NCBI GenBank assembly: GCA_025356815.1
Contig: JANXQL010000069.1
Location: 1-53,123, forward strand
Reading direction: 5' to 3'
Source: Pseudomonadota bacterium
GTDB lineage: Bacteria > Pseudomonadota > Gammaproteobacteria > Steroidobacterales > Steroidobacteraceae
DNA length: 53,123 bases
The notes under the pieces are model-generated. The model was not told where the DNA came from, searched no databases, and saw only the letters and a program-made list of their open reading frames with translations. Shown one piece after another: positions 1 to 53,123 of the stretch (the stretch's first letter is position 1; every line of letters starts with the position of its first letter). The position numbers were made by a program, and so were the translations under genes.

Positions 1-1437
1 CGCACCGTGATGCCGGGAGTCATCGATTCGCATGCGCACAGCTATCAGCTCGGCCAGGATCGTCGCAAAGCCGTTCTGAATGGCACGCGGACGGTGGATG
101 AGATGGTAGCCAGGCTCAAGGCCTACTATCCGCATCCCGCGCCTGGCGAGTGGCTGGTCGGCGCAGGCTGGGACGAAGGCATGTGGGCATCGCTCGGGTA
201 TCCCGATCGTGCGGCACTGGATAGGGCATTTCCGCACAACCCGGTGCGGCTGGAATCCCTGCACGGGTTTGCGGGGTTCTATAACGAGCGTGCGCTGGAG
301 ATTGCAGGCATCAACGCGGCCACCCCCAATCCAGCCGTGGGGCAGATTCTTCGCCGAACAGACGGCCAACCCACGGGCGTCTTGCTCACCCTCGCGCAGC
401 AGCTCGTCAATGGGCGCGTCCCCGGGGAAACAGTCGCGGAAATGAAGAAGAACATCATTACCGGGCTTACCGCGTTGGCGCAGGTGGGCGTGACATCAGT
501 CCATGAGGCGGGAATTCCGCGAGAGCGGGTCGCGGCCTTCCGTGAGCTGGCAGCGGCAGGACAGTTACCGATTCGCGTCTACGGAATGCTGGACGGCAAC
601 GATGCGGAACTCATGAAGGAGTGGTTCGCACGCGGGCCGCTCATCGATCCGCAGGCATGGTTGACGATTCGCGCGGTTAAGATCTACTACGACGGCTCGC
701 TCGGCTCCCGCACGGCGCTGCTTGCCCAACCGTATTCCGACCAACCGGAGGCGGCCAACATGACCGAGCGCATTGCGCCGGCCCTGGTGGCCTCGCTCGC
801 GGCGCGCGGGCTTGCGCACGGGTTTCAATTGGCCACTCATGCCATCGGGGACGAAGGCAACAATCGCATCCTCAACATCTACGGCACTGCACTTGCTGCA
901 CACCCGACTGCCGATCATCGCTGGCGGATCGAACATGCGCAGGTGGTGTTGCCGGACTACTACGCCCGCGCCGCCACGCTCGGCGTGATATCCAGCATGC
1001 AATCCAGCCATGCGGTGGGCGACAGCAAGTGGGCAGAAGAGCGCCTGGGCCCGACGCGGATCAAGTACGCCTACGCATGGCGGCGGGTACTCGACGCAGG
1101 TGGACACCTGCTCATCAATTCCGATCTTCCGGGAGAGCCCTGGGAGCCGATGCAGACGCTCTATTTCGCGGTGACTCGAAAACCGCTGGCGGGAGGCACG
1201 GCCGTCGGCTGGTACACCGACCAGGCGCTCAGCGCCGATGAGGCAATCAGCGCGATGACGCTGGCGGGCGCCCATGCCGCGTTCCAGGAACAGCAGCTGG
1301 GCTCACTTACCCCCGGGAAGTTCGCGGATTTCATCGAACTGGACCGCGATCCCCGCAAGCTACCGCCGGATGAGCTGAAGTCGATTAGGGTGCTGCGCAC
1401 CTGGATAGCGGGCAAGATCGTCAAACTGGATCAGTAG
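1..1437 (+). CDS. YtcJ-like amidohydrolase, 5' end cut by the window
   Basis: This is a metal-dependent hydrolase of the amidohydrolase-3 (YtcJ-like) group, which act on amide or ester bonds of small molecules; the substrate is unknown. The frame is open from the first base, and the visible start reads RTVMPGVIDSHAH. That is the first metal-binding strand, normally 60 to 70 residues into the protein, so the true N-terminus lies outside the window. The GTG at 7 is not a convincing start. Later motifs are HAIGDEGN, EHAQ and the usual C-terminal KFADFIELDRDP segment before the small beta domain. About 476 residues are visible. It stands alone, with more than 400 bases of non-coding sequence after the TAG stop. 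The family call is firm; specificity is not. Confidence 0.88.
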   Translation, partial: RTVMPGVIDSHAHSYQLGQDRRKAVLNGTRTVDEMVARLKAYYPHPAPGEWLVGAGWDEGMWASLGYPDRAALDRAFPHNPVRLESLHGFAGFYNERALEIAGINAATPNPAVGQILRRTDGQPTGVLLTLAQQLVNGRVPGETVAEMKKNIITGLTALAQVGVTSVHEAGIPRERVAAFRELAAAGQLPIRVYGMLDGNDAELMKEWFARGPLIDPQAWLTIRAVKIYYDGSLGSRTALLAQPYSDQPEAANMTERIAPALVASLAARGLAHGFQLATHAIGDEGNNRILNIYGTALAAHPTADHRWRIEHAQVVLPDYYARAATLGVISSMQSSHAVGDSKWAEERLGPTRIKYAYAWRRVLDAGGHLLINSDLPGEPWEPMQTLYFAVTRKPLAGGTAVGWYTDQALSADEAISAMTLAGAHAAFQEQQLGSLTPGKFADFIELDRDPRKLPPDELKSIRVLRTWIAGKIVKLDQ

Positions 1438-1859
1438 CTCCGGGTCGGCTCACCGGCGCGCCGCGAGCGCCGCCAATAGGACAGCAGGAATCGCGATACG
1501 CGCCCCGCGGGTTCGGGATATCGAGGACTAGCGGCCACTGTTCCGCATACTTGCCCGCGGCGCGGTGAGTGACGATGATTTCGTTCTTGGAAAGATTCGT
1601 ATGGAGCCGACGTTCCCCCGCTTTCAGTAGCGTAGGGCTTTAGAGTCTTCCGGTACTGAGACGTCGCCCGGGCTTCTGGCCGGAGGGTGCGGCGGACTCA
1701 ACGCACTGTTTCGCGATCCTCTGCTAAGCGGCAGCGATTTCGCGGGCAGCTACGGCCGGTATGGGCCGGGTGAGGCCTGTCGCCCGTCTGGGAATCGGCC
1801 ATTGGCCCGCCGGCGCGCGAAGTTCAGCCTGAACGGCGACAATTCGGTCGCCGAATGCC
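1438..1859. other. Non-coding gap after the amidohydrolase
   Basis: No convincing gene is seen on either strand across these 422 bases. The only clear structure is the hairpin at 1834-1853, described separately, next to the end of the antitoxin gene. Confidence 0.5.
1834..1853 (-). terminator. Hairpin after the HigBA-like operon
   Basis: Perfect 7-bp arms CGGCGAC and GTCGCCG surround a 6-base loop, beginning 6 bases past the antitoxin stop on the minus strand. There is no run of T after it, so it may be a weak or factor-assisted terminator, or an mRNA-protecting hairpin. Confidence 0.4.
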
Positions 1860-2132
1860 TCAGGCCGCGAGCTTCAATTTCGGATTGAGGCCGGCCTTAG
1901 CAGCGAGGCGCACGAGGAGATCGAGGCTGAATGAGCTGATCTTGCCGCGCTTCAGATCCGACACCCGCGCCTGAGTGACCCCGAGGATCTTCGCCGCCTG
2001 GGTCTGGGTCAGACCTGACTCCGCCAACCAGGCTCCGATGCCTTCGAGCAGAAGCGAGCGCATTTCCATCTCGGCGGCCTGATCCTCCGGATAGAGGTCC
2101 TGCCAGACGCTACGAACCTTCTTCTTAGCCAT
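1860..2132 (-). CDS. higA: HigA-like antitoxin, XRE-family HTH
   Basis: This 90-residue protein has a Cro/CI-type helix-turn-helix at about residues 41-62 (LTQTQAAKILGVTQARVSDL). It matches the HTH antitoxins that pair with Gp49/HigB-type toxins. The expected role is to bind and neutralise the toxin encoded just upstream and, through the HTH, to repress the shared promoter. The start at 2132 is supported by an AGGAAGG-like ribosome site about 6 bases upstream. It overlaps the end of the toxin gene by 8 bp, so the two are translationally coupled. The order toxin then antitoxin is typical of higBA and opposite to most other modules. Activity is inferred from family and layout. Confidence 0.85.
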   Translation of the reverse strand: MAKKKVRSVWQDLYPEDQAAEMEMRSLLLEGIGAWLAESGLTQTQAAKILGVTQARVSDLKRGKISSFSLDLLVRLAAKAGLNPKLKLAA

Positions 2133-2475
2133 GAGGAGCCTTCCTCGGGAGCCCGTTAAGGCGTTGTCGTGCGAGTTCGATATCTCGCTGGGTCGTCTTC
2201 TGACTCGTCTTCCGAAAGCAGTGCAGCACGTAGACAGCCTCCGGGCGGGTCGCGAGGTAGATCGTGCGGAACGCGCCGGACGCGTCCTTTACGCGGATTT
2301 CCCTGACCCCGGCTCCGACCGACGGCATCGGCTTCCAATCATCTGGTTCGAGGCCGCATTGGACTCGGAAGAGCTGGTGACCAAGGTCGTCGATCGCGGT
2401 CGTCGGTAGCGCCTTCAGATCCGCCTTGGAGCTTCCAACCCAGACGACGGACTTCATGACGGGAGGGTAGAGCAT
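2125..2475 (-). CDS. higB: HigB/RelE-like toxin (phage Gp49-like family)
   Basis: This is a small basic protein of the Gp49-like/HigB group (PF05973), toxins of the RelE fold that cleave mRNA on the ribosome. Recognisable features are the central VREIRVKDASGAFRTIYLA strand pair and the C-terminal VLHCFRKTSQKT segment with basic residues, followed by DIELARQRL. The longest reading starts at 2475 (MLYPPVMKSVV); a start at Met-7 (2457, MKSVVW) gives 110 residues and agrees better with family length. Neither start has a strong ribosome site. The gene is first in a two-gene operon with the HTH antitoxin. The family call is strong; toxicity itself is not shown by sequence. Confidence 0.83.
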   Translation of the reverse strand: MLYPPVMKSVVWVGSSKADLKALPTTAIDDLGHQLFRVQCGLEPDDWKPMPSVGAGVREIRVKDASGAFRTIYLATRPEAVYVLHCFRKTSQKTTQRDIELARQRLNGLPRKAPHG

Positions 2476-2485
2476 CGACGCGAAC

Positions 2486-2522
2486 TATGCAAGATATAGC
2501 ATAAACAGAATCTGATCATCAA
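2486..2522 (-). promoter_or_regulatory. Promoter and palindromic operator of the HigBA-like operon
   Basis: Read on the minus strand there is TTGATG (2517-2522), an 18-bp spacer and TATATC (2493-2498). The inverted repeat TATGC-N8-GCATA (2486-2503) sits on the -10 element, 10 to 30 bases before the toxin start. This is the position expected of an autoregulatory site for the HTH antitoxin. It is much more AT-rich than the flanks. Confidence 0.6.
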
Positions 2523-3011
2523 TCTGTTTGGGATGGACGGCGGGATAGCGCGGTATCCACTCGTGCGACTCTCGCCTCACTGCTCGCCCGGCGTGATCGC
2601 GCGACAAACCAAAGGATTCGAGCAGCACCCCCGCGTGGCGGCACAAGCGACCCGAGGGGACGACAGCGTTGATCGGCATCGGCGCCGGCGGCAGGACTTA
2701 CACCTCGGGTATCAGGTCACCCGATCAATGACCGGTATCCGGGATTCCAAACAGCGTGGTGGACTTCCGCTTTGGGCCGAACCCGGACCTCACCACAGCC
2801 GAGCGGGCTTGGGCGTGGGTCGTACGAACCGCGCGGCGCCTCGACACGCGCCGCCCGGTCCCGGCCCCGCGCAAGCTTCGCAATGTAGGCGAGTTGCGGG
2901 CGAACTAGCGTCGGCGGGCAGCCGGCGTCCTGTCTCAATGTCGTCACCGACACAGGAGTGTCCGTCAGCGCGGCGACCGGCGGCCGGCGCGTTGCGGTCA
3001 TCGGCGCTCTC
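2523..3011. other. Non-coding gap between the toxin operon and the MBL-fold gene
   Basis: No gene with recognisable similarity is seen. One short reading on the plus strand (2756-2908, starting GTG GTG GAC) looks codon-like but has no ribosome site and no known family. It may be the remnant of a decayed gene. Confidence 0.4.
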
Positions 3012-3983
3012 TCAGCGACTCATCCAGGGATACTTCGCGTATAGCGTCATGCGCGCATTCACCGGCAGTTGGCGGGGATAAAGCCCGCCGACCGTCGGCC
3101 CTGCGCTGGCCGCCGCGAGCGTCAGCGCCCTGCCAAGGTCAATCACGTCCGACCGCGCCAGATGCGGCACCTCAACCATCGGCGCCCGCTCGCAGCCGTG
3201 GGCGCCATAGACGGCCGTCGCCGGGCCCAGCCGACCCGCCAGGCGCTGGGCGCTCGCGGCGTAGACCGCAAGGTCCGCACCGGGCAGGAACGCGTAGATT
3301 TCAGACGGATAGATGAAGTCGCCCGCAAACAGCCGGTCTGCTGCGCGATCGGCGAGCACCACCGAGTCGGGCGTGTGGCCCGGCATGCCGAGCATCGTGA
3401 GCGTGCGCCCGCCAAGGTCGATCCCCTCCCCCGGCGCGATCCAGCGGGTGACCGCGAACTCGGGCGGCTCGCTGCCCTCCACGAAGCCGAGGTGCTGATA
3501 CCGGCCGAGGCGGATCCGCCCATTGCGCGCCTGCGCGCGCAGCAGCGGCAGGTCCGGTAGCGCGACCTGCGCGAAGCGCGCGAGGTTGCCGACATGGTCG
3601 AAGTGCAGGTGCGACGGCAGGGCCAGCACCGGCAGCGCAGTCAGGCTGCGCACCACCGGCCTGATGTCGCGCACGCCGGGACCGGTATCGAACAGGAGCG
3701 CGCGCTCGGTGCCGACGATCAGGTAGCTGAAGTTGCATTGCCCGTAGCGCGGTTCGCCGATCGCCCATGCGCCCTCACTCAGCTCCGCGACGACGTAGTA
3801 GTCGTCCACCCAGCGCAGCGCCGGACCGAGCTGCGGCTCGAAGTCCGCCATGACCGGCCGGCCCGCGCGCAGCGCCCAGCGCCACGCCGCGACCTCCGGC
3901 ATGCGCCATGCGACCATCATTGCCAGCGCCGCCAGGATGGCGGCGGACCCGGCCAGCCATCGAACTGACATTAGCCGGCGCAT
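3012..3983 (-). CDS. Membrane-anchored metallo-beta-lactamase-fold hydrolase
   Basis: This 323-residue protein has an N-terminal signal anchor (about residues 8-28) followed by an MBL-fold domain. The metal ligands are visible: HLHFDH at 125-130, His-203 in MPGHTPDS, Asp-222 in AGDFIY, and a final His in YGAHGCE. It is expected to be a periplasmic or membrane-attached zinc hydrolase; the substrate cannot be read. The start at 3983 has an AGG about 6 bases upstream and overlaps the preceding gene by 13 bp. Met-5 at 3971 forms a TAATG stop-start junction and is an equally good alternative. It is the last gene of a three-gene overlapping unit with a YbdK-like ligase and an N-formylglutamate amidohydrolase-like enzyme, which suggests a shared small-molecule pathway. 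Confidence 0.85.
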   Translation of the reverse strand: MRRLMSVRWLAGSAAILAALAMMVAWRMPEVAAWRWALRAGRPVMADFEPQLGPALRWVDDYYVVAELSEGAWAIGEPRYGQCNFSYLIVGTERALLFDTGPGVRDIRPVVRSLTALPVLALPSHLHFDHVGNLARFAQVALPDLPLLRAQARNGRIRLGRYQHLGFVEGSEPPEFAVTRWIAPGEGIDLGGRTLTMLGMPGHTPDSVVLADRAADRLFAGDFIYPSEIYAFLPGADLAVYAASAQRLAGRLGPATAVYGAHGCERAPMVEVPHLARSDVIDLGRALTLAAASAGPTVGGLYPRQLPVNARMTLYAKYPWMSR

Positions 3984-5137
3984 GGCGCGCCTGCGACATC
4001 AAGCCCGCGGACGGTGTCCGTGACCAGCCAGTCGACGACCGCGACCAGCGCCTCGTGCTCGCTCGCGCCGTCGGCAAGCGCCGCCGCATGCACCGCGAGC
4101 TGGCGGTGGGCGCTCGTGCCACGCGCGAGGATCACTCGGGCATGCTCGACCTCGGCGAGGCAGCCCAGCGCCGCCGCGTCCTCACGGACCAGTTCGATCA
4201 GCTCTTCCAGCAGCAGCGCGAACGGCACCAGTTCGCCACGACCGAGGTCGAGCAGCCCCGCGTCGGCGCCATAGCGCGCCGCGCGCCAGCGATTCTCGTT
4301 GATCAGCAGGTCGGCGTAGTGGCGCCACTGCTGGTTGCGGCGGCGCATGCGCCACAGGCAGCGCAACAGCGACTGCACCAGCGCCGCGAGGCAGGCGGAA
4401 TCCTCGAGGCTCGTGCAGCAGTCCATGATCCGGATCTCGAGCGTGGGATAGCGCCAGCTCGGGCGGATGTCCCACCAGATCTTCGAGGTGTCCTGGATCA
4501 GCCCGGTACGGATCAGCGTGTCGATGTGCCGCTGGTACTCGCCCCAGCTGGAGTAACGGTCCGGCAGCCCAGTGCGCGGCAGTGCGCTGAACACCGTCAG
4601 GCGAAAGGACTTGAAGCCCGTCAGTTCCCCCTCCCAGAACGGCGACGACGACGACAGTGCCAGCAGGTGCGGCAGGAAGTAGGACAGCTGGTTCATCAGG
4701 TCGATGCGCGTCTCGTTGTCGTCGATGCCGACGTGGACGTGCATGCCGCAGATCAGCATCCGTCGCGCCGCGGCCTGCATCTCCTCGGCAAGCGCAAGGT
4801 AGCGATCCTTGTCGGTCCGCATCTGGCGCACGACATGCGCGAACGGGTGGGTCGAGGCGGCCACCGGCGCAAGTCCGTGGCGCTGGCCGACCCTCGCCAC
4901 CGTGCGACGCAGCCGGCCAAGGTCTGCGACCGCCTCGGCGACGGTGTGACAGGCAATCGTGCCGACCTCGATCTGCGAGCGCAGGAACTCGTGGCTGATC
5001 TGTCCGCCGCCCTCGGCGTGGCACTGCTCGACGAAGCTCGGCGACGGGTCCGCATCGAGATCGCGAGTACCGGTATCGACCAGCAGGTACTCCTCCTCGA
5101 TGCCGATCGTGAAGGATGGCGTGTCAGCGATGGGCAC
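3971..5137 (-). CDS. YbdK-like carboxylate-amine ligase (GCS2 family)
   Basis: This protein of about 388 residues belongs to the GCS2 family (PF04107), the glutamate-cysteine ligase-like group typified by E. coli YbdK. The fold joins a carboxylate to an amine with ATP. Signature segments are TIGIEEEYLLVD near residue 10, LICGMHVHVGI in the middle, and WWDIRPSWRYPTLEIRIMDC later. The frame is open further upstream, but the domain begins only at residue 10 of a GTG start at 5137, which has GAGGG about 5 bases upstream; I chose that start. It overlaps the end of the N-formylglutamate amidohydrolase-like gene by 14 bp and the MBL-fold gene by 13 bp, so the three are very probably one transcript. 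The physiological substrate is unknown; YbdK itself shows only weak ligase activity. Confidence 0.88.
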   Translation of the reverse strand: MPIADTPSFTIGIEEEYLLVDTGTRDLDADPSPSFVEQCHAEGGGQISHEFLRSQIEVGTIACHTVAEAVADLGRLRRTVARVGQRHGLAPVAASTHPFAHVVRQMRTDKDRYLALAEEMQAAARRMLICGMHVHVGIDDNETRIDLMNQLSYFLPHLLALSSSSPFWEGELTGFKSFRLTVFSALPRTGLPDRYSSWGEYQRHIDTLIRTGLIQDTSKIWWDIRPSWRYPTLEIRIMDCCTSLEDSACLAALVQSLLRCLWRMRRRNQQWRHYADLLINENRWRAARYGADAGLLDLGRGELVPFALLLEELIELVREDAAALGCLAEVEHARVILARGTSAHRQLAVHAAALADGASEHEALVAVVDWLVTDTVRGLDVAGAPCAG

Positions 5138-5981
5138 CTGCCCTCGGCAGCCGCAGGCGGACGGCAGGATCGACGAGCACCGTTTCGAACGCGGCGGCCA
5201 GCCGCAGGCTCCACTCGGCGATGCCGCTGGGCGTGAGCAGCAGGTCCTGGCGGATCTCGAGGCAGAGGGCCGGCAGGCCGACGCGCCCGGCGTGGCGCCA
5301 GACGGTGTAGTCGCCGGGGAATCGCCCGGAGTACGGCTGGTTGTCGCCGATGACGAGCCCCGGCTCGCGACGCAACTCCGCCAGCAGCGGCCGGGCGATC
5401 CGGTCGTCCTCGTCCCACAGCACGCCGGCGTGCCAGGGGCGCGCGCGCGGCCCGTAGACGGGTGTGAAGCTGTGGATCGCAAGCAGCACCGGCACCTCGC
5501 CCCCGGCCTCGATGCGCGCCAGCTGTGCGGCGATCATCGCGTGATAGGGCTCGTAGCAGGCGCGTGCCCGGCGCTCGCGCCCGGCCGCGTCGAGGCCCTC
5601 GTTGCCGGTGATGCGGTGACCGTCGCCGTTGAGCGTGAAGGCGGTCGCGTCCTCGAGGCGGCGATTGCAGTCCACCACCAGGCGCGAGTAGCCGGCCAGC
5701 ACCGCCGGCGCGTCCAGTCGAGTGGCGAGTCGTCGCGCAAGGTCCGCCGCGCCGATGTCGTAGGCAATGTGGCGCCAGGTCGCCTCCACGGGCAGCCCCA
5801 GTCGACCCAGCGAGGCGGGAATCGCGCGGCTGGCGTGATCGCAGACCAGGAGCCACGGCCGTCGGCCGCCCGGATGGTGCAGCGTGACCGGCGGCGGATC
5901 AGAGGATCCGAGCAACCCCACCGCAACTCGCTCGCGGGCCATGGCGTCGGACGGCGGTGATTTCGACTCGGACACGGGCAC
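5124..5981 (-). CDS. N-formylglutamate amidohydrolase family protein
   Basis: This 285-residue protein matches the FGase family (PF05013), zinc enzymes that hydrolyse N-formylglutamate or related N-acyl amino acids. Visible landmarks are LLVCDHASRAIP with the first metal His, YDIGAADLARRL, the RLVVDCNR strand, LLAIHSFTPVY with a second His, and LCLEIRQDLL near the end. No histidine-degradation genes are nearby, so a true hut role is unlikely. It opens an overlapping unit with a GCS2 ligase and an MBL-fold hydrolase. The start is uncertain: GTG at 5981 or the in-frame ATG at 5942 (MARERV); neither has a clear ribosome site. Confidence 0.87.
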   Translation of the reverse strand: MPVSESKSPPSDAMARERVAVGLLGSSDPPPVTLHHPGGRRPWLLVCDHASRAIPASLGRLGLPVEATWRHIAYDIGAADLARRLATRLDAPAVLAGYSRLVVDCNRRLEDATAFTLNGDGHRITGNEGLDAAGRERRARACYEPYHAMIAAQLARIEAGGEVPVLLAIHSFTPVYGPRARPWHAGVLWDEDDRIARPLLAELRREPGLVIGDNQPYSGRFPGDYTVWRHAGRVGLPALCLEIRQDLLLTPSGIAEWSLRLAAAFETVLVDPAVRLRLPRAGAHR

Positions 5982-6038
5982 CGGAGAGTGGCAAGCGCCG
6001 TCGCATTCTAGACGAGCACGCCGCGCCGTGCCGGGGGG

Positions 6039-9000
6039 TCAGCGCAGCGCCTCGGCCAGACTCGACAGCGGCGCCGGGCTTGCGATCAGGAATCCCTGCG
6101 CGTAGTCGACGCCGATGCTCGCCAGTGCCGCCAGCGCCGCCGGGTCTTCGACCCTCTCGGCGATCGTGCGGATGCCCATCGCCCGGGCCACCTGGCAGAT
6201 CGCCTCGACCATGCTGCGATCGACGGGATCCTTGTGGACGTTCTCGACGAACTGGCCGTCGATCTTGAGGAACTCCACCGGCAGCGTCTTCAGGTAGGTA
6301 AACGACGACAGGCCGGAGCCGAAATCGTCGAGCGCAAAGCGCACGCCACGATCCTTCAGCTCGCGCATGAAGTAGACGACGTTCGAGAGGGAGGCGATCG
6401 CCGCCGTCTCGGATATATCGAAGCACAGGGAACCCGGGCAGATCTCGACCGCAGACAGCTCTCCGAGGATGAACTCCAGGAAGCCAGGGTCGGCCAGCGT
6501 CGTCGCCGACAGGTTGACCGCGAAGCTCGCATGCTCGCCGACCTGTCCGGGGCCGAGCACGTGGCCCAGCACCTGGCGCACCACCCAGCGGTCGATGGCC
6601 GGCATCATGTTGTAGCGCTCGGCCGCAGGGATGAACTCGATCGGCTGCACCAGCGCCCCCTGCTCGTCGCGCATGCGCAGCATCAGCTCGAAGTGCTTGC
6701 GCGGGTCGCCATTGACTCCGATCGGGACGATCCGCTGGAAGTGGATCTCCAGCCGCTCGGTGTCAAGGGCACGCTGCAGGCGCGAAACCCACTGCATCTC
6801 CTTGTGGCGCGCCGGCACGTTGTCGGACTCGTAGACGTGCACGCGATTGCGGCCACCGTCCTTGGCCGCGTAGCAGGCGACATCCACCGCCGACATGACC
6901 GCCGCGACCGAGTCGCTCGTGCGATCGATCCCGACGATGCCGATCGAGGCGCCGATCTGCAGCTGCTGGCCGTCCCACTCGTAGCGGAACTCGTGAATGG
7001 CCTGGCGCAGGCCTTCGGCGATCTTCATCGCCTGGTCGCGCGCGCAGTCCTGCAGCAGAATGCCGAACTCGTCGCCGCCGAGGCGCGCCAGCGTGTCGGT
7101 GCCCCGCACCCGGGTCTGCAGCAGCGTCGTGACCTGCTTGAGCAGGCGGTCGCCGGCTGGATGGCCGCAGGTGTCGTTGACGACCTTGAACTGATCGAGG
7201 TCCACGTAGACGAGCGCATGCTCGATCGGGGTCTCGGTACGGGTCTCGGCAAGCGCCGCGTGCAGGCGGTGCTCGAACTCGCGCCGGTTGAGCAGCCCCG
7301 TGAGCGCGTCGTGGGTCGCCTGGTAGGACAGCGCGCGGCGCAGCCGCCGCTCGCGGCTGACGTCGCGGAACACGACGACCGTGCCGAGCAGCCGACCCGT
7401 CCGGTCGCGGATCGGGGCGGCGGAATTCTGGATGGCGATCTCGCGACCGGCGCGGTCGAGCATGGTCGCCTGGTCGTTGCCGACGATCACCTGGTCTTCC
7501 TTGAGGCAGCGGATCACGACGCTGTCCTGGTCGTCGCGGCCGGCCTCGTCGACCACGCGCAGCACGATGTCGACCGGCTGGCCGCGGGCGGTATCGAGCG
7601 GCCAGCCGGTCAGCCGCTCGGCAACGGGGTTGAGGTAGTCGATCAGTCCCTCGGCGTCGGTGGTGATCACCGCATCGCCGATCGACTGCAGGGTCACCTG
7701 CGCCCGCTCCTTCTCGGCATGTACCGCGATCTCCGCGCGGCGCCGCTCGGTGATGTCCCAGAGCGTGCCCTCGAAGCCGGCCACGTTGCCGGCGGAGTCA
7801 CGCACCAGGCGGGCGTTCTCGACGACCGTCAGGACCTCGCCGTCCGGACGACGCAGTTCGTATTCGGCGTTGCGCAGCTCACCCTCGAGCCGCAGCGTCG
7901 CGTGGATGCGTGCGTGCGTCGCCGCATCGACGTACAGCGCAGCGGTCGTCGGCAGCGCCATGAGCTCGGTGGCGCTGGCGTAGCCCAGCATGCGTACCAG
8001 CGCGGGATTGGCCGCCTTGAGCCGGCCGTCCGGGTCGCTCTGGTAGACGCCCTCGACCACGTGCTCGACCAGGCCACGAAAGCGTGCCTCGCTCAGGCGC
8101 AGGGCCGCCTCCGCCCGGCGCCGTTCGATGGCGATGCCGGCCAGCTGTGTCATCCGCGCCATGAGTTCGGCCTCGCGGCCACCGGGTGAGCCGCTGTGGG
8201 TCAGGTAGACCGCAAGCGTGCCAATGATGGTGCCATCGGAGGCGAGGATCGGGTTGGACCAGCAGGCCTTGAAGCCTGCACGCAGCACGGCCTCGCGGCG
8301 GTACTCCCAGAACGGGTCGGCCTCGACATCGGCGACGATCACCTGCCGCGACAGGTAGACGGCCGCGGCACACGAACCGTAGCGCAGGCCCACCGGCACC
8401 GCATCCAACGCCGCGCAGAACTCGCGTGGCAGGTGGCTTGCGACCGCGTGGCGCAGCAGTCCGTCCTCCTCCAGCAGGCGGATCGCACAGCGATTCCCCG
8501 GATGCATCTTCTCGACGACGTCGCTGATCGCCTCGAGCGCGGACTCGAGCGACCCGTTAGAGGCCAGCCGCTCGAGCACGCGCCGCTCGCCGCTGGCATA
8601 CGCCTCCGCGCGCTTGCGCTCGGCGATGTCGGTGATCGAACCGCGTACCAGCCTGCGGCCGGCGCTGGGCAGGCCGGCGAGGCGGACCTCGCACAGCAGC
8701 TCGTTGCCATTGGCGTCCAGATGAATCCACTCGAACACCGGCGTCTCGCCGGCCAGCGCTCGCGCGATGTGGCCACGCGCGACCCCGAAGGACTGCGTGC
8801 CGTCCGCCTGCAGCGCAGGACTGATCTGCTCGGGACCGGCCGACAGCAATGCCTGGCGGTCCATCCTGAAGTAGCGCTGCGCGTGGTCATTGCAGTCGAC
8901 GAAGCGACCGCGATCGACGTCCAGCACCACGATCGCCTCGGGCGCATTCTCGACCAGCAGCCGGTAACGGGCCTCGCTCTCGCGGGTGGCCGCCTCGGCC

Positions 9001-9704
9001 CGCTTGCGCTCGGTGGCGTCGCGCAGACAAAGGACGTAGGTCAGCTTGCGGCCGATGCGCGCCTTGGACACGGCGATCTCGGCCGCGAAGCTCTCGCCGG
9101 ACTTGGCTCGGCCGGTCGTCTCGTGCGCGGCCAGGTCCACCAGCGTGTCATCGCTGCGAACCGCGAGTTGCTCGAGCCGTTCGGCGATGCGGCCACTGAC
9201 CGGCCGCAGCTCGGGAAGCAGGAACCCGAGCGGGCGCCCGATGACCTCTGCCTGCGAGAAGCCGAACACGCGCTCACCGGTCGGATTGAAGGATTCGATG
9301 TGGCCGCCGTCGTCGACGGTCAGGATCACGTCCTTGACGTGGTCTAGGATCGCCTGCAGCTGGCTTGCGGTCTGCTCACGGATCTCCCGCGTCAACTCCT
9401 GGGCCTCGTCGGACATCATCTGCATCGAACGGACGATCCCGCGGCGCTCCTCGTCGACCTGGTCGTAGTACTTCGAAGCACAGCCGATCAGGGTGTCGAA
9501 ATCCAGCTCGCCGCTGCCACTGGCCTCGCGCAGATGACGGGCGAGCGTGCGGTTGATGCTCGGGTAGCGCCCCGAGTAGCCCGATGGCAGGGTGGTCGAA
9601 TGGGTCGGGTTGAACGCGGCGTCGCCGTCCGGCGCGGCCAAGGGCGCCGCGGCCGCCGGTCGTGGCAGCGAGATCACGCGCGGCGAGTTTCCTTTCGACG
9701 CCAT
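6039..9704 (-). CDS. Multi-PAS/GAF GGDEF-EAL c-di-GMP protein
   Basis: This large cytoplasmic regulator of about 1,221 residues carries both c-di-GMP synthesis and breakdown domains. In order from the 9704 start: a poorly conserved N-terminus, PAS (about 115-230), PAS (240-365), GAF (370-530), two more PAS domains (535-655 and 660-785), GGDEF (790-960) and EAL (975-1215). The GGDEF motif is intact (LARLGGDEF, about 876-880), with the inhibitory I-site RGTD five residues before it. The EAL domain reads ELMLR instead of EALLR and AERVED instead of AEGVE, but keeps NLS, DISE, DDFG, KID and QG, so it is probably active. No membrane segment is seen, so sensing is likely cytoplasmic. Longer starts up to 9827 are possible; 9704 was chosen because upstream residues look unconserved. 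A 21-bp inverted repeat lies 26 bp upstream. Confidence 0.93.
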   Translation of the reverse strand: MASKGNSPRVISLPRPAAAAPLAAPDGDAAFNPTHSTTLPSGYSGRYPSINRTLARHLREASGSGELDFDTLIGCASKYYDQVDEERRGIVRSMQMMSDEAQELTREIREQTASQLQAILDHVKDVILTVDDGGHIESFNPTGERVFGFSQAEVIGRPLGFLLPELRPVSGRIAERLEQLAVRSDDTLVDLAAHETTGRAKSGESFAAEIAVSKARIGRKLTYVLCLRDATERKRAEAATRESEARYRLLVENAPEAIVVLDVDRGRFVDCNDHAQRYFRMDRQALLSAGPEQISPALQADGTQSFGVARGHIARALAGETPVFEWIHLDANGNELLCEVRLAGLPSAGRRLVRGSITDIAERKRAEAYASGERRVLERLASNGSLESALEAISDVVEKMHPGNRCAIRLLEEDGLLRHAVASHLPREFCAALDAVPVGLRYGSCAAAVYLSRQVIVADVEADPFWEYRREAVLRAGFKACWSNPILASDGTIIGTLAVYLTHSGSPGGREAELMARMTQLAGIAIERRRAEAALRLSEARFRGLVEHVVEGVYQSDPDGRLKAANPALVRMLGYASATELMALPTTAALYVDAATHARIHATLRLEGELRNAEYELRRPDGEVLTVVENARLVRDSAGNVAGFEGTLWDITERRRAEIAVHAEKERAQVTLQSIGDAVITTDAEGLIDYLNPVAERLTGWPLDTARGQPVDIVLRVVDEAGRDDQDSVVIRCLKEDQVIVGNDQATMLDRAGREIAIQNSAAPIRDRTGRLLGTVVVFRDVSRERRLRRALSYQATHDALTGLLNRREFEHRLHAALAETRTETPIEHALVYVDLDQFKVVNDTCGHPAGDRLLKQVTTLLQTRVRGTDTLARLGGDEFGILLQDCARDQAMKIAEGLRQAIHEFRYEWDGQQLQIGASIGIVGIDRTSDSVAAVMSAVDVACYAAKDGGRNRVHVYESDNVPARHKEMQWVSRLQRALDTERLEIHFQRIVPIGVNGDPRKHFELMLRMRDEQGALVQPIEFIPAAERYNMMPAIDRWVVRQVLGHVLGPGQVGEHASFAVNLSATTLADPGFLEFILGELSAVEICPGSLCFDISETAAIASLSNVVYFMRELKDRGVRFALDDFGSGLSSFTYLKTLPVEFLKIDGQFVENVHKDPVDRSMVEAICQVARAMGIRTIAERVEDPAALAALASIGVDYAQGFLIASPAPLSSLAEALR

Positions 9705-9729
9705 GTTAGGGGGCCCGGCGCTCCTGCCA

Positions 9730-9750
9730 GCCATGTGAACAGAACATGGC
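9730..9750. promoter_or_regulatory. Perfect inverted repeat upstream of the GGDEF-EAL gene
   Basis: The sequence GCCATGT-GAACAGA-ACATGGC has perfect 7-bp arms and a 7-base spacer. It lies about 26 bp before the chosen start in the 206-bp gap between this gene and typA. It looks like a repressor or activator operator. If translation starts further upstream it would lie inside the gene. Confidence 0.45.
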
Positions 9751-9910
9751 CGGATGGTAGGGGGATCCCCTAGCGGCGAGTGTGAACCGGATCGCGGTTC
9801 CATGCGGTCGTCGGCAGCGGCCGACATTTCTTTAGGGGTAACCGCAGCAGGGCCGCCGGTACGGCGCCGGCACCCTCGCGGACGTGCCCTCAGGCCGTTC
9901 GGCGCGGGTG

Positions 9911-11731
9911 TCAGCCCGGTTCGGAGCGTTCCGCGCGGCGGCGGTCCATTTCCTTGAGGTGCCGCTTGCGCAGACGGATGTTCGCCGGCGTGACCTCGAC
10001 CAGTTCGTCGTCGTCGATGAACTCCATCGCCTGCTCGAGCGTGAAGCGGATCGGCGGGCTGAGCACGACGTTCTCGTCCTTGCCCGAGGCGCGCATGTTG
10101 GTCAGCTTCTTGCCCTTGAGCGGGTTGACCACCAGATCATTGTCGCGGGTATGGATGCCGATGACCTGGCCTTCGTAGACCGCGTCGCCGTGGCCGATGA
10201 AAAGCCGGCCGCGTTCCTGCAGGCTGAACAGCGAATAGGCGAGCGCCGGGCCCTCGCCGTTAGAGATCAGCACGCCCAGCGCGCGCTGCGCAAGCGCCTT
10301 GTCGACCACCGGACCGTAGTGGTCGAACACGTGATACATCAGGCCAGTGCCCGAGGTCATCGTGCGGAAGTCGGTCTGGAAGCCGATCAGGCCGCGCGAG
10401 GGCATCATGTACTCGAGGCGCACCCGGCCACGGCCGTCGTGCGTCATGTTCGTCAGCTGGCCGCCGCGCTCGCCAAGCGCTTGCATGATGTTGCCCTGCG
10501 AACGCTCCTCGATGTCGACGGTGACCTGCTCCCACGGCTCCTGGCGCTCGCCGTCGACCACCCGCACCACGACCTGCGGGCGCGACACGGCGAGCTCATA
10601 GCCCTCGCGGCGCATGTTCTCGATCAGCACGCCCAGGTGCAGCTCGCCACGGCCGTACACCTTGAACTTGTCCGGATCGTCCGTGTCCTCGACGCGCAGC
10701 GCGACGTTGTGGAGCATCTCGCGCTCGAGGCGCTCGCGCAGCTGGCGCGAGGTGACGAACTTGCCCTCGCTACCGAAGAACGGCGAGGTGTTGGTCTCGA
10801 AGGTCATGCTGATGGTCGGCTCGTCGACGACCAGCCGCGCCAGCGGCTCGACGTTGTCCGGGTCGCACAGCGTGTCGGAGATCTTCGGGGCGGCAATGCC
10901 GGCGAAGGCGACGATGTCGCCGGCACTCGCCTCCTCGACCTCGACGCGATCGAGGCCCAGAAAGCCGAGGACCTGGCCGATCTTCTCCTGACGCACCGCG
11001 CCATCCCGATCCACGACCGAGACGGTCTGCGCGCGGCGCAGCTTGCCGCGAGAGATGCGACCGATACCGATCGTGCCGACGTAGCTGGAGTAGTCCAGCT
11101 GGCTGACCTGCAGCTGCAGCGGACCGTCCGGGTCGACCTGCGGCGGCGGGCAGTGCTTGATGATTTCGCCGTACAGCACCTGCATGTCGCCGCCACGGTG
11201 CTCAGGGTCCAGCGACGAGTAGCCGCGGATCGCCGAGGTGTAGATGACCGGGAAGTCGAGCTGCTCGTGCGTCGCGCCGAGGCGATCGAACAGGTCGAAG
11301 GTCTGGTCGAGTACCCAACCCGGGCGGGCCTCGTCGCGGTCGATCTTGTTGATCACCACGATCGGGCGCAGGCCGTGCTGGAACGCCTTCTGGGTCACGA
11401 AGCGGGTCTGCGGCATCGGACCGTCGACCGCGTCGACCAGCAGCAGCACCGAGTCGACCATCGACAGCACGCGCTCGACCTCGCCACCGAAGTCGGCGTG
11501 GCCCGGCGTGTCGACGATGTTGATGCGGTACTCGCCCCAGCGGATCGCGGTGTTCTTGGCGAGAATCGTGATGCCGCGCTCGCGCTCGAGGTCGTTCGAG
11601 TCCATGACTCGGTCGGGCATGATCTTGCGCGCATCGAGCGTGTTCGACTGCTTCAGCAGCTGGTCGACGAGTGTCGTCTTGCCGTGGTCGACGTGCGCGA
11701 TGATGGCGATGTTGCGGAGATTGGAAATCAC
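9911..11731 (-). CDS. typA: Ribosome-associated GTPase TypA/BipA
   Basis: TypA/BipA is a translational GTPase of the EF-G class that helps 50S assembly and growth under stress. The motifs are in order: P-loop AHVDHGKT (12-19), ERERGITI switch, [12 protein letters not shown], then domain II, the EF-G domain III region ([14 protein letters not shown]) and the BipA-specific C-terminal domain ending in basic residues. The family normally starts a few residues before [14 protein letters not shown], which fits the GTG at 11731 (about 606 residues). A TTG at 11758 is also in frame but sits only about 17 bases after a likely transcription start. A TATAAT element lies upstream at 11782-11787. The gene is single and is followed by the c-di-GMP protein. 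Confidence 0.96.
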
Positions 11732-11781
11732 GGGTGGGTCTCGGTCGGGTCCGGACAAGGGGACCCTAAGGTAAGCCGCCC

Positions 11782-11787
11782 ATTATA
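11782..11787 (-). promoter_or_regulatory. Candidate typA -10 element
   Basis: A perfect TATAAT is read on the minus strand, about 50 bases before the GTG start of typA. No good -35 hexamer is visible at 16 to 18 bp. The predicted start of transcription near 11775 favours the GTG at 11731 over the TTG at 11758. Confidence 0.45.
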
Positions 11788-11818
11788 CGAGGTTTTTCAC
11801 CTCCGCGGAGACTGTCGC

Positions 11819-12430
11819 TCAGCGGGGTCTGGCCGTCGTCGTCGGGGCGACGGGGCTGGGCGCCGGCGCCGGGGGTACCGCACCGACGATCAGCGGAAAC
11901 GCGAAGGTCCTCGATTGCGGGCCGTCCGGCAGCTCCAGCGTCGCCTTCACGGTCAGCACGCGCGTACCCGCCTCTGCCGACAGCAGGCTGACCTGCAGCG
12001 GGACGACCGTGCCGGCGGCGACCTTTTCCTGGCTCACCTGGGACTCGGGCTGGACGATGACCAGCCCCTCGGAGGCGGACACGTCCAGTCGCACCAGCGG
12101 CACCGGCGCACCGGGCAGGATGGCGACGCCGACGGCAAACGGGACGCCGCGGATCGGTGCGGCGTCGAGATCGAAGCGTGCATCGACCGGCGCCGCGCTG
12201 TCGCCCACTGGCACGCCGGCGGCCATGGTGCGGTTCGCACTCACCACCGCCGGATCCATGCCGGGGTCGCGCACCGGCGCCGGGTGGGCGAGCGGCTTGG
12301 GCGGCGCTACGGACGCGCTGCCGCCGCGTTGGCAGGCCGCCAGCAGAATCGCCGCCAGCCCGATCGCAATGGCCGTCGCCAGCCGACGACCGCCGGTGGG
12401 CGCGAATGACGGGTCAAGGTGGGCGTGCAT
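11819..12430 (-). CDS. Putative lipoprotein of unknown function
   Basis: This 203-residue protein has a signal peptide ending in a lipobox (LLAAC, Cys-33), so it should be lipid-anchored in the envelope. The rest is rich in Pro, Ala and Val with alternating beta-type stretches (PFAVGVAILPGAPVPLVRLDVS; RVLTVKATLEL), which suggests one immunoglobulin-like beta domain, and a Pro/Thr-rich tail. I recognise no family. It lies 21 bp downstream of srkA on the same strand and is probably co-transcribed with it. Confidence 0.7.
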   Translation of the reverse strand: MHAHLDPSFAPTGGRRLATAIAIGLAAILLAACQRGGSASVAPPKPLAHPAPVRDPGMDPAVVSANRTMAAGVPVGDSAAPVDARFDLDAAPIRGVPFAVGVAILPGAPVPLVRLDVSASEGLVIVQPESQVSQEKVAAGTVVPLQVSLLSAEAGTRVLTVKATLELPDGPQSRTFAFPLIVGAVPPAPAPSPVAPTTTARPR

Positions 12431-12451
12431 CTGGATCCTCCGTGGCGACGA

Positions 12452-13453
12452 CTATAACCGCAGCGGGGCCGCGTCCAGCGCCTCAAGCTGCTCCTGCAGC
12501 TCCTGCACGTGATTATCCCAGTAACGCGGCCCGCCGAACCACGGAAAGGCTCGCGGGAAGGCCGGGTCGTGCCAGCGCCGGGCCAGCCAGGCGGCGTAAT
12601 GCATCATCCGCAGCGCCCGCAGCGGCTCGATCAGCCCGAGCTGGACCCGATCGAACTCGAGGAACTGCTCGTAACCCTCGAGCAGGTCGCGCCACTGCGT
12701 GCGCGCTTCCTCCCGCGCCCCCGCCACCAGCATCCACACATCCTGCACGGCCGGTCCGCCCATGCAGTCGTCGAGGTCGACGAAATGCGGTCCCTGCGCG
12801 GTCCACAGCACGTTGCCGCGGTGGCAGTCGCCATGGATGCGCAGACGCCGGAAGGGGCCTGCCGCCTCGAATGCCGCCTCGATCCGCTCGATCAGCGCCT
12901 CGCACAAGCCCGCGTAACGTTCCACCTGGTAGTCGGGCAGCCAGTCACTCTGGAGGATGAACTCGGCGGAGCCGACCCCCAGCCGGTCGACGTCGAACGC
13001 CGGGCGATGCTCGAACGCCCGCACACCGCCGACGCGGTGCATCCGGCCGAGGAACCGCCCCATCAGCTCGCGGTCAGCCGCCGTGTCCAGGTCCGGCCAG
13101 CGCCCCCCGCGGCGCGGGTAGACCGCGTACGGGTAGCCCTCGATCTCGAACAGCGACTCGCCCTCCTGCAGCAGCGGCGCAACCACCGGAATCTCCGCCG
13201 CCGCAAGTTCCAGCGCGAAGGCATGCTCCTCGAGCACGGCTGCGCGGGTCCAGCGTCCGGGCCGATAGAACTTCACGACCACCGGTTCCGCGTCCTCAAG
13301 GCCGACCTGGTAGACGCGATTCTCGTAACTGTTCAAGGCCAGCACGCGACCGTCCGACATTCGCCCGCCCCGTTCCACCGCCGCGATGATGAGGTCCGGG
13401 GTCAGGCGGGCGTACGGGGTCTCGGCGTCGTCGCGCTGCGCGGTCGGGTGCAT
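12452..13453 (-). CDS. srkA: Stress response kinase A (YihE/SrkA-like)
   Basis: SrkA is a Ser/Thr protein kinase with the aminoglycoside-phosphotransferase fold that protects cells from stress-induced death and is part of the Cpx envelope response in E. coli. Visible motifs are the glycine-poor N-lobe LNSYENRVYQVG, the ATP-lysine strand PVVVKFYRPGRW, the catalytic loop RIHGDCHRGNVLW and the metal-binding HFVDLDDC. The length of 333 residues matches the family. The frame is open further upstream, but the family begins near YARLTPDLIIAAVE, and the ATG at 13453 follows a G-rich ribosome-like stretch. It is divergent from galE across 121 bp and is followed by a lipoprotein gene. Confidence 0.93.
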   Translation of the reverse strand: MHPTAQRDDAETPYARLTPDLIIAAVERGGRMSDGRVLALNSYENRVYQVGLEDAEPVVVKFYRPGRWTRAAVLEEHAFALELAAAEIPVVAPLLQEGESLFEIEGYPYAVYPRRGGRWPDLDTAADRELMGRFLGRMHRVGGVRAFEHRPAFDVDRLGVGSAEFILQSDWLPDYQVERYAGLCEALIERIEAAFEAAGPFRRLRIHGDCHRGNVLWTAQGPHFVDLDDCMGGPAVQDVWMLVAGAREEARTQWRDLLEGYEQFLEFDRVQLGLIEPLRALRMMHYAAWLARRWHDPAFPRAFPWFGGPRYWDNHVQELQEQLEALDAAPLRL

Positions 13454-13574
13454 CCCCCGATTATGCCGAACCTCGCCCCGAGGTCCGCGCCTATCGGCCC
13501 GCGCCGATGGGCGCGCTGCGCGCGTGCTTGATATCCTCGCCCGCGGATCTCCAACCAAGTCGAGCCTCAAGACA

Positions 13575-14579
13575 GTGAACCCGAAGGGCATCCTGGTCAC
13601 CGGCGGCGCCGGCTACATCGGCAGCCATGTCGTCCGCCAGCTCGGCGAAACGGGCGAGCGCGTGGTGACGCTCGACAACCTCTCTCGCGGCTATGCAGAC
13701 GCCGTCACCTGCGGCGAGCTCGTTGTCGGCGACACGGGCGACGAGGCCCTGGTGCGGCGCGTGCTCGCCGACTTCGACATCGGCACCGTGATGCACTTCG
13801 CCGCCTTCACGATCGTCCCCGAATCGGTGGCCCAGCCGCTGCGCTATTACCGCAACAACGTCGCCGCGACCCGCAACCTGCTTGAATGCTGCCTCGGGGC
13901 GGGCGTCGACGGCTTCGTGTTCTCCTCCCGCGCCGCCGTCTATGGCATGCCGCCGGGCGGCGTCGCGGCCGAGGATTCGCCCACCGCGCCGATCAACCCG
14001 TACGGCACCTCGAAGCTGATGGCCGAGTGGATGCTGCGCGACGTCTCCGCGGTTACCTCGCTGCGACACGTCGCGCTGCGCTACTTCAACGTCGGCGGCT
14101 CGGACCCCGGCGGTCGCATCGGCCAGTCGACGCCGCAGGCGACGCTGCTGACGAAGGTGGCCGCCGAGCACGTGGTCGGCAAGCGGCCGCACGTGTCGAT
14201 CTACGGCACCGACTACCCGACGCCGGACGGCACCGGGGTACGCGACTACATCCACGTCGAGGACCTGGCCGGCGCCCACCTCTCGGCGCTGCGTTATCTG
14301 CGCGGCGGTGGCGCTTCGGTGACGCTCAACTGCGGCTACGGCCACGGCCACAGCGTGCGCGAGGTGCTGGCCGCGGTCGAGAAGGCCGCAGGCGTACCCC
14401 TGGTGATCCGCGAGGAGCCCCGCCGCGCGGGCGACCCGCCGGTGCTGGTCGCCCGTGCCGACCGGATCCGCCAGACCCTCGACTGGCAGCCGCGCTACGA
14501 CAGCCTCGAGCAGCTGGTCGCGGATGCGCTGCGCTGGGAGCGCACGCTGGCCGGCGGCGGCGGCCCCCGCCGCGGCTGA
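13575..14579 (+). CDS. galE: UDP-glucose 4-epimerase-like protein with Arg at the catalytic Ser position
   Basis: This 334-residue short-chain dehydrogenase-fold protein fits GalE, which interconverts UDP-glucose and UDP-galactose with bound NAD. The NAD loop GGAGYIGSH, the DNLSRGY segment, PYGTSK with Tyr-143 and Lys-147, RYFNVGGSDP and the GVRDYIHVEDLA signature are all present. The serine equivalent to E. coli Ser-124 (FSSSATVYG) is Arg-119 here (FSSRAAVYG, codon CGC at 13929-13931). That residue helps catalysis, so activity may be reduced or altered, or the base may be an error. The chosen start is GTG at 13575, just before the NAD loop; a longer open frame upstream has no family match. 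It may supply UDP-galactose for surface polysaccharide. Confidence 0.9.
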   Translation: MNPKGILVTGGAGYIGSHVVRQLGETGERVVTLDNLSRGYADAVTCGELVVGDTGDEALVRRVLADFDIGTVMHFAAFTIVPESVAQPLRYYRNNVAATRNLLECCLGAGVDGFVFSSRAAVYGMPPGGVAAEDSPTAPINPYGTSKLMAEWMLRDVSAVTSLRHVALRYFNVGGSDPGGRIGQSTPQATLLTKVAAEHVVGKRPHVSIYGTDYPTPDGTGVRDYIHVEDLAGAHLSALRYLRGGGASVTLNCGYGHGHSVREVLAAVEKAAGVPLVIREEPRRAGDPPVLVARADRIRQTLDWQPRYDSLEQLVADALRWERTLAGGGGPRRG

Positions 14580-14631
14580 TCCCTCCGCTTGCGGCCCGCT
14601 GCCGCGGAGAAACTGCTGATATCATCCCTCG

Positions 14632-16101
14632 ATGCAATTCAGGCGCCCTAAGTCGCTGAGCGGCCTGCTGTTGATCGGCTTCGCGCTGGTCGCGATCCCG
14701 CTCCTGGTGGCGGTGGTGAACGCGACCATCCAGATGCGCCACCTGACCCAGCAGAGCGAGGAGCTGGTTCGCTACGGGGTCGCGGCCACCCGTCACACCC
14801 AGGAGCTGTACCAGCAGGCGAACGCACTGCAGCGCACGGCAGGCCTCTACCAGCTGCTGGGCGACGACAACCTCAAGGCAGACCTCGCCACCGAACACGA
14901 CAAGTTCCTGGCCAACGTCACGAACCTCGACCGGCTCCAGACCGACGAGGCGACGCGCGCCCTCACCGTTCGCATCCGCGCCGGCACGCTGGCGCTGGTC
15001 GACGCGGTCGCCGCGAGCACCGAACCGTCCCCCGCGCTGGCCGCGGCGATCGAGCGCTTCGTCGCCGTATACGAGCCGATCGACGCACTCGGCCGCACCG
15101 TGCACGCAAGCGTCGATGCCCGCCTGACGGAGCTGCAGGTCTCGGCGGAGCGCACCCAGGGGCGCCTCTACTGGCAGGCGGCCGCGCTTGCGCCGGTGAC
15201 GTTCGTGATCGTACTGGTGTTCGTCAGCCTCCTGGCCCGGCCGATCCGGCAGATCGACCAGGCCATCAGCGAGCTTGGCCGCGGCACCTTCTCGCGCCCC
15301 ATCGATGTGCACGGCCCGAGCGATCTGGAGCGGCTCGGCCGGCAGCTCGAGTGGCTGCGTTCGCGGCTGCTGGACCTCGCGCAGGAGAAGAACCGCTTTC
15401 TTCGCCACATGTCCCACGAGCTGAAGACGCCGCTGGCGAACATTCGCGAGGGGACGGAACTGCTGATGGAGGGCGCCGTCGGCGAGCTGGACGCGAACCA
15501 GCGGGAAGTGGCGAGCATCCTGCGCGAGAACGGCATCAAGCTGCAGCGATTGATCGAAAACCTGCTTTCCTACAGCGCCTGGCAGTCGAAGTCCACCGGG
15601 CTGGAACTGAGCCAGTTCTCGCTGCGCAAGCTCGTCAGCGCCGTGATCAGCGCCCAGCAGCTGACGCTGGTGGCGCACCGCATAAAACTGGACCTCGCCG
15701 TCGATGACGTCGAAATCACCGCCGACCGCGGCAAGTTGCGGCTGATCCTGGACAACCTGCTCTCCAACGCCGTCAAGTTCACGCCGCGCGAGGGCACCAT
15801 CTCGATCCACGCCCATGCCGACAAGGAGCAGTTGGTACTGGACGTGATCGACAGCGGACCGGGCGTCCCGGCCGCAGACCGGAGTCACATCTTCGAGGCG
15901 TTCTACACCGGCAGCGCGGGCCAATCGGGCAAACTCAAGGGCACCGGCATCGGCTTGTCGGTCGTGATGGAGTTTGTACAGGCCCACGGCGGTACAATCG
16001 AGCTGGTCGACGCCCCCCGCCGGGGAGCGCATTTTCGGATTCAGCTGCCGGCGCGCCCGGCGGCAGCGACGGGCGGCAGCGAGGAAGAAGCGGCAGCATG
16101 A
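14632..16101 (+). CDS. glrK: Sensor histidine kinase GlrK (QseE)
   Basis: This 489-residue membrane kinase is the sensor of the GlrK-GlrR envelope system. It has a first membrane helix (about 11-31), a periplasmic helical region, a second membrane helix (about 185-202), a HAMP linker, a HisKA domain with the phospho-accepting His-262 in FLRHMSHELKTPLANI, and a HATPase domain with DNLLSNAVKFTP, DSGPGVP and GTGIGLSVV boxes. Identity is supported by the genes that follow: a QseG-type lipoprotein overlapping by 4 bp (ATGA) and a GlrR-type regulator. The start at 14632 is the first Met before the membrane helix; no clear ribosome site is visible. Confidence 0.93.
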   Translation: MQFRRPKSLSGLLLIGFALVAIPLLVAVVNATIQMRHLTQQSEELVRYGVAATRHTQELYQQANALQRTAGLYQLLGDDNLKADLATEHDKFLANVTNLDRLQTDEATRALTVRIRAGTLALVDAVAASTEPSPALAAAIERFVAVYEPIDALGRTVHASVDARLTELQVSAERTQGRLYWQAAALAPVTFVIVLVFVSLLARPIRQIDQAISELGRGTFSRPIDVHGPSDLERLGRQLEWLRSRLLDLAQEKNRFLRHMSHELKTPLANIREGTELLMEGAVGELDANQREVASILRENGIKLQRLIENLLSYSAWQSKSTGLELSQFSLRKLVSAVISAQQLTLVAHRIKLDLAVDDVEITADRGKLRLILDNLLSNAVKFTPREGTISIHAHADKEQLVLDVIDSGPGVPAADRSHIFEAFYTGSAGQSGKLKGTGIGLSVVMEFVQAHGGTIELVDAPRRGAHFRIQLPARPAAATGGSEEEAAA

Positions 16102-16727
16102 GGACCCCCTACGCACTGCGGCGCCTGGCGATCGTGATCGCCACCGGCGCGCTGGCCGCCTGCGGCACGCTGACCTCGCCGTTCGGCGGCCAGCGCGAGC
16201 ACGCCGAAACGGTGCAGAGTCGGCCCACCGCCGATGCCGAGGCGGCGCGCACCTATCTGGCGGACCTCGCCCAGCTGCAGGAGGCCTCGCCGTCGCAGCA
16301 GGCAGAGGTGCTGCAGGCGGCCAAGCGCGCCGCCGACGCCACGCCGACAACCCTCAACCGAATGCGGTATGCCCTGACGCTCGCGCTGCCAGGCCACCCG
16401 GGGTCGGACCCTGTCGCAGCTCGCAGACAGTTGTCAGATTTGCTGGCGAGGCCAGAATTGCTCCTGCCGACGGAGCGTGCGCTCGCCTCGGTGCTGCTCG
16501 CGGACGTCAACGAGCGGCTCGTGCTGATCGCGGAAAGCCGGCGCCTGCAGGACGAGGCGTCGAGTCATGACAAGGAGCGGATGGCGGTGGTGATGCGCCG
16601 CCTGCAGATCGAACAGGACGAAAGCGCGCGGCTGCGGCACGCGCTCGAGGAAGCACAGAAGAAGCTCAACGCGGTTACGCAGCTCGAACGATCCATCAGC
16701 GGCAGGGGGAACCCGCCGAAACCCTAG
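16098..16727 (+). CDS. qseG: QseG-like envelope lipoprotein
   Basis: This 209-residue protein has a lipobox LAAC with Cys-22 and a mostly helical body with a C-terminal coiled coil (about 165-200, MRRLQIEQDESARLRHAL). It matches the position and type of QseG/YfhG, an outer-membrane lipoprotein that interacts with the sensor kinase QseE/GlrK and modulates its activity. Its ATG overlaps the glrK stop as ATGA, with GAGGAAG as ribosome site. It is followed 18 bp later by glrR. Sequence conservation of this family is low, so the name rests largely on context. Confidence 0.8.
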   Translation: MRTPYALRRLAIVIATGALAACGTLTSPFGGQREHAETVQSRPTADAEAARTYLADLAQLQEASPSQQAEVLQAAKRAADATPTTLNRMRYALTLALPGHPGSDPVAARRQLSDLLARPELLLPTERALASVLLADVNERLVLIAESRRLQDEASSHDKERMAVVMRRLQIEQDESARLRHALEEAQKKLNAVTQLERSISGRGNPPKP

Positions 16728-16745
16728 TGACACCGAGGCTCAGAC

Positions 16746-18095
16746 ATGCAGGCCGTACGCAAAGACTCCCAGAAACGCCGCGCCAAGATTCTCGCGGTTG
16801 ACGACGATCCGGGCCTGCTGCGCCTGCTGACCATCAGGCTGCGCTCGGAGGACTACGAGGTTGAGGCCGTGGCGAGCGCGGCCGATGCGCTCGCCGCGGT
16901 CGGGCGCTTCCGCCCGGACCTTGTGATCACCGACCTGCGCATGGACCAGATGGACGGCATCGGCCTGCTGAAGGAACTGCAGGTCCGCTACCCGGGCCTG
17001 AAGGTGATCCTGCTGACGGCCCACGGCACCATTCCAGACGCGGTGCGCGCAACCCAGAGCGGCGCGTTCAGCTTCATGACCAAGCCAGTCGAGAAGCAGC
17101 AGCTGCTCGAGCAGGTGCAGAAGGCGCTGAAAATCTCCGGCTTCCCGCGCGTCGACGAGCAATGGCGCGCCGAGATCGTGACCCGCTCGCCGCTGATGGA
17201 GCAGAAGCTCAGCCAGGCCAACATGGCAGCCGGCACCGATGCGCGGATCCTGATCACCGGCGACTCTGGCGTCGGCAAGAAGTTGCTCGCGCGCGCGATC
17301 CATCGCGCCAGCGCCCGGGCCGACGGGCCGTTCATCGTGCTCAGCTGCGTCGAGGGAGCCGACAGCGACCTTGAGACCGACCTGTTCGGCTCGCATGCCG
17401 GCGAAGCCGACGGCACTCAGCGCGGCCTGCTGCAGGCGGCCGCGGGCGGCACCGTGGTGCTCGAGGAGGTCTCCGAGCTGCCGCTGCCGCTGCAGGCGAA
17501 GCTCGCGCGGGCGCTGCAGGAGAACCTGGTCCGCCCGGCCGGCACCGAGCTGACCGAGCCCGTCAACGCCCGGCTGATCGCGACGACCCGGCGCGACCTT
17601 GCGTCACTGATGTCGCAGGGACGGTTCCGCGAGGATCTGTACTACCGGCTCAATGTCGTGCACATCGATGTCCCGCCGCTGGCTCGCCGGCGCGAGGACA
17701 TCCCGCTGCTGGTCGCGCACTTTCTCGAGCAGATCGCCCAGGAGAGCGGCCTGCGCAAGGCCTACGCGCCGGAGGCGGTCGAGTTCCTGGCCACCGTCGA
17801 GTGGCCAGGCAATGTCCGCCAGCTGCAGTCGGTCGTGCGCCAGAATGCGGCGATCAGCCAGACGCTGGTGATTAGCGCCGAGATCGCGGAACTCGCCGTC
17901 GGCGCAGGTGCCGCCGGCCTGCCCTCCTTCGACGACGCGCGCGACGAGTTCACGCGTAACTATCTGGTGCAGATCCTGCAGATCACCGGCGGCAACGTGA
18001 GCCAGGCCGCGCGCCTCGCCAAGCGCAACCGCACCGACTTCTACAAGCTGCTGTCACGGCACCAGCTGACGCCGGACGACTTCAAGGGTCAGTGA
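16746..18095 (+). CDS. glrR: Response regulator GlrR (QseF) lacking the GAFTGA loop
   Basis: This 449-residue regulator has a receiver domain with phospho-acceptor Asp-63 (VITDLRM), an AAA+ domain and a Fis-type C-terminal HTH (NVSQAARLAKRNRTDFYKLL). The AAA+ domain keeps Walker A GDSGVGKK (172-179), an LFG motif at 213-215 and the FREDLYYRLNV arginine-finger region. However, GAFTGA, which touches sigma-54, is absent: LFG is followed by SHAGEADGTQRGLL, about three residues shorter than E. coli GlrR. Walker B reads VVLEEV rather than LFLDEI. It may therefore act without sigma-54. It is last in the glrK-qseG-glrR operon, and its end overlaps the convergent membrane protein gene by 14 bp. Confidence 0.92.
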   Translation: MQAVRKDSQKRRAKILAVDDDPGLLRLLTIRLRSEDYEVEAVASAADALAAVGRFRPDLVITDLRMDQMDGIGLLKELQVRYPGLKVILLTAHGTIPDAVRATQSGAFSFMTKPVEKQQLLEQVQKALKISGFPRVDEQWRAEIVTRSPLMEQKLSQANMAAGTDARILITGDSGVGKKLLARAIHRASARADGPFIVLSCVEGADSDLETDLFGSHAGEADGTQRGLLQAAAGGTVVLEEVSELPLPLQAKLARALQENLVRPAGTELTEPVNARLIATTRRDLASLMSQGRFREDLYYRLNVVHIDVPPLARRREDIPLLVAHFLEQIAQESGLRKAYAPEAVEFLATVEWPGNVRQLQSVVRQNAAISQTLVISAEIAELAVGAGAAGLPSFDDARDEFTRNYLVQILQITGGNVSQAARLAKRNRTDFYKLLSRHQLTPDDFKGQ

Positions 18096-19062
18096 TGCCA
18101 CCGCGGTCGAGGCTCGCGCGCAGCCACGCGAGCCCGACCACGATCAGCGGCAGGATCATCAGCAGCTGGTAGACGAACGACGCGGCCAGCGCCACGTCGG
18201 CCGGCACCCCCTGCGGCTCCAGCATGACCCTGAACGCCACCTGCACCGAGCCTGCGTAGCCCGGCGCGTTCGGCAACAGGAACGCCATGACGATGCCGAC
18301 GACGACCAGGATCGCAGGGCCCACGCCGACCACGTGGCCGGCCACCGCGGCGGAGCCGGCCGTACACAGCGCGACCGCGAGCCACTGTGCAAGCGACCAG
18401 CCGAGCACCGCGAGCGAGGTCGCGGGCGATCGCACCGGCGCGAGACCCACCAGCGCGGCATCCACCTGTGCCAGCACGCGAACCGCGAACCTGTCCGGCA
18501 GTGGTTGCAGCAGCAGGGCCGCCACGCGCCGCACGACACCCGGTAGCGCGACGGCGGCGAGCACGCAGCTGGCAAGCCCGGCGGCGACGAACGCGAGCAG
18601 GCGCACCGCGGCATACATCGACGGGGACACCGGCACCAAGAGCAGCGCCACGGCTGCAAGCAGCAGCACGCCGAACAGGTCGAACACGCGCTCCGCGACG
18701 ATCGAGGACAGCACCGCGGACGCCGCGTAGCCATGGCGCCGTTGCAGCGCGAACGCGCGTACGAACTCCCCCGCGTGCGGCAGCAGCGCGTTCAGCGCAA
18801 GGCCCGCGGTGACCGGCCGCAGCAGGGTCAACGTCGATGGCGCACGCTCCGCGCCCAGCAGCAGCCGCCAGCGGGCGCTCTTGGCGTAGACGAAGGCCGC
18901 CGTGCCAACCAGCACCGCGAGCGCGGGCAGGCCCCAGTCGCCGGCGGCAAGGATGTGCAGCACCGCCTCGATGGGTGTGCCGTGGAACGCGAGCACAAGG
19001 AACAGCGCCCCGACCAGGACGCCGGCCAGGAGCCCCGCGAGGCGCGACCAGGGGACGCGCAC
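18082..19062 (-). CDS. Flippase-like integral membrane protein (UPF0104/LPG synthase TM family)
   Basis: This 326-residue protein has about eight hydrophobic helices and matches the lysylphosphatidylglycerol synthase transmembrane family (PF03706). Members are implicated in lipid or lipid-linked sugar handling at the inner membrane. Recognisable segments are AKSARWRLLLGAERAP, the NALLPHAGEFVRAFAL motif near residues 90-105, SSIVAERVFDLFGV, and FLLPNAPGYAGSVQVAF near 260. There is no soluble transferase domain, so it does not make lysyl-PG itself. It lies 11 bp after the sugar aminotransferase gene and is probably co-transcribed, which suggests a role in a glycolipid or surface glycan. The start is GTG with a weak ribosome site. 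Confidence 0.83.
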   Translation of the reverse strand: MRVPWSRLAGLLAGVLVGALFLVLAFHGTPIEAVLHILAAGDWGLPALAVLVGTAAFVYAKSARWRLLLGAERAPSTLTLLRPVTAGLALNALLPHAGEFVRAFALQRRHGYAASAVLSSIVAERVFDLFGVLLLAAVALLLVPVSPSMYAAVRLLAFVAAGLASCVLAAVALPGVVRRVAALLLQPLPDRFAVRVLAQVDAALVGLAPVRSPATSLAVLGWSLAQWLAVALCTAGSAAVAGHVVGVGPAILVVVGIVMAFLLPNAPGYAGSVQVAFRVMLEPQGVPADVALAASFVYQLLMILPLIVVGLAWLRASLDRGGITDP

Positions 19063-19073
19063 CGGTGCTGCGC

Positions 19074-20246
19074 TCAGCCGTAGAAGCGACGGATCGCGTC
19101 GACGACGTAGGCGAGCTGCTCGGCCTTCAGTTCGGGGAAGATCGGCAGCGCCAGCGTCTGGGCCGCCGCCCGCTCGGACTCCGGGCAGTCACCGGTCTTG
19201 CCACCGAGATAGGCGAAGCAGCCCTGCACGTGCAGCGGCACGGGGTAGTAGATCTCGGTGCCGATACCCTCGTCGCCGAGGAACGCCTTCAGGCGGTCCC
19301 GTTCGGGCGCGCGGATCACGAACTGGTTGTAGATGTGGCGCAGCCCCGGCTGCGCGTAGGGCAGCGTCACCGTGCCGGTGAGGCCCGCCGCCGCGAACAG
19401 CTCGCGGTACGCGGCCGCATTGCGACGCCGGCCTTCGGTCCACGCCTCGAGGTGGCGCAGCTTGACGTTCAGCACCGCCGCCTGCACCTCGTCGATGCGG
19501 AAGTTGCCACCGATCAGGGCGTGGTAGTACTTCGGCTTGCCGCCGTGCACGCGCAGCACGCGCATGAGCTCGGCAAGTTCCGCGTCCTGCGCCGTGCAAA
19601 GGCCCGCGTCGCCGAAGGCGCCGAGGTTCTTCGTCGGGAAGAACGAGAAGCAGCCAATGTCGCCGATGCTGCCGGCGCGGGCGCCGTCGAGGTACTCCGA
19701 GCCGATCGCCTGCGCGGCATCCTCGATGACCTTCAGCCCGTGACGGCGCGCCAGCGCCATCATCGGCGCCATGTCCGCCATCTGGCCATACAGGTGCACC
19801 GGCATCAGCGCGCGCACGCGCGTGCCGCTCGCGCGATGCACGAGTACCGAGTCTGCGCTTGTGCACTCCTCGTCGACGAAGCGCTGCAGCGCGACCGGGC
19901 TTAGGTTGTAGGTCGATGGCTCGATGTCCAGGCAGATCGGCCGCGCGCCGGTGCGGGCGATGGCCCCGCCGGTCGCGAAGAACGTGTAGGGCGAGGTGAG
20001 CACCGCGTCGCCCGGGCCGATGCCCAGCGCCATCAGCGCCAGCAGCAGCGCGTCGGTGCCGGAGGACACGCCGACGCCATGGGCGGCGCCGGAATAGGCG
20101 GCGACGGCAGACTCCAGCGCGGTCACCTCGGGGCCGAGGATGAAGGCCTGGGACTCGTACACCCGCTCAAGGATCGGCAGCAATTCGGCCTTGAACGCCG
20201 CGTACTGCAGGCGCAGATCGAGCAGCGGGACTTTCATCGTCGACAT
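19074..20246 (-). CDS. DegT/DnrJ/EryC1/StrS-type sugar aminotransferase
   Basis: This 390-residue PLP enzyme belongs to the DegT/DnrJ/EryC1/StrS family, which transaminates nucleotide-linked keto sugars for surface glycans. Seen in order: the N-terminal VPLLDLRLQY, GVSSGTDALLLAL, SPYTFFATGGAI, VIEDAAQAIGSEY, the PLP lysine Lys-206 in FSFFPTKNLGA, HGGKPKYYHALIGGNFR, and RHIYNQFVIR near the C-terminus. It is closest in style to WbpE/PglE-like enzymes, but the exact sugar cannot be read. The ATG at 20246 has AGGG upstream; the frame is open further upstream, without family match. It precedes the flippase-like gene by 11 bp. The rest of a glycan pathway is not adjacent. Confidence 0.92.
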   Translation of the reverse strand: MSTMKVPLLDLRLQYAAFKAELLPILERVYESQAFILGPEVTALESAVAAYSGAAHGVGVSSGTDALLLALMALGIGPGDAVLTSPYTFFATGGAIARTGARPICLDIEPSTYNLSPVALQRFVDEECTSADSVLVHRASGTRVRALMPVHLYGQMADMAPMMALARRHGLKVIEDAAQAIGSEYLDGARAGSIGDIGCFSFFPTKNLGAFGDAGLCTAQDAELAELMRVLRVHGGKPKYYHALIGGNFRIDEVQAAVLNVKLRHLEAWTEGRRRNAAAYRELFAAAGLTGTVTLPYAQPGLRHIYNQFVIRAPERDRLKAFLGDEGIGTEIYYPVPLHVQGCFAYLGGKTGDCPESERAAAQTLALPIFPELKAEQLAYVVDAIRRFYG

Positions 20247-20402
20247 CGGCGCACCCTGCGTCTGCCGCGCCGCAGGCGCGAATGGCGCCGAAACTGTACA
20301 CAATCCCGCCCGTGAATGCCCGTCGGGCCGACCGCGCTGGCGCGCCGGCAAACCGCCATCAGGCGCTTGAGTTGAGCGCAAGCGGCCGGATGAGGCGGCA
20401 GA

Positions 20403-20478
20403 TGGCGTCCCCAGAGGGATTCGAACCCTCGTACCTACCGTGAAAGGGTAGTGTCCTAGGCCTCTAGACGATGGGGAC
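20403..20478 (-). tRNA. tRNA-Glu (anticodon TTC)
   Basis: A 76-base tRNA with acceptor stem GTCCCCA/TGGGGAC, a CCTTTCAC-type anticodon loop giving TTC, a T-arm containing GGTTCGAATCC and an encoded CCA end. It is second in a tRNA-Ala/tRNA-Glu pair right after gltX, whose product charges it. Confidence 0.97.
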
Positions 20479-20511
20479 GAGGCCCGGCCCCACTGGTGGG
20501 CCGAAGAAACG

Positions 20512-20587
<76 letters not shown>

Positions 20588-20603
20588 ACGCGAGAGGCGG
20601 CGG

Positions 20604-20632
20604 ATTCTGCGAGGACGGCGGGAGCCTGTCAA
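20604..20632 (-). promoter_or_regulatory. Sigma-70 promoter of the tRNA-Ala/tRNA-Glu operon
   Basis: On the minus strand there is a perfect TTGACA (20627-20632), a 17-bp spacer and CAGAAT (20604-20609), followed by a GC-rich discriminator and a leader of about 10 bases before tRNA-Ala. The -35 hexamer overlaps the last sense codon and the TGA stop of gltX. Confidence 0.75.
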
Positions 20633-22029
20633 CTCCCCCGTGCGTGGGCGATCGCTCGGTCGACCCGGCGGAGCACGGTTTCGGCCCCCAGGATAGCAAG
20701 CGTCGCGTCGATCGGCGGCGACACGCCGCTGCCGCAGACCGCCACCCGCAGCGGCTGGGCGACCTTGCCCAGGCCCGCACCGAGCTCGGCGGCAAGCGCC
20801 TTGAGCGCCGCGTCGATCCCGGCCCCGCTCCACGGGGTCGGCAGCCCGGCGAGCACCGCGCGCGCTGCGACCAGCAAGGGCGCGGTCTCGGCAGTGAGGT
20901 TCTTGGCGGCCGCCTTCGGCTCGTATCCGGTGGGGTCGTGGAAGAAGAACAGGCTGCCCTCGGCCATCTCGGCGAGCGTGCGGGTGCGCTCCTTGAGCGC
21001 CTCGGCCACCGCCGCAAGGTCGATGCCCTCCACCTGCACGCCGCGCGAGGCGAGCTGCTCGCCGAGCAGCGGCGCGAGTGCCGAGCCGCCGAGCCGCATC
21101 ATGTGCTGCTGGTTGGTCCAGGCGAGCTTGTCCGGGTTCAGCGCCGACGCGGACTTGTTGACCGCATCGAGGTCGAACAGCTGCACCAGCTCCTCGAGAC
21201 TGAAAAGCTCCTGGTCGCCGTGCGACCAGCCGAGTCGGCCGAGGTAGTTCAACAGCGCCGCCGGCAGGAAGCCCGCGTCCTTGTACTCGAGCACGCTGAC
21301 CGCACCGTGGCGCTTGGACAGCTTGGTGCCATCGGGACCGAGGATCATCGGCAGGTGCGCGTACACCGGCGGCGTCGCGCCCATCGCCCGCAGCATGTTG
21401 ATCTGCCGCGGCGTGTTGTTGATGTGGTCGTCCCCACGGATCACGTGCGTGATGCCCATGTCCCAGTCGTCGACCGAGACGCAGAAGTTGTAGGTGGGGT
21501 TGCCGTCCGAGCGCAGGATGATCAGGTCGTCCAGCTCCTCGCTGCGAAACACGATCGGACCGTGGACGATGTCGTCGACGACCACCTGACCCTGGTCGGG
21601 GTTGCGAAAACGCACCACGGGCGTCACGCCCTCGACCGGTGCCGTGCGATGCCGGCAGCGGCCGTCGTAGCGCGGCTTTTCCTTGCGTGCCATCTGCGCG
21701 GCGCGCATCTCGTCGAGGTCCGCCCGGGAGCAGTAACAATGGTAGGCATGACCGGACTCGAGCAGCTGGCCGATCACCTCGCGGTACCTGGGGTAACGCT
21801 GGGTCTGGTAGAACGGGCCCTCGTCCGCGTCGAGCCCCAGCCACTTCATGCCGTCCAGGATCACCTGGATCGCCTGGTCGGTCGAGCGCTCGCGGTCGGT
21901 GTCCTCGATGCGCAGGATGAAGGTTCCCTGGTGGCGACGGGCGTAGAGCCACGAGAACAGGGCCGTGCGCACGCCGCCTATGTGCAGCATGCCGGTGGGG
22001 CTGGGAGCGAAGCGGGTCCTGACGGTCAA
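20629..22029 (-). CDS. gltX: Glutamyl-tRNA synthetase
   Basis: This 466-residue class I synthetase attaches glutamate to tRNA-Glu. The HIGH-type motif is PSPTGMLHIGG (9-19) and the KMSKS-type motif is KLSKR (236-240). The zinc site is complete, with Cys-98, Cys-100, Cys-125 and His-127 as in E. coli GltX. The length is normal for the bacterial enzyme. The start appears to be TTG at 22029, directly before TVRTRFAPSPTG, with GGAAGA a few bases upstream. tRNA-Ala and its cognate tRNA-Glu follow within about 230 bp, and tRNA-Val lies divergently on the other side. Confidence 0.97.
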   Translation of the reverse strand: MTVRTRFAPSPTGMLHIGGVRTALFSWLYARRHQGTFILRIEDTDRERSTDQAIQVILDGMKWLGLDADEGPFYQTQRYPRYREVIGQLLESGHAYHCYCSRADLDEMRAAQMARKEKPRYDGRCRHRTAPVEGVTPVVRFRNPDQGQVVVDDIVHGPIVFRSEELDDLIILRSDGNPTYNFCVSVDDWDMGITHVIRGDDHINNTPRQINMLRAMGATPPVYAHLPMILGPDGTKLSKRHGAVSVLEYKDAGFLPAALLNYLGRLGWSHGDQELFSLEELVQLFDLDAVNKSASALNPDKLAWTNQQHMMRLGGSALAPLLGEQLASRGVQVEGIDLAAVAEALKERTRTLAEMAEGSLFFFHDPTGYEPKAAAKNLTAETAPLLVAARAVLAGLPTPWSGAGIDAALKALAAELGAGLGKVAQPLRVAVCGSGVSPPIDATLAILGAETVLRRVDRAIAHARGS

Positions 22030-22124
22030 GCGCGTCTTCCGAAAAAGTGGGGCGCGAGACTCTATCAGACCGCCGGGCCGGGGCGCCCTGCCGAAGAATT
22101 GCGAGTCCGCCCCGCACGCGCCGA

Positions 22125-22153
22125 TTGAATGCGGCGCCCGGCCCCACTACACT
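22125..22153 (+). promoter_or_regulatory. Sigma-70 promoter of tRNA-Val
   Basis: TTGAAT (22125-22130), a 17-bp spacer and TACACT (22148-22153), followed by a GC-rich discriminator of the kind found on stable RNA promoters. The predicted start near 22160 leaves a leader of about 14 bases before the tRNA. Confidence 0.7.
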
Positions 22154-22173
22154 TCCGCCGCGAATCGCGCGGT

Positions 22174-22248
22174 GGGCGGTTAGCTCAGCGGTAGAGCACT
22201 GCTTTCACAAGGCAGGGGTCACTGGTTCAAACCCAGTACCGCCCACCA
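22174..22248 (+). tRNA. tRNA-Val (anticodon CAC)
   Basis: A 75-base tRNA with acceptor stem GGGCGGT/ACCGCCC, D-arm TAGCTCAGCGGTAGAGCA, anticodon stem CTGCT/GGCAG with loop TTCACAA (anticodon CAC), T-arm GGTTCAAACCC and encoded CCA. The last anticodon-stem pair is a T-G wobble. The region after it is gene-poor and island-like. Confidence 0.95.
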
Positions 22249-22674
22249 TTTAAAATCAAAGCGTTACGCCCACTTCATCACCACCCTCGAAAGCCGGGGC
22301 GGACTCGGACACGGACTTTCGCCGTCGATCTGGCGAATCCTTTGCACTTTTGCGGGATGAAGCAGCGACGCGGCGATTCACGGTCGCTCCGCCGAAACAT
22401 CGGTCCAGGGCCTGCGGCCATAGCTGCCAGACAGGGCTGTGGCACAACCCGGCTTGTCGAGCTGCGTCCGTCGGGTCCGGTTCCGCCGTGAACCCGACGT
22501 CGGCCATATCGCTCCCCGGCGATCGGGCCTCCCATTCACCAGTTGAGGCCGCTGACCGATTGCGTCTGGTCAAAGTCGGCGCGGAAATCTGGCTTTCCCG
22601 TGTATTCAAGCAGTTATCGCCTATACGATCTCCGGACGGTCGCACTGGATACAGTTACGATGACCTGAAGGATC
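22249..22674. other. Gene-poor sequence after tRNA-Val
   Basis: No reading frame here resembles a known protein or has a convincing start. Base composition and codon bias differ from the flanking core genes. I searched by eye for a copy of the tRNA 3' end and for an integrase and found neither, so integration at this tRNA is only a possibility. Confidence 0.4.
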
Positions 22675-22985
22675 TCACGGGATTGCCATCGCAATGATTT
22701 CCGATCTAGTGAGTCTCTCGCGAGGCTCCTCGAGGATTGCACCAGCCAGCGCCTTCGCATCGCCTCTCGCTAGTGGACCGAGATCGTAGGAAATCGGAAA
22801 AACATGCCGTAATTGAACCCCGAGGAAGCGCGCTAAAGCCGCCGGCCCGCGATCCGCGTAGTCGAAATCATGATAATTCGCGAGGCGGAACCAGCGACCG
22901 CCCCGCTCGGCGGACACGCTCAGTCCGAACCCATCTTCACCGTCAGTACGCGATCCCAACCCGGGACATTCCTGATGTACACCAT
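22675..22985 (-). pseudogene. Small hypothetical gene, apparently frameshifted
   Basis: A strong ribosome site AAGGAGA lies 7 bases before an ATG at 22985. It opens a frame reading MVYIRNVPGWDRVLTVKMGS and then meets a stop after 21 codons. The sequence continues protein-like in the -1 frame (FGLSVSAERGGRWFRL, then RGPAALARFLGV to SEIIAMAIP) down to 22675. Joined, they would make about 103 residues of an unrecognised small protein with a DFDYADRGPAALARFLGV core. This is either a disrupted gene, a base missing from the assembly, or, less likely, programmed frameshifting. The continuous frame begins further upstream with a GTG at 23025 that lacks a ribosome site. Confidence 0.5.
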
Positions 22986-23111
22986 GACAAACTCTCCTTG
23001 CCCATACGGCAAATTGATTGTTCACAGGAGTAGAGGCGGGTGCCGGGCAAAAGGATTCGCGGACCGGACACTATTTTTTCCCGGAACGCGTGGCCGGACG
23101 ACGGAGACAGT

Positions 23112-23417
23112 CTATTCGGCGTCCGGTTCGACGTGCCCGGCTTCGCGCTGATGGCGGATCGCGAGCACGAGGACAGTCTCCTCAACCGCCTCGCGACTGT
23201 AGAGCGCGACGTATCCGGACCGGCCGCGCGAAATCACGAGTTCCCGAAACTCGGATTCGACGGACCGTCCGATCAGCGGGTGGCGCCGAAGCACGAGAAC
23301 GGCCTCCTCGATCAGCCCCACCGTCTCGAGCGCCGCTGCCGGATCGGATTCGAGCAAGAACTCCGTGAGGCGCTCCAGATCCGCAAGCGCCTGCTCGGTA
23401 TAGATCAGCCTTGCCAA
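23112..23417 (-). CDS. parE: ParE/RelE-family toxin
   Basis: This 101-residue protein has the ParE-like pattern: IYTEQALADLERLTEFLLE, a helix with AVLVLRRHPLIGR, the RELVISRGRSGYVALYS strand pair and VLVLAIRHQREAGH at the end. The family includes gyrase-poisoning ParE and RelE ribonucleases, and the RHxRE tail is typical of ParE. Its start at 23417 overlaps the antitoxin gene by 13 bp. The antitoxin comes first, the usual order. The target is inferred from family only. Confidence 0.85.
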   Translation of the reverse strand: MARLIYTEQALADLERLTEFLLESDPAAALETVGLIEEAVLVLRRHPLIGRSVESEFRELVISRGRSGYVALYSREAVEETVLVLAIRHQREAGHVEPDAE

Positions 23418-23689
23418 GACACCGACTTCGGTCGGGCGACAGACCGGCCTTTGATTCGCGCCCGAAGGTACTCGTGCACGGCCTCAGCCTCGTATCCCTT
23501 GCCAGTCCGCAGCGCCGCCTTGCTGGCCTTCTCCGCCTGTGCGACGAACGAAGCTCGCAGTTCAGCGGCCTTGGCTGAAGCCTCGATTGCCTGAACCATG
23601 AACGCGTGCGTGGTCACACCACGGTCCTGGGCGGCCGCGATCACTCGCTTCTTGAGATTGTCCGGCAGTTTCAGCGACGTCGTGGCCAC
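23405..23689 (-). CDS. parD: Ribbon-helix-helix antitoxin of the ParDE-like pair
   Basis: This protein of about 94 residues begins VATTSLKLPDNLKKRVIAAA, a ribbon-helix-helix DNA-binding N-terminus (residues 3-45), followed by an acidic, Ala-rich helical tail (AEKASKAALRTGKGYEAEAVHEYLR region) that should wrap the toxin. The GTG at 23689 was chosen because GGAGA lies 6 bases upstream and the RHH strand begins at once; an upstream extension to 23755 has no family match. It is expected to repress the operon through the imperfect palindrome at 23708-23727. Confidence 0.83.
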   Translation of the reverse strand: MATTSLKLPDNLKKRVIAAAQDRGVTTHAFMVQAIEASAKAAELRASFVAQAEKASKAALRTGKGYEAEAVHEYLRARIKGRSVARPKSVSWQG

Positions 23690-23707
23690 GGAGGATCTCC
23701 AAGCATC

Positions 23708-23745
23708 GGTGTCACCACGGTAGCACCGGCGCTGCCCTCCGTCAA
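23708..23745 (-). promoter_or_regulatory. Promoter and operator of the ParDE-like operon
   Basis: On the minus strand, TTGACG (23740-23745), 17 bp and TACCGT (23717-23722). The 20-bp imperfect palindrome GGTGTCACCACGGTAGCACC (23708-23727) covers the -10 region. Matching half-site bases are GGTG, ACC, GGT and CACC. This fits autorepression by the RHH antitoxin. Confidence 0.55.
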
Positions 23746-24317
23746 AAAAGAGCAATGTCCAATGGAGTTATGAGTCTGAATCCGCGGCCTAGCGAAGACT
23801 GCACCTTCTCCCCCACCGGTAACTTCGCGAGCTTGAAGGGCTGTCAATTTGGCCGTTTGAAGGCGCCCATCATGGAACCGGCGGCGCCGCACCGTCGCTC
23901 GGCCCCACCCTTCGCCGCGGACCTTCCTATGCCCGGATCATCGCTAGACTTCCGGTAGACGCTGACGCTGAAATTGCGCCGGCTGTGACTGCAAGACCCA
24001 AGGGCTCCAGACAGTCGAAGCGCACCGACGATCCCGGGTGTAGAGGTGCCTTCATCGCGATCAGTCCATTCTCCGTCAGTGAAAATCGACAAGGTCGACA
24101 TCAGCAACATCTATAGCGTTGAAATGAAGGGCCTCATGGTTTCCAGATACCCAAACCGACCAAAGGCCTTTCAGCTTTCGCTTCAGCGGCTGCAACTTCA
24201 TTCCCGGCAGATTGTAGCCGGACGAAATTCCGCCACCTTGCGCGCAACAACGCATGCGGCGATGCAGCGAAAGCGGAAGACTCACTGATTTCGCAAAGGC
24301 CGCTCTCGGTCCAAGAC
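23746..24317. other. Non-coding stretch before the repeat-protein operon
   Basis: No gene that I can support lies in these roughly 570 bases. Several short frames exist on both strands but lack ribosome sites and family resemblance. It is more AT-rich than the genes around it, and could contain decayed mobile-element sequence that I cannot identify. Confidence 0.4.
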
Positions 24318-24377
24318 GCCAGGACGTAGACGGGCCCGACGAGGGTCGTCGGTCGGGTGTGCCGTCGCCGTCCTGGC
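24318..24377. repeat. Nested inverted repeats upstream of the repeat-protein operon
   Basis: Outer arms GCCAGGACG (24318-24326) and CGTCCTGGC (24369-24377) are perfect 9-bp complements. They enclose a second perfect palindrome, CCGACGA-GGG-TCGTCGG (24336-24352). The element ends 12 bases before the putative sigma-54 promoter. It could be an activator binding site or a structured nucleic acid element. There is no T-run, so it is not an intrinsic terminator on the plus strand. Confidence 0.45.
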
Positions 24378-24388
24378 CGCGTGGATGG

Positions 24389-24404
24389 TGGCACTGCCGA
24401 TGCC
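24389..24404 (+). promoter_or_regulatory. Candidate sigma-54 promoter of the repeat-protein operon
   Basis: TGGCAC, five bases, then ATGCC, gives the GG and GC doublets at the -24/-12 spacing of TGGCAC-N5-TTGC. Predicted transcription start is near 24415, leaving a leader of about 27 bases with AGGGGG 5 bases before the ATG. It departs from consensus at one T and the last base. A single GC-rich match could be chance. Confidence 0.4.
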
Positions 24405-24441
24405 CTGATAAGGTGAGTCGAGACCACTTGAGGGGGTATGG

Positions 24442-27400
24442 ATGCGCCTCGTCAGCCGGATGGCAGCCCTGATCGCTGTCGGGTTCCTCGCCACCACCGC
24501 GGATGCCGCGCACCTCGTGCGCGACATCAATGCCGCGCCGATCGCGACCGGGGCCACGGCCGCAGGCTGGGTGCAGGTCGGCAGCGCTACGCTCTTCTGG
24601 ATGGATGACGGCATCCATGGCCAGGAGCTCTGGCGGACGGATGGCACGCCGGCCGGGACCCGGCTCGTCAAGGACATCAACCCGGGGCCCGCGAGTTCGA
24701 ACGCGACCTCAGCGACGCTGCTCGGCGGCGTGCTGTACTTCATCGCGACCGACGGCACCAACGGCACCGAGCTCTGGCGTTCGGACGGTACCAGCGCCGG
24801 CACCCATATCGTCGCCGACATCAACCCCGGCGCCGGCGACGGCGCGACCAGCAACTCCGGCTACGGCGGACCGCTGCCGACGCTGAACGGCGTGATGTAC
24901 TTCGCGGGCACCGAGCCCGGCACCGGCATGGAACTGTGGCGCTCGGACGGTACCGCCACCGGGACCTACCGGGTCGTGGACACGTGGCCCGGGGGTGGCT
25001 CCTCGGCGCCCACGCTGATCACGGTGGTCGGCAGCCGCGTGTTCTTCGTCGCGGGGGAATCGGCGAACAGCACGCCGCTGTGGTCCACGGACGGCACCGC
25101 CGCCGGCACGAAGCGCGTGACGAGCTTCGGCGCCGGCGGGTTCCCGTCGTTCGGGAACCTGACGGCGACGACGGCAGGCCTGTTCTTCTCGGTCGACGAC
25201 GGCACACACGGCCGCGAGCTGTACTTCGCAAACGCCGATGGCAGCGGCGCCCACCTGGTCACCGACCTTTCGCCGGGCAGCAATCCGACCAGCTTCTCGC
25301 CGTTCGTGGCGCTCGGCGGGGACGTGCTGTTTGGCGCCAGCGTCGTGGGCGGCGCGCAGCCGGGCAGCCACGTCTATCGCGCCAGCAGCAGCGGCGTGCA
25401 GCTGCTCGCGAACGTCGCGTCGATGGGCGCCGCGCCGATTCCCGAGGGATTCGTGGCGGTCGGCAACCGCTTCGTGTTCGGCGTCGAAGGCGGCTACAAC
25501 AGCACTTTCGAGGTCTGGGTCAGCGACGGCACGAGCGGCGGAACCCGACGACTCGGCGCGGCGGCGGGCCTCTTGTCGGTGTCGCTGATCGGCGGCGGAA
25601 TCTCGCTGTCGGCGCTCGTCGGCAGCGACGGACTGTACTTCTGGGGCGTCACGAGCGGCCAGTCAGGGACGATGCAACTGTGGCGGACCGACGGCACCGA
25701 CGCCGGCACCCGCGTGTACGCCGCGCCGCCGCAGCCCCAGGACAACAGCGACCTCGCGCAGTTCCAGGGGCGGATCTGGTTCCGCTCGGGACGCTTCGGC
25801 ACCAGCGGCTGGGAACCCTGGGTCAGCGACGGCACCGTCGCAGGAACGCAGCAGTTCGCGGACCTGAACCCCGGCGCGGCCGATTCGGCGCCGTCCGGCG
25901 ACACGGTCGTCGGCGGTCGGCTGTACTTCAACGCGAGTTCGCCGAGCGGGTTCGGGCCGTGGGTCTCGGACGGCACGGTCGCAGGCACCGTCCCGCTCGA
26001 CCCCCCGCTCGCGCCGGCCCGGTCCGCCGCGTCGAACCCGCAGTTCTCGTACCAGGTCGGCAACCGCGCCGTGTTCACCGCCGACGACGGCGTCCACGGG
26101 CAGGAGCTCTGGGCCTCCGACGGCACCAGCGCGGGCACGGTACTGCTGCGCGACGTCAACCCGGGCGCGGGCCAGGCGCCCGGGGTCATCGCCTCGCTCG
26201 GCCCGCTGCTGCTGTTCGTCGAGGACGACGGTATCCACGGCAGCGAACTCTGGGCCACCGACGGCACGCCCGCCGGCACCACCCTTGTCAAGGACATCAA
26301 CCCCGGCGCCGCCTCGAGCTCGCCGTCCGCGTTCTTCGGCAGCTCGGTGGTCGTGAACGGTGCGGCCTACTTCACCGCAGACGACGGCGTGCACGGCATC
26401 GAGCTGTGGAAGAGCGACGGCACGGCCGCGGGCACGACGATGGTCGTAGACCTCACGCCCGGTGCCGCGGCGAGCGGCATCGCGAGTGCCCAGCCGGTCG
26501 GCAATCGCGTGGTGTTCCGGCTGGTCGAGCCCGCGGGCTGGTTCCTGTGGTCGACCGACGGCACCGCGGCGGGCACGCAGCGGGCCTCGGCCGCCGTGCA
26601 GCCGACCTCGATCGACTCGGTGGTCGTCAACGGACTACTGTACTTCGGCGGTCAGCCGGCGCCGGTCACCACCGCCTCGCACGGCCAGCTGTGGCGCACC
26701 GACGGCACGCCGGCGGGCACGACCCTGGTCGCCGATCCGGCACCGAGCGCGAGCTACAGCGGCGTCGACTACTTCAGCAGCGTCGGTGGCCACGTGCTGT
26801 TCGACTACTGCAGCAACGGCGCGACCGCGACCTGCGGCGAGTACACGAGCGACGGCACCGCCGCGGGCACCGTGCCGATGTCCCCCGACATCGTCCCGGG
26901 CAACTACTTCGGCATCGCCGGTGCCAGCGCCGTCGTCGGCAACCAGATCTACTACGGGTTCTACACCTCGACGACCTACGGGCTGCGCGTCAGCGACGGC
27001 ACGGCCGCCGGCACGCGCGACATCTACGCGGCACCGGTCGCGAGTGGCGACAACGTGCTCGCGTTCGCGGTCGTGCAGGGTCACGTCGTGTTCACGCGCC
27101 GCGCGCAAGGCATCGGGCCCTCGGTGTGGACGACTGACGGCACGGCGGCCGGCACGCGACTCGTTGCCGACGTCGACCCCGGCACCGCGCAATGGGAACC
27201 CGGGAACTACCTCGCGGTCGGCAACCAGATGCTGTTCACGGCCTACACGCCGCAGACCGGGGTCGAGCTCTACGCCCTCGACATCACGCGGCCGGACGCG
27301 AGCGACGATGCCGTCGTCACGGCCGGCAGCGCGGGAACGGGAACGCCGATCGCGGTGCTCGCCAACGACGGCGGCATCGTCGCGCCACTCGCACCGGGCA

Positions 27401-27747
27401 GCGTGCAGGTCACGGTCGCGCCGACGCAGGGCACGACCAGCGTCGACCCATCCACCGGCGTGATTACCTACACCGCGAATGCGGGCGCCGGTGGCAACGA
27501 CCAGTTCAGCTACACGGTCGCCGACACGCGCGGCGTCACCGCGGCGCCCGCGACCGTGTACGTCTCGATCGCCGAGCCCGCGGGGCCCGCGCCCGGGACG
27601 GCGCCGCCCGCGCCGACACCGACGCCGGCGCCCGCCGGCCAATCGGGGGGCGGTGCGTTCGATCCCGCGACGCTCGCGGCGCTCGCGCTCCTCGCGGGCT
27701 GGGTGTTACTGCGGCGGCGGCGCGCGTCTGGCGAGGTCATGGGGTGA
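24442..27747 (+). CDS. Secreted ELWxxDGT-repeat protein with a GlyGly-CTERM-like tail
   Basis: This 1,101-residue exported protein has a signal peptide (about residues 1-22, cleavage near TADA-AH). Then come 16 repeats built on (E/Q)LWxxDGTxAGT followed by a variable strand and often DINPG, the pattern named ELWxxDGT repeat, probably forming a beta-propeller-like or elongated beta structure. Around 950-1050 is one Ig/cadherin-like domain with the VLANDGG motif. It ends with a Pro/Thr linker, SGGGAFDP, a hydrophobic helix (about 1075-1090) and RRRR (1091-1094). That tripartite tail matches the GlyGly-CTERM sorting signal, cut by rhombosortase. The likely rhombosortase follows, overlapping by 4 bp. 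The function is unknown; surface display or release is inferred. Start: AGGGGG lies 5 bases upstream. Confidence 0.92.
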   Translation: MRLVSRMAALIAVGFLATTADAAHLVRDINAAPIATGATAAGWVQVGSATLFWMDDGIHGQELWRTDGTPAGTRLVKDINPGPASSNATSATLLGGVLYFIATDGTNGTELWRSDGTSAGTHIVADINPGAGDGATSNSGYGGPLPTLNGVMYFAGTEPGTGMELWRSDGTATGTYRVVDTWPGGGSSAPTLITVVGSRVFFVAGESANSTPLWSTDGTAAGTKRVTSFGAGGFPSFGNLTATTAGLFFSVDDGTHGRELYFANADGSGAHLVTDLSPGSNPTSFSPFVALGGDVLFGASVVGGAQPGSHVYRASSSGVQLLANVASMGAAPIPEGFVAVGNRFVFGVEGGYNSTFEVWVSDGTSGGTRRLGAAAGLLSVSLIGGGISLSALVGSDGLYFWGVTSGQSGTMQLWRTDGTDAGTRVYAAPPQPQDNSDLAQFQGRIWFRSGRFGTSGWEPWVSDGTVAGTQQFADLNPGAADSAPSGDTVVGGRLYFNASSPSGFGPWVSDGTVAGTVPLDPPLAPARSAASNPQFSYQVGNRAVFTADDGVHGQELWASDGTSAGTVLLRDVNPGAGQAPGVIASLGPLLLFVEDDGIHGSELWATDGTPAGTTLVKDINPGAASSSPSAFFGSSVVVNGAAYFTADDGVHGIELWKSDGTAAGTTMVVDLTPGAAASGIASAQPVGNRVVFRLVEPAGWFLWSTDGTAAGTQRASAAVQPTSIDSVVVNGLLYFGGQPAPVTTASHGQLWRTDGTPAGTTLVADPAPSASYSGVDYFSSVGGHVLFDYCSNGATATCGEYTSDGTAAGTVPMSPDIVPGNYFGIAGASAVVGNQIYYGFYTSTTYGLRVSDGTAAGTRDIYAAPVASGDNVLAFAVVQGHVVFTRRAQGIGPSVWTTDGTAAGTRLVADVDPGTAQWEPGNYLAVGNQMLFTAYTPQTGVELYALDITRPDASDDAVVTAGSAGTGTPIAVLANDGGIVAPLAPGSVQVTVAPTQGTTSVDPSTGVITYTANAGAGGNDQFSYTVADTRGVTAAPATVYVSIAEPAGPAPGTAPPAPTPTPAPAGQSGGGAFDPATLAALALLAGWVLLRRRRASGEVMG

Positions 27748-28394
27748 ACGCGCGCGGGACCTCGGCGGAGCTGCGCGCGCTCGACCTCGGGCCGCTCGCG
27801 CTGCTCACCACCGTGTTCCTCGCGCTCGTCGTCCTCGACCCGGTCGGGCGGCCACTCCGGGCCGCGCTCCTCTACGCCCGCGCGCCGCTCGCCGCGGGCG
27901 AGGTCTGGCGGCTGGTGACGGCACACATCATCCACGAGGACCTGCGCCATGCGCTCCTGAACGTCGGTGGCCTCGGCCTGCTGTGGCTGCTGTATCGCAA
28001 TGCCGAAAGTACCGCGAATTGGCTGCTCGTGATCGGGATCACGGCGCTGTCTATCGACGCCGGACTCTACGTCGCGCAACCGCAGGTCGAGTGGTATCTC
28101 GGCGCGTCGGGCGTGCTGCACGGCATCTGGGCGGCGGGTGCGATCTTCTCGCTCGCGCACTCACGGCTCGAAGGCGTCGTGATGCTTGGCGCGCTGCTCG
28201 GGAAACTGGGGCTCGAGCAGATCTTCGGTCCGCTCTCGGGAACGAACGACGGGCTTGGTGTCGTCACGGTGGCGCATCTGTACGGGGCGCTCGGCGGCCT
28301 GTCGGCGTCGGCGCTGGTCGCGCGCAAGCATGCGCGCTCCGCGACCGCCGCCGCGCCCCGCGACGCGAGCGCGCCGCGTTCGGCGATCCGCTGA
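27744..28394 (+). CDS. rrtA: Rhombosortase (rhomboid-family intramembrane serine protease)
   Basis: This 216-residue integral membrane protein is a compact rhomboid of the rhombosortase type, which cleaves the C-terminal helix of GlyGly-CTERM proteins. The catalytic Ser-122 is in YLGASGVLHG and the catalytic His-178 in VAHLYGALGG. The N-terminal signature VWRLVTAHIIHEDLRHALLN (54-73) is typical of the group. Five or six helices are apparent. The GTG start at 27744 overlaps the stop of the repeat-protein gene as GTGA, with GAGG upstream, so the protease and its presumed substrate are translationally coupled. No other gene in the window carries a GlyGly-CTERM tail. The call is strong on motif plus context. 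Confidence 0.9.
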   Translation: MNARGTSAELRALDLGPLALLTTVFLALVVLDPVGRPLRAALLYARAPLAAGEVWRLVTAHIIHEDLRHALLNVGGLGLLWLLYRNAESTANWLLVIGITALSIDAGLYVAQPQVEWYLGASGVLHGIWAAGAIFSLAHSRLEGVVMLGALLGKLGLEQIFGPLSGTNDGLGVVTVAHLYGALGGLSASALVARKHARSATAAAPRDASAPRSAIR

Positions 28395-28519
28395 TCGGGG
28401 GCGGTGGCGCCCGGAGGGTCGGCTGAATCTTGGCTCACTATGCAGGCTGCATTTTATTGATTCCAGGTGGATTCATTGCAAGGCAGCACAGTCAAGGGCA
28501 GGGGCACGACGATGAAGCG

Positions 28520-29491
28520 ATGCCGCACGGCGTGCGCGCACTCGCAGGTGGAGATGCACTGCGCGCGGTCACTCTGCGTCAGCTGCGCGCGTTCTCGCTG
28601 ATCTCACACCACCGCAGCTTCACGCGGGCCGCGCCGGAACTGCACCTGACCACTCCAGCTGTCTCGCCGCAGATACGTGACCTGGAGAGCACGCTCGGCC
28701 TCGCCCTGTTCTGCCGCAGCGGCCGAAGTGTCGATGACCCAGGCCGGCGAGCAGCTGCTGGGCGAGGTCAATCGCGCGCTGCGTTCGCTCACCGACGCAA
28801 GCGACACGCTGCTGCGCCTGAAGGGTCGTGAGTCCGGGGTAATCTCCGTCGGCATGGTGACCAACGCGAAGTACTTCGTGCCACGCGTGATCACCAACTT
28901 CCACGCGGAACATCCGCCTATCGAGTTGCGCCTGGTCGTGGGCAATCGCGAACAGATCCTGCGTCAGATCTGCGGCGGCGAGACGGACTTCGCGATCATG
29001 GGCACGCCCCCAGACGATCTGGGGTTGACCGCGATCCGGTTCGCGGCGCAGCCACTGGTCGTGGTCACGTGCTCAGCGCAGCTGCGCGGATATCGCCCGC
29101 GCAGCTGGCCGAGCACGACTTCATCGTCCGCGAACGGGGCTCCGGCACACGTGCAGCGATGGAGCAGTGCTTCCTGCACGAGGGCATCACGCCGCCGCGT
29201 GTCATGGGACTCAGCAGCCACGAGACCCTCAAGCAGGCGGTCATGGCCGGGATGGGCCTCGCCTTCCTGTCGCTAGACACGCTTGGCCTTGAGCTCAAGG
29301 AGCGCCTGCTGACCACACTCGATGTGATCGGGCTGCCTCTGCAACGCCGCTGGTGCGTCGTGCGCAGTGCGAGCGAGCCGCTCACGGCGGCAGCCGGCAG
29401 TCTGCTGCATTACGTGGTCGATCATGGCGGCGACTCGACTAGCGTGACGCACGACGCCGTGCCCGCCCTCGTGCCGTTGCCGGCAAGCTAA
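28520..29491 (+). pseudogene. LysR-family (CbbR-like) regulator broken by two frameshifts
   Basis: The pieces of one LysR-type regulator lie in order in different frames. The HTH (VTLRQLRAFSLISHHRSF ... LTTPAVSPQIRDLE) is in the frame opened at 28520. Near 28725-28735 the reading moves to the frame of SMTQAGEQLLGEVN and the first half of the ligand-binding domain (GVISVGMVTNAKYFVP ... FAIMGTPPDDLG). Near 29070-29090 it returns to the first frame for AQLAEHDFIVRERGSGTRAAM through MAGMGLAFLSLDTLGLEL to the stop. The content resembles CbbR-type regulators of carbon fixation. Two independent indels argue for real decay, although assembly error cannot be excluded. No intact neighbour is an obvious target. 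Confidence 0.85.
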
Positions 29492-29563
29492 ACGACCCCG
29501 CGCCGCATCATTTCGCTAAGATCCCGTGACCCTTCGCCCCGCGCCTGCCCGAGGATCCCGCCC

Positions 29564-31324
29564 ATGCGTCCTGCCGCCACTGCCCACATCGCGGCGCTGA
29601 TACTCGTCGCGAGCCTGATCCTGACGGCATGCCAGCACCATCCGGAGGCGACCGCGGACGCGCGCTTGCACCAGCTGTACGACTCCGAATGGCAATGGCG
29701 TCAGGCCGAATTCGCCGACAGCGACGACGAGCGGCGCGGCATCGAGGACCATTTGCCGAAGATGGACCCCAGCACGCAGCAGGCGCGCCTGCAGTACTGG
29801 CAGGACGTGCTCGCGAGGCTCAAGGCCATCCCGCGCGCGGCGCTCTCGCCGGCCGAACAGCTCAACTACGACATCTACCTGCCGCAGATCCAGACGCTGG
29901 TGAGCAGCCAGCGGTTCCGCGACTTCGAGATGCCGGCCAACTCCGATTCCGCCTTCTGGACCGACCTCGGCTACACCGCCCGGCGCCCGTTTCGCACTCT
30001 GGACGACTATCGCCACTGGATCGCGCAGATGCGCGACCTGCCCCGCTACTTCCGCGAGCAGCAGCAGCAGATGCGCGCCGGCCTCGCGCGCGGCTTCACG
30101 CCGCCGCGCGTGACGCTGCAGGGCCGGGACTCGTCGTTTCGGGCGGTGATCGACGCGGCGGCCGAGGCGACCTTCTTCTACGTGCCGTTCACGACCCTGT
30201 CGGGCATCGACCCCGCCGAGAAGGAGCGGCTGCGCCACGAGGCGATCGCCGCGATCCGCGAGGCCGTGCAGCCGGCCTATGTCGAGCTTGCGCGCTTCTG
30301 GCATGACGAATACCTGCCGGGCACCCGCACCACGATCGCGGCCAGCGACCTGCCCGACGGCGAGGCCTACTACCGCGCCAAGATCCGCGAGTTCACGACC
30401 CTGGACATGGACCCGGCCGCAATCCATGCCTTCGGCCTCGCGGAGGTCGCACGCCTGCATCAGCAGATGATCGCGGCGATGCAGGAGACCGGCTTCAAGG
30501 GCGACTTCCCCGCCTTCCTGCACCTGCTGCGCACCGACCCGCGCTTCGCCGCGAAGACGCCCGAGGAGCTCCTGATGCGGGCCGCGTGGATCGCCAAGAG
30601 GTTCGATGCCAAGGCCTCGCTGTACTTCGGGCAGCTGCCGCGTGCGCGCTTCGCGATCCGACCGGTCCCGGACGAACTCGCGCCGTTCTACACCGCCGGC
30701 CGCGGCGGCCCGGGTGTCTACCTGCTCAACACCTACGACCTGCCGAGCCGGCCCTTGTACAACCTGCCGGCGCTGACGCTGCACGAATCTGCGCCGGGAC
30801 ATGCGTTCCAAATCCCGATCGCGGCAGAACACAAGGACCAGCCTGCCTTCCGCCAGCACACCTATATTTCCGCCTACGGCGAAGGCTGGGCGCTGTACTG
30901 CGAGACGCTCGGGGTCGAGATGGGGATGTACGAGACGCCGTACGAGCGCTTCGGGATGCTCGGCTACCAGATCTGGCGCGCGGCGCGGCTCGTGGTCGAC
31001 ACAGGCGTGCACTCGCGGGGCTGGACGCGCGAACAGGCGATCGGGTACCTGCTGCAGTACACGGCGCTGCCACCGCACGAGGTCGAGACCGAGGTCGATC
31101 GCTACATCGCGTGGCCTGCGCAGGCGCTGTCGTACTACCTGGGCGAGACCGAGATCCTGAAACTGCGGGCGCACGCGGAACAGGCCCTCGGGGCGCGCTT
31201 CAACATCCGCGCGTTCCACGACACGGTACTTGAGCTCGGCTCCGTGCCGCTGCCGGTGCTGTCCGCGCGCATCGACCGCTTCATTGCCGCCGGCGGCACT
31301 GGGCCCTACCCCGACTCGGAGTAA
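29564..31324 (+). CDS. DUF885 family lipoprotein, putative metallopeptidase-like
   Basis: This 586-residue protein has a lipobox (LILTAC, Cys-23) and a DUF885 domain (PF05960) over most of its length. The conserved HESAPGH motif lies at 407-413, resembling the metal-binding motif of zincin peptidases, with a Glu in the SAYGEGWALYCETLG segment about 30 residues later that could be a third ligand. DUF885 proteins are usually assumed to be secreted or periplasmic hydrolases, but no reaction is established for this one. It stands alone between the LysR pseudogene and the PEP-CTERM-like gene. A TAAGAT box about 45 bases upstream is a weak -10 candidate. Confidence 0.9.
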   Translation: MRPAATAHIAALILVASLILTACQHHPEATADARLHQLYDSEWQWRQAEFADSDDERRGIEDHLPKMDPSTQQARLQYWQDVLARLKAIPRAALSPAEQLNYDIYLPQIQTLVSSQRFRDFEMPANSDSAFWTDLGYTARRPFRTLDDYRHWIAQMRDLPRYFREQQQQMRAGLARGFTPPRVTLQGRDSSFRAVIDAAAEATFFYVPFTTLSGIDPAEKERLRHEAIAAIREAVQPAYVELARFWHDEYLPGTRTTIAASDLPDGEAYYRAKIREFTTLDMDPAAIHAFGLAEVARLHQQMIAAMQETGFKGDFPAFLHLLRTDPRFAAKTPEELLMRAAWIAKRFDAKASLYFGQLPRARFAIRPVPDELAPFYTAGRGGPGVYLLNTYDLPSRPLYNLPALTLHESAPGHAFQIPIAAEHKDQPAFRQHTYISAYGEGWALYCETLGVEMGMYETPYERFGMLGYQIWRAARLVVDTGVHSRGWTREQAIGYLLQYTALPPHEVETEVDRYIAWPAQALSYYLGETEILKLRAHAEQALGARFNIRAFHDTVLELGSVPLPVLSARIDRFIAAGGTGPYPDSE

Positions 31325-31339
31325 CCCGGCGGCCGACGC

Positions 31340-32050
31340 TCAGACCGCGCCGCGCAGGCGGCGCGGCATCGCCGCAAGTCCGAGCACGGCGCTCAACAGC
31401 AGCCAGGCCGCGGCCGGCAGCGGCGTGGAGACGAGGTTGAGCTGGCCGACGTACGTCCCGCCACCGGTGCCGCTGGCGATGCCTGCGATATCCAGCAGGT
31501 AGGTGTGGTTGGCCTGGATGTTCGAGAACGTCGCGAGCACCGAAGTCGCGCCCGGCTGCGGGCCGGTCCAGGCGGTCAGGAACACGCTGCCGGCAGGCAC
31601 GCCGCCGACGGTAGGCGTCATCGACGCGGCCGCCGTCACATCGTACAGCCGCATCTGCAGGTTGCTGATGTCGAAGGTCGGCGGCAGACCGAGCTGGGCC
31701 GTCAGCACGTTGCCGCTCGCGGTGCCGCCCACCGTGAAGCGGTAGCTGTCCTGGAAGTCGTAGGCGCCAACGGACGACGTCCCGAGCGTGATCGTCTGCT
31801 GGGACGTGAAGGTGTCGCTGAACGTGTACTGGCCGTCGACACCGAGCCTGTAGTCGTTGCCGACGGTCGGGGTCGTGCCATTCTGGCCGAGGAACTGAAA
31901 TGACGCCGCCATCGCGCCGCTGACGTTGAGCGCGATGGTCGCCGCCTGCCCCACCGCCGGCAGAACCATCAGCAGCACAGTCGCGACCGCCGCGAGCATC
32001 CGCCGTACGCCAGGTCCCTCTGTCGCACGGATCCTCCGCTTCTTGTCCAT
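31340..32050 (-). CDS. Secreted protein with a PEP-CTERM-like (PLPA-type) sorting tail
   Basis: This 236-residue exported protein has a basic N-terminus and signal peptide (cleavage near VGQA-AT) and a beta-rich body. The body reads like a choice-of-anchor domain (SDTFTSQQTITLGTS; YRFTVGGTASGNVL; LDIAGIASGTGGGTYVG). The C-terminus is TPLPAAAWLLLSAVLGLAAM followed by PRRLR, the VPLPA/PEP-CTERM variant normally handled by an exosortase. The ATG at 32050 was chosen because AGGGAG lies 5 bases upstream; a Met at 32065 lacks one. No exosortase lies in the window. PEP-CTERM proteins are typically linked to exopolysaccharide producers, which fits the sugar-nucleotide genes further along. Function otherwise unknown. 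Confidence 0.85.
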   Translation of the reverse strand: MDKKRRIRATEGPGVRRMLAAVATVLLMVLPAVGQAATIALNVSGAMAASFQFLGQNGTTPTVGNDYRLGVDGQYTFSDTFTSQQTITLGTSSVGAYDFQDSYRFTVGGTASGNVLTAQLGLPPTFDISNLQMRLYDVTAAASMTPTVGGVPAGSVFLTAWTGPQPGATSVLATFSNIQANHTYLLDIAGIASGTGGGTYVGQLNLVSTPLPAAAWLLLSAVLGLAAMPRRLRGAV

Positions 32051-32355
32051 GGAACTCCCTTTCACTAACCGATTGCCGGGTGCCGATAGCAGTCAGCTTG
32101 CGGTCGGAATATGACAACTGGAAAGCCGGTTCGTGACGAGGTTGCGCCCTGCCGCCCGCCCGGGCGCGCCGCGGCGCGCGGCGGGGGGCATGCGGGAAGC
32201 AGACACGAACGGCCCGCGGCGTGTCCTCAGGCACGCCCAATGCGCGGCTCTGCGCGCGGACGGAAGTCTGCAGGCTGCTTGTGACGGATCGCTTGCGCGG
32301 TCATTGCAATCGGCTGACCGCCACGCGTCGGTTCGCCGACACGGGCTGCACGCTG
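32051..32355. other. Intergenic region upstream of the PEP-CTERM-like gene
   Basis: About 305 bases between two minus-strand genes, with no supported gene. It should contain the promoter of the PEP-CTERM-like gene, but I see no convincing -35/-10 pair or sigma-54 site. Confidence 0.4.
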
Positions 32356-34206
32356 TCAGCGCAGCAGGCGCTGCTCCCCGCCGCGTGCGCATGCCCCGCC
32401 GCGATAGCGCTGCCAGGCGAGATCCGCCCACGGATCGACGCGTGTGCGGAACGTCGCCCGGAACATGTCGCAGGCCGCCTGCCCGTCCGGTTCGCGCGCT
32501 TCCATCAGCGCGACCACCCCCTCGCGCGAGGACGGCGCGTTGGACACGCGCACACCGCCGTGCGCCGGCGTGTCCAGGATGAGATAGGCCGGGGCCGGCT
32601 CGCTCCATGCAGGCCATTCGATGAGCGTGCCGTCGCGGCCGCGCCCGGGCCGGCCGTGGGCCGCAAACTCCGCCCAGTACGACATCATCGCCTCGCTCAG
32701 CGCGACCCGCCCGGCGCGGTTGTCGGCGGTGAACAGCAGCTCATGACCCGGCGCGCTGTCGAAGGAGGCGAACACGAACGGGATCTCAAGTCCGTGCGCG
32801 GCACCGAGCAGCCGACTGGCGTCGACCACGCCAAAGCGGCGTCCCTCGTCGCGCCAGTCCCAGCGGTAGGCGTACACCTTCGTACCGGACGCCGCGAGCG
32901 CCCGTGCCGGCCGATCGACGCCGTTGGCACGCCACAGCGTGGCGCGGTACTGGGCCTCGCGCTCGTAGGCCGCGGGGTCGCGGATCCACAGCGGCGCGCC
33001 TGCCACCTTGCCGACCAGCCGTGGGTCGAACGCCATGAACAGCTTCGGCTCGTCGCGATTGGTGCCGAACAGCAACGGCACTGGCCAATGGCCCGCGGGG
33101 TCCCCGAGCAGTTCCTCGAGCGCTCCGGTGCGCACAACCGCGCCGTCCTGGAACACCGTCGGGAACAGGTCGGTCTCGATGTTCGACGGATGGTAGAGCG
33201 CGTACAGCACCCACGGGTCGAGGCCGCGCAGGAAGGATGCGATCTCGTCGCGCCCGAGCGTGGCCGCGAGCGCCTTCGCCGCCGCGCGGTCCGGCGCACG
33301 AGATTCGTGCACCAGCGCCTTGAGCAGGATCTCGCCGCTGCTGTATTCGCCGCCCGGTTCATTCTCGTCGCTGTAGTGCGCCGCGCGCCCGACGGACGCG
33401 AAGCCGAAGCCGAGGCTCTGCACGATCACCCGCTGCATCAACCCCCCGCTGAGCGGCGACACCACCAGCGCGAGCGCATCGGTGGCCCCCGCCGACTCAC
33501 CGAACAGCGTGACGTTGCCGGCATCGCCGCCGAACGCCGCGATGTGCTGCTGCACCCAGCGCAGCGCGGCCAGCTCGTCGAGCAGGCCCCAGTTGCCCGA
33601 TGCGGCGAGCGGGTCCGGCGCCGGTCCCGCCCCGCTGCCTTCCGGCAGCACGAACCAGCCGAACGGGCCGAGCCGGTAGTTGATGGTGACGACGACGACG
33701 CCCTGGCCGGTCGCGAGGTGGCTGCCGTCGTAGGACGCGCCCTGCCCGACCGTATTGGAGCCGCCGTGCACCCACACCATCACCGGCAGGTGTACCGCGG
33801 CGGCGGCGGCCGCCGTCATGCGCGGCGCGTGGATGTTCAGCGTCAGGCAGTCCTCGCTGCCCTGGCGCGACCCGTCCGGACCCATCCCCCCGAGCGCCCA
33901 GCCGTACTGGACGCAGGCGCTGCCCGGTAGCAGCGCCGCGCGCACGCCGTCCCACGCCGGCGCCGGCTGCGGCGGCGCCCAGCGCAACTCGCCCAGCGGC
34001 GGCGCCGCGTACGGGATGCCAAGCCAGCTGTGTCCGCCGGCGGCGTCGACGAATCCCGCGACCGACCCTGCAGCGACCGCGCGCACCGCGTCGTCCGCCG
34101 CCGGCGCCGCGACCGGAGGCGCCGGCGCCGATGCCGGTCCGCAACCGCAGAGCGCGGCGAGCAGACAGCACAGCAGCAGTGCAGAAACCAGGCGGGGACG
34201 GGGCAT
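32356..34206 (-). CDS. Type-B carboxylesterase lipoprotein
   Basis: This 616-residue alpha/beta-hydrolase of the carboxylesterase type-B family (PF00135) hydrolyses esters. The N-terminus has a hydrophobic segment ending LAALCGC, a probable lipobox with Cys-22, so it is likely envelope-anchored. The family signature [11 protein letters not shown], the oxyanion WVHGGSNT (HGG), the nucleophile elbow FGESAGATD and the catalytic-His region [11 protein letters not shown] are all visible. The start at 34206 precedes the signal peptide; the frame is open further upstream without family match. It is divergent from the threonine aldolase gene across 130 bp. The natural ester is unknown. Confidence 0.92.
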
Positions 34207-34336
34207 CGGGCCTCGGCAGGGTGAGCGCAAGCGGCGCACTATGGGGCATCGCGCCGAACTCGCCAAGCGGACCTTCGCCCCCCGGGGCCGCGGCCGTTCG
34301 CCTAAGATCGAGCCTCCCTCGAACCGCGGAGACCGC

Positions 34337-35356
34337 ATGATCGACCTGCGCAGCGACACCGTGACCCGGCCCACGCCCGCCATGCTGCAGGCGATGAGCG
34401 CGGCCCGCGTCGGCGACGACGTTTACGGCGAGGACGAGACCGTCAACGCGTTGCAGGAACGCGCCGCGACGCTGTTCGGCGTCGAGGCGGCGCTCTTCTT
34501 CCCGTCCGGCACGATGGCGAACCAGGTCGCGATCAAGATCCACACGCAGCCCGGCGACGAGGTGCTGTGCGGCGAGACCGCCCACATCTACCGGCACGAA
34601 GGGGGCGGCATTGCCGTGCATTCGGGCTGCTCGGTGCGCCTCTTGCCCGGCAGCCATGGCCGCTACACCGCAGACACCGTCCGTCGCAACATCAACCGCT
34701 CGGGCGATGCGCACTACCCGTGCACGCGACTGGTGGCGATCGAGAACACCGTCAACCTCGCCGGCGGCGTCTGCTGGGACCTGGCCGAGATCGACCGGAT
34801 CCGCGCGCTGTGCGTCGAACACAAGCTCGCCATGCACCTCGACGGGGCGCGGCTGTACAACGCGATCGTCGCCCGCGGCGACTCGCCCGCCGACTACGGC
34901 CGGCGCTTCGAGACAATCTCGATCTGCCTGTCGAAGGGGCTGGGCGCGCCGGTCGGCTCGCTGCTGCTCGGCTCGCGCGCGCACCTTGGCGCCGCGCACC
35001 GCTGGCGCAAGATCATGGGCGGCGGCATGCGCCAGGCCGGCTACCTTGCCGCGGCGGGCCTCTACGCCCTCGAGCACCATGTCGCGCGGCTCGCGCTCGA
35101 CCATGCGCGGGCCGCCCGGGTCGGTGCAGCCCTTGCGACCCTGCCGTGGGTCGCGGAGCTCGCGCCGGTGGAGACCAACATCGTGATCTGCAGGCTTGCG
35201 CCCGCGGTCGCGACCGAGCTGGTGCTCGCCCACCTGGCCGGTGCCGGCGTCCAGGCGCTGAGCATCGGCGAGGGGGTGCTGCGATTCGTGTTCCACCTCG
35301 ATGTCGGCGACGAAGACGTCGAGGTGGTGCTGGCGGCGCTGCGCGCCTACCGCTGA
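34337..35356 (+). CDS. ltaE: Low-specificity L-threonine aldolase
   Basis: This 339-residue PLP enzyme splits L-threonine or allo-threonine into glycine and acetaldehyde. Landmarks are the N-terminal [51 protein letters not shown] with the stacking His-83, [12 protein letters not shown], and the PLP Lys-200 in [13 protein letters not shown]. Length and order match the fold-type I threonine aldolase family. The ATG at 34337 has GGAG about 6 bases upstream. A TAAGAT -10-like box lies about 25 bases before it. It is followed 130 bp later by cstA, on the same strand but probably with a separate promoter. Confidence 0.95.
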
Positions 35357-35486
35357 CGCGCCGCAAAGCCGGCTAGGCAGACCTGCGGCCTGGCGGCTTT
35401 ATCTGCGACAATGGCTGATCGCCCCGGCAAGACCCGGGCCACCGGGCGGCGAGCGGCCGGGGCGTGTGTCAAGGGGGTCGAACTGC

Positions 35487-37544
35487 ATGCTGAAGAAACT
35501 CACGGGCGTCGCGCTCGCCGCCGGCGCCGCGTTCGCGCTCGGCGGCATCGCCATCAACCGCGGCGAGCCGATCAACACGCTGTGGATCCTGGCCGCCGCC
35601 GGCTGCATCTACACGCTCGGCTACCGCTTCTACGCCGCCTGGATCGCCGCCAGGGTGCTGGCGTGCGACGCCTCCCGCGCGACCCCCGCGGAACGCCTGG
35701 ACAACGGCCGTGACTACGTCCCGACGCCGAAGTGGGTGGTGTTCGGGCATCACTTCGCGGCGATCGCAGGGCCGGGTCCCCTGGTGGGGCCCACCCTCGC
35801 CGCCCAGTTCGGCTACCTGCCCGGCACGTTGTGGATCCTGATCGGCTCGGTGCTTGGCGGCTGCGTGCAGGACATGGTCGTGCTGTTCGCCTCGGTGCGC
35901 CGCGATGGCCGCACGCTCGGCCAGATGGCGCGCGATGAACTCGGCCCCATCGGCGGCGTCGCGGCGCTCATCGGCACGCTTGCGATCATGATCATCCTGA
36001 TCGCGGTGCTGTCGCTGGTCGTCGTCAACGCGATGAAGCACAGCCCGTGGGCCACCTCCACCGTGTTCGCCACCATCCCGATCGCCATGCTCGTCGGGCT
36101 CTACATGCGGTTGATCCGCCCCGGGCGGGTCGCGGAAGGCTCGGTGATCGGCGTCGCGCTGCTGCTCTTGGCCGTCGTCGGTGGCGGCTGGATCGACCAC
36201 CAGCCGGTGCTGCGCGGCTGGTTCGACCAGGAGGGTGTCACGCTCGCCTGGTTCGTGATGGGCTACGGCTTCCTGGCCGCGATCATGCCGGTGTGGCTGC
36301 TGCTTGCGCCGCGCGACTACCTGTCGACGTTCCTGAAGCTCGGCACGGTGATGCTGCTGGCCGTGTCGATCCTGCTGATGCATCCGGACCTTAAGATGCC
36401 CGCGCTGACGCGCTTCGTCGACGGCAGCGGGCCGGTATTCGCAGGCCCGCTGTTCCCGTTCGTGTTCATCACCATCGCCTGCGGGGCGATCTCGGGGTTC
36501 CATTCGCTGATCGCCAGCGGCACGACCCCGAAGCTGCTGCGCAGCGAGCGCGACATCCGCCTGGTTGGCTATGGCTCGATGCTGCTCGAGTCGCTGGTCG
36601 CGGTGATGGCGATGATCGCGGCGAGCCTGCTGGACCCGGGTGTCTACTTCGCCATCAACAGCCCGCTCGCCGCCCTCGGCGGCAGCCCCGAGGCGGTGGT
36701 GACGACCTTGAGCGGCCTGGGCTTCCCGGTAAGCGTCGCGCAGATGCAGGGCCTTGCCCACCAGGTCGGCGAGGCGACGCTGTTTGCGCGCACCGGCGGC
36801 GCACCGTCGCTCGCGGTCGGCATGGCGAGCATCCTGTCCGGCGTGTTCGGCGCCTCGCTGCTGGCGATCTGGTACCACTTCGCGATCATGTTCGAGGCCG
36901 TGTTCATCCTCACGACTCTCGACGCAGGCACGCGGGTCGGCCGCTTCATGCTGCAGGACACCCTCGGCGCGCTGTGGGCACCGCTGGGCCGCACCTCGTG
37001 GTATCCGTCGGTGCTGTTCTCGAGCGCGCTGGTGGTGGCCGCCTGGGGATACTTCCTGTACGTCGGCGTGATCGACCCGAACGGCGGCATCAACATCCTC
37101 TGGCCGCTGTTTGGAATCTCCAACCAGATGCTCGCGGCGATCGCGCTGTCGGTGATGACCGCGATCCTGCTGAAGGGCCCGCGCCCGCGCCAGGCGCTGA
37201 TCACCGCACTGCCGCTGGCGTGGCTCGCCTTCGTCACCACCGCCGCGGCCTGGGCGAAGCTGTTCAGCGCGAACCCCAAGATCGGCTTCCTCGCAGGCGC
37301 GCACGACCTCGCCGCCAGGCTCGCCGCCGGCAGCCTGCCGGCGGAGAAGGCCGCCGTCGCGGGACGGCTGATCTTCAATCAGCAGCTCGACGCGGCGCTC
37401 GCCGCCTTCTTCCTGCTCGTGCTGTGGGTCGTGATCCTCGACATGCTGCGCTTCGCCCTGCGGCGACTGCGCGGCGCGCCGGTGCCCGCGTCGCCGGAGA
37501 CGCCGTACCGCCGCTCGCAGCTGCCGGAGGCCGCCGGTGCCTGA
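35487..37544 (+). CDS. cstA: Carbon starvation protein CstA, pyruvate/peptide transporter family
   Basis: This inner-membrane protein of about 685 residues has some 15 to 18 hydrophobic helices and clear CstA signatures: YVPTPKWVVFGHHFAAIAGPGP near residue 75, LGGCVQDMVVLFAS, AIWYHFAIMFEAVFILTTLDAGTRVGRF and NGGINILWPLFGISNQMLA. CstA and its paralogue BtsT carry pyruvate or small peptides, mostly under carbon limitation. The start at 35487 follows AAGGGGG at about 9 bases. Its stop overlaps the GTG of ybdD, its usual partner, by 8 bp. E. coli CstA is 701 residues, so this is full length. Confidence 0.96.
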   Translation: MLKKLTGVALAAGAAFALGGIAINRGEPINTLWILAAAGCIYTLGYRFYAAWIAARVLACDASRATPAERLDNGRDYVPTPKWVVFGHHFAAIAGPGPLVGPTLAAQFGYLPGTLWILIGSVLGGCVQDMVVLFASVRRDGRTLGQMARDELGPIGGVAALIGTLAIMIILIAVLSLVVVNAMKHSPWATSTVFATIPIAMLVGLYMRLIRPGRVAEGSVIGVALLLLAVVGGGWIDHQPVLRGWFDQEGVTLAWFVMGYGFLAAIMPVWLLLAPRDYLSTFLKLGTVMLLAVSILLMHPDLKMPALTRFVDGSGPVFAGPLFPFVFITIACGAISGFHSLIASGTTPKLLRSERDIRLVGYGSMLLESLVAVMAMIAASLLDPGVYFAINSPLAALGGSPEAVVTTLSGLGFPVSVAQMQGLAHQVGEATLFARTGGAPSLAVGMASILSGVFGASLLAIWYHFAIMFEAVFILTTLDAGTRVGRFMLQDTLGALWAPLGRTSWYPSVLFSSALVVAAWGYFLYVGVIDPNGGINILWPLFGISNQMLAAIALSVMTAILLKGPRPRQALITALPLAWLAFVTTAAAWAKLFSANPKIGFLAGAHDLAARLAAGSLPAEKAAVAGRLIFNQQLDAALAAFFLLVLWVVILDMLRFALRRLRGAPVPASPETPYRRSQLPEAAGA

Positions 37545-37728
37545 TCGCCTGCGTCGGCTGCTGCAGGCGTGCGGCGAAGTGCTGCAGGGCGCGTTCGGTA
37601 CCGACGCGTACGCGCGCTATCGCGCCCACCACGCGAGCCACCACCCGGGTGAGACGCCCAAGGACCGGGCGACGTACTTCCGCGAGCAGCAGCGCGAGCG
37701 CTGGGAGGGGATCAACCGGTGCTGCTGA
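37537..37728 (+). CDS. ybdD: YbdD/YjiX family small protein (DUF466)
   Basis: This 63-residue protein matches the small cytoplasmic partner that follows cstA or btsT in many proteobacteria (PF04328). It contains the typical GTDAYARYRAHHASHHPGE core and ends in YFREQQRERWEG. The GTG start at 37537 overlaps the cstA stop. It is reported to be needed for transporter function in related systems. Its tail ends INRCC. Length and layout are standard. Confidence 0.93.
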   Translation: MPDRLRRLLQACGEVLQGAFGTDAYARYRAHHASHHPGETPKDRATYFREQQRERWEGINRCC

Positions 37729-37741
37729 GCACGTGCCCGAC

Positions 37742-39091
37742 ATGACTCCGACCCCGCGCCTGACGATCGCCCAGTGGCGCGTGCTGGCAGCGGTCTGGCT
37801 GGGCTGGGGCTTCGATGTCTTCGACGCGATGCTGCTGAACTTCGTCGCCCCCAACTGCATCCCGACGCTGCTCGGCCTGCCGCTGGGCTCGGCCGCGGCG
37901 CGCGCCGCGACCAGCCAGTGGATCGGCATCCTGACCGCGCTTCTGCTGGTGGGATGGGCCGTGGGCGGGATCGTGTTCGGGCACCTGGCCGACCGCATCG
38001 GGCGGCGCCGCGCACTGATGCTGACGATCACGGTCTACGCGCTCGGCACCGGCGCCTCGGCGTTCGCGCCGTCGCTCGGCGTGCTGGTGCTGTGCCGCAT
38101 CGTCGCGAGCCTGGGCATCGGCGGCGAGTTCGCGACGGGCGCCACGCTGATTGCCGAGACCGTACCCGAGCGCCATCGGCTGGTGGCCGGGGCGTTCCTG
38201 CAGACCGCCTCGCCGCTGGGCTTGTTCCTCGCGACCTTCGTCACCTGGGCGATCGCAGGCCGCTGGCTACCCGACGCGCCGGCCGAGTCGTGGCGCTGGG
38301 TGCTCGGCGCGGGGCTCGCGCCGATCCTGGTCGTGCTGCTGTTGCGCTCCGGCAGCGCCCTGCCGGACGCGCCGGCGCCGGTCGCGAACCGGCCGGGCCT
38401 CGCAGGTTCGCTTGCGCTGCTGTTCGGGCCTGAGCTGCGCGCCGCGACGTTTTCGGCGCTGGCGATGTCGGTCCTGGGGCTGTTCACCTGGTGGAGCTGC
38501 AACGCGTTCCTGCCGACGATCGGATTTGGCCTGGGCACGCGCCTCGCCGAGGCACAAGGCCTGAGCGGCGCCGTGGCGGTGTCGTTCGCGGAATCCTGGA
38601 AGGCGGCGGCCGGGTTCTGGTTCAACATCGGCGGCGTCGCAGGCTCGATGCTGACCGTCCCGGTCGCGCGCCGCTTCGGCCGCCGCGGCATGTTCGCGAT
38701 CTACTACCTCGTCGGCGCAGCCTCGCTGCTACTGGCCTTCGCGCCGGACTGGTCGCCTGCGGTGACGCTGCGGCTGACGTTCCTGATCGGCCTTGCGATC
38801 TATGGACTGTTCGGCGCCTTCGCCTTCTACCTGCCCGAGCTGTACCCGCCGGCGGTGCGCGGTCTGGGCGCCGGGTTTTCGTTCAATATCGGCCGGATGG
38901 GCGCGGCGCTGGGGCCGTTCCTGGTCGGCGCCTACTCCGCGCGCCAGCTCGACACCACCGCCGGCGCGCTGACCGCGCTGACCTGGCTTGCGGTGCTGCC
39001 GGCGACCGCGGCGCTGCTGACGCCGTTCATCGTCGAGACCCGCGGCCGCATCCCCGAGCGTGCCGTTGCCGCCTCGCCGGCCAGCCCGTAG
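37742..39091 (+). CDS. MFS transporter, aromatic-acid/metabolite symporter type
   Basis: This 449-residue membrane protein has 12 likely helices and Major Facilitator signatures: WGFDVFDAMLLNFVAP in helix 1, the loop 2-3 motif GHLADRIGRRRALM, and RIVASLGIGGEFATGATLIAE in helices 4-5, which resembles sugar- or acid-proton symporters. A basic RRFGRRG motif follows helix 8. It probably imports an organic acid with protons; the substrate cannot be read. It lies 13 bp after ybdD and may share the cstA transcript, suggesting organic-acid uptake. Start: ATG at 37742, next to the family's first helix; a GTG nine bases upstream is possible. Confidence 0.9.
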   Translation: MTPTPRLTIAQWRVLAAVWLGWGFDVFDAMLLNFVAPNCIPTLLGLPLGSAAARAATSQWIGILTALLLVGWAVGGIVFGHLADRIGRRRALMLTITVYALGTGASAFAPSLGVLVLCRIVASLGIGGEFATGATLIAETVPERHRLVAGAFLQTASPLGLFLATFVTWAIAGRWLPDAPAESWRWVLGAGLAPILVVLLLRSGSALPDAPAPVANRPGLAGSLALLFGPELRAATFSALAMSVLGLFTWWSCNAFLPTIGFGLGTRLAEAQGLSGAVAVSFAESWKAAAGFWFNIGGVAGSMLTVPVARRFGRRGMFAIYYLVGAASLLLAFAPDWSPAVTLRLTFLIGLAIYGLFGAFAFYLPELYPPAVRGLGAGFSFNIGRMGAALGPFLVGAYSARQLDTTAGALTALTWLAVLPATAALLTPFIVETRGRIPERAVAASPASP

Positions 39092-39139
39092 GATGCGCCC
39101 GCCGGGTGACCGACCGGCGCCTCCCGAGCCGACCGCCCG

Positions 39140-39937
39140 ATGAGTGACACGCCGCTGACCGCCCTCGCCCTCGGCCTCGTCGAGGGCATCACCGAGTTCC
39201 TGCCGGTCTCCTCGACGGGCCACCTGATCGTGATCGGCGACCTGCTCGGCTTCACCGGCGGTGCCTCCAAGCTGTTCGATGTCGTCATCCAGCTCGGCGC
39301 GATCCTCGCCGTCTGCTGGCTGTACCGTGTGAAGCTGTGGCGCACGGCGATCACGCTCGGCGGCGAGCCGCGCTCGCGCCGCTTCGTGCAGAACGTGCTG
39401 CTCGCGTTCGTGCCTGCCGTCGTGATCGGCCTTGCCGCACACGACTTCATCAAGCGCGTGCTGTTCTCGCCCATGGTGGTCGCCTGGGCGTTCATCGTCG
39501 GCGGCATCGCGATCCTGCTGGTGGAGCGCTACCGCCCCGCCGCGACGATCACCAGTACCGAGACGATGCCTGCGCCGACCGCCCTCAAGATCGGGCTGTT
39601 CCAGTGCCTGGCGATGATTCCGGGCACCTCACGCTCGGGCGCCACGATCGTCGGCGCCCTGCTGTTGGGCGTGACGCGCGAGGCGGCGACCGAGTTCTCG
39701 TTCTTCCTCGCGATCCCGACGATGGCCGGGGCCACCGCGCTCGACCTGTGGAAGGCGCGCCATGACGCGGTCGAGGGCCAGTGGCTGCTGATCGGAATTG
39801 GCTTTCTGGTCGCGTTCCTCTCGGCGCTCGTGGTCGTGCGTGGGCTGGTGGGCTTCGTCAGCCGTCACGGCTTCGGCCCGTTCGCCTGGTACCGCATCGC
39901 GGCAGGCATCGGCATCCTCGCGCTGCTGGCGCGCTGA
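39140..39937 (+). CDS. uppP: Undecaprenyl-diphosphatase UppP (BacA)
   Basis: UppP removes a phosphate from undecaprenyl diphosphate to recycle the lipid carrier of peptidoglycan and surface polysaccharides, and confers basal bacitracin resistance. The 265-residue protein has eight helices and both active-site motifs: EGITEFLPVSSTGH (15-28) and PGTSRSGATIVG in the second half. Length is normal. It follows the MFS gene by 48 bp and converges on the small feo-linked gene, 19 bp between stops. It fits the sugar-nucleotide genes on the opposite strand as part of envelope glycan synthesis. Confidence 0.96.
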   Translation: MSDTPLTALALGLVEGITEFLPVSSTGHLIVIGDLLGFTGGASKLFDVVIQLGAILAVCWLYRVKLWRTAITLGGEPRSRRFVQNVLLAFVPAVVIGLAAHDFIKRVLFSPMVVAWAFIVGGIAILLVERYRPAATITSTETMPAPTALKIGLFQCLAMIPGTSRSGATIVGALLLGVTREAATEFSFFLAIPTMAGATALDLWKARHDAVEGQWLLIGIGFLVAFLSALVVVRGLVGFVSRHGFGPFAWYRIAAGIGILALLAR

Positions 39938-39956
39938 CGGATCGCCCGGACGCCGC

Positions 39957-40166
39957 TCAGCCGCGCGGCAACGGCGGGCGACCCCCGCCGCAGGCATCGC
40001 AGCCCTGCTGGCCGGCGATCCAGATCCTCACCCGGTCCGGCACCCGCCCCGCGAGCCTGCGCGCGATCGCGGCGCGCCACGCGAGCGGCAGCAGCACCTT
40101 CAGCGCGTACAGCACACTCACGGCGACCACGAACGCAACCACAGCAAGCTCGAGCGGCGCGCTCAC
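39957..40166 (-). CDS. Small membrane protein with CxxC, third gene of the feo operon
   Basis: This 69-residue protein has one N-terminal membrane helix (about 6-27), a basic stretch (RRLAGRVPDRVRIW) and a cysteine motif GCDACGG near the C-terminus. Its GTG overlaps the feoB stop as GTGA, so it is coupled to FeoB. It resembles the small DUF6587-type proteins found after feoB in Xanthomonadales relatives. It is not the winged-helix FeoC of enterics. The cysteine pair could bind iron or act in redox chemistry, but that is inference. Confidence 0.75.
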   Translation of the reverse strand: MSAPLELAVVAFVVAVSVLYALKVLLPLAWRAAIARRLAGRVPDRVRIWIAGQQGCDACGGGRPPLPRG

Positions 40167-42064
40167 GGGGTCCCCAGCAGCCAGCGGCTGAGATGATAGG
40201 TCAGCCCCGCGGCGACGTAGGCAAGCGCGAACAGGTAGCCGGCCATCAGTGCCGGGTAGCGCCACGAGTTCGTCTCGCGTCGCACGACCGCGAGCGTCGA
40301 CAGGCACTGCGGCGCGAACACGTACCAGGCGAGCAGCGCAAGCGCGGTCGGCAGGCTCCATGAACGGGCGATCAGGGGCGCGAGCTGACCGGCGACATCA
40401 TCACCGGTCGCCGCCAGGGAATAGACCGTGCCGAGGGCACCGACGGCGACTTCGCGCGCCGCCATTCCCGGCACCAGCGCGATCGAGATCTGCCAGTTGA
40501 AGCCGATCGGCGCGAACACGTGCGCAAGCACGGCGCCGATGCGGCCGGCGACGCTCCACTCGATCGGCGCGCCGGTGAAGCCCGGCGGGGGCCTTGGCAC
40601 GCTGGCCAGGAACCACAGCACGATCATCAGCGCGAGGATGGTCGTGCCCACCCGCCGCAGGAACACCTCGACGCGCTGCGCGAGCCCGATCAGAAGGTTG
40701 CGCAGGCTCGGCCAATGGTAGGTCGGCAGCTCCATCTGCAGGGGGTGCACCGCCTGCCGGCCGGCGAAACGCTGGAGCAGAAGGGCGACCAGCAGCGCAC
40801 TGGCGACGCCCCCGGCATAGAGCACGAACAGCACGAGTCCCTGCAGCTCGATGCCGAAGGACAGTGTCCGCGCGGGGATGAATGCGCCGATCAGCAGCGC
40901 GTAGACGGGCAGGCGCGCCGAACACGTCATCAGCGGCGCGATCATGATCGTCACCAGCCGGTCGCGGGGGTTTGGGATGGTGCGGGTCGCGAGGATGCCG
41001 GGGATCGCGCAGGCGAAGCTCGACAGCAGCGGGATGAAGGAGCGACCGGACAGCCCCACCCCGCCCATCAGCCGATCCAGCAGGAATGCCGCGCGCGGCA
41101 GGTAGCCGGAGTCCTCGAGCAGCAGGATGAAGGCGAACAGCAGCACGATCTGTGGCAGGAACACCAGCACGCTGCCGGCACCGGCGAGCACGCCGTCGAT
41201 CAGCAGGCTGCGCAGCAGCCCGGGCGGCACGAACATCGCCACCCCCGTGGCGCACCAGCTCACCAGCTCGCTGAGCACCCCCATGGAGGGTTTCGCGAGG
41301 CTGAACACCGCCTGGAACATCGCAAACAGCGTGACGGCCAGGATCAGGGGGCCTGCGAGCGGATGCAGCACCACACGGTCGATGCGGTCGGAGACCGTGT
41401 CGAATGGCACCTCCGCGAGTCCCAGCCGCTCGAGCAGCCGCTCGACGGTGAGCTGGTCGGCAGCGACCGCCGACAGGTCGGCTGCGATCGCCGCGCTGTC
41501 GTCGCGTCGCACGGCCGGCGTGCCCGGGGCACCCACGGCCGCCGGCGCCGGCAGGTGCGACAGGTGCTCGATGAGCGCACGCGCGCCATGGGCCCGGATG
41601 CCGACCGTCTCGATCACCGGCACGCCCAGCTCCGCCGACAGGCGCGCGGCGTCGACGCGCAGCCCCCGGTGGCGGGCGAGGTCGACCATGTTGAGGGCGA
41701 TCACCAGCGGATGTCCGACCCGCAGCAGCGCCAGCACCAGGCGCAGGTGACGGCGCAAATTGGTGGCGTCGACGACCGCGACCACGAGGTCCGGCAGCGG
41801 CTCGTCGGCCAGCTTGCCCAGCACGAAGTCGCAGGTGATCTGCTCGTCCGGCGTCCGCGGCCGCAAGCTGTAGGCACCGGGCAGGTCGAGCACGCGCACG
41901 GCGCGACCGGCCGACGCGACCAGCCGACCTTCTTTGCGCTCGACCGTCACGCCGGCGTAGTTGCCGATCTTCTGGCGGCTACCGGTCAACAGGTTGAACA
42001 GCGCGGTCTTGCCGCAGTTCGGATTGCCCACCAGCGCCACGAGCGGCTCGGCAGCGGCGCTCAT
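40163..42064 (-). CDS. feoB: Ferrous iron transport protein FeoB
   Basis: FeoB imports Fe(II) across the inner membrane. The 633-residue protein has an N-terminal G domain with G1 GNPNCGKT, switch IGNYAGVTVE, G3 DLPGAYSL and G4 NMVD, then a helical GDI-like domain and the membrane part. The Gate motifs are recognisable (LLSSFACAIPGILATRTI, with the conserved Cys; VPGMAAREVAVG). The ATG at 42064 overlaps the feoA stop as ATGA; a longer frame upstream is inside feoA. It is shorter than E. coli FeoB (773) but within the range of the family. Confidence 0.95.
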   Translation of the reverse strand: MSAAAEPLVALVGNPNCGKTALFNLLTGSRQKIGNYAGVTVERKEGRLVASAGRAVRVLDLPGAYSLRPRTPDEQITCDFVLGKLADEPLPDLVVAVVDATNLRRHLRLVLALLRVGHPLVIALNMVDLARHRGLRVDAARLSAELGVPVIETVGIRAHGARALIEHLSHLPAPAAVGAPGTPAVRRDDSAAIAADLSAVAADQLTVERLLERLGLAEVPFDTVSDRIDRVVLHPLAGPLILAVTLFAMFQAVFSLAKPSMGVLSELVSWCATGVAMFVPPGLLRSLLIDGVLAGAGSVLVFLPQIVLLFAFILLLEDSGYLPRAAFLLDRLMGGVGLSGRSFIPLLSSFACAIPGILATRTIPNPRDRLVTIMIAPLMTCSARLPVYALLIGAFIPARTLSFGIELQGLVLFVLYAGGVASALLVALLLQRFAGRQAVHPLQMELPTYHWPSLRNLLIGLAQRVEVFLRRVGTTILALMIVLWFLASVPRPPPGFTGAPIEWSVAGRIGAVLAHVFAPIGFNWQISIALVPGMAAREVAVGALGTVYSLAATGDDVAGQLAPLIARSWSLPTALALLAWYVFAPQCLSTLAVVRRETNSWRYPALMAGYLFALAYVAAGLTYHLSRWLLGTP

Positions 42065-42372
42065 CGCGATGCCGCGTCCAGCGGCAGCACCCGGATGCAA
42101 TCGGCTTCGGCGCGGCGCAACGCGAAGGTGCCGCTGCCGACGCGCACGGCCAGCGGATCGCCGAAGGGCGCCCGCGCGAGCACCCGCACACGCTCGCCGG
42201 CAAGGAAACCCAGCTCGGCGAGCCGTTCGGGCAGGTCCGCCCCGCCGGGGCCGGCCGGCGCAAGCACAGCCAGGATCCGTGCATCGGTCATGGCCGTCAG
42301 GGCGCCAAGCCCAATGGCGCCCGCGAGGGCGGGCAGCGCCACGTCATGGGGCAAGGGAAACTCTCCGCTCAT
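42061..42372 (-). CDS. feoA: Ferrous iron transport accessory protein FeoA
   Basis: This protein of 103 residues has an SH3-like FeoA domain: LPERLAELGFLAGERVRVLARAP, DPLAVRVGSGTFALRRAEADCIRV. It assists FeoB. It is longer than most FeoA (75-85), with an extra N-terminal segment MSGEFPLPHDVALPAL. The ATG at 42372 is the last good start before this segment; frame continuation upstream has no match. Its stop overlaps feoB (ATGA). The manB gene ends 82 bp upstream, so the feo operon may have its own promoter, but none is clear. Confidence 0.88.
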   Translation of the reverse strand: MSGEFPLPHDVALPALAGAIGLGALTAMTDARILAVLAPAGPGGADLPERLAELGFLAGERVRVLARAPFGDPLAVRVGSGTFALRRAEADCIRVLPLDAASR

Positions 42373-42454
42373 CGGCGCAAGTGTAATTGAGAACGCGTCT
42401 GAGTCGCTCGGCCAATCTCCGGGGGCGTGACGTCCGTCTCGCGCCATCGCCGCC

Positions 42455-43828
42455 TCAGTGATCCGTCGCGATCGCCCCCAGCGTGTTGAGAAAGTCGAGG
42501 ATTTCCGCCGTCTTGGCCTTCATCAGCGCGATGTCGCCCCGGCTCTCCACGTTCAGCCGCAACAGCGGTTCGGTGTTGGAGGAGCGCAGGTTCAGGCGCC
42601 AAGCCCCGAACTCGAGCGACAGCCCGTCCGTGTCGTCGCGGACGATCGCCGCGCCGACGTACTTCGCCTCGACCGCCGCGATGGCGACCGGGCCGTCCGG
42701 GACCCGACGGTTGATCTCGCCGCTGGACGGGAACATCCGCACGCGTTCGTCCACCAGCGAGGCGAGCGACTGGCCGGTCTCGGACAGCACCTGCGCGAGC
42801 ACCAGCCACGGGATCATGCCGCTGTCGCAGTAGGCGAAGTCTCGAAAGTAGTGGTGCGCGCTCATCTCGCCGCCGTAGACCGCGTCGACGCGGCGCATTT
42901 CCGCCTTGATGAAGGCATGCCCGGACTTGCACTGCACGGCGCGGCCGCCGAGTTCGCGCACGAGGTCGATCGTGTTCCAGGTCAGGCGCGGGTCATGGAT
43001 GATCGTGGCGCCCGGCGTGCGCTTGAGGAACACCGAGGCCAGCAGGCCGACGATGTAGTAGCCCTCGATGAACTTGCCCTCGGCATCGAAGAAGAAGCAG
43101 CGGTCGTAGTCGCCGTCCCAGGCGATCCCCATGTCGGCTTTGGTGCGACGGATCGCCTCGATGACCGGCGCGTGGTTCTGCTCCAGCATCGGGTTGGGGA
43201 CACCGTTCGGGAAGGTGCCGTCCGGCTGGTGGAACACCTTGACGAACTCGAACGGCAGGTGCGGCTCGAGCTTGTCGACGACGAGCCCGGCCCCGCCGTT
43301 GCCGGCGTTGCAGACGATCTTCAATGGCTTGAGCCGGGCGCGGTCCACGTACGACAGCAGATGCTCGAGGTAGCGCGGGCCGGTGTCGAGCTCGGTGACG
43401 GTGCCGCGGCGCGCAGGCGCCGGGAACGCGGCGGCCTCGGCGAAGCGGCGGATGTCTTGCAGGCCCGTGTCGCCCGAGATCGGCCGCGACCCCTCGCGCA
43501 CGAACTTCATGCCGTTGTAGTCGGGCGGGTTGTGGCTGGCCGTCACCATGATTCCGCCGTCGAGGCCGAGCGCAAAGGTCGCGAAGTACACCCCTTCCGT
43601 GCCGCACAGGCCGATGTCGACGACGTCGACCCCAGCGTCGACCAGGCCCTGGATCACGCTCTGCGCAAGCTGTGCGCTCGACAGGCGGATGTCGCGACCG
43701 ACGCAGATCCGCTTGGGGCAGAGGAACTGCGCATAGCCCCGCGCCACCCGATAGGCGATGTCCGGGTTCAGCTCGGTCGGGATCCGGCCACGCAGGTCGT
43801 AGGCCTTGAAGGAGGTTATCGGTGCCAT
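42455..43828 (-). CDS. manB: Phosphomannomutase/phosphoglucomutase
   Basis: This 457-residue alpha-D-phosphohexomutase converts mannose-6-phosphate to mannose-1-phosphate (and often glucose phosphates). The phosphoserine is Ser-98 in VTASHNPP, the metal loop is DGDYDR (238-243), the sugar loop is GGEMSAHHYFRD and the phosphate-binding loop is RSSNTEPLLRLNVE. The length is that of AlgC/CpsG. It follows manC by 60 bp, with a perfect 10-bp hairpin in the gap. Together the two genes make GDP-mannose for exopolysaccharide or LPS. A dual mutase role (AlgC-like) is likely but unproven. Confidence 0.95.
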   Translation of the reverse strand: MAPITSFKAYDLRGRIPTELNPDIAYRVARGYAQFLCPKRICVGRDIRLSSAQLAQSVIQGLVDAGVDVVDIGLCGTEGVYFATFALGLDGGIMVTASHNPPDYNGMKFVREGSRPISGDTGLQDIRRFAEAAAFPAPARRGTVTELDTGPRYLEHLLSYVDRARLKPLKIVCNAGNGGAGLVVDKLEPHLPFEFVKVFHQPDGTFPNGVPNPMLEQNHAPVIEAIRRTKADMGIAWDGDYDRCFFFDAEGKFIEGYYIVGLLASVFLKRTPGATIIHDPRLTWNTIDLVRELGGRAVQCKSGHAFIKAEMRRVDAVYGGEMSAHHYFRDFAYCDSGMIPWLVLAQVLSETGQSLASLVDERVRMFPSSGEINRRVPDGPVAIAAVEAKYVGAAIVRDDTDGLSLEFGAWRLNLRSSNTEPLLRLNVESRGDIALMKAKTAEILDFLNTLGAIATDH

Positions 43829-43864
43829 CGGCGGTCGCTCCGCAATCGTTGTCTGTGGAAATCT

Positions 43865-43888
43865 CCCCGGCCGCCGCTGCGGCCGGGG
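43865..43888 (-). repeat. Strong intercistronic hairpin between manC and manB
   Basis: CCCCGGCCGC and GCGGCCGGGG are perfect 10-bp arms around a 4-base loop, starting at the base after the manC stop codon. There is no T-run on the minus strand (AGATTTCC follows), so it probably stabilises or partly terminates the transcript, uncoupling manC from manB levels. Confidence 0.6.
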
Positions 43889-45310
43889 CTAGTGGTCGCT
43901 GTCCGTGCGGCCGTAGTTGTCCTCGAAGCGGACGATGTCATCCTCGCCCAGGTACGCACCCGACTGCACCTCGACGATGTGCAGTGGCACGCGGCCGGGG
44001 TTCTCGATGCGGTGCCTGGCACCGATCGGGATGTAGGTCGACTCGTTCTCCGACAGCAGGAAGACCCGCTCGTCACAGGTGATCCGTGCCGTGCCGGACA
44101 CAACGATCCAGTGCTCGGCGCGGTGGTGGTGCATCTGCAGCGACAGCTGCGCACCGGGCTTTACGGTCAGGCGCTTGACCTGGAAGCGGCTGCCCGCATC
44201 GATGCTGTCATAGCTGCCCCAGGGGCGCAGCACCTCGCGATGCAGGGACGGTTCACTGCGGCCCTCGGCCTTGAGCCGGGCCACCAGATTCTTGACGTCC
44301 TGCACGCGCGACTTGGGCGCCACCAGCACCGCGTCCTTGGTCTCGACGACGACGTGGTCCTTCAGCCCCACGGTCGCGACCAGCCGCTGGGTCGAGTACA
44401 GGTAGCAGCCGCTCGAATCCTCGCTGACGACGTCGCCACGGGTGACGTTGCCGTTGGCGTCCGCCGGCGTGCTGTCCTGCAGCGCCGACCAGGAGCCCAC
44501 GTCGCTCCAGCCCGCGTCCAACGGCACGACCACGGCGTCGTGGGTCTTCTCCATCACCGCATAGTCGATCGAATCGCCCGGGCAGCGCGCGAAGTCGGCC
44601 GGCTCCAGGCGCGTGAAGTCTAGGTCCCGCTTCGCCCCCGCGAGCGCCGCGCGACTCGCGTCCAGCATCGCCGGTGCGAATCTGGCGAGTTCGTCGAGGT
44701 AGCGACGCGCGCCGAACAGGAACATGCCGCTGTTCCACAGGTACTCGCCGGACGCGACATAGCGCGCGGCGCGCTCGGCATCGGGTTTCTCGACGAACTC
44801 GGCAATCGGGTAGGCAGGCCCCTCGCCCGCGCCGCGGCGAATGTACCCGTAGCCGGTCTCCGCGTGCGTCGGCACGACGCCGAAGGTGACCAGCTTGCCG
44901 GCATGCGCGGCGGCAAGACCGCGCCTCACGGCGGCACAGAACGCCGCCACGTCGCGCAGCAGGTGGTCAGCGGGCAGCACCAGCAGCATGGCGCTCTCGC
45001 CGGCCGTCGACTGCAGCGCCGCGAGCGCCGCGATCGCGACCGCAGGCGCGGTGTTGCGTCCGACGGGCTCGAGCATGATCGCCGTCGGCGCGACGCCGAT
45101 CTGGCGCAACTGCTCGGCGACCAGGAAGCGGTGGTGCTCGTTGCAGACCACGATCGGCCCGCCGGCGCCGAGCCCGCCCAGGCGCAGCACCGTGTCCTGC
45201 AGCATCGTCTGCTCGCCGACCAGCGGCAGGAACTGCTTGGGATGATGCTCGCGCGACAGCGGCCACAGCCGGGTGCCGGCGCCGCCGGAGAGGATCACGG
45301 GGATCAGCAT
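43889..45310 (-). CDS. manC: Mannose-1-phosphate guanylyltransferase/mannose-6-phosphate isomerase
   Basis: This 473-residue bifunctional enzyme makes GDP-mannose and also isomerises fructose-6-phosphate to mannose-6-phosphate. The N-terminal nucleotidyltransferase has [20 protein letters not shown] (8-27), followed by DHLL, FVEKP and NSGMFLF motifs. The C-terminal type-II PMI cupin has [27 protein letters not shown] and [11 protein letters not shown]. The order and length match ManC/AlgA/CpsB. The ATG at 45310 follows GGAG at 6 bases. The gene lies 35 bp after ugd, and the three sugar genes run in one direction as a probable operon. Confidence 0.96.
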
Positions 45311-45345
45311 GCAGGGCTCCTAGAACGTTCGCCGCGCCGTCGGAC

Positions 45346-46680
45346 TCAGCGCGCGCGCGCCCCGCGGCCGATGCCGTAGTAACGAAACCCGTAGCGGGCC
45401 ATCAGCTGCGGATCGTAGAGGTTGCGGCCGTCGAAGATGACCGGGGCTGAGAGCGCCGCCTTCAGCGCGTCGAAGTCGGGGCTGCGGAACTCGCGCCATT
45501 CGGTGACGATCGCCAGCGCATCAGCCCCGGTCAGGGCCTCCTCCATGCTCGCGGCGAGCACAAGGTCGGCACGCTCGCCGTAGATCCGCTGCGTCTCGGG
45601 CATCGCGACCGGGTCGTACGCGCGCACGCGCGCGCCTGACGCCCACAGCGCCTCGAGCAGCACCCGGCTCGGTGCCTCGCGCATGTCGTCGGTATTGGGC
45701 TTGAACGCGAGCCCCCAGACGGCGAACGTGCGGCCCTTCAGGGCGCCTGCGTAGTGGGCGTGGATCTTCTGGAACAGCACCTGCTTCTGGCGCGTGTTGA
45801 CCTCCTCGACGGCGGCGAGGATGCGTGGCTCGTAACCCGCCGCACGCGCCGAGCGCTCCAGCGCCTGCACGTCCTTGGGGAAGCACGAGCCGCCGTAGCC
45901 GACGCCCGGGTAGATGAACCCGTAACCGATGCGCGGATCCGAGCCGATGCCGATGCGGACCTTCTCGACGTCGGCGCCGAGCAGCTCGGACAGGTTCGCG
46001 ATCTCGTTCATGAACGAGATCTTGGTCGCGAGCATCGCGTTCGCCGCGTACTTGGTCAGCTCCGCGGAGCGGATGTCCATGACGATCAGCCGCTCGTGGT
46101 TGCGCGTGAACGGCTCGTACAGCGCCCGCATCAGCTCGGTGACGGCCGGCTTGTCGGTGCCGACGATGACGCGGTCGGGGCGCAGGAAGTCGGTGATGGC
46201 CGCACCTTCCTTGAGGAATTCAGGGTTCGAGACCACGTCGAACTCGAGCATCGCGCCGCGCGCCGCGAGCGTCTGGGTGAGCGCCGCGCGCACCCGGTCG
46301 GAGGTCCCGACCGGCACGGTCGACTTGGTGATCACGACCTTGTAGTCGGTCATGTGCTCGGCGACGGTCCGGGCGACCGCCAGCACGTACTTAAGGTCCG
46401 CAGAACCGTCCTCGTCGGGTGGCGTGCCGACCGCGATCATCTGGAACAGGCCGTGGGCGACGCCCTCGGACGCGTCGGTCGTGAAGCGCAGCCGGCCCTT
46501 GGCCATGTTGCGCGCGATCATCTCGTCGAGCCCCGGCTCGTGGATCGGCACCTCGCCGCGATTGAGCCGGTCGATCTTGGCCGGATCGACGTCCACGCAG
46601 ACGACCTGGTTGCCCGCATCCGCCAGGCAAGCTCCGGTCACCAATCCGACGTAACCTGAACCAAATATCGTGATTCGCAT
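45346..46680 (-). CDS. ugd: UDP-glucose 6-dehydrogenase
   Basis: This 444-residue enzyme oxidises UDP-glucose to UDP-glucuronate with NAD. The Rossmann motif [10 protein letters not shown] is at residues 7-16, the NPEFLKEG segment is at 152-159, and the catalytic Cys-266 is in [27 protein letters not shown] marks the C-terminal domain. The ATG at 46680 fits the family; the frame is open further upstream without match. It is the first of ugd-manC-manB, a precursor set for acidic exopolysaccharide. A TTCCAAATGGAA palindrome (46693-46704) lies just before the start and could be an operator. Confidence 0.96.
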
Positions 46681-46863
46681 CGCAGGGCTTTGTTCCAAAT
46701 GGAAATTTCGCCGCGAAGCGTACGCGCTCGGCCGCCGGCCGTAAAGTCGTGGCAAACGCGTGAAACGGGCGGTGGCGGCAATCCGGCGCGCCCCGCCGGG
46801 CCGCGAGGCGGACCGGCGGTCACCTCGAGATAGTGCACGCAAATGATTGCGGCAGCGAGACTT

Positions 46864-47796
46864 TCAGGTAAGCGTCGCCATCAGCCTCGAGGGCCGGATC
46901 CGGCCGCTTGCGGCGTCGGCTTCGGCGACGCCGAGGAACCTGCCATCGACGGCATAGACGCGCACCTGCCCGGCGGCACCCGGGGCGCCTTCCACAGCCT
47001 GGCCCTGCAGGTAGCTTGCCGTCGTCGCCATCGTCAGGGTGACCGCCGGCAGCGCGCCGAGGACCGTGTCCGGTGGCAACAGCAGCGCATCCAGCGCCAC
47101 CTCGTTGCCTTCGAGCGCCTCCAGCGCCGCGAGCGGATGGGCCGGCAGGTTCGACAGCGCCCCGCCGACATCGGTGCGGCGCAGTGCCGACAGGTGGCCG
47201 GTGGTGCCCAGGCCCGCGGCGATGTCCTCCGCCAGCGTGCGCACGTACGTCCCCTTCGAGCAGGTCACCTCGAAGGACAGCCAGTCCTGCCCGAGCCCGA
47301 GCAGCGAGAGGGTCTCGATTCGGACGGGCCGTGGCGGCCGCTCGACCTCGATGCCCTGGCGAGCGAGCGCGTAGAGTGCCTGACCATCGCGCTTGAGCGC
47401 GGAATACATCGGTGGCACCTGCGTCGTCGCGCCGACGAAGCGCTGCAGCACCGCCTTCACCTCGGCGCCCGACAGCGGCGGCACCGGCCGACGCTCGACC
47501 ACCTCGCCCTCGCGATCGCCGGTCACGGTGCGCGCGCCCATCGACACCGTCGCCTGGTAGCGCTTGTCTGCATCGAGCATCAGGCCCGCCACCTTGGTCG
47601 CCTGACCGAAGCACAGCGGCAGCACGCCGCAGGCGAGCGGATCGAGTGAGCCGGTGTGGCCGGCCTTGCGGGCGTTGTAGAGGCGGCGCACGCGCTGCAG
47701 CGCCTGGTTCGAGCTCATGCCGATCGGCTTGTCGAGCAGCACGATCCCATCCACCGTCCGCCACTCGCGCCGTGCACGCATCGCGCGACCGGTCAT
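46864..47796 (-). CDS. truB: tRNA pseudouridine-55 synthase TruB
   Basis: TruB makes pseudouridine 55 in the T-loop of tRNAs. The 310-residue protein has the N-terminal GIVLLDKPIGMSSNQALQ, the catalytic Asp-52 in KAGHTGSLDPLACG, the GDREGEV segment, and CSKGTYVRTLAEDIA. A short PUA-like C-terminal domain follows. Its ATG overlaps the rbfA stop (ATGA). In many gammaproteobacteria rpsO and pnp come next; here 183 bp of non-coding sequence leads to ugd instead. Confidence 0.96.
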   Translation of the reverse strand: MTGRAMRARREWRTVDGIVLLDKPIGMSSNQALQRVRRLYNARKAGHTGSLDPLACGVLPLCFGQATKVAGLMLDADKRYQATVSMGARTVTGDREGEVVERRPVPPLSGAEVKAVLQRFVGATTQVPPMYSALKRDGQALYALARQGIEVERPPRPVRIETLSLLGLGQDWLSFEVTCSKGTYVRTLAEDIAAGLGTTGHLSALRRTDVGGALSNLPAHPLAALEALEGNEVALDALLLPPDTVLGALPAVTLTMATTASYLQGQAVEGAPGAAGQVRVYAVDGRFLGVAEADAASGRIRPSRLMATLT

Positions 47797-48230
47797 GGCG
47801 TCGGGTCGCCTCCGGCGGGTTCGCCGTCCGGCGGCGTCGCAGCGTCCGACGACGCGTGTGCCTCGGCCGCGCGGCGCTCATCGCTGGCCACGGCGGTGTT
47901 GATCAGCGCCGACAGACGCGCTGCCTCGTCGATGGTGGCATCCGGCAGGAAGCGCAATTCCGGCACGTGGCGGATCTGCAGCTGCTTCTTCAGGTGAATG
48001 CGCAGGAATCCGGCCGCCGACGCGAGCGCGGTGCGGACCTCCTCGACCGGCCGCTTGGAGTCGAACGGCAGGAAGTACACCTTGGCATGGCTCAGGTCAC
48101 GGCTGACCTCGACGGCCGTGATCGTGACCAGGCCCACGCGCGGATCCTTGACCTCGTGGCGCACGAGATCGACCAGCAGACGCAGGATCTGCTCCTCTAT
48201 CCGCCGGCTACGCTGGAAGTCCTTCGGCAC
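47793..48230 (-). CDS. rbfA: Ribosome-binding factor A
   Basis: This 145-residue KH-fold protein helps 30S maturation at the 5' end of 16S rRNA. It shows the typical SRRIEEQILRLL start, VKDPRVGLVTITAVEVSRDLSHAKVYF, and the helix with FLRIHLKKQLQIRHVPELRF. The last 25 residues are an acidic, Ala/Pro-rich tail outside the fold. The GTG start at 48230 lies one base after the infB stop; the end overlaps truB by 4 bp. Confidence 0.95.
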   Translation of the reverse strand: MPKDFQRSRRIEEQILRLLVDLVRHEVKDPRVGLVTITAVEVSRDLSHAKVYFLPFDSKRPVEEVRTALASAAGFLRIHLKKQLQIRHVPELRFLPDATIDEAARLSALINTAVASDERRAAEAHASSDAATPPDGEPAGGDPTP

Positions 48231-48231
48231 G

Positions 48232-50730
<2,499 letters not shown>

Positions 50731-50742
50731 TCAGGAAGCTCC

Positions 50743-52257
50743 TCAAGATGACGCGGCGCCGTCGGCGAACCAGTGGGCTCGGGCGGCCATGATGAGCCTG
50801 CCCGCGCGCGCGTCGTCCAGGTCGTCGATACCTTCCAGATCCTCGGTCGACTGCTCCGCGAGTTCCTCGCGCGTATGGATGCCGCGGGCCACGAGTGCCG
50901 CGGCGAGCGTCTCGTCCATGCCCTCGACCGTCAGCAGGTCGTCGGACGGGGCGCCGTCCGCGCTCTCCTCGGTCGCGATCGCCTGCGTCAGCAGCACGTC
51001 GCGCGCGCGGTTGCGCAGTTCGCGCACGATGTTGTCGTCGAACTCCTCGATGGCGAGCAGTTCGTTGGTCGGCACGTAGGCGATTTCCTCGATGGTCGAA
51101 AAACCCTCCTGCACGAGGATGGTCGCGACGTCGGCGTCGACGTCGAGCGACTTCATGAACATGTCGCGCAGTTCCTTCGTCTCCGACTCGCTCTTCTCGT
51201 CGGCCTGCTGCTCGCTCATGATATTGAGCTTCCAGCCGGTCAGCTCCGACGCGAGGCGGATGTTCTGGCCGCCGCGGCCGATCGCCTGCGACAGTTTCTC
51301 CTCCGCCACGGCGATGTCCATGCTGTGCTGGTCTTCGTCGACGACGATCGAGGTGACCTCGGCCGGCTGCATCGCGTTGATGACGAACTGCGCCGGGTTG
51401 TCCTCGAACGGGATGATGTCGACGCGCTCGCCGGCAATCTCATTGGAGACGGCCTGCACGCGGCTGCCGCGCATGCCGACGCAGGCGCCGACCGGGTCGA
51501 TGCGCGGGTCGTGGCTCTTGACCGCGATCTTGGCGCGGATGCCCGCGTCACGGGCGGCGCCAAGGATCTGGATCAGGCCCTGGCCGACTTCCGGAACCTC
51601 GAGCTTGAACAGCTCGATCAGGAACTCGGGAGCCGTGCGCGACAGGAAGATCTGCGGGCCGCGCGGCTCGGAGCGCACTTCCTTCAGGTACGCCTTGATG
51701 CGATCCTGCGTGCGGATCGGCTCGCGCGGGATCAGGTTCTCGCGCGGTACGAACGCCTCTGCATTCTGGCCGAGGTCGACGTAGACACCGTTTCGATCGA
51801 CGCGCTTGACGATGCCGCTGACCAGGGTGCCGATGCGGTCCTGATAGGCCTCGACGACCTGCGCACGCTCGGCCTCGCGCACCATCTGCACGATGACTTG
51901 CTTCGCGGTCTGCGCGTCGATTCGCCCGAACGACTCGCCCTCGAGCGGGACCTCGACGTAACCGCCGATCTCCGCCGCCGGGTTCACGTCCAGCGCGTCC
52001 TCGAAGCGCAGCTCGCGCTCGGGGAACTCGAGTTCGCGCGAGTCGTCTGCGAACACCTTCCAGCGCTGGAACACCTCGTAATCACCGGTCTTGCGGTTGA
52101 TCGCAACGCGCACGTCCATGTCCTCGCCGTGACGCTTGCGCGTCGCGGAGGCCAGAGCAGCTTCGAGCGCATCGAAGATGATCTCCTTGTCGATGCTCTT
52201 CTCGTTGGCGACGCTTTCGACCGCGTCAACGATTTCCTTCAGCGTAGTTCTCGCCAT
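50743..52257 (-). CDS. nusA: Transcription termination/antitermination protein NusA
   Basis: This 504-residue RNA polymerase-binding factor modulates pausing, termination and antitermination. It has the N-terminal polymerase-binding domain (to about 130), an S1 domain (GTLVSGIVKRVDRNGVYVDLG), two KH domains with ACVGMRGSRVQAVSNEI and AIGRGGQNIRLASELTG, and the two C-terminal acidic repeats found in gammaproteobacteria (about 365-425 and 440-500). The start has GGGAG about 8 bases upstream. It lies 6 bp after rimP. Confidence 0.97.
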   Translation of the reverse strand: MARTTLKEIVDAVESVANEKSIDKEIIFDALEAALASATRKRHGEDMDVRVAINRKTGDYEVFQRWKVFADDSRELEFPERELRFEDALDVNPAAEIGGYVEVPLEGESFGRIDAQTAKQVIVQMVREAERAQVVEAYQDRIGTLVSGIVKRVDRNGVYVDLGQNAEAFVPRENLIPREPIRTQDRIKAYLKEVRSEPRGPQIFLSRTAPEFLIELFKLEVPEVGQGLIQILGAARDAGIRAKIAVKSHDPRIDPVGACVGMRGSRVQAVSNEIAGERVDIIPFEDNPAQFVINAMQPAEVTSIVVDEDQHSMDIAVAEEKLSQAIGRGGQNIRLASELTGWKLNIMSEQQADEKSESETKELRDMFMKSLDVDADVATILVQEGFSTIEEIAYVPTNELLAIEEFDDNIVRELRNRARDVLLTQAIATEESADGAPSDDLLTVEGMDETLAAALVARGIHTREELAEQSTEDLEGIDDLDDARAGRLIMAARAHWFADGAASS

Positions 52258-52263
52258 GTCTCG

Positions 52264-52743
52264 TCACTCCCGCCGCGTGCCGTCATCGGGCACCAGCCGC
52301 GCCGTCTTGATCTCGTTAAGGCTCAATTCAACAATCGTTTCGTCGACCTCGAGCGTCACGCCCGCGTCGCCTACCGCCGTGAGCTGCCCCGTCCAGCGAC
52401 GACGTCCGTCGCGCGGCAGCAGGCTCTCGACATGTACCCGCCTGCCGACGTGGCGCACGAAGTGCTCGCGCGTCCGCAGCGGCCGGTCGAATCCCGGCGA
52501 GGACACCTCGAGGGTGTACTCCGCCTTGATGGGGTCTGCGACGTCCAGCGCGGCACTCACCGCGCGGCTCACCGTCTCGCAATCCTCCACCGTCACCCGA
52601 TTGGCCTCGGTCTCGCCACCGGGCCTGTCTATGTAGAGCCGCAGCACTGCGCCGCCACGGTGGGCGTGGTACTCGAGCTCGACGAGCTCCAGCCCCCGCG
52701 TCGTCACCTCCGGCTCCAGCAGCCTGATCAGCGCCTCGCGCAT
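52264..52743 (-). CDS. rimP: Ribosome maturation factor RimP
   Basis: This 159-residue protein helps 30S subunit assembly. It shows the RimP pattern: LIRLLEPEVTTRGLELVELEY, AVLRLYIDRPGG, VTVEDCETVSRAVSAALD, and YTLEVSSPGFDRPLRT, followed by a C-terminal SH3-like domain. The ATG at 52743 was chosen as it begins just before the conserved domain; the frame continues upstream through the terminator region and is not coding. It opens the rimP-nusA-infB-rbfA-truB operon. Confidence 0.95.
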   Translation of the reverse strand: MREALIRLLEPEVTTRGLELVELEYHAHRGGAVLRLYIDRPGGETEANRVTVEDCETVSRAVSAALDVADPIKAEYTLEVSSPGFDRPLRTREHFVRHVGRRVHVESLLPRDGRRRWTGQLTAVGDAGVTLEVDETIVELSLNEIKTARLVPDDGTRRE

Positions 52744-52798
52744 TCCCGTGCCCCGGGCCGCGACGGCCCCTTCGCAATCCAGGCCCAAAAAACAGGCC

Positions 52799-52822
52799 AA
52801 AAAAATGGGCCGTCGGCCCATT
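52799..52822 (-). terminator. Intrinsic terminator directly upstream of rimP
   Basis: On the minus strand, arms AATGGGCC and GGCCCATT with a 3-base loop are followed by seven T. It lies about 55 bases before the rimP start, and would end a minus-strand transcript from beyond the window. It may also act as a leader attenuator for the rimP operon if that promoter is further upstream. Confidence 0.75.
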
Positions 52823-52859
52823 CTCGCGGTCGCGGACCCGTCACGGCCCCGACCCAAAC

Positions 52860-52882
52860 GAAAAAGCCCCCACAGGGGCTTT
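52860..52882 (-). terminator. Second intrinsic terminator upstream of rimP
   Basis: On the minus strand, AAAGCCCC and GGGGCTTT with a 4-base loop are followed by TTTTT. It stands about 40 bases before the first terminator, giving two in tandem. Between it and the window end I see no supported gene, only the inverted repeat at 53072-53091 and a weak hairpin at 52896-52919. Confidence 0.75.
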
Positions 52883-53071
52883 CATCTCGACCTCAGAACC
52901 GCTCCGCCAGAGCCGGTTCCCTTCAGCCCCCGAGTATACGTCAGACATCCATGTAGGGAAAGCGGTTGGCATGGGTGCCGCGCCGGGCCTGGGCCGAGGC
53001 CGAGCATGGCGCCTAGTGCGCAATTGAGACGCATTTACGCGAGTCCTAGACATTCGAAACAAAAAAACCAG

Positions 53072-53091
53072 TAATCGACGGTATTCGATTA
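53072..53091. promoter_or_regulatory. Perfect palindrome in AT-rich sequence near the window end
   Basis: TAATCGA-CGGTAT-TCGATTA has perfect 7-bp arms with a 6-base spacer, in sequence clearly more AT-rich than the coding regions. It looks like an operator for a dimeric regulator controlling a promoter at or beyond the window edge. Confidence 0.4.
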
Positions 53092-53123
53092 TGCAAAGCG
53101 AGGGCAGAGAATCCCGGCCCGTT

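Follow-up and report, generated by a model that had tools for sequence, protein, structure and literature searches.

An ELWxxDGT repeat protein encoded with a rhombosortase: a probable dedicated sorting unit in a member of the Steroidobacteraceae

According to the available text of Haft and Varghese (2011, PMC3237569), most genomes with a single rhombosortase target encode enzyme and target in consecutive genes, pairs that were termed dedicated systems. The same text gives the rule by which GlyGly-CTERM tails were curated (a Gly motif without Cys, a hydrophobic stretch, then one or more basic residues up to the C-terminus), asks besides for a signal peptide and no further membrane segment, and finds no particular subclass of type II secretion system (T2SS) marked by rhombosortase. 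In Vibrio cholerae, as far as the available portions of PMC6219818 and PMC13393428 describe it, six GlyGly-CTERM proteins are substrates of the one rhombosortase RssP, and most proteins of this kind are predicted to be hydrolases. Processing by rhombosortase keeps the Vibrio protein VesB on the surface (PMC6219818, available text).

The gene pair considered here lies on the forward strand of the window, that is, the whole stretch of 53,123 nucleotides that was analysed. A repeat-protein gene of 1101 codons (24442-27747) runs into a rhombosortase gene of 216 codons (27744-28394), the TGA stop of the one sharing four nucleotides (GTGA) with the GTG start of the other, just as the original prediction had it. 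Like the published dedicated systems, the pair joins one rhombosortase of family TIGR03902 to one target with a signal peptide and a tail of motif, helix and basic residues, in consecutive genes. Unlike those described in the available text of PMC3237569, its cargo is an ELWxxDGT repeat protein, with a tail that the TIGR03501 model misses; the main text of that paper contains no word that starts with ELW. The original prediction took tight coupling to one substrate to be unusual, which the account of 2011 contradicts, and the idea that such coupling is unprecedented was rejected on the same published ground.

The repeat protein begins with a hydrophobic stretch, read by eye as a signal peptide at residues 1-22 (MRLV...ADA; 24442-24507), where the structural model places a low-confidence helix at 2-17. 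The repeats that follow (24511-27282) match TIGR04534 with 594.5 bits (cut-off 65; E = 1.9e-183) over 18 stretches in a profile search, a match far beyond chance. The original prediction counted 16 repeats, and there are 16 exact DGTxxGT motifs; with degenerate ones there are 19 positions, spaced 41-55 residues apart. Structure prediction, proposed earlier as a check, gave an AlphaFold2 model with pLDDT 81 and pTM 0.73 whose Foldseek matches fall among propeller proteins, so that the repeat region is predicted to adopt a propeller-like fold. A hydropathy peak at residues 371-395 lies inside the repeat region and is partly of low confidence in the model. Sequence searches of the PDB found no convincing relative, and a literature search on the repeat returned nothing. 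After the repeats come an Ig-like domain of type Big_9 (residues 951-1041; 27292-27564; PF17963, 35.3 bits, cut-off 23.6), a Pro-rich linker predicted to be disordered (residues 1044-1067; 27571-27642; pLDDT below 50 at 1044-1073), and the GlyGly-CTERM-like tail (27643-27744), in which SGGG precedes a hydrophobic helix and RRRR.

The second gene, P0002, was claimed to encode a compact rhomboid with Ser122 and His178, and its identity as a rhombosortase is borne out by TIGR03902 (117.3 bits, cut-off 84) and by conservation of both catalytic columns, the Ser standing in a GxSG motif (of 97 aligned rows, 94 have S and 93 have H; five rows are doubtful and probably extracted from the wrong strand). 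A GAGG seven nucleotides 5' of the GTG (27733-27736), within the final codons of the repeat gene, may serve as its ribosome-binding site; the next alternative start in frame is the GTG at 27813. In a scan for promoters and terminators nothing resembled a promoter, and the single terminator-like site was no more than shuffled sequences give. A single-sequence search for loci related to P0002 returned nothing, and a class-wide search found relatives in 117 of 369 genomes, the best being 45% identical apart from the gene itself. Of 30 class-wide loci, 27 joined the alignment and the first tree, the rest being P0002 and two already included; none of the 27 has an ELWxxDGT frame upstream, a result of little weight since five are probably on the wrong strand.

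The arrangement parallels that of RssP and VesB (PMC6219818; PMC13393428, available text) in its passenger, Ig-like domain, unstructured linker, GlyGly-type tail and rhomboid of the same family, and differs in that RssP serves six proteins, while here a single repeat protein gene overlaps that of the enzyme. With other ELWxxDGT proteins it shares the repeat model and not the tail. Among 80 named relatives, judged by eye, many from Bacteroidota have tails resembling the C-terminal domains of T9SS, one from Pyxidicoccus has a Cys-containing tail like MYXO-CTERM, and only one (L257) has an SGGG-type tail. That one is the orthologue in a genome of the same genus (G012), 56% identical, with a tail that reaches 15.7 bits against TIGR03501 (cut-off 15.5). 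No rhombosortase adjoins it, nor was any found at E ≤ 1e-15 in its genome, which is 83% complete, and the pairing of repeat protein and rhombosortase is therefore not conserved. A general association of ELWxxDGT proteins with rhombosortase was rejected, the motif occurring in 0 of 69 rhombosortase neighbourhoods of relatives. In the fetched flanks of the 80 named loci, no rhombosortase-like frame appeared at E ≤ 1e-3 in any, nor when the search was repeated with a cleaned model, which was made without P0002 and recovers it at E = 1.7e-63. A search of plasmids found 24 records with ELWxxDGT-like proteins.

The position of the protease gene can be set against those of the 69 rhombosortases. Fifty-eight adjoin the T2SS gene gspG, fabD, or both, a position I will call the slot, and 11 lie elsewhere. 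In the layout typical of the slot, rhombosortase is divergent from gspG (56/69) with fabD downstream (52/69), and 50 show both. When a tail HMM was applied to all neighbourhoods, genes with SGGG tails were found at 6 of the 11 relocated enzymes and at none of the 58 in the slot (p = 4e-6), although five of those six tails had been in the model and the limit of E ≤ 0.005 was chosen after seeing the list (the next match has E = 0.29). Counting only held-out tails, the figures are 4/11 and 0/58 (p = 4e-4). The tails of L063 and L098 were missed by leave-one-out models. A regular expression for the tail, applied to all 69 within 300 nt, gives 4/11 against 1/58 (p = 0.002), the one match in the slot being a frame antisense to fabD; within 1500 nt it matches 2 of the 58. 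Four relocated enzymes (L099, L102, L116 and L125) have no tail gene visible nearby. In the relocated unit of G004 the cargo is a HAF-repeat protein. One relocated cargo (L127) is NCBI's 'rhombotarget lipoprotein' (TIGR04179; 267 bits, cut-off 150), encoded directly upstream of the enzyme in G009, of the same genus; its passenger is unrelated to the repeat protein, and the enzyme beside it (67.5 bits) falls below the TIGR03902 cut-off.

The pair in the window looks like another such relocated copy. P0002 clusters with slot copies of its own genus (support 94 and 86); the first tree included the five doubtful class-wide rows, and the second omitted all class-wide rows and the fragment L126. Relocated enzymes have longer end branches (median 1.05 for 11 rows versus 0.37 for 58 slot rows, p = 2.5e-4), and their descent as one lineage is neither rejected nor established (p-AU = 0.068). 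P0002 itself is mildly diverged, 17 of the 58 slot copies being more distant. To judge from these sequences, the gene most likely belongs to the T2SS-linked rhombosortases that are usual in the lineage and has been relocated. I can offer only as a doubtful extension the idea that dedicated units arise repeatedly, when an enzyme of many substrates leaves the T2SS slot, or is duplicated from it, and a single surface protein captures it, after which enzyme and tail might drift together into a private and possibly orthogonal pair. The tail here lies off the GlyGly-CTERM model, while the orthologous tail of its genus-mate barely fits.

Whether the enzyme is truly private depends on what else the genome encodes. 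The search proposed with the original prediction, for further rhombosortases and GlyGly-CTERM tails, found one enzyme above cut-off and one detectable GlyGly-like tail in the assembly (G000), which is 95% complete. It has one ELWxxDGT protein, plus two weak matches (E = 0.03 and 0.4). Weak tail matches also fell on its contigs C77 and C185. The tail model from relatives, with the repeat protein left out, makes one match at E ≤ 0.01, this tail, and two or three in each of G012, G024, G031, G046, G059 and G067. Neither fabD, present in 23 of 25 genomes compared, nor the slot type of gspG was found in the assembly; its sole gspG above cut-off, on contig C66, is about 45% identical to the slot gspG of three genus-mates. 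A second rhombosortase may consequently be hidden, which weakens the claim of a single enzyme. On this account, a slot enzyme of many substrates would reside in an unassembled gspG-fabD region, and P0002 would be an extra copy that chanced to land beside one substrate; two relatives (G057 and G067) do have both kinds. Against this, only one GlyGly-like tail was found, though the tail model misses some, and the slot is seen empty in seven relatives with a relocated copy (G004, G009, G020, G022, G026, G037 and G038), where the gspG and fabD matches are 94-185 nt apart, as opposed to 661-856 nt in three filled slots. I regard a hidden second enzyme as unlikely, if well worth keeping in mind.

The tail was originally said to fit GlyGly-CTERM. 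Its architecture does: SGGGAFDP, no Cys, and a predicted helix at 1075-1096 that includes RRRR, in agreement with the published curation rule. The curated model does not, TIGR03501 being unlisted at E ≤ 10 both in the single-protein search (where HMMER's filters discard most matches above 0.1) and in the whole-genome search. The tail is, by its sequence, only GlyGly-CTERM-like, below the model cut-off. The model built from relatives matches it with E = 3.4e-6, or 2.2e-4 genome-wide. Its best curated match is to JDVT-CTERM (NF033191; 20.2 bits, 24.9 genome-wide, cut-off 27), whose cognate is a CAAX-type protease, and a VPLPA-CTERM-like protein, also below cut-offs, is encoded nearby (31340-32065). 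One might suppose from this that the tail belongs to another system, JDVT-CTERM or PEP-CTERM with exosortase, and overlaps rhombosortase by accident. Every such score is nonetheless below cut-off; the Gly motif with its basic end, the lack of Cys, the direct overlap with rhombosortase, the orthologue's passing TIGR03501 score and the recurrence of SGGG tails beside relocated rhombosortases all speak against it, leaving very little room for the proposal. Just as improbable is a plain uncleaved anchor, the protease having another target: a C-terminal helix with positive residues would indeed tether the protein to the inner membrane, but the orthologue retains the Gly motif before it, other cargos have such a motif too, the genes overlap, and rhombosortase is known to pair with GlyGly-CTERM (PMC3237569, available text).

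The reading I prefer, at a probability of roughly 0.7, is a dedicated sorting unit of rhombosortase and GlyGly-type target. The gene pair, domain order, catalytic residues and tail architecture are evident in the DNA, as is a position unlike that of most relatives. Cleavage, lipid attachment, T2SS use and surface location I infer as follows. The repeat protein would be exported by Sec and held in the inner membrane by its C-terminal helix, where the co-translated rhombosortase would cut at the SGGG motif, and the new C-terminus would probably be resealed onto a lipid-type headgroup. A T2SS would then move the folded protein through the outer membrane, the preceding Ig-like domain perhaps acting as its signal, by analogy with the Ig fold in VesB. 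The genome has T2SS-type genes; a canonical T2SS was not seen in the sole T2SS-like cluster examined, whose unusual secretin scores below the GspD and PilQ cut-offs and carries TPR and cohesin matches. The protein would then stay at the cell surface as a propeller-type protein for display or binding. Of the dedicated export-and-release unit first envisaged, the unit is supported by one enzyme, one tail found and overlapping genes, while release is doubtful: the analogy with VesB, retained on the surface (PMC6219818, available text), makes anchoring likelier.

Private pairs of rhombosortase and target have been known since 2011, and the pair adds one more case to an arrangement already in the literature; what seems new is the ELWxxDGT cargo and the apparent move of the protease gene. 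It would offer a simple system of one enzyme and one substrate in which to probe how rhombosortase acts on its target, with no background substrates. The survey yields two testable statements as well: that in this bacterial order rhombosortase mostly adjoins type II secretion pseudopilin genes, as against the absence of a marked T2SS subclass in the available text of PMC3237569, and that cargos with SGGG tails are found beside rhombosortases outside the slot and not within it.

The gene pair in the window consists of a repeat gene (24442-27747, plus strand; ATG start, 1101 codons) and a protease gene (27744-28394, plus strand; GTG start, 216 codons), the two overlapping in the four bases GTGA, where the repeat gene stops and the protease gene starts. 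The protease scores 117.3 bits against the rhombosortase model TIGR03902 (cut-off 84), and of 97 aligned rows 94 conserve its Ser122 and 93 its His178, bearing out the overlap and the two residues named in the original prediction. The pair is genuine and well formed, and is probably a dedicated rhombosortase unit of a known kind. I have seen no earlier report of an ELWxxDGT protein as the cargo of such a unit, and the tail of this cargo is somewhat drifted.

A little upstream of the pair lies a gene for a ParE-type toxin (23112-23755, minus strand; 53 bits), overlapped by a small ORF that is antitoxin-like by eye and that found no match in a family search. A LysR/CbbR-like regulator gene (28430-29491, plus strand) is interrupted or mis-assembled, since its parts match one after another in two different frames. 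The FxDxF PEP-CTERM-like protein encoded at 31340-32065 (minus strand), with a VPLPA-CTERM-like tail (both matches below cut-offs), is a hint that this genome has a system of the exosortase type.

The repeat protein matches the ELWxxDGT repeat model TIGR04534 in 18 stretches (594 bits). It also contains a Big_9 Ig-like domain (residues 951-1041, by profile match), then a linker modeled by AlphaFold2 with low confidence, and finally the C-terminal tail, SGGGAFDP-helix-RRRR. A sequence search of solved structures gave none convincingly related (one match, E 0.5). Fold prediction, which had been proposed as a check, produced an AlphaFold2 model from 50 sequences (mean pLDDT 81, pTM 0.73) in which the repeats are nearly all strands. 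Its best Foldseek matches, with E down to 7e-17, include the propeller-bearing proteins LRP2, LRP6, sortilin, DDB1 and BT4663. Since the TM-scores are low, the model supports a propeller-like fold class for the repeat region and not a count of rings.

The tail conforms to the published GlyGly-CTERM curation rule, given in PMC3237569 as a Gly motif without Cys, a membrane stretch and a basic end. The GlyGly-CTERM model TIGR03501, run against the protein and the whole genome, did not list it at E<=10, and the nearest curated model is JDVT-CTERM (NF033191; 20.2 bits, below the cut-off of 27). The orthologue in G012, a genome of the same genus, is 56% identical (encountered again as locus L257), and its tail barely passes TIGR03501 (15.7 vs. 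a cut-off of 15.5). A model made from nine tails of relatives, built without the protein in question, found its tail among 4981 ORF ends at E 3.4e-6. On these grounds I call the tail GlyGly-CTERM-like; the predicted fit to GlyGly-CTERM holds by the rule and by the tails of relatives, but not by the curated model.

Does one enzyme serve one substrate? The organism's assembly (4.0 Mb, 207 contigs, 95% complete) contains a single rhombosortase that passes the TIGR03902 cut-off; another rhomboid, on contig C88, falls below it with 33 bits. It has one ELWxxDGT protein, with two weak matches elsewhere (E 0.03 and 0.4). The relatives' tail model gave a single hit at E<=0.01, the tail of the repeat protein (E 2.2e-4), and once that tail was added to the model, five further partial hits appeared at E<=10, each with E of at least 1.25. 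The sensitivity of the model was checked on 48 genomes that I picked from 98 (own included). It made 31 raw hits in 21 genomes: three each in G024, G046, G059 and G067, two each in G012 and G031, and one each in 15. Nine were self-hits, eight of the genomes having contributed the nine tails; three lay in frames with an internal stop, and short frames account for a few. Some tails escape the model, since the 27 genomes without a hit include several rhombosortase carriers (G010, G011 and G016-G018 among them). The search asked for originally turned up no second above-cut-off rhombosortase and no other tail at E<=0.01, in keeping with a single substrate. Against it, fabD, a flank of the usual rhombosortase locus, found no match in the assembly, although it was matched in 23 of 25 genomes compared (the other exception being G012). 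Because those flanks are absent, a second rhombosortase could be hidden in an unassembled slot.

The name ELWxxDGT occurs in none of the papers searched. Among the best 80 of 546 ELWxxDGT loci, none has a rhombosortase-like ORF, and an SGGG tail is seen by eye in the G012 orthologue alone; the remaining tails fit other anchoring systems or no recognizable one. They vary by phylum (T9SS-like, MYXO-CTERM-like and others, by eye). From these differing tails I would generalize that the repeat looks like a surface module using whichever anchor its host has. G012 (83% complete) encodes two ELWxxDGT proteins with SGGG-type tails (L175 on contig C23, L176 on C78), and neither a rhombosortase (E<=1e-15) nor fabD was found there.

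In Vibrio cholerae, according to PMC6219818, cutting by rhombosortase leaves the second Gly of the motif exposed, and a moiety containing glycerophosphoethanolamine is attached to this end. The type II secretion system (T2SS) then delivers the protein to the cell surface, which retains most of it. According to PMC13393428 (2026), the tail acts together with another secretion signal, which in VesB is the Ig fold, and the linker is predicted to be unstructured. The repeat protein has the same order of passenger, Ig-like domain, disordered linker and tail. Contig C66 of its genome carries type II-like genes: GspG passes its cut-off, GspE and secretin fall short of theirs, and T2SSF is matched by Pfam. 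By analogy, the tail would be processed by the adjoining protease and the protein exported by a T2SS and then anchored at the surface. Given the Vibrio mechanism, the VesB-like order and the type II-like genes, anchoring is more likely than the release first proposed. The cluster on C66 (L189, 3703-13024, minus strand) is an unusual type II/IV-like one, with genes resembling GspE, GspF and GspG and a secretin frame of 1017 residues that bears TPR and matches cohesin weakly, below the cut-off.

Rhombosortase was matched (E<=1e-15) in 68 of the 98 genomes, at 70 places, one of them the window's. In the surroundings of the other 69, the gene is divergent from the pseudopilin gene gspG in 56 and followed by fabD in 52 (as at L119:8359-9462); both neighbors are present in 50 and at least one in 58, some misses falling at contig ends. 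The gene gspG heads a pseudopilin run (in G010, GspG, GspH and GspK are above cut-offs), with exactly four prepilin motifs in 40 of the 47 slots sufficiently long to count, the other 11 of the 58 being too short. A limited literature search found no report of this neighborhood, and the 2011 study links no T2SS subclass to rhombosortase (PMC3237569).

Eleven of the 69 have neither neighbor (L063, L091, L098, L099, L102, L113, L116, L122, L125, L126 and L127). By inspection, an SGGG-tail gene adjoins the protease or lies about 1 kb off in seven: L063, L091, L098, L113, L122, L126 and L127. The tail HMM, run alike on all 69 at a limit (E<=0.005) chosen after viewing the list, where the next hit was 0.29, found tails at 6/11 relocated vs. 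0/58 slot copies (p 4e-6, although the model itself contains five of these six), and at 4/11 vs. 0/58 with held-out tails only (p 4e-4), the tails of L063 and L098 being lost from leave-one-out models. With a regular expression the counts were 4/11 vs. 1/58 at up to 300 nt (p 0.002) and 4 vs. 2 at up to 1500 nt (p 0.005), and by eye none of the hits at slot copies is a real tail. Shared ancestry is ignored in all these tests. The L098 tail passes TIGR03501 by itself (16.1 bits). The cargos are diverse: a HAF repeat protein (L091) and a rhombotarget lipoprotein (L127), both in the same genus, VIT/VWA (L122), PKD plus cytochrome c (L098) and choice-of-anchor B with Calx-beta (L113); a family search on those of L063 and L126 gave no convincing match.

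Seven of the genomes that have a relocated copy (G004, G009, G020, G022, G026, G037 and G038) show an empty slot, with 94-185 nt between the matches to gspG and fabD vs. 661-856 nt in three filled slots. In G045 and G039, gspG was not seen in the piece retrieved, and G057 and G067 have both slot and relocated copies. Empty slots (106-329 nt) also occur in eleven genomes where rhombosortase was not matched at E<=1e-15 (G002, G003, G005, G006, G008, G013, G014, G029, G032, G048 and G051).

In trees of 97 rows (five doubtful) and 69 rows, the window's enzyme groups with slot copies and the relocated G004 copy of its own genus and with some members of the enzyme's family, at support 94 and 86 and with no branch starred. 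Relocation within the lineage would therefore fit better than import. The mean identity of the window's enzyme to slot copies is ordinary. Constraining all relocated copies together was not rejected (p-AU 0.068), and end branches are longer in relocated than in slot copies (p 2.5e-4). It is this pattern of relocation that a specialist might not know.
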